A program made the translations under genes and the position numbers. 64,000 bases of DNA, taken from the NCBI GenBank assembly GCA_945882415.1, contig CAMCWC010000005.1:1-64000 (forward strand), read 5' to 3'. The stretch comes from Chthonomonas calidirosea (GTDB lineage Bacteria; Armatimonadota; Fimbriimonadia; Fimbriimonadales; Fimbriimonadaceae). The notes beneath the pieces were generated by a model that did no database searches, was not told where the DNA came from, and saw only the letters and a program-made list of their open reading frames with translations. Numbering within the stretch: the stretch's first letter is position 1; the number at the start of each line of letters is the position of its first letter. Positions 1 through 64,000 of this stretch are shown here, piece by piece.

Positions 1-422
1 TGCCGAACCTTCTCCAGCCCCGGCTGCACGCTCAACTGGTTCGCATCCGCCAACCGCACCGCTGAAGCCGCATACCGCGAGTGCAGCGCCACTAGCGTGC
101 CGTAAGCCGAAACCTCCTCCGGCTCCGTCAAAAGGTCCGCCATCCGCGCGATGTCGTCCGAAGACCGCGAGGCGTTCGACTGAACCATCCCCGCCCCGCG
201 AACCGTGTCGCCGCGCAAAATTGTCTCGAACCCCAGCCGCTGCTCTCGCATCGCCGATTCCAAATCCTGCGTCGCCAAAATGGTCGGATAGTTCAGGCTC
301 AAAACCCGGTCGATCGAACCGCGAAGCGAAATGAAGCTGAGAACGGCACCGCTAAGAATCAGGCCGACCAAAAGAACCAGCGACAAATGGCTGATCAAAA
401 GCTGGATGCGAAGGCTTCGCAC
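1..422 (-). CDS. Sensor histidine kinase, N-terminal part (truncated by window edge)
   Basis: Reading the complement from a GTG at 422 gives about 140 residues that run off the window without a stop. An in-frame stop lies just upstream, so this GTG is the only likely start. The N-terminus has a basic start (RSLRIQ) and a hydrophobic segment at about residues 7-30, then a helical region with the phrase IDRVLSLNYPTI. Such an N-terminus is typical of membrane sensor kinases with a four-helix extracytoplasmic sensor, followed by HAMP and HisKA/HATPase domains. Those domains would lie outside the window, so the kinase call is an inference; a methyl-accepting chemotaxis protein is an alternative. 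It is divergent from the thiol-redoxin gene at 480. Confidence 0.55.
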   Translation of the reverse strand, partial: MRSLRIQLLISHLSLVLLVGLILSGAVLSFISLRGSIDRVLSLNYPTILATQDLESAMREQRLGFETILRGDTVRGAGMVQSNASRSSDDIARMADLLTEPEEVSAYGTLVALHSRYAASAVRLADANQLSVQPGLEKVR

Positions 423-467
423 CCTCGCATTGTGTCACCTGGCCCAAATGCCCGCCGGGAAACAAAT

Positions 468-473
468 CATAAT
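468..473 (+). promoter_or_regulatory. Putative -10 hexamer (CATAAT) for the redoxin gene
   Basis: CATAAT ends six bases before the GTG at 480, so transcription would start at or next to the start codon and give a leaderless message. No matching -35 box is evident. Confidence 0.35.
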
Positions 474-479
474 TAAGAG

Positions 480-1139
480 GTGACGATCAAGTTCTTGCTT
501 CTCACGGCGGCCGGCGCCCTCGCTACCGGAGGCGCCCTCATGGCCTACCTCAGCACCCGGCCCGTGGTCGTGAACGAAGCCATCGTCAGCTCCGAACCCC
601 GCCACCCCGTCACCTCGGAGATGAACAAGTTCACCGCCGAGCGAAAGCTGAAAGACGCCCCAAAGTTTGAGCGCACCGCTGCCTTTGGCGAAAAAATCAA
701 AATCGCCGATGCCCAAAACGAGAAGCCGCAGTTCGTCATGTTCATCAAAGACGGCTGCCCCTGCAGCATCGAAGTCGAACCCCTCTTCCACGATCTCAAC
801 AAGGTCTATGGCAAGCGCATCGACTTCGTCGGAGTCATCGACGTCGCCGAAACCAAAGCCAAGCAGTGGCACACCGACATGCTCATGCCGTACCCCGTAA
901 TTGCGGACGAGCAGCAAGAAATCATCCAGGCCTACGGAATCAAAAACTCCGCCTTCAGCGCCCTGGTGAGCCAAGACGGAAAGATCGTAAAGATGTGGCC
1001 CGGCTATTCGAAGTCGATTCTGAAGGAAATGAACGAGACCTTCGCCAAAGAAGTCGGCCTGAAAGCCAAACCCTTCGACCCCAAATACGCCCCCGAACGC
1101 GCCACCTCCGGCTGCCAGTTCACCCTCGAAAAGGCTTAA
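480..1139 (+). CDS. Membrane-anchored thioredoxin-like redox protein
   Basis: The protein has 219 residues with a single N-terminal hydrophobic segment at about residues 4-23 (FLLLTAAGALATGGALMAYL), so it should be tethered to the inner membrane facing the periplasm. The rest resembles the AhpC/TSA-redoxin branch of the thioredoxin fold. A GCPC motif with Cys93 and Cys95 follows the strand FVMFIKD, where the redox cysteines normally sit; the spacing is C-P-C rather than the usual CxxC. Later there is the cis-Pro-like MPYPVIAD and a strand ALVSQDGKIV. The start is a GTG whose AAGAGG lies too close to act as a normal ribosome-binding site. The substrate is unknown. The gene converges on the lipoprotein gene with a 4-bp overlap. 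Confidence 0.65.
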   Translation: MTIKFLLLTAAGALATGGALMAYLSTRPVVVNEAIVSSEPRHPVTSEMNKFTAERKLKDAPKFERTAAFGEKIKIADAQNEKPQFVMFIKDGCPCSIEVEPLFHDLNKVYGKRIDFVGVIDVAETKAKQWHTDMLMPYPVIADEQQEIIQAYGIKNSAFSALVSQDGKIVKMWPGYSKSILKEMNETFAKEVGLKAKPFDPKYAPERATSGCQFTLEKA

Positions 1140-1531
1140 CCCTTTCCGACTTCAATCTCGGAGCTTAGGAGCTGCTTCGCGCCCCGCTTCTTCATCTCCT
1201 GCCGCATCAACTTCTCGGCGCGGTCCTTCAGCACCTTGTCGTCCACCCGCCCCGAAATCGTGACGACCTTGTCCGTCACCCGCAAATCCAAAACCGCCCC
1301 CGGCCCACTTAAGACGGGGTCTGCCAGCAGGGCTTCGTTGAGTTTGCTGAGCAGATCGACTTGCTTCAGCGCCGGATTAGCCTTAACCGGGTCTTCCCGA
1401 GCAATGACCGGCGGGTCGCCTTTCCGCTCTGGGGCGGAATTGGGGGCGGTCGGGGCGCAGCCAAAGGCGAGCAAGCTGAGCAACGTGACGAAGAGTGTGT
1501 GGCGGGTCAAGTTCGCTTCAGGATGTGGCAT
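1136..1531 (-). CDS. Small lipoprotein with BON-like domain
   Basis: A 131-residue protein. Residues about 10-25 form a signal peptide ending in a lipobox (LLAFGC), so Cys25 is probably lipidated. The mature part has a low-complexity linker and a C-terminal stretch from about residue 58 (LNEALLADPVL, then LRVTDKVVTISGRV and ending VLKDRAEKLM). This has the alternating helix-strand pattern of BON domains, which are thought to bind membranes or carbohydrates. The BON call rests on the xVxxxVVTxxGxV pattern and is moderate. Its 3' end overlaps the redoxin gene on the opposite strand. Confidence 0.6.
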   Translation of the reverse strand: MPHPEANLTRHTLFVTLLSLLAFGCAPTAPNSAPERKGDPPVIAREDPVKANPALKQVDLLSKLNEALLADPVLSGPGAVLDLRVTDKVVTISGRVDDKVLKDRAEKLMRQEMKKRGAKQLLSSEIEVGKG

Positions 1532-2120
1532 TCTTCTTGCACCTCACTTCCTTCCTTGTTCTTTGCTGATCAAGTTTGAGCGAAATCATCGGTTGAAATT
1601 AGGCGGTAACGTAACAGACATTCCTTCTTCAAGGATATCATATTACGACAAAGACGTATTTTCAGCTCAGATAGCCTTGGCAAAGGAAGCGTCGAAAGCT
1701 ACCACGACAGGCTGAGAGCTGAGTTTCTAAACACCGAAATTCTCCAACATCTAGCTTATCGGCAAGGCGAACTGCAGATTCTTCAACGCTTCTTCAGCTG
1801 CATGAGACGCGGCTCATCCTTGGGACCAACCCGCAGAGAGCTGCAGAGCCTTCGCAGAGAGGAGTACAACCTTTGGAGGAACTCTAACCTTGAAAAACGT
1901 ACCTCAACTCAAGGGGAAGGTCACCACGACCACACACTCCGGCCCGACCTTATGCAAGTTTAGCAGGACGAAGGTCAATAAGATCACTTGCAGAGGAGTT
2001 GCTGAGATTCCGTAAAATGCTAATCTGCGTCACAAGAACGTAGAACTGCCGAGTTTCGCCAAAGAAACCATCACAATGCCAACGAAGCTGAATTTTGTGT
2101 CATTCATCTAAGGTGAAGAT
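1532..2120. other. Gene-poor 590-bp stretch, lower GC
   Basis: I see no convincing coding frame here on either strand. Base composition is visibly less GC-rich than the flanking core genes and matches the Rhs module next to it. It lies downstream of the candidate immunity gene, where decayed toxin-immunity remnants often accumulate, but I could not recognise any remnant. No clear hairpin, tRNA or repeat was found. Confidence 0.5.
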
Positions 2121-2555
2121 CTATGGTTTGGTAAGTACTTTCAATGGCACCAGTCTATAAGACTTTATGTTCAGTACGGTGGTGCAATCGGCTCGATCTT
2201 TAGGTTTTAGCCTGGGATACAACCGTTCACCAGTCCTTGAATCAATCGTAATCATCCCACCCAAGTTGCCGAGTAAGGGGATCTCCCGCTCGTAAAAAGA
2301 GACCTGTCGTTTACCAGAAGTTCTCTTCCATTGATCTCCTAGTGCTTTGTTTACAGCACCGTCGACCTGATCAAATCCTTCGACGAAACATATTGTGGTG
2401 TCCTCTATATTGCCATCACCGTTGAAGCTCTGCAAGAACGTCGGACTAAAGGGAAGTCTAAGCTCTACCCGATAGGATAGTACTTTGTATAGTAGCGCTG
2501 CTGTTGAAACCGTGATCACTGCAACCCCTATCCAAATCCGCTTGTCGTGTCTCAT
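2121..2555 (-). CDS. Candidate Rhs immunity protein, membrane-anchored, unknown family
   Basis: A 144-residue protein starting at ATG 2555. I chose this start because it overlaps the TAA stop of the Rhs gene as TAATG, a coupling typical of toxin-immunity pairs; the frame extends 23 codons further upstream, inside the Rhs gene. The N-terminus is basic (MRHDKR) followed by a transmembrane segment at about residues 8-24 (IGVAVITVSTAALLYKV). The remainder is soluble with no family I recognise. Position directly after a polymorphic Rhs tip is the only functional evidence: such genes usually encode the cognate immunity protein. An N-terminal membrane anchor would suit neutralising a toxin that acts in or enters through the inner membrane. 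Composition matches the toxin tip rather than the core genome. Confidence 0.5.
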   Translation of the reverse strand: MRHDKRIWIGVAVITVSTAALLYKVLSYRVELRLPFSPTFLQSFNGDGNIEDTTICFVEGFDQVDGAVNKALGDQWKRTSGKRQVSFYEREIPLLGNLGGMITIDSRTGERLYPRLKPKDRADCTTVLNIKSYRLVPLKVLTKP

Positions 2556-3841
2556 TATGCTCCGTCGTATGGATCCATTTCGATCCCGCATTTTACTGCA
2601 CTTGCATACGCCTTCAACATACATTTATCGTATGCCAGTAAGTTCCAATTTGATTCGAACTGGCACTTGCAGACATCAGCTATATAATTCGCGTGGCACT
2701 TTGCTAGATCATCGTTACCACAGCCGGGATCGAGAAAGGGCGTCTGATTACTGGTAGAGCCGGATACGCAACCGATATAGGCACATAGATTCTTCTGTAG
2801 ACCCTTTCTGTATTTCTTGTAGCACTTCTTTATTGCGCGTTGATCATGCCCAGCTTTCCTTAGGCAAACAAGCAGACTCGAGTTCGCTTTATCGGAAGGA
2901 CCAAGTAGGTCGGTGCAAGGCGTTGGGACAGGATTACCATTACCGTCACAACATCGTGGTTCTGGACATGAACAATTGGCGGTCATGCCATTGAAGTCAA
3001 TCGAGCCTATCGGTGCAGAGTTCCCGTAGACATACTGGTTTTCCCCCGGCCACAACGGATCAACCGAATACCACCTGCCTGTAACCGGATCGAACACCCT
3101 CGCTCGAACGTACAGTCTCCGCGAAGTATCGAAATGGTAACCCCACGTGCCTACGTAACCCCATGAAGTATCGTTAACACCGACCGAGTCTTGAATCTCG
3201 CCATACGGCCAGTACTCCGCATCGTAGATTTGGTTGCCGCTCGCGTCCAGAATCTTAACCACCAAACCCAGCGGATCCGGCACCAGCAACGATTCGCTGC
3301 CGGCGGTCTCAGAATCCAAAATCTGAGCGCGAACAGTACTAAAGGTAGTCACCTCGCTCGGAGTTCGCGATTGCAAATAGTCGTTGCCGTCCCAAACAAA
3401 GGTCGTCCGCGTACCTCCGACCTCTAAGAACCGACGCATGCCATCTGCCCAATACGCCAAAGTAGACCGAGCCCCGCCCGGATCAATCGCCGTCCGCATC
3501 CGGTTCTCATAGTCATACGCCATCGTCGTACGGCTTCCCCCGGCATTTGCTGCCGTCTGGTTCCCGTTGGCATCAAAGGTGTAAGTAGAAACCACCGCCC
3601 CCTCAACCGAAGTCACCAACCGCGACCCCGCGTTGTAAGTCATCGTCTCCGAACTCGACCCGGCCCCGACCCCGGTAGGGGTCAAAGAAGGTAGCCAGGC
3701 ATTGAAAATGCCTGGAGAGCCAACCCGACCCGCAAAAGTCCAAGTCGCCCCGCGACCCCCGCGCGAACTGAAACCACCGACCACACCAACATTGTAAGGC
3801 AGTTTTGCTCGCCTTGACGGACAATTTTTCAGAAGATTCAC
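2555..3841 (-). CDS. 5'-truncated Rhs-family protein with cysteine-rich toxin tip
   Basis: The 428-residue frame holds only the last part of an Rhs/YD-repeat protein. YD-like units (YTFDANGNQ, MAYDYENRM) occupy about residues 75-150. The RHS-repeat-associated core (YWPYGE, LYVRARVFDPVTGRWYSVDP, YVYGNSAP) ends with IDFNG near residue 283. Full Rhs proteins exceed 1000 residues. About 144 residues after the core form the variable tip, which carries some 16 cysteines (NCSC, RCC, VCKC) and matches no toxin family I know. The first 60 or so residues are not Rhs: they are translated from a palindromic repeat (3667-3741) that abuts the Rhs homology. No signal peptide or secretion domain remains, so this is likely an orphan tip that is silent or available for recombination with a full-length rhs elsewhere. 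Confidence 0.7.
   Translation of the reverse strand: MNLLKNCPSRRAKLPYNVGVVGGFSSRGGRGATWTFAGRVGSPGIFNAWLPSLTPTGVGAGSSSETMTYNAGSRLVTSVEGAVVSTYTFDANGNQTAANAGGSRTTMAYDYENRMRTAIDPGGARSTLAYWADGMRRFLEVGGTRTTFVWDGNDYLQSRTPSEVTTFSTVRAQILDSETAGSESLLVPDPLGLVVKILDASGNQIYDAEYWPYGEIQDSVGVNDTSWGYVGTWGYHFDTSRRLYVRARVFDPVTGRWYSVDPLWPGENQYVYGNSAPIGSIDFNGMTANCSCPEPRCCDGNGNPVPTPCTDLLGPSDKANSSLLVCLRKAGHDQRAIKKCYKKYRKGLQKNLCAYIGCVSGSTSNQTPFLDPGCGNDDLAKCHANYIADVCKCQFESNWNLLAYDKCMLKAYASAVKCGIEMDPYDGA
3667..3741. repeat. Dispersed palindromic repeat, copy 1 (inside the Rhs frame)
   Basis: This 75-bp block matches 8483-8557 at 73 of 75 positions by eye. It contains two perfect inverted repeats: GACCCC-GGTA-GGGGTC at 3668-3683 and CCAGGCATT-GAA-AATGCCTGG at 3695-3715. 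Two hairpins in a short dispersed unit resemble REP/BIME-type elements. It forms the 5' boundary of the remaining Rhs homology. Confidence 0.8.
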
Positions 3842-3923
3842 CCACCCCAGATTGAGCTCGAACTGACCGAAATAATCTAACCTTTTAATCTCGCGACACC
3901 ATGAACGCTTGTCTTGTTAGACT

Positions 3924-3953
3924 TCCTCGCAAAGCCATCCAAGGCATCCCAAG
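3924..3953. repeat. Short 10-bp tandem repeat, GCCAnnCAAR family
   Basis: Three degenerate 10-bp units: TCCTCGCAAA, GCCATCCAAG, GCATCCCAAG. The same family recurs at 8949-8989, 9097-9136 and 26678-26717. Confidence 0.45.
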
Positions 3954-4031
3954 TGAGGTCTGACCCAAGAAAGGACAGCATCTGACCGGCAAAATGAGCA
4001 ACCACCTAAAGACGTTGTGCCGCACTACATG

Positions 4032-7000
4032 CTAGTTGCCGCTATTGGAGTTTACGCGGGCAATTGACTGCTGCAAGCGGGCGAGTATCCTCGGCCCGCG
4101 TCTTCGAAGTCCTAACAAGGGCATCATTTCATCGATGATATCATTGCTGGTTCTCAGAAGCTGATCGGACAGAATCCAGCGTACTAGAGCATCAAGTTCA
4201 CCATCATGATAGTAGGTGATATCGCCCATCGGTTCGACTGGCGAGTCCGTCGGAACTCTGGTTGTGCGGCTGATCTGATTATTCAAGGACTTTGGCGTGG
4301 ACAAGGTGATTTCTGGAGCTACTGGAGCGTCAAACAGGCCGCCGAGGTTCTGGGAAATCTTGCTTTCTCTCACGCTACGTTCATCAAAAGCTTTAACCGC
4401 TTGTTCCCACGCGTTGACCGCGCGATTCATCTCTGCCTCCCGGTGCAAAAACCAATCTGTACTCCAAATGCGATGGAAGCGCCAACCGATCGCTTCCAAG
4501 ATTTGTTGGCGAAGTCGATCCCGGTCTCGCGCCGTTGGTGCAGAGTGGTACGAGGCACCGTCACACTCTATGGCCAACACGAACTGCCCGGAGCGTTCCG
4601 GGTGTAACGCCGCGAAGTCCAGCCGATAGCCGGATGCTCCGTATTGCGGGATGAGAGGGATTCCACGAGCCTGGAGAGCGTCAAAGATGTCAGCCTCAAA
4701 GGAATTCATTCCGATACCTGACGCACCCTTATCACCGAGATTGGTTCCACCGGACGAGGCAAACTGTAGATACAACCGAAGCAACTCAACGCCCTTCTTG
4801 TCAGATCGACGCGGGTCCATGTCTGCGTGCGAAAACGAGGAGACGATCTTTATGCTTCGCCTGGCGCGAGATACGGCAACGTTTAGCCTGCGCTCCCCGC
4901 CCTGTTGAAGTAACGGGCCGAAACGATACGGTAATTTCCCATTTCGATCCTTTGAGTAGCCTACGGAAAGAATGATTGCATCGCGCTCATCACCTTGAAC
5001 TCGCTCTAAGTTCTTGAGAAAGAACCATGGATTGTCTTTGCCGGTGTCCAGAAAGTCTGCTAGGTGTCGCCTAGTCTCGAGTGCCTGATCGAGCGCGGCC
5101 TCTATGCGGTGCGCATGCTTAATACCTAGCGTGATTACACCCAATGACTCGCGTCGGCTCTCAGGTTCGAGTTGAAGTTGGGCTTCCGCATGTTCGATTA
5201 CAAGCCGAACAACCTCCACAACCTCTGCACTACTACTTTCCTCTTCGCCGTCTCGAGGGACCGAATCCACCAAGATGTGAGAGATGCAGTCTATGCCTCC
5301 GATTCCGGGAAAAGTAGTGAGTCGATCTCCGTAAATATGTCGATTTGAGAACGCAATCAGACGTTCGTCGCGACTTCGGTAGTGCCAATCTAGTGACCAT
5401 GGCTGGATGAACGTAGACATCTGATCTAGCAGGCTCTCGTAACCTGAAGTGGGTGCTTCCTCGTCTTCCTCACTCGCCCCATCGGCGAAGAACGAAGTTG
5501 GTGGTAGCTGGTGTCGATCGCCCGCCACGACGAGCTTTGCGCCACGGAGTATTGAACACACCGCATCCTCTGGAAGAACCTGGCTGGCCTCATCAAACAC
5601 CACGACATCGAAGTACTGTCTATCTGCAGGGAGCAGTTGACTTACGTTTAGTGGGCTAGACATCCAACATGGGCAGACTGCCGTTAGAACATCGGCGGAG
5701 CGCTCGACGAGTTTCCGTAGCGACATGTGCCTCGAACGTTTCAGGCTCTCGGCCCGAACATGGCTAGCTTGTTCTGGGTGCTCTTCCATTGCTGCAGTTG
5801 CACTCTCAGCGTGTAACCGACGGACACTTTCCACGGCTACTTTAAGGCGGTCACGATCAAGGTATCGAAACTCGTCAACGAATTGCGAATGGGTTTCACC
5901 TTTGAATGCGGCAACGGACGGCATGGCAATTCGGGCCTCGTCATAGCAGGATGAAAGGTAGGCATGACTAAACATCGCTTTCCAATCTTGAGCCGGCGGT
6001 TTTTCGTCCCGAATCTCTGAAATGAACCTAACAAGACCTAACTCCATTAACCTGGCTTCAATTCGTCTCACGGTCGGGATTTGGTGAGCTGAGGATTCGT
6101 CCTCCGCCAAGCCTGAGCAGAGCGTAGCTAAGCGCTCGATCGGCAAGACATGCAGATTCGGGAACGCATGACGGAGTACATTGAGATCCTCCCCAACTTT
6201 AGCAAGTGCTCCTAAAGCTGCGTCAGCGAAATTAACTGCAGATGGGTCGGCAGCAGAAGTACCTAGCAAAGCGGTCCGCCGAGTGAAAAGCGCTTCAGCT
6301 TCGCGGGCTCCGGCGAGCAGCGCAATTGGTTTGATTGCAGCGTTCTTGCTGAGGTCCCGCATTCTTTTCTTAGCGGCACGGAATTGTTTATTAGACAATG
6401 TCGCCCAGAGTATTGGTAGCGGGCCCTGTTCCAACGGTAATAAGTCGTAAGAAAGTTTTCCTTGTTGCAACGCTTCAGCCTGCCACCGACCTAGAAAGGC
6501 CTGAACATCCTTAATTAGCGTCAGAATATCGTTGGCTTCTCCTAGAGTATTGGGCTTTGGAAATCCTGCCTTTGTAGACAGTTGTTCTAAGTGACGACTT
6601 ACTTCGGGGAAGTGCTCTCTTGCGAGTCGCGCAGCGGCATCACATGCGTTTTGTACAGCTTGTCCGTCAGTCAGGCTCGCTTCGGTCCACGGTGAAGAGT
6701 CGGCGTGCAAAAAGAGCGAAGAGTAAGCCGACGCCTCGGTGAGAAGATCGTGTGCTTCCGCAACTGTTTCGCGGTTTATGCTTGCTAGCTCTTGGGCGCG
6801 CCATCGCGTCCTAGAACTCGCCTTAGCCGCGACCTCTACAATCCTTGACTGAAGCTCAAATGCACTCCAACCGGAAGGAGGGACTGGTGCGTGCATGTCC
6901 CGAGAATGAGCGACGACTCTCATTCTTCTATCCTCAAACTTCTTGTGAAGCTCAGCATTGTCTGGAACGGCAGAGTGACGAATTAGTTCCAAGGTTGCCG

Positions 7001-8099
7001 ACACCTTTTGCATTACCGCCTTCTGCGAGATGCCTGCTCCATGCAGGTCAAGTGCAACGTGACCCAGTCCTACCGCTTCAAGCCGTTTGTAAACAGCTTC
7101 CAAGGCTGCCCGTTTTTCTGCTACAAAAAGAACGCGTTTTCCCGTTGCAATAAGCGTGGTAATGATATTCGCGATCGTCTGAGATTTGCCGCATCCTGGT
7201 GGGCCTTGGATGACACCGTTACAATCTTTGGCCACCGCATGCACTGCGGCCTGCTGGCTGGAATCGGCATCCAAGACCATAAATTCCTTTTCAGCTGGAA
7301 TGGTGTCTAGCGTTGCAGGGTCAATGATGGCTCGACTTGCGCCGACCGATTGGCGGGAACGTTCGTCACCAGAAAGTGCGGCTATGATGTCGTGATCGGT
7401 AAAACCCTGTGCGCACTCCTTAAGGTCTATAATCATGGACAGCTTTTGAAAAGAAAAGTTACCAATCACTGCCTTCGAGCTGACCTCAAACCCTCTGATG
7501 GATGCGGCTAGATGTGCTAGCTTTTCCATAATCTGCGGTGCAACAAACTCTTCCAGCTCGGTGGAGTCAAGCAGATCAGTATCTGAAAGCTCTAACTGGT
7601 GGTCCTCTGCTAGTGCGTGCAGTAAAGCGATGTTAACTTGAGGTGAGCCTACTGCTAACAATCGCAGCGAATCTGAATCGGTGCGTTTGCCCTCAACCGC
7701 GATAGGCAGTAGAACAATAGCAGCTTCAGGTGGTCGGCCCCCGTCAGCTACCGGCCATGTGGCCATTCCGTATGCCAGAAAAAGTGTTTGAAGCCCGCGT
7801 TCCTCAAGATTTGACTGAGCCTTGCGAACGATATTTTTTAGCTTTGCTCCTGCCTTAGAATCAATCTCGGGGGACACGAGGCGCGAAAGCAAAACTTTCT
7901 CGCCGCTGAATAAATCCTCGATAGCACTTTCTTCAGCGGCTGAAAGGTCAAGAGTTCCAGCTTGCAAACTCCGAAAGTAGAGAAGATTGTTTCTCCTGGT
8001 CGTGTCCATCAAGCGACGTATCCATACACCTCGGGCGGCGTCAACCAACTGTGTGCGCAATGGGTCGCTCAGCATTGAATTCTGGTTCTGCTCTTCCAT
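4032..8099 (-). CDS. DUF4011-type SF1 helicase fused to Vsr/MTES_1575-like endonuclease
   Basis: A 1355-residue multidomain protein. The N-terminus carries a DUF4011-like motif (RRLMDTTRRNNLLYF, residues about 28-42). An SF1/UPF1-like helicase core follows with Walker A GPPGCGKSQT near residue 298, Walker B VVVFDEASQ near 833 and motif VI NVAVSRARRS near 1065. After the helicase comes a PD-(D/E)xK endonuclease of the Vsr/MTES_1575 type: YRLDFAA, then LAIECDGASYHS near 1175, then RDRDRLR and GWRFHRIWSTDWF. The last 60 residues look like the small DUF3320-type C-terminal domain. All catalytic motifs appear intact. Members of this architecture are often found in defence islands, and the Rhs neighbour and tRNA-proximal location fit a phage-defence role, but that is inference. 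The GC content is lower than in the core genes, which suggests horizontal transfer. It appears to be a single-gene unit. Confidence 0.8.
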   Translation of the reverse strand: MEEQNQNSMLSDPLRTQLVDAARGVWIRRLMDTTRRNNLLYFRSLQAGTLDLSAAEESAIEDLFSGEKVLLSRLVSPEIDSKAGAKLKNIVRKAQSNLEERGLQTLFLAYGMATWPVADGGRPPEAAIVLLPIAVEGKRTDSDSLRLLAVGSPQVNIALLHALAEDHQLELSDTDLLDSTELEEFVAPQIMEKLAHLAASIRGFEVSSKAVIGNFSFQKLSMIIDLKECAQGFTDHDIIAALSGDERSRQSVGASRAIIDPATLDTIPAEKEFMVLDADSSQQAAVHAVAKDCNGVIQGPPGCGKSQTIANIITTLIATGKRVLFVAEKRAALEAVYKRLEAVGLGHVALDLHGAGISQKAVMQKVSATLELIRHSAVPDNAELHKKFEDRRMRVVAHSRDMHAPVPPSGWSAFELQSRIVEVAAKASSRTRWRAQELASINRETVAEAHDLLTEASAYSSLFLHADSSPWTEASLTDGQAVQNACDAAARLAREHFPEVSRHLEQLSTKAGFPKPNTLGEANDILTLIKDVQAFLGRWQAEALQQGKLSYDLLPLEQGPLPILWATLSNKQFRAAKKRMRDLSKNAAIKPIALLAGAREAEALFTRRTALLGTSAADPSAVNFADAALGALAKVGEDLNVLRHAFPNLHVLPIERLATLCSGLAEDESSAHQIPTVRRIEARLMELGLVRFISEIRDEKPPAQDWKAMFSHAYLSSCYDEARIAMPSVAAFKGETHSQFVDEFRYLDRDRLKVAVESVRRLHAESATAAMEEHPEQASHVRAESLKRSRHMSLRKLVERSADVLTAVCPCWMSSPLNVSQLLPADRQYFDVVVFDEASQVLPEDAVCSILRGAKLVVAGDRHQLPPTSFFADGASEEDEEAPTSGYESLLDQMSTFIQPWSLDWHYRSRDERLIAFSNRHIYGDRLTTFPGIGGIDCISHILVDSVPRDGEEESSSAEVVEVVRLVIEHAEAQLQLEPESRRESLGVITLGIKHAHRIEAALDQALETRRHLADFLDTGKDNPWFFLKNLERVQGDERDAIILSVGYSKDRNGKLPYRFGPLLQQGGERRLNVAVSRARRSIKIVSSFSHADMDPRRSDKKGVELLRLYLQFASSGGTNLGDKGASGIGMNSFEADIFDALQARGIPLIPQYGASGYRLDFAALHPERSGQFVLAIECDGASYHSAPTARDRDRLRQQILEAIGWRFHRIWSTDWFLHREAEMNRAVNAWEQAVKAFDERSVRESKISQNLGGLFDAPVAPEITLSTPKSLNNQISRTTRVPTDSPVEPMGDITYYHDGELDALVRWILSDQLLRTSNDIIDEMMPLLGLRRRGPRILARLQQSIARVNSNSGN

Positions 8100-8274
8100 G
8101 GAACGTCTTGGATGACTGGAATGCTCCGAATAAACCGGTCACAGTTCTCCTCATTGTTTACCTGTACGGTCTGGTAGTTTAGCTGGTCCAATTCTCGTCG
8201 GCTCTAGTCGCTGTGCGCAGATCGTTGCCAAGACCATCACAGTCCGTTGCGTCAGGCCAAACCGAAGCAAAGAA

Positions 8275-8412
8275 AGTCCAAGGAGCAAAGCTACCCCCGC
8301 GTAGCCGTAAACCCCCGCCACCACCGTCGTAACGCAACCCCCATCAACCAAAGAGCCGTACCCTCCCCAAAACAAACCCGAACCCCCGAACAAACCCGAA
8401 CCAACCCGAACG
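8275..8412. repeat. Direct repeat unit A (about 140 bp) ending in an AACAAACCCG array
   Basis: This unit aligns with 8553-8694. Both begin AAGTCC-AGGAGCAAAG, run through a C-rich tract and a CCGTCGTA segment, and end in a 10-bp array. At 8371-8412 the array reads AACAAACCCG, AACCCCCG, AACAAACCCG, AACCAACCCG, AAC. Long frames across this region on both strands are low-complexity artefacts, so I call no gene. Confidence 0.75.
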
Positions 8413-8425
8413 CAGCGGAAAGTAG

Positions 8426-8444
8426 CTCACCCGTCCCGGGTGAG
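8426..8444. repeat. Inverted repeat (hairpin) between the two direct units
   Basis: CTCACCC and GGGTGAG flank a five-base GTCCC loop. No T-tract follows, so it is a structural repeat rather than an obvious terminator. Confidence 0.5.
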
Positions 8445-8482
8445 ACCGCACAGCCAAAACTCGAACGAAAGCCCAAATCTCC

Positions 8483-8557
8483 CGACCCCGGTAGGGGTCA
8501 AAGAAGGTAGCCAGGCATTGCAAATGCCTGGAGAGCCAACCCGCCCCGCAAAAGTCC
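8483..8557. repeat. Dispersed palindromic repeat, copy 2
   Basis: The second copy of the element at 3667-3741. Its two hairpins are GACCCC-GGTA-GGGGTC (8484-8499) and CCAGGCATT-GCA-AATGCCTGG (8511-8531). It runs directly into direct repeat unit B, so here the element is part of a larger composite repeat. Confidence 0.8.
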
Positions 8558-8694
8558 GAGGAGCAAAGCGACCCCCGCGCGGCCACAAACCCCCACCACC
8601 CCCACCGTCGTAGCGCACCCCCGATCAACAAAAGAGCCGCATCGTCCCCAAAACAAACTCGAACCCCCGAACAAACCCGAACAAACCCGAACCC
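8553..8694. repeat. Direct repeat unit B (about 140 bp) ending in an AACAAACCCG array
   Basis: A diverged copy of unit A. The terminal array at 8652-8694 reads AACAAACTCG, AACCCCCG, AACAAACCCG, AACAAACCCG, AACCC. A related short array lies at 23573-23607. Confidence 0.75.
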
Positions 8695-8948
8695 AAAAAA
8701 GTTGGTTGACTTTCCGCCGCTCAAGCACCTATAAGATAGATGCAGCCCAACCGCCAAGCAAGGCCACCAAAACGCGATTCGGACTGACCGAAAGCGGCAC
8801 GCGAAAATGTAATTTACAATCGCTGCCAAGGCGGAAGCATTTATAGATAAATTTTTGGGACGACCAACGATCGGAATCGAGGGCACGATCAAGTGAGCGA
8901 AGGGAGAAAAAAGAAACAGGCTGAAAGGCATGCGAGCCTCGCGTCTTC

Positions 8949-8989
8949 GCCACGCAAGGCAACGCAAAGCCATTCAAAGCGCTCCCAAA
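8949..8989. repeat. 10-bp tandem repeat, GCCAnnCAAR family
   Basis: Units in register: GCCACGCAAG, GCAACGCAAA, GCCATTCAAA, then a slipped GCGCTCCCAAA. The period of one helical turn is shared with the other arrays of this family in the window. Confidence 0.55.
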
Positions 8990-8990
8990 A

Positions 8991-9014
8991 AGGCCGTAAT
9001 TAATTAATCGGCCT
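8991..9014. repeat. Hairpin with AT-only loop
   Basis: AGGCCG (8991-8996) pairs with CGGCCT (9009-9014) around a 12-base loop made only of TAAT repeats. A second TTAATTAA lies at 9027-9034 between GCG and CCGC. No T-run follows directly on either strand, so a terminator role is unproven. Confidence 0.5.
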
Positions 9015-9096
9015 GGGGGGGAAGCGTTAATTAATTCCGCCCAGCCACGGTCACGGCGTTCAAAAAGCGGCCTAGAAGAGGAGATGCCGCAGCGGA

Positions 9097-9136
9097 GCCA
9101 TACAAGGCCATTCAGAGCCACCCAAGGCCACACAAA
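9097..9136. repeat. 10-bp tandem repeat, GCCAnnCAAR family, four perfect-length units
   Basis: GCCATACAAG, GCCATTCAGA, GCCACCCAAG, GCCACACAAA. It lies eleven bases from the tRNA-Arg CCA end. The array at 26678-26717 has the same unit count and period. Confidence 0.65.
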
Positions 9137-9147
9137 GCAAAAAAGAG

Positions 9148-9223
9148 TGGCCCGCTCGGAGGGATTCGAACCCCCGACCCTCGGTTCCGAAGACCGATGC
9201 TCTATCCACTGAGCTACGAACGG
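9148..9223 (-). tRNA. tRNA-Arg (anticodon TCG)
   Basis: Read on the complement, the 76-base gene folds into a full cloverleaf. The acceptor stem is CCGTTCG/CGAGCGG with one G-U pair, followed by discriminator G and an encoded CCA. The D-arm is GCTC..GAGC, the anticodon stem TCGGT/ACCGA has loop CTTCGGA, and the T-loop is TTCGAAT. Anticodon TCG reads CGN arginine codons. The 3' end faces the accessory island at lower coordinates. Confidence 0.95.
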
Positions 9224-9277
9224 GTGGAGTGGAGATAATACCCCGGAAAAATCACACTCGTAAACCCCGAACCGGGT

Positions 9278-9283
9278 TACAAT
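9278..9283 (+). promoter_or_regulatory. Putative -10 hexamer (TACAAT) for dnaB
   Basis: TACAAT ends nine bases before the dnaB ATG and no Shine-Dalgarno is present, so the mRNA would have almost no leader. Confidence 0.4.
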
Positions 9284-9292
9284 CAACTCCCC

Positions 9293-10684
9293 ATGCGCGT
9301 TGAGGAACTCATTCCGCTCCATAGTATCGAGGCCGAAATGGGCGTGCTGGGATCGATGCTGCTCTCCGAGCGCGCCGCCGACCAGGCAGCCAACATCGTC
9401 GTCGAAGAAGATTTCTATCGACCCGCCCACCGCCTCATCTTCCGCGCCATGCTTCAACTCCTGAAGCAAAACCAGGCAATCGACTTCCTCACCCTCAAGG
9501 CCGAACTCGTCGCCCGAGGCGACCTCGTCGATGCCGGCGGAGAAAACTACCTCCTCCAAATCGCCGAGTTCGTCCCCAGCCCGTCGAACGTCGACTACTA
9601 CGCTGGAATCGTCGTAGACCGAGCCCGACTCAGAAAGCTCGAAGACGCTGGCCGAAACATCGTCGGTCTCGTTCACGACCCCGACCAAGGTGACGCCGAA
9701 GACAAGGTCGACAAAGCCGAACAGCTCGTCTTCGAAATCGGAAAGCGCGGACTCGGAAACTACTTCAAGCCCGTCTCCAGCCTCGCCCGAGAATTCTTCC
9801 TCGACGTCGACAAAGTCTTCGAAAGCAAAAAACCGCTTAGCGGCCTCAAGGTCGGCTTCTTCGACCTCGACGACCTAACGACCGGCTTCAACGGCGGCGA
9901 CCTCGTTATCATCGGCGCTCGCCCCGCCATGGGCAAAACCTCGCTGGTCCTCGACTTCGCCCTAAACGTCGCCCGAGCCCTAGAAAGGGAAGAGAAGCGC
10001 GGCGCCGTCGCCTTCTTCTCCCTAGAAATGTCCGGCCTCCAGCTGGCCCAAAGAATGGTCTCCATGCTCAGCGGTCTCAGCATGAGAATCCTGCGCCAAG
10101 ACAAAGAGCTCACCGACAACGACTACCTTCGACTTTCCGAAGCCTGCGACGAGCTCTACGCGCTGCCGATCTTCATCGACGACAACGCCGAACTCTCCCC
10201 GCTCGACATGCGCGGAAAATGCCGCCGCCTAAAAGCCGAACACGGCCTCTCGCTCGTCATCGTCGACTACCTGCAGCTCATGCGGGGAAGTAAGAAAACC
10301 GAAAACCGCGTCAACGAAATCTCCGAAATCGCCCGCGCCTGCAAGCGCATGGCAAAGGAGCTCGAAGTCCCGGTCATCGCCCTGTCGCAGCTGTCCCGAT
10401 CCGTCGAGTCCCGCGAAGACAAACGCCCCCAGCTCAGCGACCTTCGAGAGTCGGGCTCCATCGAAGCCGAAGCCGACATGGTCCTCCTCCTGCACCGAAA
10501 GAGCTACTACGACGCTAAGGCCCAAAACCGAAAGGAAGTCGAAAACTACGACGAAGTGCAGGTAGCCGACATCATTGTCGCCAAGAACCGAAACGGCCCG
10601 ACGAAAACCGTGAAGCTAGGCTTCCAGCCGTCGTTCTCGCGCTACCGCAACCTATCGACCGAAGTCGATTACGACGACGACTAG
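9293..10684 (+). CDS. dnaB: Replicative DNA helicase DnaB
   Basis: The 463-residue protein has the normal DnaB length. The N-terminal helical domain (SIEAEMGVLGSMLLSE, about residues 8-25) binds primase. The RecA-like C-terminal domain carries Walker A GARPAMGKTS near residue 208, FFSLEMS near 241 and Walker B LVIVDYLQLM near 320, followed by ALSQLSRSVE and DLRESGSIEAEADMV. DnaB unwinds DNA at the replication fork as a hexamer on the lagging strand. The start ATG has no ribosome-binding site and a -10-like hexamer just upstream. The gene is single, and its end converges on the esterase gene with a hairpin between them. Confidence 0.97.
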   Translation: MRVEELIPLHSIEAEMGVLGSMLLSERAADQAANIVVEEDFYRPAHRLIFRAMLQLLKQNQAIDFLTLKAELVARGDLVDAGGENYLLQIAEFVPSPSNVDYYAGIVVDRARLRKLEDAGRNIVGLVHDPDQGDAEDKVDKAEQLVFEIGKRGLGNYFKPVSSLAREFFLDVDKVFESKKPLSGLKVGFFDLDDLTTGFNGGDLVIIGARPAMGKTSLVLDFALNVARALEREEKRGAVAFFSLEMSGLQLAQRMVSMLSGLSMRILRQDKELTDNDYLRLSEACDELYALPIFIDDNAELSPLDMRGKCRRLKAEHGLSLVIVDYLQLMRGSKKTENRVNEISEIARACKRMAKELEVPVIALSQLSRSVESREDKRPQLSDLRESGSIEAEADMVLLLHRKSYYDAKAQNRKEVENYDEVQVADIIVAKNRNGPTKTVKLGFQPSFSRYRNLSTEVDYDDD

Positions 10685-10685
10685 A

Positions 10686-10701
10686 CCCGGTTTTTACCGG
10701 G
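10686..10701. terminator. Hairpin between convergent dnaB and esterase genes
   Basis: CCCGGT (10686-10691) and ACCGGG (10696-10701) pair around a TTTT loop. It sits between the dnaB stop and the esterase stop and overlaps the last codons of the latter. No strong T-tract follows, so bidirectional termination is likely but not certain. Confidence 0.5.
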
Positions 10702-12649
10702 CCTTGTCGGTCAATCCGGGCCAGTTGTCGGTCCGGAATGGGAACGCCGGCAGCCCCGAAGCGTTCACCAAGTTCACTTCCGGATCCATATCCCAAGCGT
10801 ATCGAGCCGCAACCGGGTTCGGAACCGAGCTCGATCTCAGCACAATCGCATTGTCCTGAATCGTCGCATCCGCCCAGTAGAACTTTCGGTCGGCACCGGC
10901 AATGCTAAAGCTCTTCGGCGCCTTGCCATCGGTGGTCCGCAACCCGGCCGCATGGGAGAACCGCAAGGTCACCGTTCCCGCCTTCGCTTCCATCTTGCTA
11001 AACATCGGTCCGTAGTACTCCAGCTTCTTGCGGTAAGTCTGCGCCAAAGCAACTCCCGCCAAGCGGTAGCCAACGTCCCGCTTGTTCAGCGGGTGAATGT
11101 CCTTGCTGTCGCCAATATCAATGGCCGTCGCCATGCCGGTGTTCTTCAGCGAAAGCGTCATCGCCTGCGCCTCTCGAAGCTCGGCCCAGCCGCTCTCCGT
11201 CGGAGTCAACGATCGGCTCTGGAAGTTAGCAAGCTGAACGAACAAGAACGGGAAATCGCCCTGACCAAACCGATTCCGCCAGTCCTCGATCATGCTGCGG
11301 AACAACGAACGGTACTGAAAAGCCCGGTCCGCGTTCGATTCGCCCTGATACCAAATCGCCCCGCGAACTCCATAAGGCACCAGCGGTGCGATCATGCCGT
11401 TGTACAAGCTAGCCGGCGCCCAAGGGTTTCCAGGACCGAACGGCTGAGCTGGAGCCGGAATCGGATTGATCTCCCGCTCCACCATGAACTTCCAGTCTTT
11501 CGCAAGGTTCAGCTTTTGCCCGCCAACCGTTAGCGCCAGCGAGTCCGCCGGGCCGGTCAATCCACCGCCGCCCGACCAGTCATAAACTCGAACTGCAATC
11601 ACATTCTCGCCGGCCTTAAGCACGCCCGCCGGAACCGCGTACTTGCGCGAATGCTGCCAGTGGTTTGGAACCTCCTGGCCCGTCGTGCCAACCTTCTGGC
11701 CATTGATGTAAGTGACATCAAAGTCATCAATCGCGCCAAGCGTCAACTCGGCGGCAGCCCCCGCGTCCGACGCGGAGACATTCACCGTCGTGCGGAACCA
11801 GAAAGCGCCGTCAATGTTTCGTCCGACAATCCCTTCCACCGTTCCCGGCAAACTGGCCGTCTTCCAGCTTGAGTCCGAAAAGCCCGCATTCTGCCAGCCA
11901 TTTCGCTCGCCGTCATTCCCCGAATCCATGCGAGCGCGATTGTATTCGGCTAGCTTCTTTTGGTATTCGGCCTGAGCGCTTTGAAAGTCGGTTCCTAGAT
12001 ATCGCTCGTACTCCTTATATCGGTCGGCATAGGATGGCAAATTCTTAAGCACCGATTGGCTGGTCCAGCTCTCCGCTGGCGTCCCTCCCCAGCTGGTGTG
12101 AATGATCCCGACCGGTACTCCAAGCTCGCGCTGCAATCTTTGCGCAAACCAGTAACCGACCGCGGTGAAACCGCCGATCGTCCCCGCCGACCCCTGAACC
12201 CAGCCCGTCCCCGTAAAGTCGCTCGCCGGTTGCTGAATGCTGCTCTTGGTAACGGTCAGGCAGCGGATGTCGGGATTCGCCAGCGGCTGCGCCATCGTCA
12301 GCTGATTGGTCGCCGCAAGGGGCCATTCCATGTTCGATTGCCCGCTGGCAATCCAAACCTCGCCCATCACAACATTCCGAGCCACCGTTTCGCCGTTCAC
12401 GGCAATCTCCAGCGGCGCTCCCGCCTTTCGCGCCGGGAATTTCACCAGCCATCGGCCCGACGCATCTACGACGGTTTTCTGCACCGAACCAGCGAACTTG
12501 ACCTCGATCGCCTTGCCAGGAAGGCCGGTGCCAAACACCGGAATCGGTCGGTCGCGTTGAAGAACCGCGTTGTCAACAAATAGGCTGTTGACTTTAACGT
12601 CAGGAATCAGAGCAACGTGCATCATTGCGGCTACCCAGCAAAGCATCAC
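10694..12649 (-). CDS. Secreted sialate O-acetylesterase family (SGNH) protein
   Basis: A 651-residue SASA-type esterase. It opens with a short hydrophobic stretch (about residues 2-15), probably an export signal, then a jelly-roll-like region (LFVDNAVLQRD, VFGTG). The SGNH block I is GEVWIASGQSNMEWPL near residue 95, with the catalytic Ser in GQSN. IHTSWGGTPAESW near 185 and IWYQGESNA near 435 are the other conserved blocks. A beta-sandwich insert with YDWSGGGGL lies between them. Family members remove acetyl groups from sialic acids or from acetylated plant polysaccharides such as xylan or pectin; the latter fits the nearby glycoside hydrolases. The start is GTG 12649 or ATG 12646, with TATAAG just upstream on the coding strand. 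Confidence 0.85.
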   Translation of the reverse strand: MMLCWVAAMMHVALIPDVKVNSLFVDNAVLQRDRPIPVFGTGLPGKAIEVKFAGSVQKTVVDASGRWLVKFPARKAGAPLEIAVNGETVARNVVMGEVWIASGQSNMEWPLAATNQLTMAQPLANPDIRCLTVTKSSIQQPASDFTGTGWVQGSAGTIGGFTAVGYWFAQRLQRELGVPVGIIHTSWGGTPAESWTSQSVLKNLPSYADRYKEYERYLGTDFQSAQAEYQKKLAEYNRARMDSGNDGERNGWQNAGFSDSSWKTASLPGTVEGIVGRNIDGAFWFRTTVNVSASDAGAAAELTLGAIDDFDVTYINGQKVGTTGQEVPNHWQHSRKYAVPAGVLKAGENVIAVRVYDWSGGGGLTGPADSLALTVGGQKLNLAKDWKFMVEREINPIPAPAQPFGPGNPWAPASLYNGMIAPLVPYGVRGAIWYQGESNADRAFQYRSLFRSMIEDWRNRFGQGDFPFLFVQLANFQSRSLTPTESGWAELREAQAMTLSLKNTGMATAIDIGDSKDIHPLNKRDVGYRLAGVALAQTYRKKLEYYGPMFSKMEAKAGTVTLRFSHAAGLRTTDGKAPKSFSIAGADRKFYWADATIQDNAIVLRSSSVPNPVAARYAWDMDPEVNLVNASGLPAFPFRTDNWPGLTDKAR

Positions 12650-12718
12650 CTCTTATACCACCGCCGTGCGAAACACCATTTTTAGCCGTGCGCTAAATTC
12701 GTAACCTTGGGTACATTT

Positions 12719-14122
12719 ATGTCTGTGAGCGAGCCGAATCATTCCCTACCAGAGGCTTACCGAACCGTAAAGGTGAATCAGCGGAACTGGTTCCGGCGGT
12801 TCCTCGCATTCGCGGGGCCTGGATATCTGGTCAGCGTCGGCTACATGGATCCGGGCAACTGGGCCACTGCCCTCGGTGGCGGCTCGACCTTCGGCTACAC
12901 CCTGCTCTGGGTCATCCTCTGCTCCAGCCTTATGGCGATGGTCCTGCAGACCCTCTGCGCCCGGCTCGGAATCGCTACCGGAAAGGACCTTGCCCAAGCT
13001 TGCCGCGATTACGTAAAGCGTCCTGCAGCAATGGCGCTTTGGCTCCTCTGCGAAATCGCGATCATCTCCACCGACATTGCCGAGGTAATCGGCTCTGCCG
13101 TGGCTCTCAATCTCCTTTTTGGCCTGAACCTCAGCGCGGGCGTTCTCATTACCGGGCTAGACGTGCTGGTTCTACTGGCCCTCATGCGGTTTGGCTTCCG
13201 CAAGATCGAGGCGATCATATTCACGCTTGTTGCCACGATCTTTGTTTGCTTTGGCATCAACATCTTCTGGGCCTCCCCAGACTGGATGCTGGTCGGCAAG
13301 GGTCTCGTCACCCCGCAGGTTCAAAACAACCAGGCGCTTTTCCTTGCCGTCGGAATTCTCGGCGCAACGGTGATGCCGCATAACCTGTACTTGCACAGTT
13401 CTCTGGTGCAAACCCGAGCGTTTGATAAGACCGAAGAAGGGAAGAAGGATGCGATAAAGAACGCTTCGGTGGACGTCATCCTCGCTCTTACCGCCGCCTT
13501 CTTCGTCAACGCCGCCATCCTCGTTCTTGCCGCCGCCGTGTTTCACCGTCAGGGTGTCGTGGTTGAAGACCTTGGCGAAGCTTACAAACTCCTAGTCCCG
13601 GCCCTCGGCCCGGCCGCCGCGACCCTGTTCGCCGTCGCTCTCCTCGCCAGCGGCCAAAGCAGCACCATCACCGGAACTCTCGCGGGGCAAATCGTCATGG
13701 AGGGCTTCCTCAATTGGCGAATTGAGCCCTGGCTGAGACGACTGATCACCCGCGGACTGGCTATCATTCCGGCTCTACTGCTAGTTGGTTCTAGCGGCGG
13801 CTCCAAGACGGCCGAACTCATCACGATCACCCAGGTCGTGCTTTCGATGCAGCTTCCATTTGCGATCTTCCCGCTTGTGATGTTCACCAGCGACAAGAAG
13901 CGAATGGGCTCGTTTGCCTCGCCGGTTTGGCTGCAAGTGCTCGCCTACGCCATCTGCGTCGCCATCACCAGCCTCAACATCAAGTACCTCTGGGACACCT
14001 TCGGCCCCGTCGCTGTCCTCGTTGGTGCCGGCATCATCGCTGCCTTCAGCGCTTGGGTGATCTTCTTCGTGAAATCGAAGAAACCGGACGAACCAGAACT
14101 GATCACGCAACCGCAGGGCTAA
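12719..14122 (+). CDS. mntH: Nramp-family divalent metal transporter (MntH-like)
   Basis: A 467-residue polytopic inner-membrane protein with about 11 transmembrane segments. The Nramp metal-binding signature DPGNWATA is in TM1 near residue 45 and the matching TM6 motif MPHNLYLHSSL is near 218. The conserved GQSSTITGTLAGQIVMEGF follows near 317. These proteins import Mn2+ or Fe2+ with protons. I start at ATG 12719; a TTG four codons earlier is in frame but less likely. The CDF metal exporter gene follows after 9 bp, so an import-export pair for divalent cations appears to be co-transcribed. No MntR-type regulator is nearby. Confidence 0.9.
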   Translation: MSVSEPNHSLPEAYRTVKVNQRNWFRRFLAFAGPGYLVSVGYMDPGNWATALGGGSTFGYTLLWVILCSSLMAMVLQTLCARLGIATGKDLAQACRDYVKRPAAMALWLLCEIAIISTDIAEVIGSAVALNLLFGLNLSAGVLITGLDVLVLLALMRFGFRKIEAIIFTLVATIFVCFGINIFWASPDWMLVGKGLVTPQVQNNQALFLAVGILGATVMPHNLYLHSSLVQTRAFDKTEEGKKDAIKNASVDVILALTAAFFVNAAILVLAAAVFHRQGVVVEDLGEAYKLLVPALGPAAATLFAVALLASGQSSTITGTLAGQIVMEGFLNWRIEPWLRRLITRGLAIIPALLLVGSSGGSKTAELITITQVVLSMQLPFAIFPLVMFTSDKKRMGSFASPVWLQVLAYAICVAITSLNIKYLWDTFGPVAVLVGAGIIAAFSAWVIFFVKSKKPDEPELITQPQG

Positions 14123-14131
14123 ACTCCAGAT

Positions 14132-15049
14132 ATGCCCGTTATTGCGGAAACAGGAGCACTTGAGCTCCGCAAGCAACGGGCTGCGAGTCTTAGCGTCGGC
14201 TACAACGTTGTCGCGACGGTCGTGAAACTCATCGGTGCGGGGCTCACTGGATCTGTAAGTCTTCTAAGCGAAGCCGCTCACAGCGCGACCGACATTGTCG
14301 CAAGCTTGCTGGCTTTTTTTAGCGTTCGGGCCGCCGCCGCTCCGCCTGACGAAGAGCATCCTTACGGCCATGGCAAGATCGAAAGCGTTGCCGGACTCGC
14401 AGAAAGCATCCTGCTCGTTCTAATCGTCGCCTACATCGTCATTGAGAGCGTCGGTCGGTTCGCCAAACCCGCCCCGCTACCGAACGTCGACCTCGGCCTC
14501 GGCATCATGGCCGCCAGCGCGGTGACCAGCTTCATCATCGGCAAGTACGTTCAAAAGGTCGGCGTCGAAACCCGTTCGATGGCTCTACAATCGAACGGGC
14601 AGCATTTGCTGGTTGACTGCTGGACGAGCGTCGGCGTCCTCGTTGCATTAGTTGTGGTCAAAGTCACCGGCGTCGCCCAAGCCGACAACTGGTTTGCAAT
14701 TCTCTTCGCTGGCTGGATGGGCTTCAGTGCCGTGCAACTTAGTCACAAGGCGTATCAAGACCTCATCGACCGCCGGGTAGAGGATGAAGAGATCGCACTG
14801 ATTTCGAAGCTGATCCGAGAGACCCCCGGAGTCGTTGGATTTCACCAACTTCGCACTCGCCATTCCGGCGCGACTCACTACATAGACGTCCACGTTGTGG
14901 TCCCCCGAACCTGGAACGTTGTCGAAGCTCACGACCTGGCCGATGGTCTAGAAAAGCAAATCGAACAAGCCCTGGCCCCCGCCGTCGCGGTCATTCACAT
15001 CGATCCCGAGCCGGAAGACGGCCTTTGCGACGAGAATCCGCCGGACTAA
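14132..15049 (+). CDS. Cation diffusion facilitator (CDF) metal exporter
   Basis: A 305-residue CDF protein. About six transmembrane segments fill residues 20-210. The TM2 metal site SEAAHSATDIVAS (His/Asp pair) lies near residue 47, followed by HPYGHGKIES near 73, the classic CDF signature. The TM5 site HLLVDCWTSVGV near 155 supplies the second HxxxD pair. The C-terminal cytoplasmic domain (IDVHVVVP, DGLEKQIEQAL, VIHIDPEPE) is the ferredoxin-like metal sensor. CDF proteins export Zn2+, Fe2+ or Mn2+ using protons; next to the Nramp importer, Mn2+/Fe2+ is plausible. The start ATG lies 9 bp after the Nramp stop. Confidence 0.93.
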   Translation: MPVIAETGALELRKQRAASLSVGYNVVATVVKLIGAGLTGSVSLLSEAAHSATDIVASLLAFFSVRAAAAPPDEEHPYGHGKIESVAGLAESILLVLIVAYIVIESVGRFAKPAPLPNVDLGLGIMAASAVTSFIIGKYVQKVGVETRSMALQSNGQHLLVDCWTSVGVLVALVVVKVTGVAQADNWFAILFAGWMGFSAVQLSHKAYQDLIDRRVEDEEIALISKLIRETPGVVGFHQLRTRHSGATHYIDVHVVVPRTWNVVEAHDLADGLEKQIEQALAPAVAVIHIDPEPEDGLCDENPPD

Positions 15050-15144
15050 CTTGAACGGGAAACCCCGAACCGAACTCTACTAGCGCCGCCTTTGACGCCT
15101 AACTGGCAAAAGTGCCAGTTATTGTCACACCGAGAACTTTTGCG

Positions 15145-15156
15145 CGAACCGGTTCG
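15145..15156. promoter_or_regulatory. LacI-type operator 1 (upstream of -10)
   Basis: CGAACCGGTTCG is a perfect 12-bp palindrome with the central CG typical of LacI-family operators. It lies upstream of the TATAAT at 15167. Confidence 0.6.
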
Positions 15157-15166
15157 AACACCGTGA

Positions 15167-15172
15167 TATAAT
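15167..15172 (+). promoter_or_regulatory. -10 box (TATAAT) of the lacI-pilin-GH44 operon
   Basis: A consensus TATAAT lies between the two operator palindromes. I see no good -35 at normal spacing, which suggests an activator or a weak core. Transcription would start near 15179, inside operator 2, leaving a leader of about 180 bases. Confidence 0.55.
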
Positions 15173-15177
15173 TTCTT

Positions 15178-15193
15178 GTCGAACCGATTCGAC
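15178..15193. promoter_or_regulatory. LacI-type operator 2 (over the transcription start)
   Basis: GTCGAACCGATTCGAC has perfect arms (GTCGAA/TTCGAC) around CCGA. It shares GAACCG with operator 1. The two centres are about 35 bp apart, so they lie on nearly the same face of the helix. Confidence 0.6.
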
Positions 15194-15361
15194 AGGGACG
15201 CTTGCCATGACACACTCAGCCAGAACTTTTCGCGGATGTGTACGTCAGGCGTCGGCCGCACGGCGATTGAGAGGTCAGCCCCTCGGCCAACCGCAGACCG
15301 GAATCGAATTCTGCCGGGGACTGGAGCACCCCCTCGATCTCACCTATACTGGGGCATTCCT

Positions 15362-16360
15362 ATGACTATTGGAGAGCTCGCAAAAATGCTTAACCTGTCG
15401 AAGAGCACGGTTAGTTATGCCCTGAACAACGGCCCCAAACCCGTTTCACCTGAAGTGAAACAGCGCGTTTTGAAAGCGGCTGAAGAGTTTGGATTTCGCC
15501 CCAATCCAGTCGCTAGGTCGCTAGCGAACCGACGAAGCCGCACGATTGGGTTCATCCCGAATGCGCTAAATCCGGCAACCATGTACAGTGCGTACGCGGC
15601 GGTGTTCTTGCAAAGCACCTTTTCGCTGGCACACGAGCGCGAACTGCATTTGCTTCTCCCCTCCGGCTATGATCCGGCCCGATCTGACGAAACGAGGGAG
15701 CACCTGTTCAATGCACCCGTTGACGGATTCATTCTCTTGTTGCCAGAGAACCTGAGCGCACTTCGAGACATTATCGAGCAGGGTCGTCCAATGATTGCGA
15801 TCGCGGGCAAAACCGATGGGCTAATCCCGTCAATCAATGCAGATAATGCCCTCGGAGCTAGTCAAGCATTTGATCACATCTGGAGTTTAGGGCACCGAAA
15901 GATTGCGTACTTGGGCTCCACGACAGAGTCGGATACGAGTATTCGCTTCATTACTACTGAAACACTGTTTTCTAGAGTCCACAGCGATTTCGAGCAATCA
16001 TGGCTTATTCGATCGGGCGCAAATTACGACCCAGCTCTCGTTGTTGCACGAGAACTTCTAAGTCAAAAAACAATTCCTACGGCAATCATCTGCGTTAACG
16101 ATCTCGTGGCATCCGCAGTCCTTAGAGCCGCCTTGGAACTTCGGATAAGAGTCCCCGAGCAACTGAGCATTATCGGCTTTGACGATGACAGCGTCGCGCG
16201 CACAATGCCGATCCCACTTTCTACCATTCGTCAACCCATTCCTGAAATGGCTGTCGCAGCCATGGACGGAATTCTCGCTCAGATCGAAGGGAACTCTTTT
16301 GAAGATCAAACCCTTGCAACGTCACTCATCGTTAGAGAGACAACTTCAGCACCACCGTAG
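15362..16360 (+). CDS. LacI-family transcriptional regulator
   Basis: A 332-residue regulator. The HTH and hinge are at the very N-terminus (TIGELAKMLNLSKSTVSYALNN, residues 2-23, then GFRPNPVARSLANRRS). The periplasmic-binding-like sensor domain follows (TIGFIPN, IWSLGHRKIAYLGS, AIICVNDLVASAVLRAALELRIRVPEQ, IIGFDDD). I chose ATG 15362 because the HTH begins there; the frame is open further upstream but would include the operator. The operators at 15145 and 15178 imply autoregulation and control of the downstream pilin, lipoprotein and GH44 genes in response to a sugar. The C-terminus MDGILAQIEG...LIVRETT is the reference for recognising the damaged copy at 21737. Confidence 0.92.
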   Translation: MTIGELAKMLNLSKSTVSYALNNGPKPVSPEVKQRVLKAAEEFGFRPNPVARSLANRRSRTIGFIPNALNPATMYSAYAAVFLQSTFSLAHERELHLLLPSGYDPARSDETREHLFNAPVDGFILLLPENLSALRDIIEQGRPMIAIAGKTDGLIPSINADNALGASQAFDHIWSLGHRKIAYLGSTTESDTSIRFITTETLFSRVHSDFEQSWLIRSGANYDPALVVARELLSQKTIPTAIICVNDLVASAVLRAALELRIRVPEQLSIIGFDDDSVARTMPIPLSTIRQPIPEMAVAAMDGILAQIEGNSFEDQTLATSLIVRETTSAPP

Positions 16361-16368
16361 GTGAAATC

Positions 16369-17208
16369 ATGAAATCAAGGAACCTAGCGTTTACGCTTAT
16401 TGAACTCCTCGTCGTCATTGCAATTATCGCAATTCTTGCTGCAATCCTCTTCCCAGTTTTCGCACAAGCTAAGCTTGCCGCGAAGAAGACCCAACAGCTT
16501 TCGAACGTCAAACAGCTCGGCACCGGCGTCATCATCTATGCCGCAGACTCTGACGACAACCATCCACCAGCATGGAACGACCGAACCGAGCGCTGCGGCT
16601 GGGCTGGAAACGTCAATTTCGTCAAGTTCACTGAGCCGTACGTCAAGAACTACAACATGTTCTACAGCCCGGTTGACCCAGATGCCGGTAAGCAGTGGCC
16701 GGGTCTAAGCTGGGCCGGCGTAAACTTTTCTCTTGCCGGTAATGCCTACCATGGTGGTTGGGTCAATGGAACTGGTTTCGAACATCGCGGTGCCATGGGT
16801 ATGGTCGCATGCTCTGGAAACGGTTGGATTCAGGAAGTTGGAGCCGTAAGCGCAACCAGCGTCAGCAACACCTCAGAAACGATTCTCCTTGGCGAGCGAT
16901 ATGCCCAAGATGTTAAAGGGATCGTCGGCGGCGCGGCCCTGCAAGCATGGGATACCCCTTTGACCAACTTCGGTCCAGGCGTCTTCTTTAGCGGAGTCTT
17001 CTACACCAAGGCTAACTCAATTCCGAACGGTACGCGAAGCGCAACCGCGGCCTATCCAAATGGTCGAGCCGGTTCGGTTTCGGCTAAGTTCTCTGGTCTC
17101 GCAACCTTCGTATTCACGGATACGCACGCCAAGAGCATGAGGCCGGAAGCGACAAACCCGAATCCTTCCGCGCGACCTCTCGACAACATGTGGGACGCAA
17201 AGCGCTAA
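16369..17208 (+). CDS. Prepilin-like secreted protein (type II pseudopilin fold), copy 1
   Basis: 279 residues. A short basic leader is followed by the type IV prepilin methylation and cleavage motif ([20 protein letters not shown], residues 8-27) and PVFAQAKLAAKKTQQLSNVKQLG. The globular part is of the DUF1559-like kind common in Planctomycetes and Armatimonadota, with FTDTHAKSM near the end in place of the usual DG-HA motif. It ends MWDAKR, very like the copy at 20940. A prepilin peptidase should cleave after the leader; the product may be a pseudopilin or a surface protein using that export route. GTGAAATC lies before ATG 16369. The gene follows lacI by 8 bp and is the second gene of the GH44 operon. 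Confidence 0.88.
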   Translation: MKSRNLAFTLIELLVVIAIIAILAAILFPVFAQAKLAAKKTQQLSNVKQLGTGVIIYAADSDDNHPPAWNDRTERCGWAGNVNFVKFTEPYVKNYNMFYSPVDPDAGKQWPGLSWAGVNFSLAGNAYHGGWVNGTGFEHRGAMGMVACSGNGWIQEVGAVSATSVSNTSETILLGERYAQDVKGIVGGAALQAWDTPLTNFGPGVFFSGVFYTKANSIPNGTRSATAAYPNGRAGSVSAKFSGLATFVFTDTHAKSMRPEATNPNPSARPLDNMWDAKR

Positions 17209-17240
17209 GCATCTTAGTGCTTTAATCTCCCCAGACCTTA

Positions 17241-17268
17241 GCAAGGTGAAGCTACTGCTTCACCTTGC
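17241..17268. promoter_or_regulatory. Perfect 12-bp intercistronic hairpin between pilin and lipoprotein genes
   Basis: GCAAGGTGAAGC pairs with GCTTCACCTTGC around TACT. It is followed by CCAAAAAG rather than a T-run, so it looks like a partial terminator or an mRNA-stabilising stem. That would set pilin message levels above those of the downstream lipoprotein and GH44 genes. Confidence 0.6.
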
Positions 17269-17283
17269 CCAAAAAGATCCACT

Positions 17284-17496
17284 ATGAAAGTATCCATTGC
17301 ATCGATTGCGTGCCTTTGTATGGCATCCGGAATTCTAGTTTCGGGTTGCGACTCGCAAACTCCCCCACCTACTGACCAAGGCAAAAAGGACTTCATGGGC
17401 CGAAAGCCGACCGAAGAAGAATTGAAGGCTGTCCAGTCTCAAGCGGCCGATCGAATGAAAGAGGTCGGAGCAGGTACGCCTCCTCCTGGTAACTAG
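17284..17496 (+). CDS. Small lipoprotein paired with pilin gene, copy 1
   Basis: A 70-residue protein. A signal peptide (residues 1-21) ends in a lipobox, LVSGC, so Cys22 should be lipidated. The mature part is about 48 residues, hydrophilic, with TPPPTDQGKKDFMG, a helix-like EEELKAVQSQAADRM and a C-terminal GAGTPPPGN tail. I know no family for it. It lies between the pilin and GH44 genes; the GH44 start follows after one base. Comparable small anchored proteins follow the pilin genes at 20940 and 37049, so a role with the pilin is inferred. Confidence 0.75.
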   Translation: MKVSIASIACLCMASGILVSGCDSQTPPPTDQGKKDFMGRKPTEEELKAVQSQAADRMKEVGAGTPPPGN

Positions 17497-17497
17497 T

Positions 17498-19066
17498 ATG
17501 TTAACTCTGGCTGTTGCTGCAACGACATTGCTCGCCTCCCAAGCTTCAAACCTTCCGAGCGTTCAAATAGATTGGACGGGCCAACCGGTTCCAATTAGCG
17601 CATTGATCTATGGTGCGAACGATAGTCAATATCATCACATCAAGTGGAGCATGTTTCGACTCGGCGGAAATGCTGCAACCACCTACAATTGGGAGAATAA
17701 CTTCGACAATGCGGGAAGTGATTGGAAGCAAAGTAGTGGGTACGGATGGACAATGCGTCATACGCCTGTCGCCAACCGATCTGTGCCGGCAGCAGCCATT
17801 ATCAACCATCATGAGACGGCTCTGCAAATGGGTGCGCGGTCAATCGTACAAGTCAACCTCATGGGTTACGTTGCAGCGGATGGCGACGGTTCCGTTCTAG
17901 AGTCTGAAAAGGCACCCAGTAAGCGTTGGGTCGCGGTAAAGCCAAAGAAGCCGGGACCCTTTGCCACCAAGCCGGACCTTAGTGATGGTGTTGTCTATAT
18001 CGATGAGATGGTCCACCATTTGGTTCAAAAGTACGGACCGGCCTCCTCAAGCCGTGGCATTTATGGATACTCGCTTGACAACGAACCTGGTCTCTGGCAC
18101 CACACCCACCCGTACGCACACCCAGAAAAGACCGGGGCCAAAGAACTCGTCGAGAAATCCATCGCTGCCGCAATCGCCATAAAGGCCGTTGACCCTACCG
18201 CCAAGATTCATGGATTTGCGCCGTTTGGTGTTCACGAGTACATGGCGCTAACTGGCGCTCCAGACTGGCCAGAAATTCAGAAACAAAATGGCTATGCTTG
18301 GTATATCGATTACTACTTGGACGAATTTGCGAAAGCGTCGAAACGAGAAGGAAAGCGGCTTCTAGATACATTGGACCTGCACTTCTATGTTGGCGGTGGG
18401 GTGATCGAAGAGGGCGGAATTGATGCCCAACTGCAATCGCCGCGTGCGATGTGGGATCGAAGCTACACGGAGCAAAGTTGGCTTGGAGAGGTCCACCCCA
18501 CATTCTTTCCTTTGATCCCTCGGATTAAGAAATCAATCACGAAGTACTTCCCGAAGACGGAGCTTGCATTTAGCGAGTGGAACACCGAGCGGCCAACGAC
18601 CCTCACTGGGGGCGTTTCTACCGCTGACATGCTTGGCGTGTTCGGACAAGAAGGTGTCCATTCTGCAATGTGGTGGTCTTTGCTTGGTGAGAACCTGACC
18701 CCGGCGCAACTTGCACCTTCTAAATCTGCCTTTGAACTGTTTAGAAATTTTGACGGTAAAGGTGGTTCATTCGGAGATCTTGGTTACTCCGTAAAGAACC
18801 CTGACGCAAAAGCACTGTCAATACATGCATCGAAGAACTCCGCGACCGGGAATCTTCACTTAATCATGATTGGCAAGCGAAGGCACGTCCCGATAAAGTT
18901 CCAAGTTGCGTTGCCGGAAACAGGCTTGAAGGTCATCAGCTCGGTTGGGTTCGGGCAGACGTTTACGAACTCGCTTGGTCCCGTGAAATGCGCAAAAGTT
19001 GACGGGAAGTGGTTGGAAGTTGAATTGCCAAAGCAGTGTGCTGTGCACCTGGTACTTTCAAAATAG
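17498..19066 (+). CDS. Glycoside hydrolase, GH44-like (endoglucanase/xyloglucanase type)
   Basis: 522 residues with a short signal peptide (about residues 1-16, LTLAVAATTLLASQAS). GH44 features are ISALIYGAND near residue 28, FRLGGNAATTYNWENNFDNA near 54, YSLDNEPGLWHHTH near 190 (acid/base Glu in NEP) and LAFSEWNTE near 355 (nucleophile Glu). The C-terminal ~90 residues form a beta-sandwich, as in GH44 structures. GH44 enzymes are retaining endo-beta-1,4-glucanases or xyloglucanases; the exact substrate is not shown by sequence. It is the last gene of the LacI-pilin-lipoprotein operon and ends 6 bp from the convergent GH30 gene. Confidence 0.78.
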   Translation: MLTLAVAATTLLASQASNLPSVQIDWTGQPVPISALIYGANDSQYHHIKWSMFRLGGNAATTYNWENNFDNAGSDWKQSSGYGWTMRHTPVANRSVPAAAIINHHETALQMGARSIVQVNLMGYVAADGDGSVLESEKAPSKRWVAVKPKKPGPFATKPDLSDGVVYIDEMVHHLVQKYGPASSSRGIYGYSLDNEPGLWHHTHPYAHPEKTGAKELVEKSIAAAIAIKAVDPTAKIHGFAPFGVHEYMALTGAPDWPEIQKQNGYAWYIDYYLDEFAKASKREGKRLLDTLDLHFYVGGGVIEEGGIDAQLQSPRAMWDRSYTEQSWLGEVHPTFFPLIPRIKKSITKYFPKTELAFSEWNTERPTTLTGGVSTADMLGVFGQEGVHSAMWWSLLGENLTPAQLAPSKSAFELFRNFDGKGGSFGDLGYSVKNPDAKALSIHASKNSATGNLHLIMIGKRRHVPIKFQVALPETGLKVISSVGFGQTFTNSLGPVKCAKVDGKWLEVELPKQCAVHLVLSK

Positions 19067-19072
19067 AGCACC

Positions 19073-20575
19073 TTATAGCGTCACGCCGGAGATCACGGTC
19101 GAGTAGACACTGTTTGCCTCGGCATTGATCGTCAGCACTTTCTCTCGCACCGATGCGGTCGATTCGCTCAGGCGTTTCGGCCCATCGGAGTTAGTCACCG
19201 TGACCTTTCCTGTTGCGCCGACCGCGGACAGATTCGAGAGATCCACCGTGATCTTCTGTGGAGTGCCGTAGTTCACGGTGATTAGCACAAGAGACTTTGC
19301 GACCGGGTCATACGAGCAAATGGTGTTAAGATCGTTCGTTCCGATCAACTTGTGTCCGGGCCGAAGGAAGCGTGTGAACTGTGCGAAAGTGAAATACTTC
19401 TGGTAGATCCAAGTTGGTTTGGCTCGCTCAGTCGACTCTTTATCCGCGAGAGTATCGTATTTAGCGTTTACCAAGCCCCAGCCGGAAAATGGCTCAATAG
19501 GTTGCCAGTAGATCCAAGCTGAGGGAAGAAGGTAGTTGATGTCTTCTGTAATGGACTGGGCAAGGGCCATTCCGCCACCGTTCCCGTCGCCGACTTCCGA
19601 CATCCAGATCGGTTTGTTGCCCACAGAAGCCCGCAGAGCAGTTCGGGCTCGATTGTCTCTCCACAGTTCCAATCCACTGTAGCCGTGCACGTTGACTCGA
19701 TTGATAAGGTCAGAAACCCGTGTTTCTTTTTCTCCGACTAACACCGATTTGCCCTTAAAGAAGTCGTACGTTGCTACGGCTTCGGTCATAGCATTTTCGT
19801 CGCTGGCCGCAATGCTCACGGCAGAGAGTCCGCGCAAGTTGAGCTCGTGACGTAGCAGACCTAGAATCTCGGCCTGTGCGTCGCGTGGCACGTTGCATCC
19901 TTCTTGTTCCTTTGGATAGGTCCACCAACCGGCCGAGGGTTCATTAAACGGGGAAACCGAAGAGACTTTCACGCCCCAATTGTCTTGAGCTTGTTTAACA
20001 ACGGTGGCAAGATACTTAGCAAAGTCTTGTCGTTTTTCTGGTAAGAGTTTGCCGCCGGCTGAGCTCCTTTCTTGAGTCATCCACCACATAGGGGCATTCG
20101 AGAAAAATTCGACTTTTGCTCCACGGGCTACGGCAGCTTTTAGAACACTGCGTTGGTTACCATCGCGCGTCCAATCATAACTACTCGATTCTGGTCGCTG
20201 ACTTTTACGATCAATCCAGAAGCCGTCGATGTCCTTGTACCAAGGAAAGGTCGTCGGTAGCTTCTCTTGCGCTCCGTCTACCGTATCACCCCTACCTCCT
20301 CCACCAACGTTGTAACGAACGATTGACAGACCCAGGCCGGGGACATTTTGGTTCAGCAGAGAAACAGGCTTTAGCGTGAAGAGCAGATCAGCATACGTGC
20401 TTTCATATGCTGATCTGCCGACACCGTTCCCCCACCAGCAAATAGAGCCGCCCCAACCTTCCCATGTCCCACGAACTTCGTTCTTACGAATGTCGATCGT
20501 ATAGTCAGCACTTGCTACCGGAGTAACAGAAAGTAGGCACAACAGGGCGGCTGATGCGAGCGGGGAGCGGGCCAT
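19073..20575 (-). CDS. Glycoside hydrolase, GH30-like (endo-beta-1,6-galactanase type)
   Basis: 500 residues with a signal peptide of about 23 residues ending PVASA. GH30 marks are WEGWGGSICWWGNGVG near residue 38, SIVRYNVGGGGR near 84, SNAPMWWM near 158, VSPFNEPSAGWW near 208 (acid/base Glu in NEP) and PIWMSEVGDG near 322 (nucleophile Glu). The CWWG and GGGGR phrases recall subfamily 5, whose members cut beta-1,6-galactan side chains of arabinogalactan; the subfamily is my inference. A C-terminal beta-sandwich (LVLITVNYGTPQKITVDLSN) follows. It is the last gene of the right-hand convergent operon, mirroring GH44. Confidence 0.8.
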   Translation of the reverse strand: MARSPLASAALLCLLSVTPVASADYTIDIRKNEVRGTWEGWGGSICWWGNGVGRSAYESTYADLLFTLKPVSLLNQNVPGLGLSIVRYNVGGGGRGDTVDGAQEKLPTTFPWYKDIDGFWIDRKSQRPESSSYDWTRDGNQRSVLKAAVARGAKVEFFSNAPMWWMTQERSSAGGKLLPEKRQDFAKYLATVVKQAQDNWGVKVSSVSPFNEPSAGWWTYPKEQEGCNVPRDAQAEILGLLRHELNLRGLSAVSIAASDENAMTEAVATYDFFKGKSVLVGEKETRVSDLINRVNVHGYSGLELWRDNRARTALRASVGNKPIWMSEVGDGNGGGMALAQSITEDINYLLPSAWIYWQPIEPFSGWGLVNAKYDTLADKESTERAKPTWIYQKYFTFAQFTRFLRPGHKLIGTNDLNTICSYDPVAKSLVLITVNYGTPQKITVDLSNLSAVGATGKVTVTNSDGPKRLSESTASVREKVLTINAEANSVYSTVISGVTL

Positions 20576-20586
20576 CTTGATACGGT

Positions 20587-20871
20587 TTAGTTTCCGCCAA
20601 CGCTTGGCGCAGACATTCCTGGAGCAGGACCACCGACGCCTGCGTTGTTTGGAGGTGGTGGAGCTCCGGGCCCACCGCCACCGGGCGCGCCGCCGGGGCC
20701 TTTCTTGTTCGGGTCAGTCTCTTCCCAGGGCGGTTTCCCGGGCGTGTACTGAACTTGCCCCTGATCTAAGTTACCAGCGCTGCTCACAGATTTCACAACG
20801 AAGTAACCCACAACCGCAACCGCAACGACGACAATTGCCACCAATACGGGCGTCTTTATTTCAGCTTTCAT
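20587..20871 (-). CDS. Small membrane-anchored Gly/Pro-rich protein paired with pilin gene, copy 2
   Basis: A 94-residue protein. KAEIK is followed by one transmembrane segment at about residues 8-27 (TPVLVAIVVVAVAVVGYFVV). The exported tail contains VQYTPGKPPWEETDPNKKG and then a Gly/Pro-rich stretch ending GMSAPSVGGN. There is no lipobox, unlike copies 1 and 3, so the anchor type differs, but size, position and the charged plus Pro/Gly-rich tail are alike. It lies 68 bp after the pilin gene and 11 bp before the GH30 gene on the same strand. The function is unknown. Confidence 0.75.
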   Translation of the reverse strand: MKAEIKTPVLVAIVVVAVAVVGYFVVKSVSSAGNLDQGQVQYTPGKPPWEETDPNKKGPGGAPGGGGPGAPPPPNNAGVGGPAPGMSAPSVGGN

Positions 20872-20939
20872 GATTTGAAGTCGGTATGCAAATATGGGTC
20901 CGACTCAATAAAGTCGAGTCGGACCAAGATTGCGCTATC

Positions 20940-21740
20940 TTACTGGCGCTTGTCCCACATGCCGACTGGCCATGGCCAATCGGCGTTGCTTCCACCGCCG
21001 GGCCAATAGCTAGGTACCGCGGAACCGGCTTGGCTACCCTGAGCGGCGAGAGTTGCGGCCTTCTTCATGTACTTCGCGTGTCCATCGCTGAAACCGTAGT
21101 TGGTTCCGTCGTTAAACATTCTCGCACCGCCACCCTGCATGTTGAACTCACCGTAGTTGAAGAACACTTCGGTGGCCCAACCTTGGCACCACTGGTGGTA
21201 CCAGTTTGGTCGTGGAGCAATCACAATCGTGGTTGCTGGTGCAGGAACGTTGGTTTGGCTTGCGCCGCCGCTGTCGCACGTTGGCGACATCAAGCACTGC
21301 TCCGAGCCGGATCCCCACCAGTTGCCCGAGGAGTTCGCAAACGCTGGCCAGGTGTAGTTCATGCTGTAGGTGACGCCACGAGTTGGCTGACCACCAAGGC
21401 AGGAGCCACCGGTAGCTTCCGTTCCTCGATTCCAGTTGTCAACCGGGGATTTCCAAAGCTGGATGTTCTTGACGTAAGGGTGGACCTGCTGGTGCCAAGG
21501 AAGCCATTCGCCTCCCCAGCCCCATGCGAATGGGTAGGTGTCGTCGTAGTCAGCACCGTACATCTGGATGGCGGTGTTTAACTGCTTGGAGTTCGAAAGG
21601 TCCTGGGTTTTCTTTGCAGCCATTTTGGCCTGAGCGAAAACAGGGAAGAGGATTGCAGCGAGAATCGCGATGATTGCGATAACGACGAGAAGTTCGATGA
21701 GCGTAAATGCGCTCAACTTTCGGGATTTGAATGATCTCAT
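20940..21740 (-). CDS. Prepilin-like secreted protein, copy 2
   Basis: 266 residues from ATG 21740. The leader [10 protein letters not shown] precedes the prepilin motif ([20 protein letters not shown]) and [23 protein letters not shown]. The globular domain ends with [17 protein letters not shown], the standard DG-HA element, and MWDKRQ. It is a clear paralogue of the protein at 16369. The start was chosen because the leader is then of normal length, and because it overlaps the stop of the degenerate lacI frame as ATGA. Three tryptophan- and glycine-rich blocks ([11 protein letters not shown]) suggest a surface-exposed binding face, but that is speculation. Confidence 0.87.
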
Positions 21741-22093
21741 GATGGTTGCTCCATTGCACACTTCGAATGAACAAGTGCGACACCGATCGAGGGGCCGCGC
21801 AGAATGAAAACGTTGTAGTTTGCCCGAGTGACTGAGTCGGGACGTCGCGTGAGGATTCCTTCAGCAAGTGCCACAGAGCAAGGGCTCTGGTGATGGAAGC
21901 TAAAACTTCCCGATGCTGAATCGTGACTCCGTTTGGAAGGCAGATAGATTGAGCTAAGTCGTGCAATCGAGACATTCTGCCACTGCAATGCAGTAGCTAT
22001 ACCGGGAGAGCCCACACTGGCGGTTATATTTGCCAGCTGAACGACCTCCCACAAGGTTGCCCGACCACTTCGTCGCTTTGGCTCCGATGTCAT
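21737..22093 (-). pseudogene. Internally deleted LacI-family regulator (remnant)
   Basis: A 118-codon open frame starting 8 bp from a LacI-type operator. Residues 11-26 (RATLWEVVQLANITAS) match the first helices of LacI regulators (typically ATLKDVAKLANVSAS). The C-terminal part ([12 protein letters not shown]..., FILRGPSI) resembles the end of LacI proteins; the intact regulator at 15362 ends MDGILAQIEG..., LIVRETT. The roughly 200-residue sensor domain and half of the HTH are missing, and the middle (LQWQNVSIARLSS) matches nothing. The frame ends in an ATGA overlap with the pilin gene. I read it as a lacI gene reduced by an in-frame deletion or by compensating frameshifts. A short genuine DNA-binding protein is less likely because the recognition helix is disrupted. 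Confidence 0.55.
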
Positions 22094-22100
22094 ACGATTT

Positions 22101-22118
22101 TGCTCAAACGCTTGAGCA
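22101..22118. promoter_or_regulatory. LacI-type operator of the right-hand (GH30) operon
   Basis: TGCTCAAACGCTTGAGCA has perfect 7-bp arms around ACGC, with a central CG as in LacI/CcpA-type sites. It overlaps the predicted transcription start, a repressing position. Confidence 0.6.
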
Positions 22119-22146
22119 GATTAGCACGACCACTGAATTTTAGCAA
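22118..22146 (-). promoter_or_regulatory. Sigma-70-like promoter of the GH30 operon
   Basis: On the complementary strand TTGCTA (22146-22141) and TAATCT (22123-22118) are separated by exactly 17 bp. The start would fall near 22111, inside the operator. Confidence 0.5.
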
Positions 22147-22339
22147 GACTTATTTTTGAATTTTGAGAAGTTGGTTGTATTTAGGTTCAGATTTGCACAC
22201 CGGACCCCGTTTTTGAGCTTTCGCATGCATTGAGAAGAAATGAATTGGCAGCAAGACATCCCCAGTCACCGCTGGCATACTAAGCACCGGTTCTGCGGCA
22301 ACAATAATGCCAAGGTACGATGACGACAGGACAGCCGCA

Positions 22340-22723
22340 ATGGACTCGCTTAAGCAACTGCTGCAATCACACCGGCACCTATGGTCCGCCAGCTTCGTTG
22401 TGCTGTGCGCGATCATCAGTTTCGCTTCCGCGTGGCACCGAACTTCGTTTGGTTATTGGGGCCTGCTTGTTCTGATCGCATACATCGCACTTGCAATCGA
22501 GCGAAAGCGATTCTGGCCTGTCTGGATTGGTCTTTTTTCGTTGTTCTTGCTTTGCCGGATTTTATTCGCAGGTCGACTTGATCTCGCCGCACATGAGCAC
22601 GCTGGTGTACATATGGATTCAAGTGTTTCCTTTAGCATTGAGTATTCCCGTGCCGGAAACGCGGCAGATCGACGACCGTCCGACGTCCGGAACTATCGTT
22701 CTTGCGCAATCGAGCCAGAGTGA
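22340..22723 (+). pseudogene. Small multi-pass membrane protein, probably frameshifted paralogue of the 22835 gene
   Basis: From ATG 22340 the frame gives MDSLKQLLQSHRHLWSASF, then SFASAWH and LLVLIAYIALAI, clearly paralogous to the protein at 22835. Two to three transmembrane segments are present. After about residue 78 the frame becomes hydrophilic (DLAAHEHAGVHMDSS). The +1 frame at that point continues as a hydrophobic segment (MSTLVYIWIQVFPLALSIPV) where the paralogue also has one. This pattern suggests a frameshift near 22570-22585. If the frame is genuine it encodes 127 residues. I do not recognise the family. Confidence 0.5.
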
Positions 22724-22834
22724 AAGTGGCAGTTTGTAGCTTTGAATCACTGCGGATCAAAACATCCCGTGATTTCTCAACTAACACCGCAATTGGAATG
22801 GAGTTTGGTAACTTAAACTTCTAGGCAAACTGCG

Positions 22835-23188
22835 ATGGACTCAATCAAGCAACTCCTGAAAACCTATCGCGCGTTCGGATCGACTTGCCTATTCGCACTG
22901 CTTTCGGCGGCCAGCTTGGCGTCTGCTTGGCACGGGCCCTCGTACACCTTCTTCGGCTCTTTGGTGTTACTGGCATACATAGGGAAGTCGATGGCATCTG
23001 AGGACTGGCGATACTTCTTCGTCGGCCTACTCGCCTACTTACTCGTGGACATGGTGCACGCTAAAACAAACCTAGGCATCTCGCTATTTTCCACCGCATC
23101 GTATTGCGGATTGATCGCTTTCGAGATTGCTCGAGATCTTCACGCTCGGGGTTCAGGTTCTCAATCAACGGCTGGAGAGGCAAATTGA
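22835..23188 (+). CDS. Small multi-pass membrane protein, unknown family
   Basis: 117 residues, starting MDSIKQLLKTYRAFGS. Transmembrane segments lie at about residues 15-32, 38-50, 60-75 and 80-98. The segment SLASAWHGPSYTFFGSLVLLAYIG is shared in pattern with the preceding gene, so the two arose by tandem duplication. The C-terminus is a short hydrophilic tail. The stop overlaps the TTG start of the next gene as TTGA, so the two are probably co-translated. No enzymatic motif is visible. Confidence 0.65.
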   Translation: MDSIKQLLKTYRAFGSTCLFALLSAASLASAWHGPSYTFFGSLVLLAYIGKSMASEDWRYFFVGLLAYLLVDMVHAKTNLGISLFSTASYCGLIAFEIARDLHARGSGSQSTAGEAN

Positions 23189-23613
23189 CGGGCACGGAGG
23201 CCAATCTGCCGGGCCGCGCCCTGGGGCGAACAGCGACCTTCTACGCCATCTACGCCAGCTTGGCGTTTGCAATGCGAAGCGGGGGGCAGACAAACGACCT
23301 GCAATTTGCCACCGGTCTCATTTTTCCACTGTTCGTCCTCGGGCTCGGAAGTCTTGGCCGTCCGCATGGCGGCAAGCTTTCCGTTCTCAAAATTGTCCTC
23401 GCAATTTCGATCCTTGCCACTCTTTTCCTTTCCGGCGCCCATACCGCACTAAGCATCGCGCTCATGACCGCGCTCTGGTTTGCTCTACAAGTGAAGCTCC
23501 CCAAAGCGCGGCCACTTCAGTATTGGGAAGGTACATTGACTTCGCCCGGAAGCTCGCCGCCGAACGCACGCGAACTTCCGAACAAACCCGAACAAAACCC
23601 AACCCGGTTTTAG
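23185..23613 (+). CDS. Small multi-pass membrane protein, unknown family; tail encoded by a repeat
   Basis: I start at TTG 23185, which overlaps the previous stop as TTGA, giving 142 residues. An open frame continues upstream, but that part is antisense-like and overlaps the preceding gene. The protein has about four transmembrane segments (FYAIYASLAFAM, LIFPLFVLGLGSL, VLKIVLAISILATLFLSG, ALSIALMTALWFAL). The last ~13 residues (ELPNKPEQNPTRF) come from the AACAAACCCG-type repeat at 23573-23607, so the original C-terminus may have been replaced. The 3' end overlaps the FG-GAP gene by 4 bp on the opposite strand. Confidence 0.55.
   Translation: MTGTEANLPGRALGRTATFYAIYASLAFAMRSGGQTNDLQFATGLIFPLFVLGLGSLGRPHGGKLSVLKIVLAISILATLFLSGAHTALSIALMTALWFALQVKLPKARPLQYWEGTLTSPGSSPPNARELPNKPEQNPTRF
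23573..23607. repeat. AACAAACCCG-family array, copy 3
   Basis: AACTTCCG, AACAAACCCG, AACAAAACCC, AACCCGG in rough 10-bp register. It is the same family as the arrays at 8371 and 8652 but lies at the 3' end of a coding frame. Confidence 0.55.
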
Positions 23614-26546
23614 TTTGTAACCGTAATCTTCACGCCTCGAACGCCCTGGTTGAGTAGCTTAACGTAAACGTTCGATACTCCCACCTGTCCTCCGGTGATT
23701 GTGAAGGTTCCGGTTGTACTACCCGCCGGGATCACGATGGTCGCCGGAATCAGCACAACTCCCGCTGTCTGCTGAGTCACTACAATCGCTAGATCCTGCG
23801 GCGTCACCGCACTCAGGGTAACTGTCACTGTCGCAGTCTGACCGATTGGCAACGTTGTCCTCGAACTCGTTACGGACGCAATTCCCAACGAGACGGTGCT
23901 CACCAAGTCCGTTTTAGAAAGACCAAGGTAGCTGGCGGTGATCGTCGCATTTCGGACCAGGTTGGCTGCGGAAACGGTGAAGTTCGCCGTCGTCGCTCCG
24001 GCCGGAACCGTAACGCTTGTCGGCAAGCTGAGCAGGGCCGAGCTCGAAGCCAAACTAACCACGGCGCCACCCGTTGGGGCTGCCGCTGTGAGCGAGACTT
24101 GTCCTACTCGAGAAGAGCCGACAACAAAGTCAGCAATCGATACGCTCGCCAGCGCAGCGGGAGGCGTGATGATCACCGTGTCCGACTTTTCGGCAAACGT
24201 CGGCGTTGCTTCTACTTTCACCGTCGTGGCCACAGCAACGGTCTTTCCGGTAACCGGGAAGGTCGCCGTACTAGCACCCGCTGGGATCAAGATGGAGGCA
24301 GGGCAGTCGAGCGCGGTCGGATTGCTGTTTAGCAGTGTGACCAAAATTCCGCCGGTTGGTGCCACTGACTGAAGCTTAACCGTTGCCGATCCCGTCTGAC
24401 CGACCGAGAGCGAATCCTGATTGATCGTGAACGTTCCCACGCGCGCCGAACGAACGTCGAGCTGGGTGCTGCCCGAAATAATGTTAACCCCCGAGCTGGA
24501 TACCGTCACCGTCACGTCGGAGGGGACCGATGAACTTGTCGCCGTGAAGCTTGCCGTCGTGCTACCTGCCGGAATCGTGACGCTGGCTGGCACCGTGAGC
24601 GCGGCATTGTTGCTGGTCAAGTTAACAACCGTGTTCTTGTTCCGCACGTTCCCAAGCGTGACGGTGCCTTGCACCGACTTCCCTCCGGTGATTCCGACCA
24701 CGGGGAACGTAACGGTGGCCGGGCTAGACGGGACCAGCGAGTACACGTAAGCCTTACCGGCATCTCGCGAGAACCCCACCTCGGCGAATGGCGAACCAAC
24801 TAAAACGGTGTTTCCAGATATCGCAGCCGCGTACCCGAAGTCGCCAAATAAAGGGCTTGGCGCCTTTGCACTCGCGCTAAGGATCGCGTCCTCGCTCCAA
24901 TCCGTGCCAGCGCGGCTGAACACATACGCCTGCCCTGAATCGGGAAATCCACTAGAGTCATGATCATACGCTCCGATGATCACGGTGTCGCCGGAAATGC
25001 CGACCGACTGCCCAAACTCGGCACTGGGCTGTTTGTCACTCGCAACGAGAACAGACTGATAGGTCCAAACGGAACCAAGCCTAACGAACACATGTGCTCT
25101 TCCGCAGTTCCAAACCGAAGTTATATAATTATAAAGACCTTCCCGCGGCGCGCCGACAACGATCGTGTCTCCAGAGATCGCTACGCTGAAGCCAAACTTG
25201 CCATAATCTTGGAAATCGTCCGAACCCAAAATTGCCTGCTCGGCCCAAGTGCTGCCGGTACGAGTAAATGCATAGGCGCGGCCCTCATCCTTTCCGTAGG
25301 CAGTTCTATGTGCTTGCATTGCGCCGACGGCGATCGTCTCTCCGTCAATCGCAACGGAAGTACCAAACAAAGCAGACACATATTTTGTGCTCGCGGTTAG
25401 GACCGCTTGTCGCGACCATGTTCCACCAGATCGAGTAAAGACGTGAGCTTTGCCAGCCGCTTTAACCCCGCCTGCGTCGGCGAAATTTTCTCCGATCACA
25501 ACCGTGTCTCCAGAGGCTGCTACCGAACAGCCGAAACGTCCCTTCTCTAGGGGAACGTCTGAAGTCAGGATCGCCCGCTGTGTCCAAGTTGCTCCGGAGC
25601 CCTGAAAGACATAGGCCTGCCCTGCACTGGAGACGCCTCCTGGCGAAGCATAATTAGATCCCACTACGATCGTGTCGCCGGAGATACCCACCGATGATCC
25701 AAATCGACCGTTGCTTGCTTTATCGCTTGCGCTCAGGATCGCGCGCTGCGTCCAGGTAAAGCCAGTGCGGGTGAATACGTAGGCTTGTCCGGCGTTGGTA
25801 ACACCTGCCGGGTCCGCGAAAATCGCCCCGACTACGGCAGTGTTCTCAGATATCGCCACTGCAGTTCCGAAGTTACTATCACGTGACTCATCGCTTGCGC
25901 TAAGACCGGCTTCTTCTTCCCAAATCGGGTCGATCGTAACGGGGTAGACCGCGTTCTCATCGTCCACGCCAAGCACGATTTCCGTGCCTCGCAATTCCAT
26001 GCTCGCCGCTAGCCGCTTGCCGCTGGCGTCCCAGACTTTCAGACCGGAGTAGGAAAGGGTCTTTTCGCTGGTCTTGAATTGAATGCTCTCTGGTCCAGTC
26101 TGCTGAGCGACTGCTCCGGAGGTTGCAAGCTTAATCCAGAGGTTCCCGTTGCCCAGCTTCTTATCGACTTTGAACCAGTGGTGAAGCCCTTGAGCTTCGT
26201 TGATGTACCACTCCGAGATTCCCGGACGATCGAAGGAAAGTTTGCTTTGACCTGATTCATCCTGACCAACCCGTGCCAGGGGTTCTTGGGCAAGCATCGA
26301 TTGGGGCCCGTTTCCAAACGCGACGGTGCGGATCGAAAGATCGTCAACGCTTAACCGCCCACTTGAGGTTGCCGAGAATTGGAACCGCCCTGGCTGTTCG
26401 CCAACAAAATTTCCCGACTCCGACCGTATCGTTCGCTGCGCCCGGCTAACTGCCACTAGCAAATCTGGGTGGCTAGCAAGAGCATCACAAGCCGATGTTG
26501 GCGGAAAACTGGCAGACACTGCCAAGGACGCAATCAAATGAACCAT
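23610..26546 (-). CDS. Secreted FG-GAP seven-bladed propeller protein with four Ig-like/Calx-beta-like repeats
   Basis: 978 residues from ATG 26546, chosen because it begins a signal peptide (MVHLIASLAVSASFPPTSA); eight upstream codons are also open. After a ~190-residue N-terminal domain ending YPVTIDPIW come seven repeats of 55-65 residues. Each has a version of FGxSVAISGDTIVVGA and GxAYVFxRxGxxW, as expected for a seven-bladed integrin-like beta-propeller. The last ~330 residues are four Ig-like repeats, each with a PASVTIPAGSTTASF-type strand. There is no sorting signal or transmembrane segment at the C-terminus. The function is probably extracellular adhesion or polymer binding. Its neighbours give little context. 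Confidence 0.85.
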   Translation of the reverse strand: MVHLIASLAVSASFPPTSACDALASHPDLLVAVSRAQRTIRSESGNFVGEQPGRFQFSATSSGRLSVDDLSIRTVAFGNGPQSMLAQEPLARVGQDESGQSKLSFDRPGISEWYINEAQGLHHWFKVDKKLGNGNLWIKLATSGAVAQQTGPESIQFKTSEKTLSYSGLKVWDASGKRLAASMELRGTEIVLGVDDENAVYPVTIDPIWEEEAGLSASDESRDSNFGTAVAISENTAVVGAIFADPAGVTNAGQAYVFTRTGFTWTQRAILSASDKASNGRFGSSVGISGDTIVVGSNYASPGGVSSAGQAYVFQGSGATWTQRAILTSDVPLEKGRFGCSVAASGDTVVIGENFADAGGVKAAGKAHVFTRSGGTWSRQAVLTASTKYVSALFGTSVAIDGETIAVGAMQAHRTAYGKDEGRAYAFTRTGSTWAEQAILGSDDFQDYGKFGFSVAISGDTIVVGAPREGLYNYITSVWNCGRAHVFVRLGSVWTYQSVLVASDKQPSAEFGQSVGISGDTVIIGAYDHDSSGFPDSGQAYVFSRAGTDWSEDAILSASAKAPSPLFGDFGYAAAISGNTVLVGSPFAEVGFSRDAGKAYVYSLVPSSPATVTFPVVGITGGKSVQGTVTLGNVRNKNTVVNLTSNNAALTVPASVTIPAGSTTASFTATSSSVPSDVTVTVSSSGVNIISGSTQLDVRSARVGTFTINQDSLSVGQTGSATVKLQSVAPTGGILVTLLNSNPTALDCPASILIPAGASTATFPVTGKTVAVATTVKVEATPTFAEKSDTVIITPPAALASVSIADFVVGSSRVGQVSLTAAAPTGGAVVSLASSSALLSLPTSVTVPAGATTANFTVSAANLVRNATITASYLGLSKTDLVSTVSLGIASVTSSRTTLPIGQTATVTVTLSAVTPQDLAIVVTQQTAGVVLIPATIVIPAGSTTGTFTITGGQVGVSNVYVKLLNQGVRGVKITVTN

Positions 26547-26677
26547 TGTCCGGCTTTTACCCGGTTCCAACTTTCATTTAGCTGATATCAAGGAGTTTTT
26601 CTCAGATTTTTCGTGCCCGTGTAACGTTTTGTTTCGAATTGAGTTCGTTCCAGGTTAACGGCTAAGCTTTTTGTTTA

Positions 26678-26717
26678 GCCATACAGAGGAATGCAGAGCC
26701 ACACAAGGCCACTCAAA
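26678..26717. repeat. 10-bp tandem repeat, GCCAnnCAAR family, four units
   Basis: GCCATACAGA, GGAATGCAGA, GCCACACAAG, GCCACTCAAA. It lies between the FG-GAP gene start and the flavoprotein gene stop. It has the same length and register as the array at 9097-9136. Confidence 0.65.
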
Positions 26718-26727
26718 GTGCCTATGT

Positions 26728-28008
26728 TCACCTCGCCGCCGATTCGCCCGCGACGTATCCGGTAGCAAACGCCGCCTGGAGGTTATAGCCACCAACGGGC
26801 CCCGCTATATCCAGCACCTCGCCGCAAATGAACAGCCCGCCGACCTTTCGGCTTTCCAAAGTCTGAGGATCGACCTCGTCCAACGCAATGCCACCCGCAA
26901 CGCACTCGCCCTTTTCGAGGGGCACCGTTCGCACGACGCCTAGCTTCCAGCCTTTCAGAGCTTCGCCCAGCCGATTGCGTGATTTGCGGTCGAGTTGCGC
27001 GAACGTTCGGTCTGGCTCTACGCCGATGTCCGAAACCAGCGCCGCCGCCAGCCGCTCTGCCATGTGCTCTGCCACCACAGGCAAAACCCGCGATCGTGGG
27101 GAAACGCTCTGGAGCCGAGCCAGAACCTCCTCGTGCTTAAGGTCCGGCAATATGTCTGCCTCAAGCGAAACGTCGCCGCCCGGCAAAAACTCCGCGACCA
27201 CGCGGCTGATCCCCAGCGCGGTCGGGCCGCTCACCCCTTGGTGAGTAAAGAGTAAATCGCCTCGCCAGCGAGCAATTTCTTTGCCCCCCTGTCGAGCCCG
27301 AACGACGACATCCCGCAATGCCACACCGCTGAACTCCACCCGGCTCGGCTCGAGGTTGAGATAAATCGGAGCCAACGAAGCCCGAACCGGCACAATCGAG
27401 TGCCCCAAATCCCGCGCCCAGTCCCAGCCGTCGCCCGTCGTTCCACAGTTTGGGTAGCTGCTCCCGCCGGTCGCCAAGATCACCCGGTCAGCGGGCCAAA
27501 ACTGCTTCCTCTCGGCGTTGCGCATCCGATAGCCGCTATGCGCCTCCGGCGGCTCCCCGGTGTAGACCCCGGTCACGCGGCCGTCCACCGCCTCAATCCC
27601 AACCACCGGCGAATCAAGCCGCACCTCGACTCCGCTCTCTTCTAGATAGCCAACCAAGATCGCCAGCACATCTTTTGCCGTCTGATCCAGCGGAAAAACC
27701 CTCCCATCGGGCCTGGTGTACACGTTCAACCCTCGCTCCGTCATCATCGACACGATCTGCCGGTTGGTTAGCCGATAGCAAGCGGGGCGAATGAACTGGG
27801 TTTCGTTCTTCCGAAAAGCCCGCAACACCTCTTCGAGCGGTCCATCGTGCGCCACATTGCACTTTCCGCCACCAGAAATGAGGATCTTCGTCCCCAGCCG
27901 AGACGTTTTCTCGAGGATCGTCACCCGGGCGCCAAGTTGACCGGCCCGGTAAGCGGCCATGATTCCCGCCGCCCCTCCTCCGATCACAATGACGTCCGAC
28001 TTCGACAT
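26728..28008 (-). CDS. BaiN/HI0933-family FAD-dependent oxidoreductase
   Basis: A 426-residue flavoprotein. The N-terminal dinucleotide-binding motif is VIVIGGGAAGIMAAYRAG (residues 5-22), followed by the family signature KILISGGGKCNVAHDG near residue 40. ATGGSSYPNCGTTGDGWDWA lies near 178 and VAGGIALDEV near 367. The C-terminal FICGEVLDIAGPVGGYNLQAAFATG completes the FAD site. Family members (YhiN, HI0933) reduce unknown substrates; BaiN acts on bile acid intermediates, and that name should not be read as function here. The gene appears single. Confidence 0.9.
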   Translation of the reverse strand: MSKSDVIVIGGGAAGIMAAYRAGQLGARVTILEKTSRLGTKILISGGGKCNVAHDGPLEEVLRAFRKNETQFIRPACYRLTNRQIVSMMTERGLNVYTRPDGRVFPLDQTAKDVLAILVGYLEESGVEVRLDSPVVGIEAVDGRVTGVYTGEPPEAHSGYRMRNAERKQFWPADRVILATGGSSYPNCGTTGDGWDWARDLGHSIVPVRASLAPIYLNLEPSRVEFSGVALRDVVVRARQGGKEIARWRGDLLFTHQGVSGPTALGISRVVAEFLPGGDVSLEADILPDLKHEEVLARLQSVSPRSRVLPVVAEHMAERLAAALVSDIGVEPDRTFAQLDRKSRNRLGEALKGWKLGVVRTVPLEKGECVAGGIALDEVDPQTLESRKVGGLFICGEVLDIAGPVGGYNLQAAFATGYVAGESAAR

Positions 28009-28059
28009 TCCTTCAGGGTACCGGCAACTTTCTGTGTTATCATGCTTCGCCGTAACCCA

Positions 28060-28368
28060 ATGAACCTTAAGCCCATCTCGATCGAAGACCTCTTAGAATC
28101 GCCTTTTCCTGCCTCGTTCTACGTAGTCCAAGATCCCACCTCCGGCAAATTCGGTTGCTACATCCACGAAGGCATTCACGGCCTCGCGTGCTTCGAATCT
28201 CAGGTCAACGCAAATCTCTTTGCTACGGACTTCAACGTAGCAGACATGACCATCCGCCACGTCACGTTCGACGAAGCCCGCGACATCGCCAAAGACCGCC
28301 CCGCCCCGGTCGTTTGCCTCATGATGCTGGACAATCCCGCCGATCCGACGCTGCACTTTGTTCGGTAA
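28060..28368 (+). CDS. Small protein of unknown function
   Basis: About 102 residues from ATG 28060; ATG 28042 in the same frame is an alternative. The protein is soluble with a compact alpha/beta pattern: FYVVQDPTSGKFGCYIHE, LACFESQVNANLFA, VTFDEARDIAK and PVVCLMMLDNP. This could be a DUF3110- or SseB-like fold, but I cannot assign a family. It lies 55 bp upstream of ispG on the same strand and may be co-transcribed with it. Confidence 0.6.
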   Translation: MNLKPISIEDLLESPFPASFYVVQDPTSGKFGCYIHEGIHGLACFESQVNANLFATDFNVADMTIRHVTFDEARDIAKDRPAPVVCLMMLDNPADPTLHFVR

Positions 28369-28423
28369 GGCCCCATTTCCGTCACAATCGAAGAGCGGCA
28401 CCGCCGTAGTAAGGAAGTAGCTC

Positions 28424-29725
28424 ATGGCGCTAGAAAGTTTTTATCCTCGACGCAAAACCTCGGTCTGCCGAATGGGCCCCGTCGCAATGGGAGGAAATAA
28501 TCCCATCCTCGTGCAAAGCATGATCACCGAGGAAACGCGCAACGTCGATGCCTGCGTCGAGCAGATCATCGCCCTGCGCCAAGCTGGCTGCGAACTCGTC
28601 CGCGTCACCACCCCGAGCCTCAACGATGCCCGGCTGATGGAAGAAATCCGGGCCAAAGTATCCGAGCGTTACGGCTACGTGCCCCTCACCGCCGACGTGC
28701 ACCACCAAGGCACCGACATCGCGGTCGAAGCCGCCAAGCACGTGGATGAAGTCCGCATTAACCCCGGCCTCTTCGTCTTCAAGCGCCACGGAACCCGCGC
28801 CGGAGAAGTCGAAGCTGACGAAGCCATCGACCTCCGAGGCCGCCAAGAAGACGCCAGTGTCGACCAACTCCGCGCTGAACTCGCGTACGATCCGAGCGAA
28901 TGGCAAGAAGAACTTGATGCGATCGAAGAAAGCTTCGTCCCGGTAATCGAAGCCTGCAAGAAGTACGACCGAGCGATGCGCGTCGGCGTAAACCACGGCT
29001 CCCTCAGCGAGCGCATTCTCGTCACCTATGGCGACAGCCCCGATGGCATGGTCGAAAGCGCGCTGGAATACCTCCAGCTCTGCGAAAAGCACGGCTACAC
29101 GAACTTGAACATTTCGCTCAAGGCCAGCCGCGTTCCGATCATGATCGCCGCCAACCGCCGCATGGTTGCCCGAATGGACGAAGTCGGCATGGCCTATCCG
29201 CTCCACCTCGGCGTCACGGAGGCGGGCGATGGAACCTACGCCCGGATCAAATCCACTGCCGGCATCGCGACGCTTCTCATGGAAGGTATCGGCGATACCA
29301 TCCGTGTCTCGCTCTCCGAAGACCCGATTGCCGAAATTCCGGTCTGCTACGACATCCTTCAGGCCTGCGGATTGCGCAAGACCAAAGTCGAATACATCGC
29401 TTGCCCGAGCTGTGGCCGTACCAAGTTCAACCTCCCAACAGTCCTGCACCAGGTCCGCGAAGCGACAAGACACCTTGTTGGTTTGGATATTGCCGTGATG
29501 GGCTGCATCGTCAACGGACCCGGCGAAATGGCCGACGCCGATTACGGCTATGTCGGTGCCGCCGGCGGAAAGATCACGTTGTATCGAAAGCGTGAAGTCG
29601 TGAAGAACGGTATCCCGCAGGAAAACGGCGTCTCTGAGCTCATTGCGCTGTTGAAAGCGGATGGTTTATGGGTTGAACCAGATGTGCAGCGCAGCGAAGT
29701 GAAACCGCTTCTTGTTCTGAACTAA
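28424..29725 (+). CDS. ispG: 4-hydroxy-3-methylbut-2-enyl diphosphate synthase (IspG)
   Basis: A 433-residue [4Fe-4S] enzyme of the non-mevalonate isoprenoid pathway; it reductively converts MEcPP to HMBPP. The N-terminal TIM barrel starts [21 protein letters not shown] and contains [24 protein letters not shown] and [11 protein letters not shown]. The C-terminal cluster domain has [12 protein letters not shown] near residue 327 and [20 protein letters not shown] near 359, with the three cluster cysteines in place. It is the compact bacterial form without the large plant-type insertion. AAGGAAG precedes the ATG at good spacing. Confidence 0.95.
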
Positions 29726-29743
29726 TCCGCTCATACTGTTCGC

Positions 29744-30397
29744 GTGGGGCAGACAGCGTTATCTCGGGCGCGAACCAGCGGCGTGCGGGCGGTTTCCGTT
29801 GTGGATTTGTTGGCGGTTGGCTTAGCGCGCCGCGAAGACGAAGTCGAAAGGTCCGAGGCGAACTGCCGACCGCTGCTCGTGAAAATGGGCAGTATCTATA
29901 ACCTGAAGGACCTCACCGCCCAAGAGCTTGCTGCTCCGACCGGGCTAGAGCCGTTCGAAGTCTTGCGCGTTCAAGCCCTCATCGAGCTCGGACGCCGAAT
30001 GGTGGAAGCCGGGAAGGGTGAAGTCCGCGAGTTCTCCGATCCGGATGCCGTTGCCGAGTTCCTCTCCGACATCAGGGACCAAAAGCGGGAGTTTTTCGTG
30101 GCCCTGTTGCTGGATGCGAAGAACCAGCTCATCCGCCGAGCGGACGTCCATATCGGCACGGCTAACTCATCGCTTGTCGGTGCCCGTGAAGTGTTCCGCG
30201 AAGCGGTTAAGGACGGAGCCGTTGGCATAATTGTCGCCCACAACCACCCCAGCGGCGACCCAACGCCAAGTCCAGAAGACGTCGCGGTGACCCGGCAACT
30301 TCGGGACGCTGGCAAGCTCCTCGATATCCCTCTGCTCGACCACGTGATCATCGGCGAATCTCGCCACGTGAGTCTTCGCCGCATGGGACTCTTGTAG
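29744..30397 (+). CDS. radC: RadC/JAMM-domain DNA repair-associated protein
   Basis: 217 residues starting at GTG 29744. The N-terminal helix-hairpin-helix part (LAVGLARREDEVE, LKDLTAQELAA) is followed by the MPN+/JAMM domain. The zinc-site motif is AHNHPSGDPTPSPEDVAVT near residue 166, with the upstream Glu in SLVGAREVFREAV. RadC-family proteins are JAB-type hydrolase-fold proteins whose role in repair is disputed. The start lacks a Shine-Dalgarno; CATACT lies six bases upstream and may be a -10 of a leaderless message. The gene is 18 bp after ispG. Confidence 0.9.
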   Translation: MGQTALSRARTSGVRAVSVVDLLAVGLARREDEVERSEANCRPLLVKMGSIYNLKDLTAQELAAPTGLEPFEVLRVQALIELGRRMVEAGKGEVREFSDPDAVAEFLSDIRDQKREFFVALLLDAKNQLIRRADVHIGTANSSLVGAREVFREAVKDGAVGIIVAHNHPSGDPTPSPEDVAVTRQLRDAGKLLDIPLLDHVIIGESRHVSLRRMGLL

Positions 30398-30400
30398 AAT
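30395..30400 (+). promoter_or_regulatory. Putative -10 hexamer (TAGAAT) for the translin-family gene
   Basis: TAGAAT overlaps the radC stop and ends seven bases before ATG 30408, with no Shine-Dalgarno between. This suggests an internal leaderless promoter. Confidence 0.35.
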
Positions 30401-30407
30401 CCCGGCA

Positions 30408-31037
30408 ATGAACACGTGGGATCAAACCGTTCTCGAACTCAAAGAGCGAGCGCAGGGAATGCACGAAGCGCGCGAAGCTGCGCTGGGCCATTGCCGAAAG
30501 CTCGGACAACTCGCGGCGCGGAGCATTCGCCACGTCCACCGACACCAGTTCGACGAAGCGGAAAACCTGCTGGAACAAGCCAAGCAAGCCGCCGAAGCCG
30601 CCCGGGCGAGCCTGCGACCCTTCCCCGAGCTCAACCCCGCCTACTTGCACGACTCGGAGAAGGAGATGGTCGAAGCCGCTGCCGTCTTGGCAATCGTTCG
30701 AGGCTTGCCGTACCCTACACCCCAAGAGCTTGGCGCTCAAGTCATGAGCTACCTCAATGGCATGGGAGAGGCCGCCAGCGAGGTCCGGCGTTTCGCGCTA
30801 GATAGCATCCGGCATGGCAAAGTCGAAGAAGCGGAAGCGATTCTGGGGCAGATGGAGATGATTTACGAAGACCTCATCACCTTCGACTTCAGCGACGCCA
30901 TGACCGGGGGACTTCGCCGAACCTGCGATGCGCTCCGCGCCGTCGTCGAACGCACAAGAAGCGACTTAACCCTCACAACGACGCAACAAGCCCTCACCGA
31001 AGAACTGCGTCGCTACCGCTTGGGGGAGAACGCTTAA
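30408..31037 (+). CDS. Translin-family protein
   Basis: A 209-residue all-helical protein. The pattern SIRHVHRHQFDEAENLLEQA near residue 37, the proline-rich LRPFPELNPAY, EAAAVLAIVRGLPYPTPQELG near 85, YLNGMGEAASEVRRFALDSI near 106 and EEAEAILGQMEMIYEDL near 138 follow the translin fold. Eukaryotic translins bind single-stranded DNA or RNA and, with TRAX, form an RNase; archaeal and bacterial homologues are poorly studied. No TRAX partner is present. It lies between radC and a YqiJ-flotillin pair. Confidence 0.75.
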   Translation: MNTWDQTVLELKERAQGMHEAREAALGHCRKLGQLAARSIRHVHRHQFDEAENLLEQAKQAAEAARASLRPFPELNPAYLHDSEKEMVEAAAVLAIVRGLPYPTPQELGAQVMSYLNGMGEAASEVRRFALDSIRHGKVEEAEAILGQMEMIYEDLITFDFSDAMTGGLRRTCDALRAVVERTRSDLTLTTTQQALTEELRRYRLGENA

Positions 31038-31082
31038 TGCAACCCAATTCAACCCGTCAACGTTTCTCCTAAGGACCATCGG

Positions 31083-31751
31083 ATGCTTCAGTTCTTTCTC
31101 CATCGGGATAACATTCCCTTCGCGATCGCCATCGGGATACTGGCCGGAATTCTTGCGCTCGAGGTCATCGGCGCAGTCCTCGGGTTTAGTCTCAGTGGCG
31201 ACAACGAAGCTGATGCGAGCATCGATTTAGACGGCGCGGATTCGCCGACCCTGGTTGCCCAGGGTCTGTACTGGCTCAGCATCGGAAGAATTCCGCTCAT
31301 CGCTTGGTTAGCCGTATTCTCGGCAAGCTTCGGCATCTCGGGATACGTGTTCCAAGCGGCAACTGCCATGGCGCTCACTCCGATGTTCGCGCTTGGCACC
31401 GCTACTCTTGGCGGCGTTGTCGGCGCGCGATTCGTGGGCGGATGGCTTGCTAAGACGGTTTTCAAGGACGAAACCACCGCCATTAGCGCTGAATCGCTCG
31501 TTGGCAATGTTGCACAAGTAACGCTTGGCATCGGCCGTCGCGGCGCGCCTACGCAGGGCAAGGTTCGCGATGTGCACGGCTTAACGCACTATGTGCTGAT
31601 TGAGCCAGAGAATGAATTTGATGAACTCGCAGTCGGGTCGGAAGTGATTCTGCTCCGGCGCGATGGTCCGAAATACTTCGCCGTAACGAACTCCTTGGAG
31701 ACCGTTATGGCTTTAGATGGCGGTGAGGTTCCGCTGAAAACCACAAACTAA
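31083..31751 (+). CDS. YqiJ-like membrane protein (NfeD-type partner of flotillin)
   Basis: A 222-residue membrane protein. Transmembrane segments are at about residues 13-36, 68-90 and 95-118. The C-terminal ~80 residues (ISAESLVGNVAQVTLG, GKVRDVHGLTHYVLIEPE, LAVGSEVILLRRDG) form an OB-fold like NfeD. Proteins of this type are encoded directly upstream of YqiK flotillins, as here (5 bp to the next gene). The pair is thought to organise membrane microdomains or respond to membrane stress. AAGGACC precedes the ATG. Confidence 0.8.
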   Translation: MLQFFLHRDNIPFAIAIGILAGILALEVIGAVLGFSLSGDNEADASIDLDGADSPTLVAQGLYWLSIGRIPLIAWLAVFSASFGISGYVFQAATAMALTPMFALGTATLGGVVGARFVGGWLAKTVFKDETTAISAESLVGNVAQVTLGIGRRGAPTQGKVRDVHGLTHYVLIEPENEFDELAVGSEVILLRRDGPKYFAVTNSLETVMALDGGEVPLKTTN

Positions 31752-31756
31752 AGCAA

Positions 31757-33523
31757 ATGCCAATCGATTCAATGCAAGTCATCCTGCCGATCATCGGTAT
31801 CGTCCTCGGGGTCATCCTGTTACTCGGCTTCGTCGTGTCCAGGTTGTACGTCCGGTCGACGAAGGAAAGCTCGTTCGTAAAGACCGGCATGGGCGGACAG
31901 AAGGTCGTTATGAGCGGCGGTGCCGTTGTCTTCCCGGTGATCCACGAAATCATTCGGGTGAACATGAACACGCTACGACTCGAAGTCCGACGAACCGGCG
32001 AATCGGCCCTGATTACAAAGGACCGCATCCGGGTTGACGTTCACGCAGAGTTCTTCGTTCGCGTGAAACCGACCGAAGAGGCCATTGCCGATGCCGCCCA
32101 GACGCTTGGTCTGCGAACGCAGAATCCGGCGGCCCTGAAAGAATTGGTCGAAGGTAAGTTCGTCGACGCGCTTCGCGCGGTCGCGGCGGAGATGACGATG
32201 GAAGAGCTGCACGAGCAGCGCGTCCAGTTCGTCCAGCGCGTTCAAACCACCGTGTCGGAAGACATTCTCAAGAACGGTCTTGAGCTCGAATCCGTCTCGC
32301 TTACGTCGCTTGACCAGACTAGCATTGACTTCCTGAATCCAAACAACGTCTTCGACGCCCAAGGTTTGGCAAAGCTGACCGAGACCATCGAAGCAAAGCG
32401 AAAGCAGCGCAACGACATCGAGCAGGAAACTCGGATTCAGATCGAAACGAAGAACCTCCAGGCCGACCAGCAATCTTTGAGCATCAAGCGAGAGCAAGAG
32501 TACGCGCAGATGGAGCAGCAGCGCGAAATCGAAATCCGCCGAGCCGGTCAGGTTGCGGAAATCGCCCGCGAACGTGCCGCACGAGAGCAAGAAGCCAAGC
32601 AAGCCGAAATCGCAGCCCAGCAGCTGGTTCAGCAATCCCAAATCCTTTCGGCAAGGGAAGTGCAGGAGAGCCAGATCGCGAGTGAGCGGCAATTAAAGGA
32701 GCTCGAAGTTCTTAAAGCCCAAGCCCTTGAAACCGCCGAAATTGACAAGTCAAAGGCCCTCGAGCTTGCCGAGCAGGATCGATCCATCGCCATCGCAGAG
32801 AAGTCCCGGGCAAAGTCGGAAGCCGAAGCCCTGGCATCTCGTGCCTTGGCCGAAGCCGTAAAGGCGGAGGAAGAAGTCATCACCGTTCGAGAGAGCGAAG
32901 TCGCCGAGCGACGTAAGCGAATCGAGCTGATTACGGCTGCTGAGCAGGCTGAGAAGGAAGCGATCAAGATCACCTATGCTGCCCAGGCCGAAGTGAAGGC
33001 TACGGAAGACCGTGCAACTGCCTTGCGAACATTGGCTTCCGCCGAAGCCGAGCAGATTCGAATTGCTGCCGCCGGTGAAGCTGACTCGATCACCGCGCGA
33101 GCGGAAGCCGAAGCGAAGCGCTACTCGGTCGAAGCCGTCGGTAAGCGCGCGATAAACGAAGCCGAGAACGTTCTCTCTGCCGCCGTGCTTGAAGCTCAAA
33201 TCAAGAAGATTCTCATCGAGAACCTCCCGGCCATCATCCGCGAAAGCGTGGAGCCGATGAAGCAAATCGATAGCATCAAGATCATGCAGGTCGAAGGGCT
33301 GGGCGGTGGCAATAACGGTGGCTCGCACTCCGAAGCAAACACATCGCTGGCTGACCAGATGGTTAACAGCGCGCTTCGCTATCGTGGCCAGGCACCGCTG
33401 GTAGATGCGCTGATGGAAGAGATCGGCATCAAGGGTGGCGACATCAACGGTGCGGTTCGTGCGCTCGGTGTTGGGGCTGCGCCTGCAATCACCGAGAAAT
33501 CTGAGGCGGCTAAATCCGAGTAG
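31757..33523 (+). CDS. Flotillin-family SPFH protein (YqiK-like)
   Basis: 588 residues. One N-terminal transmembrane segment (about 7-27) is followed by the SPFH/band-7 domain (GGAVVFPVIHEIIRVNM, DRIRVDVHAEFFVRVKP). A long coiled coil rich in Glu/Ala/Gln and Arg (residues about 210-490) follows, with repeated EAxA, REQE and AEAEAKR patterns. The C-terminus contains SVEPMKQIDSIKIMQVEG, typical of flotillins, and a Gly/Ser linker with a conserved tail. Flotillins oligomerise on the inner membrane. With the YqiJ-like gene before it, this is the second gene of a two-gene unit. Confidence 0.92.
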   Translation: MPIDSMQVILPIIGIVLGVILLLGFVVSRLYVRSTKESSFVKTGMGGQKVVMSGGAVVFPVIHEIIRVNMNTLRLEVRRTGESALITKDRIRVDVHAEFFVRVKPTEEAIADAAQTLGLRTQNPAALKELVEGKFVDALRAVAAEMTMEELHEQRVQFVQRVQTTVSEDILKNGLELESVSLTSLDQTSIDFLNPNNVFDAQGLAKLTETIEAKRKQRNDIEQETRIQIETKNLQADQQSLSIKREQEYAQMEQQREIEIRRAGQVAEIARERAAREQEAKQAEIAAQQLVQQSQILSAREVQESQIASERQLKELEVLKAQALETAEIDKSKALELAEQDRSIAIAEKSRAKSEAEALASRALAEAVKAEEEVITVRESEVAERRKRIELITAAEQAEKEAIKITYAAQAEVKATEDRATALRTLASAEAEQIRIAAAGEADSITARAEAEAKRYSVEAVGKRAINEAENVLSAAVLEAQIKKILIENLPAIIRESVEPMKQIDSIKIMQVEGLGGGNNGGSHSEANTSLADQMVNSALRYRGQAPLVDALMEEIGIKGGDINGAVRALGVGAAPAITEKSEAAKSE

Positions 33524-33537
33524 AGACAACGGCGAGT

Positions 33538-34656
33538 TTGGCAGCGGAGGGCGCCTATCAGGCCGCCGTTCGTGCCGTGGCGGGCGACTTTGTGATGAGC
33601 AAAGTCGCCCGTTCGATGTTTCGACATCGAGACTTTCCGGTCAAAGTCCTCGCGGTCGGCAAGGCGGCGTCGGCCATGGTTGCCGGTCTGGTTGATGGCC
33701 GTTCCGAAATCGCGACCGGTTTGGTGATCACGACCGAACTTGACAACGGACCAAGATTTGAAGGGTTCGAGCATTTGGTCAGCAGCCACCCTATCCCTGA
33801 CGAGCGGAGCCTGCGAGCGGGCGAACGAGCGCTTGAGTTTGCGGCGAGTTGTCAACCGAGCGACAGGGTTTTGCTTTTGCTCAGCGGCGGAGCTTCGGCC
33901 CTTATGGAGAGCCTCCGTCCAGGAATTGGCCTCAGCGACTTTCAATTCCAAACCCGGCAGGTGATGAATTCTGGCGCGGATATCTTTGCCTTAAACAAGT
34001 TCCGCCAGCAACACTCACTAATCAAATCTGGCGGACTCGCGCAGGCCCTTGGTCACGTGAAGTGGAAGCGAGCCTACGTCATCTCGGACGTCATGGGCAA
34101 CGACTTCAGCACGATCGGAAGTGGACCCTTTTGGGATGAAGAGCACTCGATTCCCCATCGAGTCGTTGCTAACAACGCTATGGCGGTTCAGGCGGCGCGA
34201 GCCCACTTATTGCAGAACAAATTTTGGCTTGAGGAGCCGGAGCCGCTGCCCTTTGTAACGCGGGACGCCACCGAATTTGGCGAGCGGTTGGGCCTTCAAG
34301 TATCCGCATTCGTGGACAGGGAAGCGGTCGTGTGTGGAGGCGAGCCGACGCTTGCGGTGACAGGAGACATTCCGGGCGGTCGGAGCCAGCACGTGGCGTT
34401 GGTCGCGGCGACAAAGATGGACTGGATGGGAACCGCTATTCTTGCGGCTGGAACAGACGGCCGAGATGGAGCCACCAACTACGCAGGCGCTTCCATCACC
34501 GCGCAGGACAAGCCCACGCCAACACGAATCGAAGAATTCAATACTGCGATACGAACGTTTGATACCACTCGCATCATCGAAGAAGAGAACTGGGCATTGC
34601 CCGCCGCATACACAGGCACGAACGTCAACGATATCTTTATCGCGATACGAGCGTGA
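33538..34656 (+). CDS. Glycerate 2-kinase (MOFRL/DUF4147 family)
   Basis: A 372-residue type II glycerate kinase that phosphorylates D-glycerate at C2. The N-terminal domain has KVLAVGKAASAMV near residue 37, SSHPIPDERSLRAGERALEF near 81, LLLLSGGASALME near 110 and VISDVMGNDFSTIGSGP near 180. The C-terminal MOFRL domain has GGEPTLAVTGDIPGGRSQHVAL and ILAAGTDGRDG. The start is TTG 33538, 14 bp after the flotillin stop. The family is usually over 400 residues, so this one is slightly short at the N-terminus. It overlaps the convergent 34637 gene by 20 bp. The product feeds glycolysis near phosphoglycerate; pgk is close by but on the opposite strand. Confidence 0.88.
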   Translation: MAAEGAYQAAVRAVAGDFVMSKVARSMFRHRDFPVKVLAVGKAASAMVAGLVDGRSEIATGLVITTELDNGPRFEGFEHLVSSHPIPDERSLRAGERALEFAASCQPSDRVLLLLSGGASALMESLRPGIGLSDFQFQTRQVMNSGADIFALNKFRQQHSLIKSGGLAQALGHVKWKRAYVISDVMGNDFSTIGSGPFWDEEHSIPHRVVANNAMAVQAARAHLLQNKFWLEEPEPLPFVTRDATEFGERLGLQVSAFVDREAVVCGGEPTLAVTGDIPGGRSQHVALVAATKMDWMGTAILAAGTDGRDGATNYAGASITAQDKPTPTRIEEFNTAIRTFDTTRIIEEENWALPAAYTGTNVNDIFIAIRA

Positions 34657-35485
34657 TTGTCCAAACCTGAAGTTCCGCCATGCTCCAGAGCGCAACCCCG
34701 GCAGGCGGGTCCAGCGTGATCCGGACCTGAGACTTGCCTTCGAGCCATCGGCGATCGATCCCAAACTCGCTCGTTGCCCAGCGCCGCTCTCGGTCCTCGC
34801 GCGGCTCGTACCACCAGCCCACGAACTCACCATCAACCAAAACTCGCGCCCGTTGCCGTCCGTGGAAGCGATCGTAAGTCTTTCGAAGTCGGAGCCCGGT
34901 GCAGTCCGCCGGTAGTGGTTGAGTCCAGCTAAACGAGTTCAGAAAACTCTGATGCTCGCCAGTAAAAGGAACTCCATCTTCCCAAGCGCTCGCGACCGAG
35001 AACAACTTTGTTTGGTTCTGGGCCGCCACATCGTATCGCTTGCGCGCGTCGGCGTCACTAACATGCCAGCGATCCTGCAATTTGGTCTCAATGGAGTCCG
35101 CCCAGATTACGGTGATGTAGCCTTCGCTCTTCACTTCGCGGAAAAACGGGCACGGCACTTCGCTGGAAATGTGTTCAAATGGCAGCCGGAGACCATCGAC
35201 ATAGACCGGCATTTCCAACGAGGTGATCCAACCCGCGCCGAAGATCGGGGGGCGTACGGGCTCTGTGATGCCCTCCGGCGCCGAGAGCCGACCTAGCCCA
35301 ACCGGGATAACGATTGGCGCATCTGGTGTGAGGGTCACGAACTCTTCAAACGGGGTGGCGCTCAGGCCGTCCAAATCGTAGTAGCCCGGGCCGTCGACGT
35401 CCACCACAACGTTTGCACCGTTCGCATCTCGGTACAGGGGCTGCGTAAACTCGCGATAGCTTTCACTTGCGCTCAGGATTGGCAT
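34637..35485 (-). CDS. Uncharacterised protein with DUF2961-like C-terminus
   Basis: 282 residues with no signal peptide or transmembrane segment. The C-terminal half ([51 protein letters not shown]) resembles the end of DUF2961 proteins, which are linked to carbohydrate processing (some are difructose-anhydride or alpha-glycan hydrolases). The N-terminal half also looks beta-rich ([30 protein letters not shown]). No catalytic residue can be assigned. It overlaps glycerate kinase by 20 bp at the 3' end. Assignment to DUF2961 is tentative. Confidence 0.6.
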
Positions 35486-35503
35486 GATGTCGTAGAGCTA
35501 AGC

Positions 35504-35656
35504 ATGCCGCAACGGAACAACTCCCACCTGCCCACCAAAACCTGTGCCGCGTGTGGGCGGCCGTTCTCTTGGCGAAAAAAGTGGGAACGAGACTGGGAAA
35601 ACGTGAAGTTCTGCAGCGACAAATGCCGGAAGAATAAACCTACTCTGAATCCCTGA
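35504..35656 (+). CDS. DUF2256-type zinc-ribbon mini-protein
   Basis: A 50-residue protein. CxxC at 14-17 ([19 protein letters not shown]) and CSDKC at 37-41 give four cysteines, matching the DUF2256 pattern (KxCxxCxRPFxWRKKWxxxWxxVxxCSxxC). Such proteins probably bind zinc; the function is unknown. It is encoded between two minus-strand genes. Its 3' end overlaps the pgk stop by 17 bp on the opposite strand. In some genomes DUF2256 is encoded near cryptochrome/photolyase genes, which are not seen here. Confidence 0.85.
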
Positions 35657-36818
35657 GCGCCGCAATCCCTGGCAAGACCTTGCCTTCGAGAAACTCCAAG
35701 CTCGCACCGCCGCCGGTGCTGACATGGCTCATCTTGTCCGCAAGGCCGAATTTCTCAACCGCCGCCGCGCTGTCCCCGCCACCCACAATCGTGGTGCCCT
35801 TGCACTCCGCCATCGCTTCCGCAACAGCACGGGTTCCACCCTCAAAAGGTTTCAATTCGAAGACACCCACTGGGCCGTTCCAGAGAACAGTCTGTGCGGA
35901 CTTGATAACCTCGGCGAAGGCAACGCGCGAGGCTGGTCCGATATCGAGTCCTTCCTGGTCAGCCGGAATGTCGTCAACCGAGACGACCATCGTGTTAGCA
36001 TCAGCGGAGAATGCGTCGCTTACAACGAGGTCAACTGGCAGCAGGATCTTTTCAGGATATTCCTTCAGCAAGCTAGCCGCGTACTCGATCGAGCTTGAGT
36101 CCAATATCGACTTTCCAATTTCTTTGCCTTGCGCCTTCAGGAACGTGTAGGTCATACCGCCGCCGATGAGCAAGCGATCCACCTTTGGAAGCAGGTTGTC
36201 GATGAGGGCAATCTTGTCCTTGACCTTGCTACCACCCATGATCGCGACAAACGGTCTTGCCGGATTCGTGACGACAACGCCTAAGTGTTGCAGTTCCTTC
36301 TCGATCAGAAGGCCGGCGTAGCCGGGAAGGATGTGCGCAACGCCCTCCGTGCTGGCGTGGGCGCGATGTGCGGTTCCGAAGGCGTCGTTAACAAAAACGT
36401 CGGCAAGCTTCGCGAGCTTTGCGGCGAAAGCAGGGTCGTTTGCTTCCTCTTCGGGATGGAACCGGACGTTCTCGAGCAGTAGAACATCACCCGGCTGAGC
36501 CTTTGAAATGGCTTTCTCAACTTCAAATCCAACGCAATCTGGGAGCAAGGTCACCGGCTGGTCCAGCAGTTCGCTGAGACGATTAGCGACGGGCTCAAGC
36601 GTAAGGGCATTGTCGATGCCTTTCGGGCGGCCAAGATGGCTGGCAAGAATGACAATCGCCCCCTGCTTGATCAGGTGGCCAATCGTCGCAAGGCTCTCTT
36701 CGATTCGACGACTATCGGTGATTTCGCCGTTCTCTAACGGCACGTTAAAGTCGCATCGAACGAGAACGCGTTTACCTGCCGCGTTGAGATCAGAGAGAGT
36801 AAGTTTGCCGAGCGCCAT
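35640..36818 (-). CDS. pgk: Phosphoglycerate kinase
   Basis: A 392-residue standard-length PGK transferring phosphate from 1,3-bisphosphoglycerate to [18 protein letters not shown] is at residue 18, [10 protein letters not shown] near 59, [13 protein letters not shown] near 113, [20 protein letters not shown] near 191, [11 protein letters not shown] near 310 and the nucleotide loop [14 protein letters not shown] near 345. All expected residues are present. It is transcribed alone; the Spy-like or pilin-pair genes upstream are not linked. A TATTCT hexamer precedes the start by seven bases. Confidence 0.97.
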
Positions 36819-36825
36819 CAGTTTC

Positions 36826-36831
36826 AGAATA
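36826..36831 (-). promoter_or_regulatory. Putative -10 hexamer (TATTCT) for pgk
   Basis: On the complement, TATTCT ends seven bases before the pgk ATG and there is no Shine-Dalgarno. A leaderless transcript is likely. Confidence 0.4.
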
Positions 36832-36856
36832 CCGACCTGACGGCGCTCGGGTTGCC

Positions 36857-37042
36857 TTATTGCGGAGAATCTTTCAGAGCGTTGCCCCGAACCGGCTGGG
36901 CCGCTGCCGCGTCCTCTTTCGAGTACTTCTTGTCCGACTTGGCTTCTGCGCCAGCCGGATTTGGTGGCTCCGCGTCATTGCCGCATCCGATGAGGGATGC
37001 AGCAACGACAGAAGCAAAGAGCAGTGCCTTCAGTTGCTTCAT
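36857..37042 (-). CDS. Small lipoprotein paired with pilin gene, copy 3
   Basis: A 61-residue protein from ATG 37042; TTG 37048, two codons earlier and directly after the pilin stop, is an alternative. The signal peptide (KQLKALLFASVVAASLIGC) ends in lipobox LIGC. The mature part of about 42 residues is charged (DKKYSKEDAAAAQPVRG). It follows the pilin gene by six bases. Its size and layout match the lipoprotein at 17284. The function is unknown. Confidence 0.75.
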   Translation of the reverse strand: MKQLKALLFASVVAASLIGCGNDAEPPNPAGAEAKSDKKYSKEDAAAAQPVRGNALKDSPQ

Positions 37043-37048
37043 ATCCAA

Positions 37049-38080
37049 TTATGGGAAGCAAGGGAGGGCGGAGCCAACGGGGCCGATCGTGTACTCGAAG
37101 GTCGAGTCGGGTCGGAAGTAGCTCATGTAGCGGCCCGCACCGGGTGCAGAGACGCATCGTGCCGGAACATACAGGTTTCCTGGTGCGCTTACTGGGTCGC
37201 CGACGCAATCTGCCACCTTGCTGTACTGGTAACCAGGAATGTTGCGGTTCCCAGTGTTAATTCCTTCTGCAGGGTGCTTGATGAATCGTGCGGAAGAGTC
37301 CGTAGCAACCACGAGCCAGCCATCGCCAAAGACGTGGGTAGTGTCGCTGGCGCCTTCGAAGGTGCACTCGTAGGTGTCCTGTCGGCTTGCCAACGATCGC
37401 GTGCTTCCTGCCTGTGGAACTCCACCGGCGTTGAACTTACAAACCGGAGCTGGGTTTCCTGGCGTTCCGATGACCGGGCAGATCATGTAGACCGGGGTGT
37501 ATCCGTAGCCGCGATAGGCTTCTTTACCGTTGCTCCACGTTGCCAAGGGCAACTGGCTCGGACGTGCGACTTCGGACGCCGAGGCTGCATTGAGCAAGCC
37601 GTTGGTGGCAAGGGATGTGACAGGTAGCCCTGCCGGAGCGGTGGTGTAGCTGAATCCAGCGGTGTACAGCGTCTGTCCGCTGGCGGTGTAGATGTCGTAG
37701 TTCTTGGTGTAAGGGAAGGTGGAGTTGTGCCAAGCCACCGCATCGGCGGCGGTGAAGGCTGAGTTAGCTCCCCAACCGGCTGGAACGGAGTGAAGTCGGT
37801 AGGACGGAGTGCTCCAGAAACTGTGCAGGTATGTGCCGGTGATCGGGTCGATGGAATGCATCAACGGGAAGTAGTCGTCGTAATCCGTCGAGTACAGAAG
37901 GATGCCCGTTCCGGTCTGCTTGGTATTGCTCAGCGCAGCAGACTTCTTAGCCGCAGCTTTCGCCTGAGCGAAGACCGGGAAGAGGATGGCAGCGAGAATC
38001 GCGATGATAGCGATTACGACCAGCAGTTCGATGAGGGTGAATCCCTTCAAACCATTCTTTGGTGTGTGACAGTTTTGCAT
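37049..38080 (-). CDS. Prepilin-like secreted protein, copy 3
   Basis: 343 residues. The leader ends NGLKG and is followed by the prepilin motif ([20 protein letters not shown]) and PVFAQAKAAAKKSAALSNTKQTG. The globular domain is longer than in copies 1 and 2 and has a different end (YMSYFRPDSTFEYTIGPVG). A VFGDGWLVVATD segment may replace the usual FSDGHA element. A prepilin peptidase is not in this window. It is paired with the lipoprotein at 36857, but no glycoside hydrolase or LacI regulator is adjacent. Confidence 0.87.
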   Translation of the reverse strand: MQNCHTPKNGLKGFTLIELLVVIAIIAILAAILFPVFAQAKAAAKKSAALSNTKQTGTGILLYSTDYDDYFPLMHSIDPITGTYLHSFWSTPSYRLHSVPAGWGANSAFTAADAVAWHNSTFPYTKNYDIYTASGQTLYTAGFSYTTAPAGLPVTSLATNGLLNAASASEVARPSQLPLATWSNGKEAYRGYGYTPVYMICPVIGTPGNPAPVCKFNAGGVPQAGSTRSLASRQDTYECTFEGASDTTHVFGDGWLVVATDSSARFIKHPAEGINTGNRNIPGYQYSKVADCVGDPVSAPGNLYVPARCVSAPGAGRYMSYFRPDSTFEYTIGPVGSALPCFP

Positions 38081-38450
38081 TAATACTCCGTCCCTAACTT
38101 CGTTGTTAAAGATGAGCGATATGATAACAAATACTTAGGCAAAAACCAAGGGAGATTAGGCATGTTGGCAAACATTGCCTTCGTTCAGACTGCATCGTAG
38201 AACACCCCCCAAATTGAACCTGCTGAAGCAGTTTGACTAGCCCCTTCGTCAAGAATATTCTCAACAAAATGGCTGCCGAGTGGTGCCGATTCTGGTGTTT
38301 CCTTTAGCAATCACTAAGTGCATCAAGCCGTAAACGGGTGCTTAGAGCTAGGCGATTTGTTGCGAAACAATCGAAGGCTTTTCTACCAATAAGAGCACTT
38401 TCATTTTGTAGAGCTAACTGCCCCAGTTGGTTCCGAACCATATTTCGGAA
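38081..38450. other. Intergenic region between divergent pilin and metY genes
   Basis: 370 bp with no gene. It must hold the promoters of both flanking genes. A small inverted repeat (GGCAA-ACA-TTGCC, 38167-38179) and an interrupted CTGCT/AGCAG pair are present. I looked for a SAM-type riboswitch in front of metY and saw no match to the SAM-I core. Confidence 0.5.
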
Positions 38451-39749
38451 ATGAGCCGTCATCAATTCGAAACCCAGACCCTCCACGCTGGACAAACCGT
38501 CGATCCAACCACCAAGTCCCGCGCCGTGCCGATTTACCAAACCACAAGCTACGTGTTTGACGACACCGCTCACGCCGCGCGACTGTTTTCGCTCCAAGAG
38601 TTCGGCAACATCTACACCCGGATCATGAATCCGACAACAGCGGTTTTCGAAGATCGAATCGCCGCATTGGAAGGCGGATCGCACGCAGTTGCAACCGCTT
38701 CTGGTCAGGCTGCCGAAGTCCTCGCGATCACGACGATCGCAGAAGCCGGGGATGAAATCGTTTCTAGTTCGTCCTTGTACGGCGGAACGTATAACCTCTT
38801 TCACTACACCCTGCCGAAATACGGCATCAAAGTGAAGTTCGTCGATCAGTCGAATCCCGCCGGATTCCGCGATGCGATCACCAAGCGCACAAAGCTCGTC
38901 TACGGTGAGACCCTAGGAAACCCCAAGCTAGACACCTTCCCGTTTGCGGAGGTCTCAGCCATTGCGAAAGAAGCGGGCGTTCCGCTGGTGATCGATAACA
39001 CCGCCGCATCGCCGTATCTCGTGCGACCATTTGATTTGGGTGCAAACATCGTGGTCCACTCAGCAACAAAGTTCATTGGTGGCCACGGCACGGCCATTGG
39101 TGGCGTGGTGGTCGATGGTGGGAACTTCGACTGGGCGGCTTCGGGCCGGTACCCCAACTTCACCGATCCGGACCCCTCCTATCACGGCTTGAAGTTCTGG
39201 GATGTTTTCGGCGATTTCCCCGGGCTCGGAAACGTTGCCCTTGGGTTGAAGGCGCGAGTTCAAGGGCTTCGTGATACCGGGGCCGCCCTGTCGCCGTTCA
39301 ATGCCTTCCTCCTATTGCAGGGTCTAGAAACCTTGCACCTTCGCCTGGAGCGACACTCCGAAAACGCAAAGCGGGTCGCAGAGTTCCTAGCGCAACACCC
39401 GAAAGTGACCTGGGTGAACTATCCGGGCCTGCCAAGCCACTTCGACTACGAGAGGGCAAAGACCGCTTTCTATCGCGGTCAATTCGGTGCGCTCATTGGA
39501 TTCGGAATCCAAGGTGGCCACGACGCCGCATTGAAGTTCATCGATAAGCTCGAGATCTTCTCCCTTTTGGCGAACATCGGTGACGCTAAGTCGCTCGTCA
39601 TCCATCCCGCCAGCACAACCCACCAGCAGCTCACGCCTGAAGAGCAGGCGTCCGCGGGCGTTTCGCCGGACTACATTCGGCTGTCCGTAGGCATTGAGAA
39701 CGTCAACGACCTCATTGGCGACCTCGACGCGGCTCTGGCATCGGCTTAG
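38451..39749 (+). CDS. metY: O-acetylhomoserine sulfhydrylase (MetY-like, PLP-dependent)
   Basis: A 432-residue Cys/Met metabolism PLP enzyme. FETQTLHAGQ and VPIYQTTSYVF are N-terminal family motifs, YTRIMNPTTAVFEDRIAALEG lies near residue 63 and TASGQAAEVLAI near 88. The PLP lysine is in VVHSATKFIGGHGT near 208 and GYLQG-type substrate residues follow. Length and the long C-terminal domain fit O-acetylhomoserine aminocarboxypropyltransferase, which makes homocysteine from O-acetylhomoserine and sulfide. I start at ATG 38451, eight codons after an in-frame TTG. No other methionine gene is adjacent. Confidence 0.9.
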   Translation: MSRHQFETQTLHAGQTVDPTTKSRAVPIYQTTSYVFDDTAHAARLFSLQEFGNIYTRIMNPTTAVFEDRIAALEGGSHAVATASGQAAEVLAITTIAEAGDEIVSSSSLYGGTYNLFHYTLPKYGIKVKFVDQSNPAGFRDAITKRTKLVYGETLGNPKLDTFPFAEVSAIAKEAGVPLVIDNTAASPYLVRPFDLGANIVVHSATKFIGGHGTAIGGVVVDGGNFDWAASGRYPNFTDPDPSYHGLKFWDVFGDFPGLGNVALGLKARVQGLRDTGAALSPFNAFLLLQGLETLHLRLERHSENAKRVAEFLAQHPKVTWVNYPGLPSHFDYERAKTAFYRGQFGALIGFGIQGGHDAALKFIDKLEIFSLLANIGDAKSLVIHPASTTHQQLTPEEQASAGVSPDYIRLSVGIENVNDLIGDLDAALASA

Positions 39750-39772
39750 TGCTTGTATGCTAAGTGGCAAGT

Positions 39773-41695
39773 ATGAAGGGATTGCCCTCTGCAGAGCAGC
39801 TTAGCCAAGCCGAGGCAAAGGCAAGATCCGGTTTCGTTGAATCGGTCAACCGGATCAAGGAGTACGAGGCGTGGGCAAAGGCAAACCCCGGCAAATTTAC
39901 GGACCGCGTCCGCAAGTTTGCTGGGTTGGGTTGGTTCATTGTCTTTTCGACCGTTGCGGTTTTGCTTTTGCTGCTTGGGCTCCTCGTCTGGCAATCCGTC
40001 ACCAGGGGGCGGGTCTACGCGTGGGCCTATCTTGCAATTGGCGTAACGCTCTTCGCTGTCCTTCGAAGCCTGTTCCAGCGCATTCCGGTTGAGGAGGAGT
40101 TCGAACTTTCTCGCGATGACGCACCACTTCTTTGGGCCGAAGTTGACAAGATCACGCAACAGTCGAACGCCCCGCCCGTGTCCAAAATAGTCCTGAACGG
40201 TGAACTTAACGCTTCCGCCGGGATTCGGAGCAAGTACTTGCTGTTCGGAAAGCGGGAGCATGTGCTCACCCTGGGGTGGGCTTTGCTACAACTGCTTTCG
40301 GCAGATGAGGCACGTGCGGTTATCGCGCATGAATTCGGGCACTTTTCTGGCCGACATGGCAACTTTGGCGCTCGCGCCCATGGATTGTTCGTGACCCTTC
40401 TGACGCTGTACCAAAGCTTGGCCGGAGGACTCACCGGATTCATCTTCAAACCCGTCGTCAACTGGTACTTCACCCGATTCGATGCAATGATGTTCGTTCT
40501 CGGACGGGACAACGAGTACGACTCTGACGCGTTCGCAGCTAGGTACACGAGTCCGCTCTCGGCGGCTCAGGGCCTAGTTCGCCTAAACATCTCCGAGCTC
40601 GCCCCATTCAACCCAAAGGACGGAATCATTCCGGAAATTGTCCAGCGCGCCGCTGCCCCTCCGCGAGACTTGGTGGTTCGCTTGCATCGCTACATCGGAG
40701 AGCAGCAGATCGATAGCAAGTCCGAAGACAATCTGCGTCTCGCCCTGAAGCAGCAAACCGACTACGACGACTCGCACCCAGCTCTATCAGATCGGCTGAA
40801 AGCGCTTGACCAAGTGCGGTCTTTTGATGATTGGATGGACCGGGTCCGTGCCCCGTACCGAAACGGGATAGAAGAGTTCTTCGGCCCAAATTGGCAAAGC
40901 ATCGCCGACAAACTTTCCGCCTTCTGGCACGCGAAACTCGAATCAAAGTGGAGCGAAATCATTGGCAACCAAGAGTCCATCGGAACTCGAGAAGTTGAAC
41001 TTCAAAAGTTGCGCGCAGAAGGGAAGCTGCTGGCCTCGGGCTATGAGTCCCTTGCCTCAATTTATCAAGAGCGCAGAGACCACGCCGCGCTTATCGAGGT
41101 CCTTCGAGAGGGCCGCGAAAAATTTCCAGACAATGAACGGTTAATGCTCGTCGAGGGCTGGAAACGACTGAACATCGACAAGGACGATTCCGGCCTTGCT
41201 GTCCTTGATGAGGCGATGCTGAAAGACCCCGGGATTACCGAAAACGCGGCAAGCGTCGCGTTTGGTTACCTCTCGCAAAGGGGCGATACGGCTCTGGCAG
41301 AAAAGTATCGACTAAAAATCATCGATTGGAGCGCACGGGTCGAAGCGGTCCGAGGATCCATGGAAAAGCTCGCCCCAACGGATCGATTCGATCCCGTGGA
41401 CATTGCTCCCCGAGAGCGCGTTGCTCTCACGGAGTCGCTGAAAAAGGTGAGCAAGCTGGAAGCCGCCTTCCTGGCCGAGAAAGTCCTCACCCTTGAAACC
41501 GACTTTCGACTGACCCTGCTGCTGGTCTTTCCGAAGAAGAAGCTGGGTTTAGAAGTGATTTCCCATACCGGCCTTGCCCAAGAGGTCGCCGATCGGATCG
41601 AGATCAGTCGATCCTGCCTCGTCATTGTTCCGGGAGACCTCGCCAAATGGCAGCCGATTCTCGATAACATCCGAGGCGCCCGTATCGTGGGTTGA
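39773..41695 (+). CDS. M48-family zinc metallopeptidase with TPR-like C-terminal region
   Basis: 640 residues from ATG 39773; AAGTGG upstream is a modest ribosome-binding site. Two transmembrane segments lie at about residues 47-70 and 80-95. The zinc motif HEFGHFSGRHG is near residue 186, with the third ligand in NEYDSDAFAARY near 245. The remaining 350 residues are helical (LASIYQERRDHAALIEVLRE, LMLVEGWKRLNID) with TPR-like spacing. M48 proteases such as HtpX act in membrane protein quality control. The long helical tail is the family's DUF-type extension seen in many environmental bacteria. It follows metY by 23 bp but a functional link is not obvious. Confidence 0.85.
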   Translation: MKGLPSAEQLSQAEAKARSGFVESVNRIKEYEAWAKANPGKFTDRVRKFAGLGWFIVFSTVAVLLLLLGLLVWQSVTRGRVYAWAYLAIGVTLFAVLRSLFQRIPVEEEFELSRDDAPLLWAEVDKITQQSNAPPVSKIVLNGELNASAGIRSKYLLFGKREHVLTLGWALLQLLSADEARAVIAHEFGHFSGRHGNFGARAHGLFVTLLTLYQSLAGGLTGFIFKPVVNWYFTRFDAMMFVLGRDNEYDSDAFAARYTSPLSAAQGLVRLNISELAPFNPKDGIIPEIVQRAAAPPRDLVVRLHRYIGEQQIDSKSEDNLRLALKQQTDYDDSHPALSDRLKALDQVRSFDDWMDRVRAPYRNGIEEFFGPNWQSIADKLSAFWHAKLESKWSEIIGNQESIGTREVELQKLRAEGKLLASGYESLASIYQERRDHAALIEVLREGREKFPDNERLMLVEGWKRLNIDKDDSGLAVLDEAMLKDPGITENAASVAFGYLSQRGDTALAEKYRLKIIDWSARVEAVRGSMEKLAPTDRFDPVDIAPRERVALTESLKKVSKLEAAFLAEKVLTLETDFRLTLLLVFPKKKLGLEVISHTGLAQEVADRIEISRSCLVIVPGDLAKWQPILDNIRGARIVG

Positions 41696-41696
41696 G

Positions 41697-42161
41697 CTAA
41701 AACGGCAACTGCGAGGTGTGCTTGTTCGTTGCGATCACGAAGTTCGAACGAATCTGCTGAATGCCCTTGATCCGGCTGAGCTTCTCGCGAATGAACACCT
41801 CGTACGATTTCATATCTGGCACAACCACCTTGAGCAGAAAGTCAAAGTCGCCGCTCACGTGGAAGCACTCCAGAATCTCCGGATAAAGCTGAACCGCCTT
41901 TCGGAATCGCTCGATGGGCTGCTCCTGATGGAGAGCAAGGGTGATCTGCACCATCGCGGTGACGCGTAGGCCGAGGCGCTCGGCGTCGAGGTGAGCATGG
42001 AAGCCGCGGATCAGCCCTGCCTTTTCCAAGGCACGCACTCGCTGCAAGACCGACGGCGCGGAAAGATCAACCAACTTGGCCAAGTCGGCGTTTGTGATTC
42101 TTCCGTTGCTTTGCAACGTCTTCAGGATTTGGATGTCAACATCATCAAGGTGGGTCTTCAT
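41697..42161 (-). CDS. Lrp/AsnC-family transcriptional regulator
   Basis: 154 residues. The N-terminal winged helix (LDDVDIQILKTLQSNGRITN, DLAKLVDLSAPSVLQRVRAL) is followed by the RAM/ACT-like effector domain (GLRVTAMVQITLALHQEQPI, HVSGDFDFLLKVVVPDMKSYEVFI, IRSNFVIATNKHTSQLPF). Lrp/AsnC proteins sense amino acids and form octamers. The target is unknown. AGGT lies before the ATG. It converges on the M48 gene with one base between stops and is divergent from the NFACT gene. Confidence 0.93.
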   Translation of the reverse strand: MKTHLDDVDIQILKTLQSNGRITNADLAKLVDLSAPSVLQRVRALEKAGLIRGFHAHLDAERLGLRVTAMVQITLALHQEQPIERFRKAVQLYPEILECFHVSGDFDFLLKVVVPDMKSYEVFIREKLSRIKGIQQIRSNFVIATNKHTSQLPF

Positions 42162-42201
42162 TTACCTAAGGTCCTTTTGTTTTTTCCAGTGTGAATAAGT
42201 T

Positions 42202-43737
42202 GTGAGCGTCCTGAAGCAAATCCCCTTCGATAATTTTGTAGTTCGGTGTGTGACCGAAGAAATGCAGGCGTTAGTGGGTTCTCGCATTCAGGAAATCCGT
42301 CAACCCGACGCCTTTACCGTTTGGTTTGAGACGTACCAAACGACGGTTTTCCGCTTTTTGGCGAGCTGCCACCCCACTTGGTTTCGGTTGCATCTCAGCA
42401 CGCGTCGCCCTCGCACGATGCCGACCGCGACCGGATTTCTCGGTGCGCTGAGGTCTCGGCTGGAGAATGGCCGAATAGTGGAGGTCAAGCAGTACGGAGA
42501 CGAGCGGTTCGTGACCATCGAAGTGAGCACCACAACTGGTCCACATCTTCTCGTGTTCGAACTGATGGGGAAGCATTCGAACCTGATTTTGGTCGGCCCG
42601 GACCAGCGGGTGATCTCCGCGGCAAAAGTGATTGGCGATGCCAAGAGCGTTCGACCGGTTGTTCCCGGCCGCGAGTATGTATTGCCGCCAGTAATGGAGG
42701 AAGAAAGCTCCGTCTTTCGGCCATCGAAGTTCCTGCTCTCACTCGGAAAGAACGAAGCCGAACCTGTAGTGCCCGTTCTGGTGCCCGGTCACGGTGCCTA
42801 TCCAATCTCTGTTGCGACTCTAGGCTACGAAGAGCAGAACCGCGAAACCCTTAGCGGGGCACTGGAGTCAACTTTTGAAGCAAGGATTGATGCCGAAGCG
42901 CTGGAGTCAGGACGGACTTCCATTCTCAAGCGCTTGGAACGAGTTCAGCTTGCCCGCGAGTCCGCGCTCCAACAACTACGCGACGCCGAACAGCGCGGTG
43001 GAAAGGCAGGGCATTGGCAGGCAACGGGGGATTTGCTGATGGCCTATGCGTTCCAAGTGCCAAAGGCGGTTCCGACGGTCGAGCTCGTGAACTTCGAAGG
43101 CGAGCCGGTGACAATTAAGCTTGATCCCGCACTCGATGCTATCGCGAATGCCAACCGATACTACGAGCGGGCGAAAAAGGCAAAGGGCGCGCTGGATGGG
43201 ATTGCGCAGCAAGCCGTGACCTTAACCCACGACTACCGCGCGATTCTCGAAATCACCCACCGGGTTCAACAGGCCAAGAGCGTGGGCGAGCTCGAGAAGC
43301 TAGAAGACGAGGCGCGGCAACGACGCTGGCTGTTCGCTGCGCAATTGCCATCGGAGCGGAAAGACGAGCGGCCATTCGAAGGGCACCGAATTCGGGAAAT
43401 CCTTGGTCCCGGCGGCATCACAGTCTTGTACGGCGAGAATGCCGAAGCGAACGACTACCTCACCCTTCGAGTCGCAAAGCCGAACGACTACTGGTTCCAC
43501 GTCCGCGGGGCGACGAGCACGCACGTTGTTCTGCGAACGAACAATCAGCCCCAACGAATGCAGAAAGAGCACCTTGAGTTCGCGGCCCGAATCGCGGTCA
43601 AAAACTCAAGCAGCAAGCACTCCAGCTATGTTCCGGTGGACTACACGCTGAAGAAGTATGTTCGGAAACCGAAGAGTGCTCCGAAGGGAACCGCAACCTA
43701 CACCAACGAAAAAACCCTGCATGTAGATTCAGCGTAG
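42202..43737 (+). CDS. rqcH: RqcH/NFACT-family ribosome quality-control protein
   Basis: 511 residues, somewhat shorter than Bacillus RqcH (about 570). The NFACT-N domain (IPFDNFVVRCVTEEMQALVG) with FELMGKHSNLILVG near residue 115 is followed by a helical coiled-coil middle and the NFACT-R domain (LTLRVAKPNDYWFHVRGATS, VDYTLKKYVRKPKSAPKGTA). RqcH binds stalled 60S/50S-tRNA complexes and adds C-terminal alanine tails. At the site of the conserved Asp-Arg pair needed for tRNA binding in RqcH, I read Glu101-Arg102 (QYGDERFV). The start is GTG 42202. It is divergent from the Lrp gene and overlaps glnD by 9 bp at the 3' end. Confidence 0.88.
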   Translation: MSVLKQIPFDNFVVRCVTEEMQALVGSRIQEIRQPDAFTVWFETYQTTVFRFLASCHPTWFRLHLSTRRPRTMPTATGFLGALRSRLENGRIVEVKQYGDERFVTIEVSTTTGPHLLVFELMGKHSNLILVGPDQRVISAAKVIGDAKSVRPVVPGREYVLPPVMEEESSVFRPSKFLLSLGKNEAEPVVPVLVPGHGAYPISVATLGYEEQNRETLSGALESTFEARIDAEALESGRTSILKRLERVQLARESALQQLRDAEQRGGKAGHWQATGDLLMAYAFQVPKAVPTVELVNFEGEPVTIKLDPALDAIANANRYYERAKKAKGALDGIAQQAVTLTHDYRAILEITHRVQQAKSVGELEKLEDEARQRRWLFAAQLPSERKDERPFEGHRIREILGPGGITVLYGENAEANDYLTLRVAKPNDYWFHVRGATSTHVVLRTNNQPQRMQKEHLEFAARIAVKNSSSKHSSYVPVDYTLKKYVRKPKSAPKGTATYTNEKTLHVDSA

Positions 43738-46089
43738 GCTGTTCAGCATCTCGTCTATTTCCTCTGCCCTCACTGCCCGACCATCGGTATGCGTGAGATA
43801 AAAGGCAGCCGCGCCATTGCCCGCCCATTGGCCAACCCGCGCGGAAACGACATTCCAACCTTGTTCGGCAAAAAGCCGAGAGAATCGGTACGGCATACCG
43901 CGACCTCGCGGAGATCGAATCTCCAAGATTCCCGGGTTACCTTCGCGATAGGTGTACGTAAAGAGTCTCTGGTTTCTAGCCGGGTCCTTGCCTCGGTTCG
44001 TTAGCACTTCTGCGGTCGTAATCTCGCCAGAGATGACTTGCCGCAGCGTCCGGGTCAGCTCGCCTGCGGTCGAATTTGGAATCGGCTTTCCTCCAAAACT
44101 TGCGACGAAGGTGTCCAACGCAATCGCTGGATTGGATTTCGTCGTTGCGACTCGAACGGCTAGCAAACTGAGATCGAAAGCATAAAACACTCCGAGCAGT
44201 CGGCTCAGCAGACCCGGTGCGTCCGGGCAACAGACGGTGACTTCCGACGCGCTCAGGGAAGGTTTTGGGGTGAGGTCCACCGTGGAGTTGCCAAGGGCAG
44301 CTTCCGCCGCATAGTGCCGATGCAACCGAACCACTTCTGGTGGCGTGCTCGCTAGGTAGTAAGCGGGCAGGCTTTCGAGGAATGCTTCAACCGCTGCTGG
44401 ATCCGTATCGGCCGTATTCAGCGTCCGCATGAGCCGACGTCGGGTTTGACCGAGATCGATAGACTCTGCCGGTTCACCGCTAAGGATCGCGGAGGTGGAC
44501 TCGAACAGTTGGCGAAGGAAAGTGTGCATCGCTGGGGTCCACGTTGTTTTTGAAACCGCGGCGATGTCCGCATAGGTCAGCAAAGTGAGCAGCGCTAATC
44601 GATTTGTATCCCCAACTATCTCCGCGAATTCTGCGCTGGTTTGCGGGTGCATGAGGTCGCGCATTCGAATGAACTGCGCCATCGTCAAATGCTCCTTAAC
44701 AAGCCAAGCAACGGTGTCGCACAGGTTGGGCTCTAAACTCCACCGTTCGGTAACCGAACGAGCGATATGTTCGCCAGCAATGCTGTGCGGCACTTCCCGC
44801 TGGGCTTTACCTACATCGTGCAAGAGCGCAGCCAGATACATCGCTTCCGGCGTTGTGATTCCATCCCGAACCTCGCGCAAGAACGGATCCTCGCCGAGCT
44901 CGTCCAGATTCCGGATCACCCGCATCGTATGTTCAAACACGGTGAAGTCGTGGACGGAGTCCGTCGGCAGTAAGAAGCGACAAGTAGTCAGTTCAGGCAA
45001 CAGGGAGTCGAGCAACCCACACCGGTCCAGATTTCGAATCGTTCCCTCCCCGGCCCGCATGGCATAGAGCGCAGAAGCACCTTTGGTAAGGGTGGGAGCG
45101 ACGACTTGATACTCGCCGACGCGCAACCCGAGCTGGGTTGCGATCGCAATGGCCACCGCAGCATCGCCACTATCGGAAGGACCATCAAACCGCACTTCGC
45201 CTCGATCTGAGAAAATGCCCTCCGCAAGCGGAAACCGGCTTTCGCGAACCCGGCTTAGGGACCGCTCGTACTCGCGGTGCAAATCGACCGCTGCCTCAAC
45301 GTGCTGGCCCATCAGGACATAAATGTTTTGGTTCGTGAGGTCCGCAATCTCAGCCTGACGGGATCGGGTCAGGTGATCTTGGAGTCGACCAGCTTGAAAA
45401 TGAAGCAGGTTCCGGTTCTTGACCACCAAATCGTAAGCATCACCCGGGCGGAGTGGCTGCTCACCGATGGCATGTCGAATCCAGTTTGATGCTTGAAAAG
45501 ATCGCAGTCCACCTGCTCCTTCCTTGAGCTGCGGCTCAACGACCAGTGGTGTGTCGTGAGTTTTCTGCAGCCATTCGTTGCGCTCCTGGGCCTTAGCCAG
45601 CACAAACTCGCCGGGCGACATCGTGTTCCGCAGCAGGTTGTCTAGAGCGCGAACAAGGTCGGCTTCACCCGCCACCAGGCGCATATCCAGCAGGCCCGTT
45701 CTCGATGCCTGGTCCAATCCTGGAACATCGCCCATCAGCCGGTAGGAGTATCCGTATGGAATCTTGACGACTCGCCCCAAGTAGTGGTCTAAGTCGAGAA
45801 AGAACCCGCGGACCGCCTTTTCGACTTCGGGCGAGGTTTCATCGGCCGGAATAAGGGTGAGATCGACATCCGACGCCGGAGAAACTTCGAAGCGACCATA
45901 TCCGCCCGTGGCAATCACCGCGAACTGCGAGTCCCCGTGAACGTGGCACAGCAGCCGAATGATCTCGTCGAGAATTTCGGTATGTTTCCGGCACCAACTC
46001 AACCCGGTTGGCTTGGTCGACAAAGTCGCGATCAGGTCCAGACGGTCCTGGGCCAACTTCCCAATTCGATCTTCCAGCGATGCGGTCAC
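43729..46089 (-). CDS. glnD: GlnD-like [protein-PII] uridylyltransferase/uridylyl-removing enzyme
   Basis: 786 residues from GTG 46089, which overlaps the preceding stop as GTGA; ATG 46134 gives 801 residues with a 49-bp overlap and is the alternative. The nucleotidyltransferase motif GGYGRFEVSPASDVDLTLIP is near residue 65. The HD phosphohydrolase motif ALLHDVGKAQRE is near 420. Two ACT-type regions are at the C-terminus (EVTVCCPDAPGLLSRLLGVF, and FSRLFAEQGWNVVSARVG). GlnD senses glutamine and modifies PII proteins. The length is a little under the usual 850-900 residues. No glnB/glnK is in the window. It is the last gene of a sigma factor operon, an unusual context. Confidence 0.85.
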   Translation of the reverse strand: MTASLEDRIGKLAQDRLDLIATLSTKPTGLSWCRKHTEILDEIIRLLCHVHGDSQFAVIATGGYGRFEVSPASDVDLTLIPADETSPEVEKAVRGFFLDLDHYLGRVVKIPYGYSYRLMGDVPGLDQASRTGLLDMRLVAGEADLVRALDNLLRNTMSPGEFVLAKAQERNEWLQKTHDTPLVVEPQLKEGAGGLRSFQASNWIRHAIGEQPLRPGDAYDLVVKNRNLLHFQAGRLQDHLTRSRQAEIADLTNQNIYVLMGQHVEAAVDLHREYERSLSRVRESRFPLAEGIFSDRGEVRFDGPSDSGDAAVAIAIATQLGLRVGEYQVVAPTLTKGASALYAMRAGEGTIRNLDRCGLLDSLLPELTTCRFLLPTDSVHDFTVFEHTMRVIRNLDELGEDPFLREVRDGITTPEAMYLAALLHDVGKAQREVPHSIAGEHIARSVTERWSLEPNLCDTVAWLVKEHLTMAQFIRMRDLMHPQTSAEFAEIVGDTNRLALLTLLTYADIAAVSKTTWTPAMHTFLRQLFESTSAILSGEPAESIDLGQTRRRLMRTLNTADTDPAAVEAFLESLPAYYLASTPPEVVRLHRHYAAEAALGNSTVDLTPKPSLSASEVTVCCPDAPGLLSRLLGVFYAFDLSLLAVRVATTKSNPAIALDTFVASFGGKPIPNSTAGELTRTLRQVISGEITTAEVLTNRGKDPARNQRLFTYTYREGNPGILEIRSPRGRGMPYRFSRLFAEQGWNVVSARVGQWAGNGAAAFYLTHTDGRAVRAEEIDEMLNSLR

Positions 46090-47639
46090 TGTTGTAGATA
46101 GTAGACCGGTTCGTTTGTCAGCAGCTTTGTCCAAGTGTCTTCAAGCGATCGATCTATGGCAAAACAAACCGGACCGGCAATCGCCGCCGAAACCATGCCG
46201 AACCCGACGAGGTTCCAGCCAAAGCGTTTCAGAGACAAACTCAGCACCCTCAAGGTGGCAATCTTTTGCACGTAGGCCCACCAGAACGGAATAAGAAAGA
46301 GGCTGGAAGCCAGGATCAAAGCTGCTTGAAGAGCGACCATGCCGTCGCCATGCAAGTGGGAAACAAAATCCGCGCGTTGTAGCAGTGCGTAGCCTGCGAG
46401 CGAAGACAACACGAGCGACCCCAGGATTGCCGTGGCGACGGACGCCGAAATCAGGAAAACCGCGACTTGGAACAACAATCCCAAGCTCGATTCGGCGTCG
46501 CCTTCCAACTTGCTGCGCAGTTTGGTGGGCTGCAGAAGGGTGAGCAGGGAACACAAAAACATCGAGATCGGCGCTGCGATCCCACGCGTGAAGTAGTACG
46601 TTACGCTAGCAAGGATCAGGGCAGCGACCACTGCGCTGTAGCGCGGCAGGGTGTGCTTTCGAGCAACCTCAACCAAGGCGCTGCCGATGAGGCCGAAAGC
46701 CAGCCCAATCCCGATCAAGAACAGGCACGCCTGCGGTACTGCGGCACAGAGTACAGAGTATAGGGTGAGCCGACGTGCGGTCGCGGTCGGGTCCGGTCGC
46801 TGAACAAGGGCTGACCAGCCATCGTTATTTTGAAAAATCTCTAAGACATCATCCGCATCGGGTCCTCTCCCGGCGGCTCGCAGAGAGTTTGCGACGAGGT
46901 TACGGCCAAGGTACAGCCGCTTCGGACGGGAGCCAGTGACAAGCTCCGATGGATAGGCAGCGATGTCAACAAGTTGCGAGCCAATATCCCCCGTGGCCAC
47001 GCTCTTCGCGTTTGCCCTCATGAGGTTGCCGTTCCGGATCGTTGCGTACCGAATGGAAACTCCGCGCTCTGACGTGAAGTCAACGCGCGATACCATTCGG
47101 CGTCCGAAGCGTGAAATCTGCCTTGATGGACTTTGGGACCGGGCAAAGTAGGCATAGGCGGAGTGCCACGAAAGTCTCGCATTACTCGAAGAAGCAAGCC
47201 GCTGTTTGATATCAAGCAGGCGCGCAGATTGGTGGTCGTTCCACTCGGTCAGGTTTGCCGATCGCAACCAAAGCGAAACGGGTTCCTGATCCGAAGACTG
47301 GCTGCCAAGAATTGCCGCTTCGGCTTGGGGCCAAAAGGAATTCAGAGGTTCAGTACGTTTAGCTGCCGCGAGGATGGCGCTCAATGTGCGCATTTCCTTT
47401 GCGGAAAGTCCAACGCCGGAGTCGATCTTTTCCGTGGCGACTTGGGTCCAGGTTGCGGCGGCAGTTAAAGACGCCGGGGCAACGAGTTTTGCCTGCTTGG
47501 CCGGGGCCAGATACTCAAACGGATCGGCTTGCACTCTGGCCGGGTCGGCCAGATAAAACGGACGGGTTGACGGATGAATCACGAGAGTGACGAGGGCACC
47601 CACGACGGCACCCCAAAACGCTCTCGCGCCGGTGGTCAT
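46086..47639 (-). CDS. Polytopic membrane protein of unknown function
   Basis: 517 residues. One N-terminal transmembrane segment (about 8-22) is followed by an extracytoplasmic region to about residue 300. Five or six transmembrane segments come after that (VLCAAVPQACLFLIGIGLAF, YSAVVAALILASVTYYF, MFLCSLLTLL, LFQVAVFLISASVATAILG, ALILASSLFLIPFWWAYV, LVGFGMVSAAIAGPVCFAID). I recognise no family. It overlaps the anti-sigma gene by 4 bp and GlnD's GTG start by 4 bp, so it belongs to the operon. With ECF sigma and anti-sigma genes upstream, a role as sensor or target of the regulon is plausible. Confidence 0.65.
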   Translation of the reverse strand: MTTGARAFWGAVVGALVTLVIHPSTRPFYLADPARVQADPFEYLAPAKQAKLVAPASLTAAATWTQVATEKIDSGVGLSAKEMRTLSAILAAAKRTEPLNSFWPQAEAAILGSQSSDQEPVSLWLRSANLTEWNDHQSARLLDIKQRLASSSNARLSWHSAYAYFARSQSPSRQISRFGRRMVSRVDFTSERGVSIRYATIRNGNLMRANAKSVATGDIGSQLVDIAAYPSELVTGSRPKRLYLGRNLVANSLRAAGRGPDADDVLEIFQNNDGWSALVQRPDPTATARRLTLYSVLCAAVPQACLFLIGIGLAFGLIGSALVEVARKHTLPRYSAVVAALILASVTYYFTRGIAAPISMFLCSLLTLLQPTKLRSKLEGDAESSLGLLFQVAVFLISASVATAILGSLVLSSLAGYALLQRADFVSHLHGDGMVALQAALILASSLFLIPFWWAYVQKIATLRVLSLSLKRFGWNLVGFGMVSAAIAGPVCFAIDRSLEDTWTKLLTNEPVYYLQQ

Positions 47640-48079
47640 TTCAGGTTAAGCGATTCCGATTCGAGTTCGAGAACGGGAAATTCGGATTTCGGAATTGTTC
47701 GCCGAACGCTCGATCCCTGGCCCGTATTGACCGGATCCTGCCGCTCTTCTTTCAGAACTCCAACTAAGCTGAACACGATGACGGCCGCAGCCGCTGCACT
47801 TATGAGCGCTGGCCTCCAGTACCGGAAACTGTCTTTTGCTACCTGAACCTTGGCGTTCCTTTCCAAGCGGTGGTCGAACGCGTAAGGCGTTTCAACCGGA
47901 AGGGAGGCGTCCTTCAGCATGTTGAGGGCCATCGCCATCGTGTTTTCGGTCGCTGCGCAAAGCTGGCAGGTTGATCGATGATCTAGGAGAAAGTTCGACT
48001 CCGCCTCGCCGAGGTTACGGTCTCGTGATTCGGAAGTCAGGCGTCGGAACCGATCGCAAGGAGCTTCCCAGCGTTTCAA
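47636..48079 (-). CDS. Anti-sigma factor-like membrane protein
   Basis: 147 residues. The N-terminal soluble part has an HRSTCQLC motif near residue 34, similar to the HxxxCxxC zinc site of zf-HC2 anti-sigma factors. One transmembrane segment lies at about residues 89-107 (PALISAAAAAVIVFSLVGVL). The extracytoplasmic tail is about 38 residues. The start overlaps the sigma factor stop by 4 bp. It should bind the ECF sigma at the inner membrane and release it on a signal. The identification rests on position, topology and the Cys motif. Confidence 0.75.
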   Translation of the reverse strand: MKRWEAPCDRFRRLTSESRDRNLGEAESNFLLDHRSTCQLCAATENTMAMALNMLKDASLPVETPYAFDHRLERNAKVQVAKDSFRYWRPALISAAAAAVIVFSLVGVLKEERQDPVNTGQGSSVRRTIPKSEFPVLELESESLNLK

Positions 48080-48630
48080 TCTTTCATCGCCTCCATCCAG
48101 AGGGCGCGGAATCGCTCGCGGGCGGTGTGCAGTCTCGAGCGCACTGTGCCAACGGGAACATGCATGACTTCTGCGACTTCTTCGTAGCTCAGTTGTTCCA
48201 TCTCTCGAAGAATCAGGGTCGCGCGAAGCTCGTGGGGAAGTTGTCCCAAGAGCTTCTCAACCAACACTTTATTTTCTACATCGCGTCCGCGATCTGGCTG
48301 GCTTGGATCGAACTCAACAAGCTCGGGCCGCTTGAGCCGCAATCGATCCATGCAGAGTCGAACGCAGATTCGATAAAGAAAACCGCTGAAAGCTCGGTCG
48401 TCCCGCAACTTTGCGATCTCTCGGAACGCCTTCAGGAATGCTTCCTGAGCGACGTCTTCGGCTTCAAATCGGTCTCGCAGAAGGTTCGTCGCGGTGCGCA
48501 ACAGGCGGTTTCGGTGCCGCTCGATCAGGTTGCCAATGGCGACATGGTCTCCGGTTCTAACTCGGCTAACCCACTGACGCTCCTGCGCCGCTGGGTCTAC
48601 CGTCATTATCGAGGCCACATTCCATTCCAT
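48076..48630 (-). CDS. ECF-type RNA polymerase sigma factor
   Basis: 184 residues. Region 2 (LIERHRNRLLRTATNLLRDR, DVAQEAFLKAFREIAKLRDD, FLYRICVRLCMDRLRLKR) occupies about residues 39-103. Region 4 (LPHELRATLILREMEQLSYE, EVAEVMHVPVGTVRSRLHTA) lies at about 130-170. Its partner anti-sigma overlaps it by 4 bp downstream. The start ATG is well supported by a near-consensus Shine-Dalgarno at 48633-48641. It is divergent from the LptD-like gene, so the intergenic 92 bp may hold an autoregulated promoter. Confidence 0.95.
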   Translation of the reverse strand: MEWNVASIMTVDPAAQERQWVSRVRTGDHVAIGNLIERHRNRLLRTATNLLRDRFEAEDVAQEAFLKAFREIAKLRDDRAFSGFLYRICVRLCMDRLRLKRPELVEFDPSQPDRGRDVENKVLVEKLLGQLPHELRATLILREMEQLSYEEVAEVMHVPVGTVRSRLHTARERFRALWMEAMKD

Positions 48631-48632
48631 AA

Positions 48633-48641
48633 GATCACCTT
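48633..48641 (-). promoter_or_regulatory. Strong Shine-Dalgarno of the ECF sigma gene
   Basis: AAGGTGATC on the complement lies two bases before the ATG, nearly complementary to the 16S rRNA end. It decides between ATG 48630 and the internal ATG 48606. It contrasts with the missing ribosome-binding sites of many other genes here. Confidence 0.6.
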
Positions 48642-48714
48642 TACTTTACATGAGCAAGGACGCGAAACCCAAGAACTAAAGTTCACCGTACCGTTCGGTG
48701 TTCTGAGACGACGG

Positions 48715-48720
48715 TAGACT
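48715..48720 (+). promoter_or_regulatory. Putative -10 hexamer (TAGACT) for the LptD-like gene
   Basis: TAGACT lies two bases before ATG 48723 and eight before the in-frame ATG 48729. The second would fit a leaderless start. Confidence 0.35.
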
Positions 48721-48722
48721 CG

Positions 48723-50315
48723 ATGCCCATGCCCGGACCCTGGCTTGCCTTTGGCGCCCTCTTGCCGGGCCTGTTTTCCGGCAGTTATCCGCAACTTCCC
48801 GCCGTTCAAACTCTGGACGAAGAGGTCGTTGTCATTGCAAAATCTCAGCGTCGCGACCTGGCAAAAGGCACGATTGAGTTCAGCGACGGAGTAACCGTGC
48901 TCTACGGGCCCACGAAAATCACGGCGGATCGCGTGATTTACACCGACCGGCCCGGCGAAAGAAGCGCCATTGCGGAAGGGAAGGTAGCTCTAGACGATCC
49001 CGAAGGCAGTCTTTCTGCCGAGAAGGTGGTCATCCTCTGGCTCCCAACCGGACGGACCGCCACCGCCGAGAACATCGAGGCCGACCTCGCAGGCGCAAAC
49101 ATCCGCGCAAAGACGCTGGACATCAAGCCGGAGCTCTGGACCCTGACCGACGTTTACGGAACGACATGCACAAATAAGCCACCGCTTTTCGAGATCTTTT
49201 CGAAGAAAGTCACCTTCGTTCCAGGTCAGCGCGGATCCATCCATCGGCCCGTGATCTCGATTCTTGGCCGTCGAATCGGTGCGGTACCATCGTACGGCTT
49301 TAACCTGGATCGTCGGGCGCAAGGAATCGGGATCCCGTCCGTCGCCTTCAGTGGCGATCAGGGCTTTGGCGTGAGCTGGGCCGGTAGCGTGCTCATTGAT
49401 CGGCAGTCGGGCCTCGGTGCATCGTTCGGTTCCTTCGAACGAGCCTTCCCAACCTACAATGTAACCTACACCCGTGGTTTCGTTCCTGCGAATGAAACCA
49501 ACGCGCTCCTAGTCCCAAGAAACGAGCTTGGCGAGCGGTTCAATTTTGGTTGGTTCGACACCGTTGAGGTGCCCAATCCGCAAGCCGATACCCGCTTCCT
49601 AACGGAGCGCCGGTCTTCGATGTCGGTTTCCTCTTCCATCAACCAAGGCGCCGCAAACTTTGTTTCTGATCGACGCTTCAACAAGCCGCTGGAGTTGGTC
49701 TACGAAGCCTCGGGTCCTGCGGCCCTTGGTCCGGCGAAGGTTGGAGGGGCCTATGCTCAGGCGCGTCTGCAGTCGATTGGAACTCAAGACGTACGGTCAA
49801 CGGTTCGAGGAATTGTGACCACAAGTTTTGCGCCACCGAACTTGTCGCTGACCAAACAACTGCAAACCGTGGTGCGATTTGATCAGGCCGCATTTCTCGG
49901 GAAGCAAACGTACGGCTGGTTGCGATCTCAGGTCGGTTTGGCTTATCAACCTAACCAGCAGCTCTACTTCGGTGCGGCGCTCGTCGGTGCACGAGATTTT
50001 GGAAAACCGGCCTTCCTCGAAGATTCTCTCGTGGCGGGAGACGGGATTCACCTCCGTGCGGGCCTAAACCTCGGCGGAACCCGAATCGAGTACCTCTACA
50101 AGCGTGACCGTAGACTAGGCTGGTACGACCGAGAGTGGAGCATCAATCAGGCGGTCGGTTGTTTGGAGTTCTACATGATGCGCCGGCAGGTGCCCATTGA
50201 GTGCCGAGTCGGAATCAAGGTTCGGGTCGACCAGTTCGTCGATTTGCTCCAAAGACGGAAGCTGCAGCGAACAAAACCGGTCACGAAAACCGTGATCAGC
50301 GGAGAAGAAAAATGA
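48723..50315 (+). CDS. LptD/OstA-like outer-membrane assembly protein
   Basis: 530 residues; ATG 48729 is an alternative start. A signal peptide (PWLAFGALLPGLFSGS) is followed by an OstA/LptA-like beta-jellyroll: DGVTVLYGPTKITADRVIYT, AIAEGKVALDDPEGSLSAEK and GANIRAKTLDIKPELWTLTD. From about residue 190 the sequence has alternating hydrophobic strands and aromatic girdles consistent with a short outer-membrane barrel (FGVSWAGSVLIDRQSGLGAS, LRAGLNLGGTRIEYLYKRDR). It is shorter than proteobacterial LptD (about 780). The presumed role is inserting lipopolysaccharide or another glycolipid in the outer membrane. The next gene overlaps it by 4 bp. Confidence 0.75.
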   Translation: MPMPGPWLAFGALLPGLFSGSYPQLPAVQTLDEEVVVIAKSQRRDLAKGTIEFSDGVTVLYGPTKITADRVIYTDRPGERSAIAEGKVALDDPEGSLSAEKVVILWLPTGRTATAENIEADLAGANIRAKTLDIKPELWTLTDVYGTTCTNKPPLFEIFSKKVTFVPGQRGSIHRPVISILGRRIGAVPSYGFNLDRRAQGIGIPSVAFSGDQGFGVSWAGSVLIDRQSGLGASFGSFERAFPTYNVTYTRGFVPANETNALLVPRNELGERFNFGWFDTVEVPNPQADTRFLTERRSSMSVSSSINQGAANFVSDRRFNKPLELVYEASGPAALGPAKVGGAYAQARLQSIGTQDVRSTVRGIVTTSFAPPNLSLTKQLQTVVRFDQAAFLGKQTYGWLRSQVGLAYQPNQQLYFGAALVGARDFGKPAFLEDSLVAGDGIHLRAGLNLGGTRIEYLYKRDRRLGWYDREWSINQAVGCLEFYMMRRQVPIECRVGIKVRVDQFVDLLQRRKLQRTKPVTKTVISGEEK

Positions 50316-52207
50316 AGTACGTGGTGCCCGAAATCGATTGTCAGAACATCGCGCGCAGCTCAAAGCTGGAGTGGCTGCTGACAAATGGTCGTGGTGGCTT
50401 CGCGATGGGCACCGTCGCCGGTTTGAACTCCCGCCGATATCACGGACATCTGATCGCAGCGGTGCAGCCCCCGACGGATCGCGTTCTGGTGCTGGGTGGG
50501 ATTGAGGCGGAGATCAAAGTCGGAATCCACACGGAGCAGATCTCTTCCAACCAGTACTCTGGAACGATCCATCCGAGCGGATATAAGCACCTTGTCCAAT
50601 TCGAAGCTGACGAGAGTGCTCGGTGGACCTTTAGCGCTCTCGGAGCAACCATTCAAAAGGAACTCGTCCTCGTGCAAGGCGAGGAAACTGCTTGGGTCCG
50701 GTACAGAAATCTCTCCACCGTGAGCTTTGATCTCATCCTCAAGCCGCTAGTGGCGTGGCGGGACCATCACGGCAACTTCAATTCGACCTCCGCTTTCCCG
50801 AAAGATGTAGAGTTTTCGGCTGGTCGAACTACGATTGCGGCGGAACGACCCGTTTTCTTGGTTCACGAATCCGCAACCTGCACGCCCGTACAAGGTTGGT
50901 ACTACCGTTTTGAGCACACGATTGAAGCCGAAAGGGGACTGGATCCGCGGGATGACCTGTACTGCCCGTGTGAGCTGCGATATCGCCTCGCGCCGGGCGA
51001 AGAAGCACTTCTTGCCTGCTCGCTCTCCGAGAACCCAACGCCACCGACATGGCCCCAGGACCACCCGGCGGTCACTACCGAACTCTCACCCGCCCTAAAG
51101 TCGGCCGCCCAAAAGTTCTTGGTCGACACTGGTCGCCGGAAAACGATTCTCGCGGGGTACCCATGGTTCACCGATTGGGGCCGAGATACGATGATCTCGC
51201 TTCCGGGAATTTGCCTCCTGACCGGGCGCCACGATTGGGCGCAGTCGATCCTGCATTCCTATGCTGATCTTCTCAAGAACGGACTCATCCCGAACCGCGT
51301 GGTCAAAGAAGGCGAAACGCCGGACTACAACACCGTCGATGCGACCCTTTGGTTTGCCAACGCGATCTACAAAACGCTGGCCGCAAAATGGGACCAACAG
51401 TTTGCCGAATCGATGCTCCCTAAGCTGCACCAGATCTTCTGGCACCACCAAAAGGGCACCGAATTTGGGATCTGCGTCGATCCCGAAGACGGCCTCTTGA
51501 GCCAAGGCGAGGAAGGTGCAAACCTGACCTGGATGGACGCCAAGATCGGCGACTGGGTTGTCACCCCTCGCTATGGAAAACCGATTGAAGTGAACGCGCT
51601 CTGGATCAATCTGCTCCGGGTGACCGAGTGGATCGCGGGCCGGGTCGAGGAAGTTGACGCTCTCCCGTATCGCGCTGCGGCGGAGAAAGCAGAGGCTTCC
51701 TTCGAAGCCAAGTTTTGGCACGAGGGGCGGGGCCATTACCTCGACACCGCCGATCCCAACGACGCTTCACTCCGGCCAAACCAGGTCATCGCGATGGCAC
51801 TGCCGTTCACCCCATGCGACACCGTGCATGCCGCCCGAGCGCTTGCGGTGGTGCAGCGCGAACTTCTGACTCCTATCGGATTACGCACCCTTGGCCGAAA
51901 CGAACCGGGATACCGACCCCGATTTGAAGGAGACATGGGGTCCCGAGACTCCGCGTACCATCAGGGAACCGTTTGGCCGTGGCTACTGGGCAGCTTTGCG
52001 ACCGCCCTCGTTCGACACGGCGCCGACGTTCGCGAAGCGCGGAAGTCGCTCCGAAGCGCGATCAGCATGCTCTGGGAATACGGTCTGGGTGGCGTGGCCG
52101 AGGTCTATGACGGCGACCCGCCGCATCGACCCGGCGGCTGCCCGTGGCAGGCATGGAGCGTTGCGGAGATTTTGCGGGCCTGGGAAGAGGATTGCGGCGG
52201 CGATTAG
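50312..52207 (+). CDS. Glycogen debranching enzyme (amylo-alpha-1,6-glucosidase, GH133-like)
   Basis: 631 residues from ATG 50312, which overlaps the preceding stop as ATGA. The N-terminal sugar-binding domain starts SSKLEWLLTNGRGGFAMGTV and GLNSRRYHGHLIA, the family's hallmark. The (alpha/alpha)6 catalytic domain has YPWFTDWGRDTMISLPGICL near residue 284, YNTVDATLWFANAI near 337 and YHQGTVWPWLLGSFATALV near 550. It should remove alpha-1,6 branches during glycogen breakdown. It matches the archaeal/bacterial GDE type (about 620-660 residues). The upstream LptD-like gene is probably co-transcribed, but no functional link is evident. Confidence 0.9.
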   Translation: MKYVVPEIDCQNIARSSKLEWLLTNGRGGFAMGTVAGLNSRRYHGHLIAAVQPPTDRVLVLGGIEAEIKVGIHTEQISSNQYSGTIHPSGYKHLVQFEADESARWTFSALGATIQKELVLVQGEETAWVRYRNLSTVSFDLILKPLVAWRDHHGNFNSTSAFPKDVEFSAGRTTIAAERPVFLVHESATCTPVQGWYYRFEHTIEAERGLDPRDDLYCPCELRYRLAPGEEALLACSLSENPTPPTWPQDHPAVTTELSPALKSAAQKFLVDTGRRKTILAGYPWFTDWGRDTMISLPGICLLTGRHDWAQSILHSYADLLKNGLIPNRVVKEGETPDYNTVDATLWFANAIYKTLAAKWDQQFAESMLPKLHQIFWHHQKGTEFGICVDPEDGLLSQGEEGANLTWMDAKIGDWVVTPRYGKPIEVNALWINLLRVTEWIAGRVEEVDALPYRAAAEKAEASFEAKFWHEGRGHYLDTADPNDASLRPNQVIAMALPFTPCDTVHAARALAVVQRELLTPIGLRTLGRNEPGYRPRFEGDMGSRDSAYHQGTVWPWLLGSFATALVRHGADVREARKSLRSAISMLWEYGLGGVAEVYDGDPPHRPGGCPWQAWSVAEILRAWEEDCGGD

Positions 52208-52259
52208 GGTCCGTTTCCCGTCAGAATATAGCGCGGCTCCGCCGTGATTCCCTTTTCTG

Positions 52260-55200
52260 ATGTGCGACCGATTTGTTCACATCCATAACCACACCGAGTA
52301 CTCCCTGTTAGACGGTGCAAATCGCATTTCTGCGATGGTGGCTCGTGCCAAAGAGCTGGAAATGGAGGCCTTGGCAATATCCGACCACGGCGTCATGTTT
52401 GGCGTGGTCGAGTTCTACAACGAGTGTACAAAAGCAGGAGTAAAACCCCTACTCGGCGTCGAAGCCTATGTCTCGCCGAACGGGATTCAAAGTAAGAAAG
52501 GTGATGGCGAGAAGAGTGCCTACCACCTTCTGTTGCTTGCAAAGAATATTGAAGGGTATCGAAATCTTTGTCGCCTGAGTTCGATTGCGGCTCTCGAAGG
52601 TTACTATTACAAGCCGCGCGTAGATCACGAAATTCTCCGCAAGTATTCGGCTGGCGTCATTGCGACAAGTGCCTGCCTAGGCAGCGAAGTTTGCCAAGAG
52701 CTGCTGAAAGGCGACTACAACCGAGCACAGTACATGGCTGGAATGTACTCCGAGATGTTCGGAGAAGGGAATTTCTTTATTGAGCTCCAAGATCACGGCT
52801 TACCCGAGCAGCGTCGGATCAACCCGGACCTCGTCAAAATTGCCCGTGAACTGAACCTTCCGCTCGTCGCTACCAACGATGCGCACTACCGCTGCAAAGG
52901 CGACAGCGAGCCGCACGACGTTCTCCTTTGTATTCAAACCGGATCGAACGTAGCCGATACGAACCGGATGAAGTTCCAGACCGAAGAGTTCTATCTGAAA
53001 GACCAGAAAGAGATGTCCGCCCTCTTCCGGGACTACCCAGAGGCACTGGAAAACACTGCTCGCATTGCGGAAATGTGCAACGTTCAAATCGTCAAAGAAG
53101 ACGCTGCGATGCCGCAAGCCGCGACTCCGGAGGGCGTGACGAGCCTGGAGCACCTGCGTGAGCTTGCGTACAAAGGACTTAAGGATCGAGCAAAGAATCC
53201 CGAACTTTCGCTCGACCGGTTAGAGTACGAACTTGACGTCATCACGAAGACGGGCTTTGGCGATTACTTCCTCCTCGTTCGCGAGTTTGCGAACGTCGCA
53301 CGCGACAAAGGCATCTATTACGGCGTTCGTGGTTCGGCTGCGGGTTCGTTGGTTTCCTACTGCATTGGCATCACCGATGTAGACCCCGTCGAGTACGGCC
53401 TAACGTTTGAGCGATTCTTGAATCCAGAACGTATATCGATGCCCGATATCGATATGGACTTCGAGGACGCGCGGCGCGACGAAGTCATTCAGTACGTTAA
53501 CGACCGTTTCGGCAAAGATCACGTGGCTCAGATCATTACCTTTGGTACCCTTGGCGCGAAGGCCGCCATTAAGGACTGCGGCCGAGTAATGGGCTACTTG
53601 CCGCAGGAAACCGATCGCATCACGAAGCTGATCCCGGGAATCCCAAACACGACACTTGACAAAGCCTACAAAGAAGTTACGGAATTTCGCGAACTCGTAG
53701 ACGGCGACCCGCGCATCCGGCAGCTTTTTGACACCGCCAAATCGGTAGAAGGCATGGCCCGAAACAGCGGCGTCCACGCTGCCGGAGTTGTCATTTCGCG
53801 CGAACCGCTGATGGAGTACTTGCCGCTCTATCGCGGCAACGACGGTCAGCCGGTTACGGCCTTCGCCATGGGGATTCTGGAGAAGATAGGCATGCTCAAG
53901 ATGGACTTCTTGGGCCTGTCCAACCTCACCGTCCTCGCCCGATGCGTCGAGAACATCAAGCGTCGAACTGGAGAAACACTGAACATCCAGAGCATCGAAG
54001 ACGGCGACACCAAGACTTACGAAATGCTCGCTCGCGGCGAGACGACCGGCGTGTTCCAGCTTGAAGGTGGCGGCATGACGCGCTGGGTGATGCAGCTGAA
54101 ACCGGCGAGCATCCGAGAACTCGCGGCCATGGTCGCTCTTTACCGGCCAGGGCCGATGGAGCACATTCCGCGCTTCATCGACGTTAAGTTCGGTCGGCAA
54201 AAAGCCGAATACCTCGACGAGCGTATGCGCCCGATTCTCGAAGAGACGTACGGCGTTATCGTCTACCAAGACCAGGTCATGCAATTGGTTCAGGCCCTCG
54301 CCGGCTTCAGCCTCGGCAAAGCCGACGTCCTGCGGCGAGCGATGGGTAAGAAGGACGCGAAAGCCCTGGCGTCCATGAAGACCGAGTTCAAGCAGGGAAC
54401 CGCCAGCAACGACATCTCGGATGAATCCGCCGAAACCGTATGGGCGTTGCTAGAACCGTTTGCGGGCTATGCATTCAACAAAGCCCACGCGGTTTGCTAT
54501 GCCATTCTTGCCTACCAAACGGCGTACCTAAAGGCCAACTACCCGGTCGAATACATGGCCGCGCTTCTCAGCGTCTATCTCGATAAAGAGGACAAGGTCA
54601 CCGCCTTTATCGAAGAGTGCCGGCGCATGAAAATCGCGGTCTTACCGCCCGATGTCAACGAGTCCATCGGTGACTTTAGCGTTGAGGCCTACAAGCACGA
54701 GAAGAGCAAGCGCACCGTGGACGCGATCCGATTTGGGCTTGTGGCGATCAAGGGCGTCGGAGAAGGCGTGGTTGAGGGAATCGTGGCCGAGCGACTCGAA
54801 AGCGGCCCGTATGAGCATCTTTACGAGTTCGCGGACCGAACAAAGTCACTCGGCATGAACCGCATCGCGCTTGAAGCCCTTGTCAAAGCAGGCGCGCTGG
54901 ACAGTATCGATAAGAATCGACGCAAGCTGCTTGAGCACGTTGATGGCGCGCTTCAATTTGCTGATCTTCAGCAGCGCCGACGTCTCGGCGGGCAGACCTC
55001 CTTATTCGGTGGCGGGGTCGAAGAGCCCGAATCGATGCCAACCCTACCGACGGACATTGCGGCCTACACCCGAACCGAACTTCTGGCGTTAGAAAAGGAA
55101 GTCATGGGGATCTATGTCTCCGATCACCCGCTTCGCGGAATGGAACGGTCGCTCCAAGAGAATTCCAGCGCAACCTGCAGCGCGGTGCTCGACCTGCCAG

Positions 55201-55745
55201 ACGGAACAGCGGTGAAGCTCGCGGGGGTCGTCAGCAAGTACCGCGTGATCACAACCAAGAACGAAGGCAAAAAAATGCTGTCGTTCTCGTTGGAAGATTT
55301 CAGCGGTCAGATCGGCTGCACCGTGTTTCCAGCCTCTTTCGAGCGCCTCAAAGACATCATCGTCAAGGACGCCACGATCGTGCTCCACGGCTTCACGACG
55401 CATCGCGAGATGCGCGGCGAAAAGTCCATCGAAATTCGAGTGGACAAGGCCGAGCCACTGCCAGAAGTTGAAAATCTGCCTAGCAGAGACGACTCGGTGG
55501 CGGGAACGGTGCGGATCTCCATGCGCAAGGCCACCGAATCCACGCTCAAGTCATTGCGTAAACTAGTAGAGGATTCGCCGGGTAGCTACCAGTGCGTGAT
55601 TCAGGTCATCAACGACGACCGGCATTTGCCGATCTACTTGGTGCAGCAAGTGGACCCATCGTCCATCTTTATCGATGCCGTGCGTGGCCAGTTCGGCGCG
55701 TCCGCCATCGAAGTTCAGCATTCCGATTTGCTCTCCCTTAACTAA
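52260..55745 (+). CDS. dnaE: DNA polymerase III alpha subunit (DnaE)
   Basis: The 1161-residue protein has the normal DnaE length. The PHP domain begins FVHIHNHTEYSLLDGANRIS (residue 4). The polymerase domain includes VRGSAAGSLVSYCIGITDVD near residue 358, MPDIDMDFEDARRDEVIQYV near 394 (catalytic Asp pair), HAAGVVIS near 505, and YRPGPMEHIPRFI near 628. An HhH region and the C-terminal OB fold (VKLAGVVSKYRVITTKNEGK) follow. Copies of both catalytic aspartates appear intact. The start ATG lies 52 bp after the debranching enzyme stop. This is the replicative polymerase. Confidence 0.98.
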   Translation: MCDRFVHIHNHTEYSLLDGANRISAMVARAKELEMEALAISDHGVMFGVVEFYNECTKAGVKPLLGVEAYVSPNGIQSKKGDGEKSAYHLLLLAKNIEGYRNLCRLSSIAALEGYYYKPRVDHEILRKYSAGVIATSACLGSEVCQELLKGDYNRAQYMAGMYSEMFGEGNFFIELQDHGLPEQRRINPDLVKIARELNLPLVATNDAHYRCKGDSEPHDVLLCIQTGSNVADTNRMKFQTEEFYLKDQKEMSALFRDYPEALENTARIAEMCNVQIVKEDAAMPQAATPEGVTSLEHLRELAYKGLKDRAKNPELSLDRLEYELDVITKTGFGDYFLLVREFANVARDKGIYYGVRGSAAGSLVSYCIGITDVDPVEYGLTFERFLNPERISMPDIDMDFEDARRDEVIQYVNDRFGKDHVAQIITFGTLGAKAAIKDCGRVMGYLPQETDRITKLIPGIPNTTLDKAYKEVTEFRELVDGDPRIRQLFDTAKSVEGMARNSGVHAAGVVISREPLMEYLPLYRGNDGQPVTAFAMGILEKIGMLKMDFLGLSNLTVLARCVENIKRRTGETLNIQSIEDGDTKTYEMLARGETTGVFQLEGGGMTRWVMQLKPASIRELAAMVALYRPGPMEHIPRFIDVKFGRQKAEYLDERMRPILEETYGVIVYQDQVMQLVQALAGFSLGKADVLRRAMGKKDAKALASMKTEFKQGTASNDISDESAETVWALLEPFAGYAFNKAHAVCYAILAYQTAYLKANYPVEYMAALLSVYLDKEDKVTAFIEECRRMKIAVLPPDVNESIGDFSVEAYKHEKSKRTVDAIRFGLVAIKGVGEGVVEGIVAERLESGPYEHLYEFADRTKSLGMNRIALEALVKAGALDSIDKNRRKLLEHVDGALQFADLQQRRRLGGQTSLFGGGVEEPESMPTLPTDIAAYTRTELLALEKEVMGIYVSDHPLRGMERSLQENSSATCSAVLDLPDGTAVKLAGVVSKYRVITTKNEGKKMLSFSLEDFSGQIGCTVFPASFERLKDIIVKDATIVLHGFTTHREMRGEKSIEIRVDKAEPLPEVENLPSRDDSVAGTVRISMRKATESTLKSLRKLVEDSPGSYQCVIQVINDDRHLPIYLVQQVDPSSIFIDAVRGQFGASAIEVQHSDLLSLN

Positions 55746-55749
55746 ACTC

Positions 55750-56451
55750 ATGGTACTGACTCCATTACTCGGCGTAATGCTCATCGGCTTCCAGGCGAAG
55801 CCCGACGCGTTCGATTTTCACGCGGCCGACGTGACGATCATGCAATCGAAGCCGGTGCAAAAGGAGCTCAAGATCACCGAAGCCCAGCGGACGAAAATGA
55901 ACACCTTCGCCAAGCGCCACGAGCAAACGCTCGCGACCTTGGAAAAGAAGTACGGCGCAAAAGCGAACGACCCCGCGGTCGCCGCAAAAGTACGCCCAGA
56001 GCTCGAAAAGGCATTCGGCTTGCTAAAGAAGGACGTGCTCGCCGCCCTTTCCGCCACACAGCTCAAGCGGCTCCGAGAAATCAATTTGCAGCGACTCGGG
56101 ATCACGGCGCTCACGGACGAGAAGGTTGCTACCAAAGTGGGGCTGTCCTCTGCGCAGCTAAAACAGTATCGAGACGCGTACACGGCTGGCGCAAACGAAT
56201 CCGCGAAATTGCAACAAGAGGCCGCAAACCCGGTGCTTACCAAATACCAAACCGTGCGACCGAAGAGCGAAGCAGAAAGCAAAACCTTGCGAGCTAAGTT
56301 CGAATCGGAAATGCAAGCCGCCGGGGTCAAGGTAAAGCCGAAGTTGGACGCTGTCGAAGCGCGAACCAAGAAAAAGCTCGAAGGCATCATGACTCCCGCG
56401 CAGCGAGCTTCGTTCAAAGCGCTTCAAGGAAAGCCCTTCAAGCCCGCCTAA
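55750..56451 (+). CDS. Spy/CpxP-like secreted helical protein
   Basis: 233 residues from ATG 55750, four bases after the dnaE stop; an open frame extends upstream inside dnaE. A short signal peptide (VLTPLLGVMLIGFQA) is followed by a highly charged helical protein with ELKITEAQRTKMNTFAKRHE near residue 39 and GLSSAQLKQYRDAYTAGANE near 130. The LTxxQ-like motifs recall the Spy/CpxP family of periplasmic chaperones. No cysteine or membrane anchor follows. Its function is inferred only from this pattern. Confidence 0.6.
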   Translation: MVLTPLLGVMLIGFQAKPDAFDFHAADVTIMQSKPVQKELKITEAQRTKMNTFAKRHEQTLATLEKKYGAKANDPAVAAKVRPELEKAFGLLKKDVLAALSATQLKRLREINLQRLGITALTDEKVATKVGLSSAQLKQYRDAYTAGANESAKLQQEAANPVLTKYQTVRPKSEAESKTLRAKFESEMQAAGVKVKPKLDAVEARTKKKLEGIMTPAQRASFKALQGKPFKPA

Positions 56452-56453
56452 AA

Positions 56454-57056
56454 ATGGCCATTTCACGCCTCGTTATAGCGACCCACAATGCCAAAAAGGC
56501 GGGTGAAATGGTCACGATCTTGTCCGGGCATTTCCCGGAGTTGGAGATCCGAACCCTCGCCGACTATCCCAGCGCTCCCGAACCAGACGAGACGGGCACG
56601 ACCTATGCCGAAAACTCGCAGATCAAGGCTCTCAGCGCAGTTGAGGCGACGGGCGAATGGTGCGTAGCCGATGATGCCGGGCTCGAAATCGACGCCATGG
56701 GCGGCGAACCAGGGCTTTACAGCAAGCGATTCGCCGGGGAAGACACGCCGTTTCCCGAGAAGATGCGCATCATTCTAGAGCGACTCTCAGGCATTGAAGA
56801 AGCGGGCCGAGGGGCGCGTTTTGTTTGCTCGGTCGCCCTCGCTTCTCCCACCGGTGAGTCAAAAGTTTTCCAAGCGACCTGCGAAGGGAAGATCAGCACC
56901 GCGCCTAGCGGGAACGGTGGCTTTGGCTACGACCCCATCTTCTGGCTGCCGGAGCAGGGCCGGACCATGGCCGATCTTACTGCCGAAGAAAAGCACCAAA
57001 TCAGCCATCGCGGAAAGGTCCTCCGCCAGCTTCGCGACTATCTCGCTACCCTTTAA
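56454..57056 (+). CDS. rdgB: RdgB/HAM1-type non-canonical purine NTP pyrophosphatase
   Basis: A 200-residue dITP/XTP pyrophosphatase that cleanses the nucleotide pool of deaminated purines. LVIATHNAKKAGEMVTIL (residue 6), TGTTYAENSQIKALSAVEAT near 44, CVADDAGLEIDAMGGEPGLYSKRFAGED near 64 (in separate blocks) and GNGGFGYDPIFWLPEQG near 148 are all family motifs. The length is standard. It starts 2 bp after the preceding stop and overlaps the convergent proline dehydrogenase gene by 11 bp. Confidence 0.95.
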   Translation: MAISRLVIATHNAKKAGEMVTILSGHFPELEIRTLADYPSAPEPDETGTTYAENSQIKALSAVEATGEWCVADDAGLEIDAMGGEPGLYSKRFAGEDTPFPEKMRIILERLSGIEEAGRGARFVCSVALASPTGESKVFQATCEGKISTAPSGNGGFGYDPIFWLPEQGRTMADLTAEEKHQISHRGKVLRQLRDYLATL

Positions 57057-58011
57057 AGAGCGATTTCGCCATGAACATCATGTTGGCGGGCCGCTCGGCT
57101 AGCCGCCGAGTGAAGTACGGATACCACGCATCACCAAACGGGACGTAAACCCGAACGTTGAATCCTTCGTTGACCAACCCTTCCTGAAGATCGCGCCGGA
57201 TGCCGTAAAGCATCTGGAACTCAAAGCTCTGCCGATCGATCTTTTCGGCCGCAACATAGCGCTTGAGTTCATTGATGATCGTTTCATCCTGGGTGGCAAT
57301 CGCCGGATAGAAACCTGCCGAAAGCAGCCGCTTTGCCTGCCGAACGTAAGCTTCGTCAACCTTTGCCTTCTCTGGGAAAGCAACCGACGCGGGTTCAAGG
57401 TAGGCACCCTTAACGATGCGCACTCGGGCACCGATGGCAATCATTCTCTCGACATCTTCGTCGGTTCGGAAGAGATAGCTCTGAAGGACGGTTCCGGTGT
57501 TCTGGAATTCGGGCCAAACCTTCTCGATCATTTCGATCGTACGCTCCGTGTACTCAGAGGCTTCCATGTCCACCCGCACGAAGTTGCCGCGATCCTTAGC
57601 AATCTGGAGAACATCACGGAAGTTTTTCTCCGCGAATTCAAGGCTCTGATCCAAGCCGCACTGCGTAAGTTTGATGCTGATATTCAGCGGGTCACGGGCG
57701 ATCTTGGGCTCGTGTCCGTGCTCTTTGACGAAGGTAGCAAACTCCGGCACTGTCGAAATCCGCTCCAGCATCTTGCTGTAGGTCGCCTTTGCCGCGAGTG
57801 CTTCGGCTTCGCTCTTGGTGTTCTCGCCGAGGTAGTCGAGCGTGACTTTGATCCCTTTCTTGAGCACGACTTCACACGCGCTTAGAGATTCTTCCAGCGT
57901 GTCGCCAGCGATAAAACGGCTGACCAATGGCCGAAACGTGCGGGAACCCCGAACAATCCGTTCCACCGGCTTCAGTGACGATGTCTTCAGGATCAGATTG
58001 CGCGCGATCAT
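57046..58011 (-). CDS. Proline dehydrogenase (monofunctional)
   Basis: A 321-residue FAD enzyme oxidising L-proline to pyrroline-5-carboxylate. The TIM-barrel strands include VTLDYLGENTKSEAEA near residue 56, LNISIKLTQCGLD near 108, FVRVDMEASEYTE near 139, TVLQSYLFRTDEDVE near 172, VRIVKGAYLEP near 192 and YGIRRDLQEGLVNEGFNVRV near 270. YPYFTRRLAERPAN at the end is the conserved substrate-binding Arg pair region. No P5C dehydrogenase gene is adjacent. The gene overlaps rdgB by 11 bp on the other strand. Confidence 0.93.
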   Translation of the reverse strand: MIARNLILKTSSLKPVERIVRGSRTFRPLVSRFIAGDTLEESLSACEVVLKKGIKVTLDYLGENTKSEAEALAAKATYSKMLERISTVPEFATFVKEHGHEPKIARDPLNISIKLTQCGLDQSLEFAEKNFRDVLQIAKDRGNFVRVDMEASEYTERTIEMIEKVWPEFQNTGTVLQSYLFRTDEDVERMIAIGARVRIVKGAYLEPASVAFPEKAKVDEAYVRQAKRLLSAGFYPAIATQDETIINELKRYVAAEKIDRQSFEFQMLYGIRRDLQEGLVNEGFNVRVYVPFGDAWYPYFTRRLAERPANMMFMAKSLFKG

Positions 58012-58042
58012 ATGTTAAATCAAGTGTACCGGGGGGATTTAG

Positions 58043-58048
58043 TAGACT
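58043..58048 (+). promoter_or_regulatory. Putative -10 hexamer (TAGACT) for the glycosyltransferase gene
   Basis: TAGACT ends six bases before the ATG at 58055 with no Shine-Dalgarno between. This fits a leaderless start. Confidence 0.4.
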
Positions 58049-58054
58049 CTGCCG

Positions 58055-58942
58055 ATGCCTCGAGTCACGGTTGCCTTAGCGGTTTACAACGGGGCGGCCA
58101 CCTTGCGGGAGGCGCTTGAAACCGTCTTCGCGCAAACCTATCCGGACTACGACGTTTTGGTGCTGGACGACGGCAGTACAGACGATTCTGTAAAGATTGC
58201 GGAAGAGTTTCCGGTCCGATTGATTAAGCAGCCCAACGCGGGGCTCGGCGCCGGTCGAAAGCGCCTCACCGAAGAAGCAACTGGCGATTACATCGCCTTC
58301 ATCGATCACGATGATTTCTGGCTCCCACAGAAGCTCGAACTCCAAATGGCCGACATCGAATCTGGCGGCTTCGATCTGGTTCACGCCGACGGTTGGTACA
58401 TCTACGAAGACGGCCGTGAAGTGCCGCGAGATTGGAGCATCCCAAGCATCAGTCGTGCTTGGGATCACATTCTGCCCAGCAACCGCGTGATCGCTAGTTC
58501 GGCGGTCTATCGGCGTGAAGCGATGCTCGCGGCCGGAAATTTCGTTGCCGACACCGTTCGCTGCTCGGACTGGTACGGCTGGATGCTCCTTGCCCCTGGA
58601 AACCGATTCCACCATCGTCCCGAAAAGCTCGTGCGATACAACGTGCTCTCAACCAGCTTGGCCAACGCCGGCTACCGGTTCCATGCCGCGCAGCTTCACA
58701 TTCTTGAGAATCACTTCGTCCCGAAGCTGCCAACCCTGATGGCCGATCTAGCCGCTTCGGAGCAAAGGACGTACCGGAAAATGATCCAACAGAACATTGG
58801 CATCGCGCTTAGCGGGATGGCACGCCACAAGCGCGCCGCCGGGGAGAAAAAGGAAGCCCGCGCGCTTGCCTTGCGAGCTTTAAAAGCGTCGCCCACCACC
58901 CCGAAAGTTCTGACGCGGTCGCTGTCGGTTTTGTTAACCTAA
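58055..58942 (+). CDS. Family 2 glycosyltransferase
   Basis: 295 residues. The GT-A fold starts VTVALAVYNGAATLREALET, then DYDVLVLDDGSTDDSVKIAE (DDGSTD nucleotide-binding motif) and TGDYIAFIDHDDFWLPQKLE near residue 75 (DHDD in place of the usual DxD). The C-terminal part is helical. No transmembrane segment is present, so it is cytoplasmic or peripheral. The sugar and acceptor are unknown. The two-component genes follow after 4 bp, so the three may be co-transcribed. Confidence 0.9.
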   Translation: MPRVTVALAVYNGAATLREALETVFAQTYPDYDVLVLDDGSTDDSVKIAEEFPVRLIKQPNAGLGAGRKRLTEEATGDYIAFIDHDDFWLPQKLELQMADIESGGFDLVHADGWYIYEDGREVPRDWSIPSISRAWDHILPSNRVIASSAVYRREAMLAAGNFVADTVRCSDWYGWMLLAPGNRFHHRPEKLVRYNVLSTSLANAGYRFHAAQLHILENHFVPKLPTLMADLAASEQRTYRKMIQQNIGIALSGMARHKRAAGEKKEARALALRALKASPTTPKVLTRSLSVLLT

Positions 58943-58946
58943 TGCC

Positions 58947-60143
58947 ATGAACGCCCTCCTGCGCCTTATCCGAGACCTCGGCAGTCGCCGGAGCCGGCAC
59001 CTCATCTATCTGCTCCACCAGTGGGCAATGGTGCCGTTCCTGATTCTCTGGATTAGAGAAGAGAACATCCGGCAACTGATGGGCGAAACGATCATGAATC
59101 GGCTGGAGCCGATGGTCGTGGGAGTCCTCGTTTACTTGAGCGCCAGAACGTTTTGGGCGTACCGAACCGGTGAACGCCAACCCTGGGAATACATCTTCCC
59201 ACCGCTCGACGTGATTCTTATCACGATCGTTTTGTACACGACCCATCGCGGGCCAATGAGCAATCTCACGTTGCTCTATTTCTTCCCGTTGGTCGCCGCG
59301 AGCGGGGCACTGAACGTGCGCTGGTCGCTGGCGGTTGGGGTCATGGTCGTCATCGGTACCGCGGTAGCCACCATTCCTGCCATTGGCGAAACTGCGATTG
59401 CGCAGACCCTGACCGTCGAAGTGCTCCGTTCCGAGCGACTAAACATTGGCTTTCGGCTGTACTTCGTAATCCTCATCGCGAGTCTCATGGCCTTCCAAGC
59501 TCGGTACAGTGCCGAACTCAAGGAACGCCTCGCCGTTGCTGCGGACCGAAACCGCATTGCCATGGAGATGCACGACGGCGTCCAGGGCCGCCTTGTCGGC
59601 ATGGCCAGCCAACTCGAGCTGATCGCTCAAACGCTTGCCAAACGGACTGACAACGATCCAATGCATGGCCCAGTCACGGAAGTTCGGCAAGATGTCCGCG
59701 AGTCGGCAGACGAGCTTCGATTCCTGGTGCAGCGCCTTCGCTCGGCCAGCTTGGCCGACGGATTTGTTCCCGCTCTACGTCAGTACTGTAGCAACCTCTG
59801 CCAACGAATAGGCGTGAACCTAGAATTCTCTGCCGAAGCCACCGTGGATCTCGGTCCCGAGCAGGAAGCCGCCCTGTTCCGAATCGCTCAAGAAGTGCTG
59901 ACCAACGTCGCCAAGCACGCCAACGCCACCACCGTCAACGTCACGCTTGCTAAAACCGAAACTGGCACCGGACTTTGGATCGCCGATGACGGCGTCGGCT
60001 TCGATCCGCTTACCCAGCAAGAAGGCTACGGCGTGCAAAGCATCAAAGATCGCGCCGCCGGAATCAACGGCACCGCCGACATTCAGTCCAAACTAGGCGA
60101 AGGCACAAAAGTGCACATTCACGTGGGAGCCGAAAACGTATGA
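58947..60143 (+). CDS. NarL-type sensor histidine kinase
   Basis: 398 residues. About six N-terminal transmembrane segments (residues 20-175) are followed by the HisKA_3 domain with the phosphoacceptor His in RNRIAMEMHDGVQGRLVGMA near residue 210. The HATPase domain has EAALFRIAQEVLTNVAKHAN (N-box) near 310, LWIADDGVGFDP near 343 and GYGVQSIKDRAAGINGTADI near 360. No periplasmic sensor domain is large enough to suggest a ligand, so it may sense a membrane state. It overlaps the response regulator by 4 bp. Confidence 0.93.
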   Translation: MNALLRLIRDLGSRRSRHLIYLLHQWAMVPFLILWIREENIRQLMGETIMNRLEPMVVGVLVYLSARTFWAYRTGERQPWEYIFPPLDVILITIVLYTTHRGPMSNLTLLYFFPLVAASGALNVRWSLAVGVMVVIGTAVATIPAIGETAIAQTLTVEVLRSERLNIGFRLYFVILIASLMAFQARYSAELKERLAVAADRNRIAMEMHDGVQGRLVGMASQLELIAQTLAKRTDNDPMHGPVTEVRQDVRESADELRFLVQRLRSASLADGFVPALRQYCSNLCQRIGVNLEFSAEATVDLGPEQEAALFRIAQEVLTNVAKHANATTVNVTLAKTETGTGLWIADDGVGFDPLTQQEGYGVQSIKDRAAGINGTADIQSKLGEGTKVHIHVGAENV

Positions 60144-60811
60144 GCTCAATCAAAGTTCTGATCGCCGAAGATGACCTGAAGCTACGCCGAACCCTCGTGC
60201 AACTCATCGGCCTAGAGTCCGACTTGAGCGTTGTGTCAGACGTTGGAAATGGCGAAAAAGCGCTTGCCGAAGCCGCAATTTTGAAGCCGGATGTCGTGTT
60301 GTCTGATATCGACATGCCGATCATGGATGGCATTTCGCTGACCCGAGAACTCCGCCGACTGCTGCCCGCAACCCAGATCGTGATCCTGACCAAGTTTGGG
60401 GACGACGAAAACGTATTCGCGGCCCTCAAGGCTGGCGCTCTCGGTTACGTTTTGAAAGACTCCGGCCTCGAAGAACTTAGCCGAGGGATCCGCGCCGCCC
60501 ATGCTGGGGAAGGAGTCTTGTCACCCAGCCTCGTGGCCCGAGTCATGGCCGAATTCACGCGGGTATCTGCCGGAGCCCTCCACAACCGAAAGCTCTTCGC
60601 CGAGTTATCACGTCGCGAAATCGAAGTGCTGGAGTGCATCTCCGTCGGGATGAGAAATGCCCAAATTGCCGAGAAGCTGTTCCTGAGCGAAAAGACGGTG
60701 AAGAGCCATGTCGGATCGATTCTCAAAAAGCTTGAGGTCAACGACAGAACCGAGGCCGCTTTGCTTGCTCAGCAAAGCGGCCTCTTGAGTCCGGAACTGA
60801 ATCGAGACTAG
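60140..60811 (+). CDS. NarL/LuxR-type response regulator
   Basis: 223 residues. The receiver domain has VLIAEDDLKLRRTLVQLIG (acidic pair), the phosphoacceptor Asp in PDVVLSDIDMPIMDG near residue 53 and ILTKFGDDENVFAALKAGAL near 83. The C-terminal LuxR HTH is LSRREIEVLECISVGMRNAQ and IAEKLFLSEKTVKSHVGSIL. The target genes are unknown. It overlaps the kinase gene as ATGA and is the last gene of this operon. It converges on secDF with one base between stops. Confidence 0.95.
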   Translation: MSSIKVLIAEDDLKLRRTLVQLIGLESDLSVVSDVGNGEKALAEAAILKPDVVLSDIDMPIMDGISLTRELRRLLPATQIVILTKFGDDENVFAALKAGALGYVLKDSGLEELSRGIRAAHAGEGVLSPSLVARVMAEFTRVSAGALHNRKLFAELSRREIEVLECISVGMRNAQIAEKLFLSEKTVKSHVGSILKKLEVNDRTEAALLAQQSGLLSPELNRD

Positions 60812-60812
60812 C

Positions 60813-63359
60813 TCACTCGTCGATTTCGATCTTCGATCGGTCGACCGCGCTGTTGCGGCGTCGAACCTGGCCGTATGTTCTGGCACCCGAAGCGCCCGGA
60901 GTGGTCGGTTGAGCCGTGCCCGCAGCAGCGGTCGCCGTCGCGTTCTGCGATGCATAGATGCGGCGTCGGTTGACGTCCTCTCTCGCCAGTCCCATCAGGC
61001 CAGCGTTCTCGCCGTGCTTCTTCATGACTGCCTTATCCCAAACCCAGAGGATTGGGGAAGCGTTGAAGATCGAGCTGTACGTTCCGGAGATGATGCCCGC
61101 AAGCATCGTGACGCAGAACAGCTTCAGGTCTGGAGTCGTCGTACCCGTGAAGAGCAGGATGACCAACGTCGCAATAACCGTCATCGAAGTGTTGATCGAT
61201 CGCGCGAACGACTGACTGATACTGCGGTTGACAAGGTTCTCGAAGTCCTCTTCTGGTTGAGGGTGCGCCAAGTTCTCTCGGATTCGGTCGAAGATAACGA
61301 TCGTATCGTGAACCGAGAAGCCGATAACCGTCAGCATCGAGGTGATGAACAGTCCCGACACTTCCCATCCGTACAGGAAGCCAACGATGGCGGTGATGCC
61401 AAGCACCACGAGAATATCGTGAAGCAAAGCGCCGATTGCTGAGAAGCCAAATCGGAGTCCCGACTTGAACCCGCCAACCCCGAAGCCAAAGCGCAGCGCG
61501 AGGTACGCGGTGATCAGCGCAGAGGAAATCAGAATTCCCAAAAGGGCATTCCGGATCATTTCCGCCTGAATGGCTGGCCCGACCGAAGCGCTACCTTTAA
61601 CGTCTGCCGGAGTAAAGCCCGCCGCTTCCGTGATCTTCTTGATGGAGTCGGCTTCAGAAAGGTCCTTGAGGCCACCGTCTCGCGGGGCAGTGATGATCGC
61701 AACTCGCTGGGCGCCTTCACCGCCAAACTTTACGTTTGCGCCGGCGATGCCTGCCTTCTCAAGCGTTTCGGCCAGACCAGCCGCGGTGACTTCCTTCGAG
61801 CCAACGCTGAACTGGGCTTCATAGCCGCCGCGGAATTCAACGTTGCCCTTAAGGCCGTTGAGCGGATAGACGAACGGAAGTCCAACGATAACCGTGACAA
61901 CTGAGATTGCGAACCAAAGCTTCGTCTTCTGAAGAACCTTGATCGGATTCGTGTCGGCGGTCTTTTCGAACTTCTCACCGAACCAGCTTCGCTCGAGGGC
62001 GTAGAGCTTGGGGTTCGTTCCGATTCCGGAACCAACAAGGAAGAGAAGCAGCGATCGCGTAACCGTGATCGCCGTGAACAGCGAGATGATCAAGCCGATG
62101 ATCAGGGTTGTCGCGAAGCCCTTAACTGGACCCGTGCCTAGGGTCGCCAAGACCAACGACGTGATGATCGTACAAACGTTTGAGTCGATAATTGCGGGGA
62201 GCGCACGTCCAAAGCCGAGCTGAATTCCGCTGGCAAGCGACTTGCCAGACTTCATTTCTTCCTTAAATCGCTCGAACACCAGAACGTTGGCGTCTACCGC
62301 CATACCGACGGAAAGGATAAATCCTGCGATTGCGGCAAGCGAGAAGGTCGCTCCGAATAGCTTCAGCGCGGTGATCGTGAAGAGGACATACAGAAGAAGC
62401 GCGACGAGCGCGACGAGGCCAGGGAAGGCGTAATAAACGACAAGGAAGACAGCAATGACGGCGAAGGAAATGATGCCCGCGTAGACCATCTTGTCTAGCG
62501 CCTGCTTTCCGATCGTCGGGTCAACCTGTTCGCTGCTGAGTTCCTTCAGGTCAACGGGAAGGGAACCGGCATTCAGCAAATCCACAAGTCGCGTGACGTA
62601 TTCCGGCTTGAATGTGCCGGTAATCACGGCGTTTGAAGACAGGATTGTGTTGTCGTTCAAACGCGCGATGCTGAGGACTTTGCCGTCCAGAACCGTGGCA
62701 ATTCGGGCGCCGGAGTTAATGTTCTTGCGGCTCCATTCCTCCATCTTCGCCGAGCCTGCCGTGCTGAAATTCATCAGCGGCTGGAAGCTGTCACCGGCTG
62801 GCTGAGCAGCCGCATTGGCCAGGTCATCGCCGCTTAAAATCAGCTTCCAACCCTTGATCATGTTTTCGTATTCCGGCGTGCCGGGAACGATTTCTGGGGC
62901 GGTTGGAGAATTGCTTCTTCGGAAGTTGACGATCGGAGTAACGTCGTCCTTTTCGGCGGCCACGAAAAGATTGAATGGTTTCTTTTCGGTGACGACCGTC
63001 GTCGCGTCGTAAATCTCAATTCGAGCGCTCGTTCCGATGATCGAACGGGCCTCATCAATGTTCGTGAAGCCAGGGAGTTCGATAACGAACTGATCCTCAC
63101 CTTTCGGCACAACCACCGGCTCGGCCACACCAAACGACCCGGAGGCGCGGTTGATAAGGATGGTCTGCACCTTTTCGCGGATGGATCCCAGACTGGATTT
63201 TTGCTCTGCGGTGAGCTTGCTGGTGTCCATTTGGTACGTGAACCGGACGCCACCTTTGACGTCCAGGCCGTACTTGTAGTCGAAACGGGTGTAGATGAAG
63301 CCAGCCAGAACACCGAGCGCGATGACGGCCAACAGGAATAAGTAGCTCTTAGAACGCAA
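60813..63359 (-). CDS. secDF: Protein translocase subunit SecDF (fused)
   Basis: 848 residues. The SecD half (residues 1 to about 450) has an N-terminal transmembrane segment, the DYKYGLDVKGGVRFTYQMD strand and the SecD periplasmic domain. Its transmembrane bundle has FILSVGMAVDANVLVFERFK near 358 and FGRALPAIIDSNVCTII near 385. The SecF half begins near 465 (KLWFAISVVTVIVGLPFVYP), with IVGFLYGWEVSGLFITSMLT, VIGFSVHDTIVIFDRIREN near 690 and NRSISQSFARSINTSMTVIA near 723. SecDF uses the proton motive force to pull proteins through SecYEG. The fused form is common in several phyla. The C-terminal tail of about 70 residues is Ala/Thr-rich. Confidence 0.95.
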   Translation of the reverse strand: MRSKSYLFLLAVIALGVLAGFIYTRFDYKYGLDVKGGVRFTYQMDTSKLTAEQKSSLGSIREKVQTILINRASGSFGVAEPVVVPKGEDQFVIELPGFTNIDEARSIIGTSARIEIYDATTVVTEKKPFNLFVAAEKDDVTPIVNFRRSNSPTAPEIVPGTPEYENMIKGWKLILSGDDLANAAAQPAGDSFQPLMNFSTAGSAKMEEWSRKNINSGARIATVLDGKVLSIARLNDNTILSSNAVITGTFKPEYVTRLVDLLNAGSLPVDLKELSSEQVDPTIGKQALDKMVYAGIISFAVIAVFLVVYYAFPGLVALVALLLYVLFTITALKLFGATFSLAAIAGFILSVGMAVDANVLVFERFKEEMKSGKSLASGIQLGFGRALPAIIDSNVCTIITSLVLATLGTGPVKGFATTLIIGLIISLFTAITVTRSLLLFLVGSGIGTNPKLYALERSWFGEKFEKTADTNPIKVLQKTKLWFAISVVTVIVGLPFVYPLNGLKGNVEFRGGYEAQFSVGSKEVTAAGLAETLEKAGIAGANVKFGGEGAQRVAIITAPRDGGLKDLSEADSIKKITEAAGFTPADVKGSASVGPAIQAEMIRNALLGILISSALITAYLALRFGFGVGGFKSGLRFGFSAIGALLHDILVVLGITAIVGFLYGWEVSGLFITSMLTVIGFSVHDTIVIFDRIRENLAHPQPEEDFENLVNRSISQSFARSINTSMTVIATLVILLFTGTTTPDLKLFCVTMLAGIISGTYSSIFNASPILWVWDKAVMKKHGENAGLMGLAREDVNRRRIYASQNATATAAAGTAQPTTPGASGARTYGQVRRRNSAVDRSKIEIDE

Positions 63360-63437
63360 AGTTTTTCACACGCCTCCGGGCGTTAGGCGACCGGCTTTGG
63401 CGAAAATTGCCAAAGCCGACCGAACTCTCAGTATAGA

Positions 63438-64000
63438 TCACCGACCGAGAAGAGATTTCGCGGCAGTTACAACGGCATCGGGCGTGATGCCCAACTCTCG
63501 CATGACCAAATCGCCCGGGGCCGAGAGGCCGAACCGGTCGATTCCAATGCATTCGTCCGCATACTTGTGCCATCCAAGCGTCGCGCCAGCTTCGATCGAA
63601 ACCGTAGGAACGCCCTTAGGTAGCACCATCTCTCGGTAAGCCGCAGATTGTTTCTCGAACAGGAACCAAGAAGGCAAGCTAACAACTCGCGCGGTGATTC
63701 CTTCGCCGGCCAAAGTTGCCGCGGCCGCAACGCAGTGCTGCAGTTCGCTTCCGGTACCTATCAAGACCACGTCTGGAGTCGACTCTGGCCCGGAAAGGAT
63801 GTAGCCACCTTGATGCGCAGGGTGGACGAGGACGTCATCCGGAGTGATCGCAGGAAGCGCCTGTCGCGACAGGGCGAGCAGAGTCGGGTTCGACGTGCTC
63901 TCAAGCGCGAGTTTCCAACCAACCGCCGTTTCGTATCCATCTGCTGGGCGGAAGAGATTGAAGTTCGGAATCGCGCGGAGGGAAGCGAGCTGCTCAATGG
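63438..64000 (-). CDS. tkt: Transketolase, C-terminal part (truncated by window edge)
   Basis: The last 187 codons are present; the gene continues past the window. SLRAIPNFNLFRPADGYETA (pyrimidine-binding domain end) and PTLLALSRQALPAITPDD are followed by the C-terminal domain (VVLIGTGSELQHCVAAAATL, ARVVSLPSWFLFEKQSAAYR, SIEAGATLGWHKYADECIGI), all matching transketolase. The ThDP domain lies outside the window. The enzyme transfers two-carbon units in the pentose phosphate pathway. It is upstream of secDF on the same strand with 78 bp between. Confidence 0.93.
   Translation of the reverse strand, partial: IEQLASLRAIPNFNLFRPADGYETAVGWKLALESTSNPTLLALSRQALPAITPDDVLVHPAHQGGYILSGPESTPDVVLIGTGSELQHCVAAAATLAGEGITARVVSLPSWFLFEKQSAAYREMVLPKGVPTVSIEAGATLGWHKYADECIGIDRFGLSAPGDLVMRELGITPDAVVTAAKSLLGR

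Follow-up and report, generated by a model that had tools for sequence, protein, structure and literature searches.

A truncated Rhs gene with a cysteine-rich candidate toxin tip and its apparently undescribed lineage in Armatimonadota

Rhs Toxins and Related Systems

The closest described systems are the Rhs polymorphic toxins and orphan rhs-CT modules (PMC3150448, PMC3967940, PMC7043789), with which the locus analyzed here shares a common core, a hypervariable tip, an adjacent immunity candidate and an N-truncated orphan. Unlike the known Rhs toxins, its lineage is restricted to cysteine-rich tips, mostly with an odd number of cysteines; most relatives have a NifU-like gene upstream, many are encoded by two ORFs, and the type VI secretion system (T6SS) sheath gene is absent from the ten genomes checked.

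A second point of comparison is the ABC/Tc toxin of Yersinia entomophaga, in which the Rhs shell consists of separate polypeptides and a shared shell can package a toxin subunit encoded at an orphan locus (PMC11067744). The likeness to the B and C components, an Rhs shell in two parts of which the second bears the variable toxin, is found in about 30 loci related to the one described here. However, the second ORF of these relatives comprises only about 130 aa of core plus the tip, an immunity-type gene comes next as a rule, and the gene described here is not in two parts but comes from a fused sub-lineage. A scan of one shell and one full-length protein found no Tc domains beyond the Rhs/YD repeats. 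The periplasmic T6SS effectors Ssp2 and Ssp4 depend on DsbA of the target cell (PMC5792426) and offer a functional analogy: they are activated by oxidation in the target envelope but, unlike the present lineage, are delivered by a T6SS.

The Truncated Gene and Its Tip

The window (the whole stretch of 64,000 nucleotides that was analyzed) forms the start of contig C5 in a genome of 3.36 Mb. The features of the locus are as follows.

2555-3841, reverse strand: Rhs ORF of 428 aa in three parts (repeat-derived 5′ part, C-terminal core, tip)
3662..3841, reverse strand: non-Rhs 5′ part of the ORF, mostly a dispersed repeat with copies elsewhere; marks the truncation junction
2987..3661, reverse strand: C-terminal Rhs core fragment, residues 61-285 (225 aa), ending IDFNG
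2558..2986, reverse strand: cysteine-rich tip, candidate toxin domain, residues 286-428 (143 aa), 15 cysteines
2121..2555, reverse strand: immunity candidate, 144 aa, one N-terminal transmembrane segment, TAATG-coupled to the tip
12..1468, reverse strand: conserved downstream flank, 92% DNA identity to positions 6440-7897 of the sister locus (L215)

An earlier sequence-only reading had described an Rhs core ending IDFNG, and the TIGR03696 profile indeed matches residues 210-286 of the ORF (E 1e-10). A core with a DPxG-type boundary, ending here in IDFNG, agrees with the orphan form of the Rhs polymorphic toxins. That reading was also right about a distinct tip after the core (143 residues, given there as about 144), about the cysteine clusters NCSC, RCC and VCKC, and about the next ORF, which overlaps as TAATG and begins with a hydrophobic segment; the tip holds 15 cysteines, however, and not the 16 it had counted. 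Genuine Rhs sequence begins near residue 61, the first 60 or so codons being unrelated to Rhs. Residues ~10-60 correspond to a genome repeat that recurs at 8478-8615 of the window and on contigs C9, C21 and C33; the copy at 3665-3765 is 92% identical in DNA to 8481-8581 over 101 bp. Directly upstream of the truncated gene, positions 4032-8099 on the reverse strand encode a 1355-aa protein with a DUF4011/AAA helicase and an MTES_1575 nuclease domain, a candidate anti-phage defense gene by its PADLOC PDC-S37 match (E 4e-280).

The tip had been placed outside the known toxin families, and neither Pfam, NCBIfam, PADLOC nor PHROGs profiles give a convincing match to it; the protein encoded at 2121-2555 matches nothing in Pfam, NCBIfam or PADLOC. 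The HMM and structure-prediction search proposed in the earlier reading likewise returned no family or fold for the tip. The AlphaFold model is weak and almost all-helical, with a pLDDT of 52 alone and 59 with a three-sequence input (the tips of the window, L215 and L292), and Foldseek found no fold match with it (best E 1.2). Searches for tip homologues among the genome contigs and plasmids gave none. Several weaker matches were rejected: PDB sequence matches of the tip to PPR designs and CagY, judged compositional; phylum-wide matches to the tip alone, which are short, often contain stops and in one inspected case lie antisense to another gene; and the weak matches of the 2121-2555 protein, the best of which falls in unrelated genes. 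The earlier suggestion of a possibly new disulfide-rich toxin family agrees with this lack of a known family, while the disulfides and the toxicity are predicted properties.

The Same Locus in a Sister Species

Three diverged relatives of the tip, with 15, 15 and 17 cysteines, emerged in the same bacterial family once the tips of related cores were gathered. The tip from genome G014 (contig C4) is 30% identical over 93 aa (E 2e-5) and that from G042 (contig C3) 32% identical over 66 aa (E 1e-6), the two being 59% identical to each other; the third, from G046 (contig C13), was found by profile (E 1.5e-15). The G014 and G042 tips form the ends of full-length Rhs ORFs, 1349 and 1513 aa long, and a lipoprotein-like ORF comes after each.

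G014 represents a sister species, and its full-length gene occupies the place orthologous to that of the window gene: the downstream flank, which by its domains includes a BON-domain lipoprotein gene (1136-1531) and a thioredoxin-like gene (480-1139) on the forward strand, is conserved, and the two loci are therefore the same. The core DNA is 84.6% identical between them, with similarity ending at 3646, whereas the tip and immunity DNA does not align. The tip is thus variable at this locus while core and flanks are conserved. Since flank and core align with a full-length sister gene and tip and immunity do not, the window copy is, by these alignments, an N-truncated allele of a putative polymorphic toxin-immunity locus. 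The N-terminal delivery part is missing, 225 aa of core being left against the 1349-aa sister gene. The label of an orphan tip accordingly holds as regards truncation, but the gene is the counterpart of a full-length gene in the sister species.

With most of the shell gone, it is doubtful that the window copy itself is delivered; it may be inert, and it may have been kept as a store of tip and immunity sequence or as a relic. The most serious alternative to a working gene, which concerns the activity of this copy and not the nature of its tip, is a decaying relic: an insertion or rearrangement would have taken the shell, tip and immunity would not yet have eroded, and the ORF would be undelivered or untranslated. 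The lost shell, the dispersed repeat at the 5′ end of the ORF and the full-length sister gene at the same locus fit decay, as do three further cores of the same lineage in the window genome, with different cysteine-rich tips; the window core is 82-83% identical to two other cores in that genome. However, the tip and immunity ORFs are intact and retain their stop-start overlap, and functional orphan Rhs tips have been reported in Salmonella (PMC3967940, PMC7043789). A relic is thus a substantial possibility that falls somewhat short of probable.

A Lineage with Cysteine-Rich Tips

Cysteine makes up 10.5% of the residues of the window tip, far above chance. For the tips of other Rhs cores, sampled as the best TIGR03696 matches in this genome and its relatives, the median is 1 cysteine, and at least 8 are present in 4 of 143. 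The window core belongs to an apparently undescribed Armatimonadota Rhs lineage whose cysteine-rich tips fall into many unrelated families. In the discovery set, genomes of the family were searched with the core alone and tips of at least 60 aa were read; all 35 have at least 8 cysteines (median 13). Four non-lineage control tips of the window genome, all lacking cysteine, were left out of the lineage count. An independent search of 291 genomes of the phylum, made with an alignment of the N-terminal core region and no tip information, added 75 new tips, of which 67 contain at least 8 cysteines, giving 102 of 110 for both sets. These 110 tips form 75 BLAST groups, and the cysteines are a property of the core lineage as a whole. 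The earlier picture, in which a shortened Rhs gene is coupled to a candidate immunity gene for a membrane-anchored protein, is supported, but the cysteines are not a peculiarity of this tip. On a tree of 243 cores, cysteine-richness changes 9 times, compared with a mean of 79 in shuffles. Cysteine-rich tips also occur on three cores outside the main lineage, in another family of the phylum (L054, L082 and L097, genome G115); their survey-matched tips have 11, 11 and 13 cysteines, again odd numbers.

Among the lineage tips, one match, to DUF6973, lies above the Pfam cut-off, NAGPA-like and SprT/zincin-like matches lie below it, and PLA2-like and L,D-transpeptidase-like motifs were recognized by eye only. 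Judged by such matches, several tips resemble enzymes expected to act outside the cytoplasm.

Split Shells and Cassettes

In most lineage loci, shell and plug plus tip are encoded separately: about 30 encode Rhs as two ORFs and about 19 are fused. A conserved '..VWDGxDYLxE' motif precedes the end of the split shells; the second ORF starts between -11 and +26 nt from the shell end in 29 of 32 cases, 11 of these overlapping at -1 or -4. It consists of about 130 aa of core and the tip, normally followed by an immunity-type gene. No such constant start was seen by eye in short ORFs of other Rhs cores. Arrays of core, tip and immunity cassettes stand behind a separate shell gene at L218, L220, L260, L261, L265, L273, L278 and other loci. 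Truncated orphan tips had earlier been regarded as a donor reservoir; since many of the related short core-and-tip ORFs have their own start codons beside a separate shell gene, they are not necessarily a silent store of donor sequence. Because the window gene derives from the fused sub-lineage, the split loci do not show it working as a subunit.

Neighboring Genes and Delivery

Of 66 lineage shells, 56 have a NifU_N-like gene no more than 1.5 kb upstream; the NifU-like proteins share a single invariant cysteine. A further BLAST group is found upstream in 22 of 39 loci; its full-size members are about 1000 aa long, and one carries a family 2 glycosyltransferase domain. At L194 (from 815) and L195 (from 1074), both on the reverse strand, a small glycine-rich protein with few cysteines is encoded between the NifU-like and Rhs genes, and a serine-rich protein at L270 has a C-terminal end that resembles, by eye, a Hint domain.

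Inspection by eye revealed no obvious N-terminal signal peptide on the lineage shells, in contrast to four Rhs proteins from outside the lineage. Delivery by a T6SS was rejected, as the sheath gene VipB (PF05943) is absent from all ten genomes checked, the window genome (G000) and nine relatives; a phage-type sheath (PF04984) is present in 2 of the 10, G000 not among them. Genes for DsbA-like and VKOR proteins are present in the window genome. By simple hydropathy rules, the immunity proteins of non-transmembrane lineage tips are predicted to be exported in 46 of 67 cases, against 45 of 95 for other Rhs (p=0.01); for all tips the difference is not significant (55/82 vs. 79/137, p=0.2). The export bias of the lineage immunity proteins is thus modest.

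Odd Cysteine Counts

The number of cysteines is odd in 31 of the 35 discovery tips, a pattern noticed post hoc, and in 63 of the 75 independent tips, or 94 of 110 overall. Among the independent tips with at least 8 cysteines the proportion is 56/67 (p=2e-8), a binomial value that ignores relatedness; the count by BLAST group, about 62 of 75, is the fairer measure. An odd count implies that at least one cysteine stays outside the intra-tip disulfides. Candidate partners, offered as ideas only, are the shell cysteine in TPLGC, the invariant cysteine of the NifU-like protein, or a modification by the neighboring glycosyltransferase. The TPLGC cysteine is near-invariant (19 of 20 full-length cores and most shells). 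A core cysteine close to the tip was rejected as the cause, because parity is unrelated to the cysteines found over the final 230 residues of the core; total core cysteine counts vary among lineage cores, and no fixed position of the first or last cysteine was seen in the tips. Tips at L218, L252 and L225/L259 mostly have even counts, and at L218 the 1.5 kb upstream of the shell lacks any NifU-like gene. Such loci hint, post hoc, at a possible link between parity and neighboring genes.

Cysteines that bind a metal or an Fe-S cluster would fit the odd counts, which do not suit complete pairing, and the NifU_N-family gene upstream of so many shells could then load or chaperone the tips, possibly active in a reducing compartment. 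Yet the NifU-like proteins, with their one invariant cysteine, are unlike normal scaffolds, the unrelated tip families reveal no obvious common metal-site spacing, and some tips look like extracytoplasmic enzymes, which makes metal binding unlikely.

Proposed Mechanism

The reading we lean toward is that the window gene is a truncated allele at a polymorphic locus, drawn from a lineage dedicated to cysteine-rich tips, and that its tip would be an extracytoplasmic toxin folded by disulfides, paired with a membrane-anchored immunity protein. The cysteine bias, the kinds of enzyme that the tips resemble and the exported immunity candidates are most simply explained if the tips fold by forming disulfides outside the cytoplasm. 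A signal-less Rhs shell, either full-length or shell plus plug, would keep the tip unfolded and reduced. Once released, the tip would oxidize outside the cytoplasm, fold into a helical domain crosslinked by disulfides and act on a target in the envelope or outside the cell, while the downstream protein, anchored by its transmembrane segment, would shield the producer from the periplasmic side. That the tip is instead a cysteine-rich surface or structural domain, with the membrane protein as anchor or partner, draws on its lack of a toxin family match but is improbable, given the hypervariable lineage tips with changing neighbors and a fixed boundary, the resemblance of several to enzymes, and the swap of tip and immunity at one locus, as is typical of polymorphic toxins.

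A broader and rather doubtful extension of the disulfide-folded toxin reading is a T6SS-independent class of Rhs weapon, built from a signal-less shell and swappable plug-and-tip subunits. A partner would take up the one odd cysteine (the near-invariant cysteine of the shell, the NifU-like protein, or else glycosylation or another modification) and the others would form disulfides outside, placing the toxin under redox control; orphans at related loci would be subunits sharing one shell.

Significance

The literature searches gave no report of an Rhs lineage with cysteine-rich tips, of an odd-cysteine rule or of orphan tips as separate subunits, and the portion consulted of a large polymorphic-toxin survey (PMC3482391) mentions neither 'disulfide' nor 'cysteine-rich'. 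The findings suggest that one Rhs shell lineage can be specialized for a single cargo chemistry, cysteine-rich and probably dependent on oxidation, even though the tips belong to dozens of unrelated families. Orphan tips of this lineage may be subunits that are produced separately and can be exchanged, as opposed to silent DNA, and the odd-cysteine rule is a sharp clue to how the cargo is held or activated.
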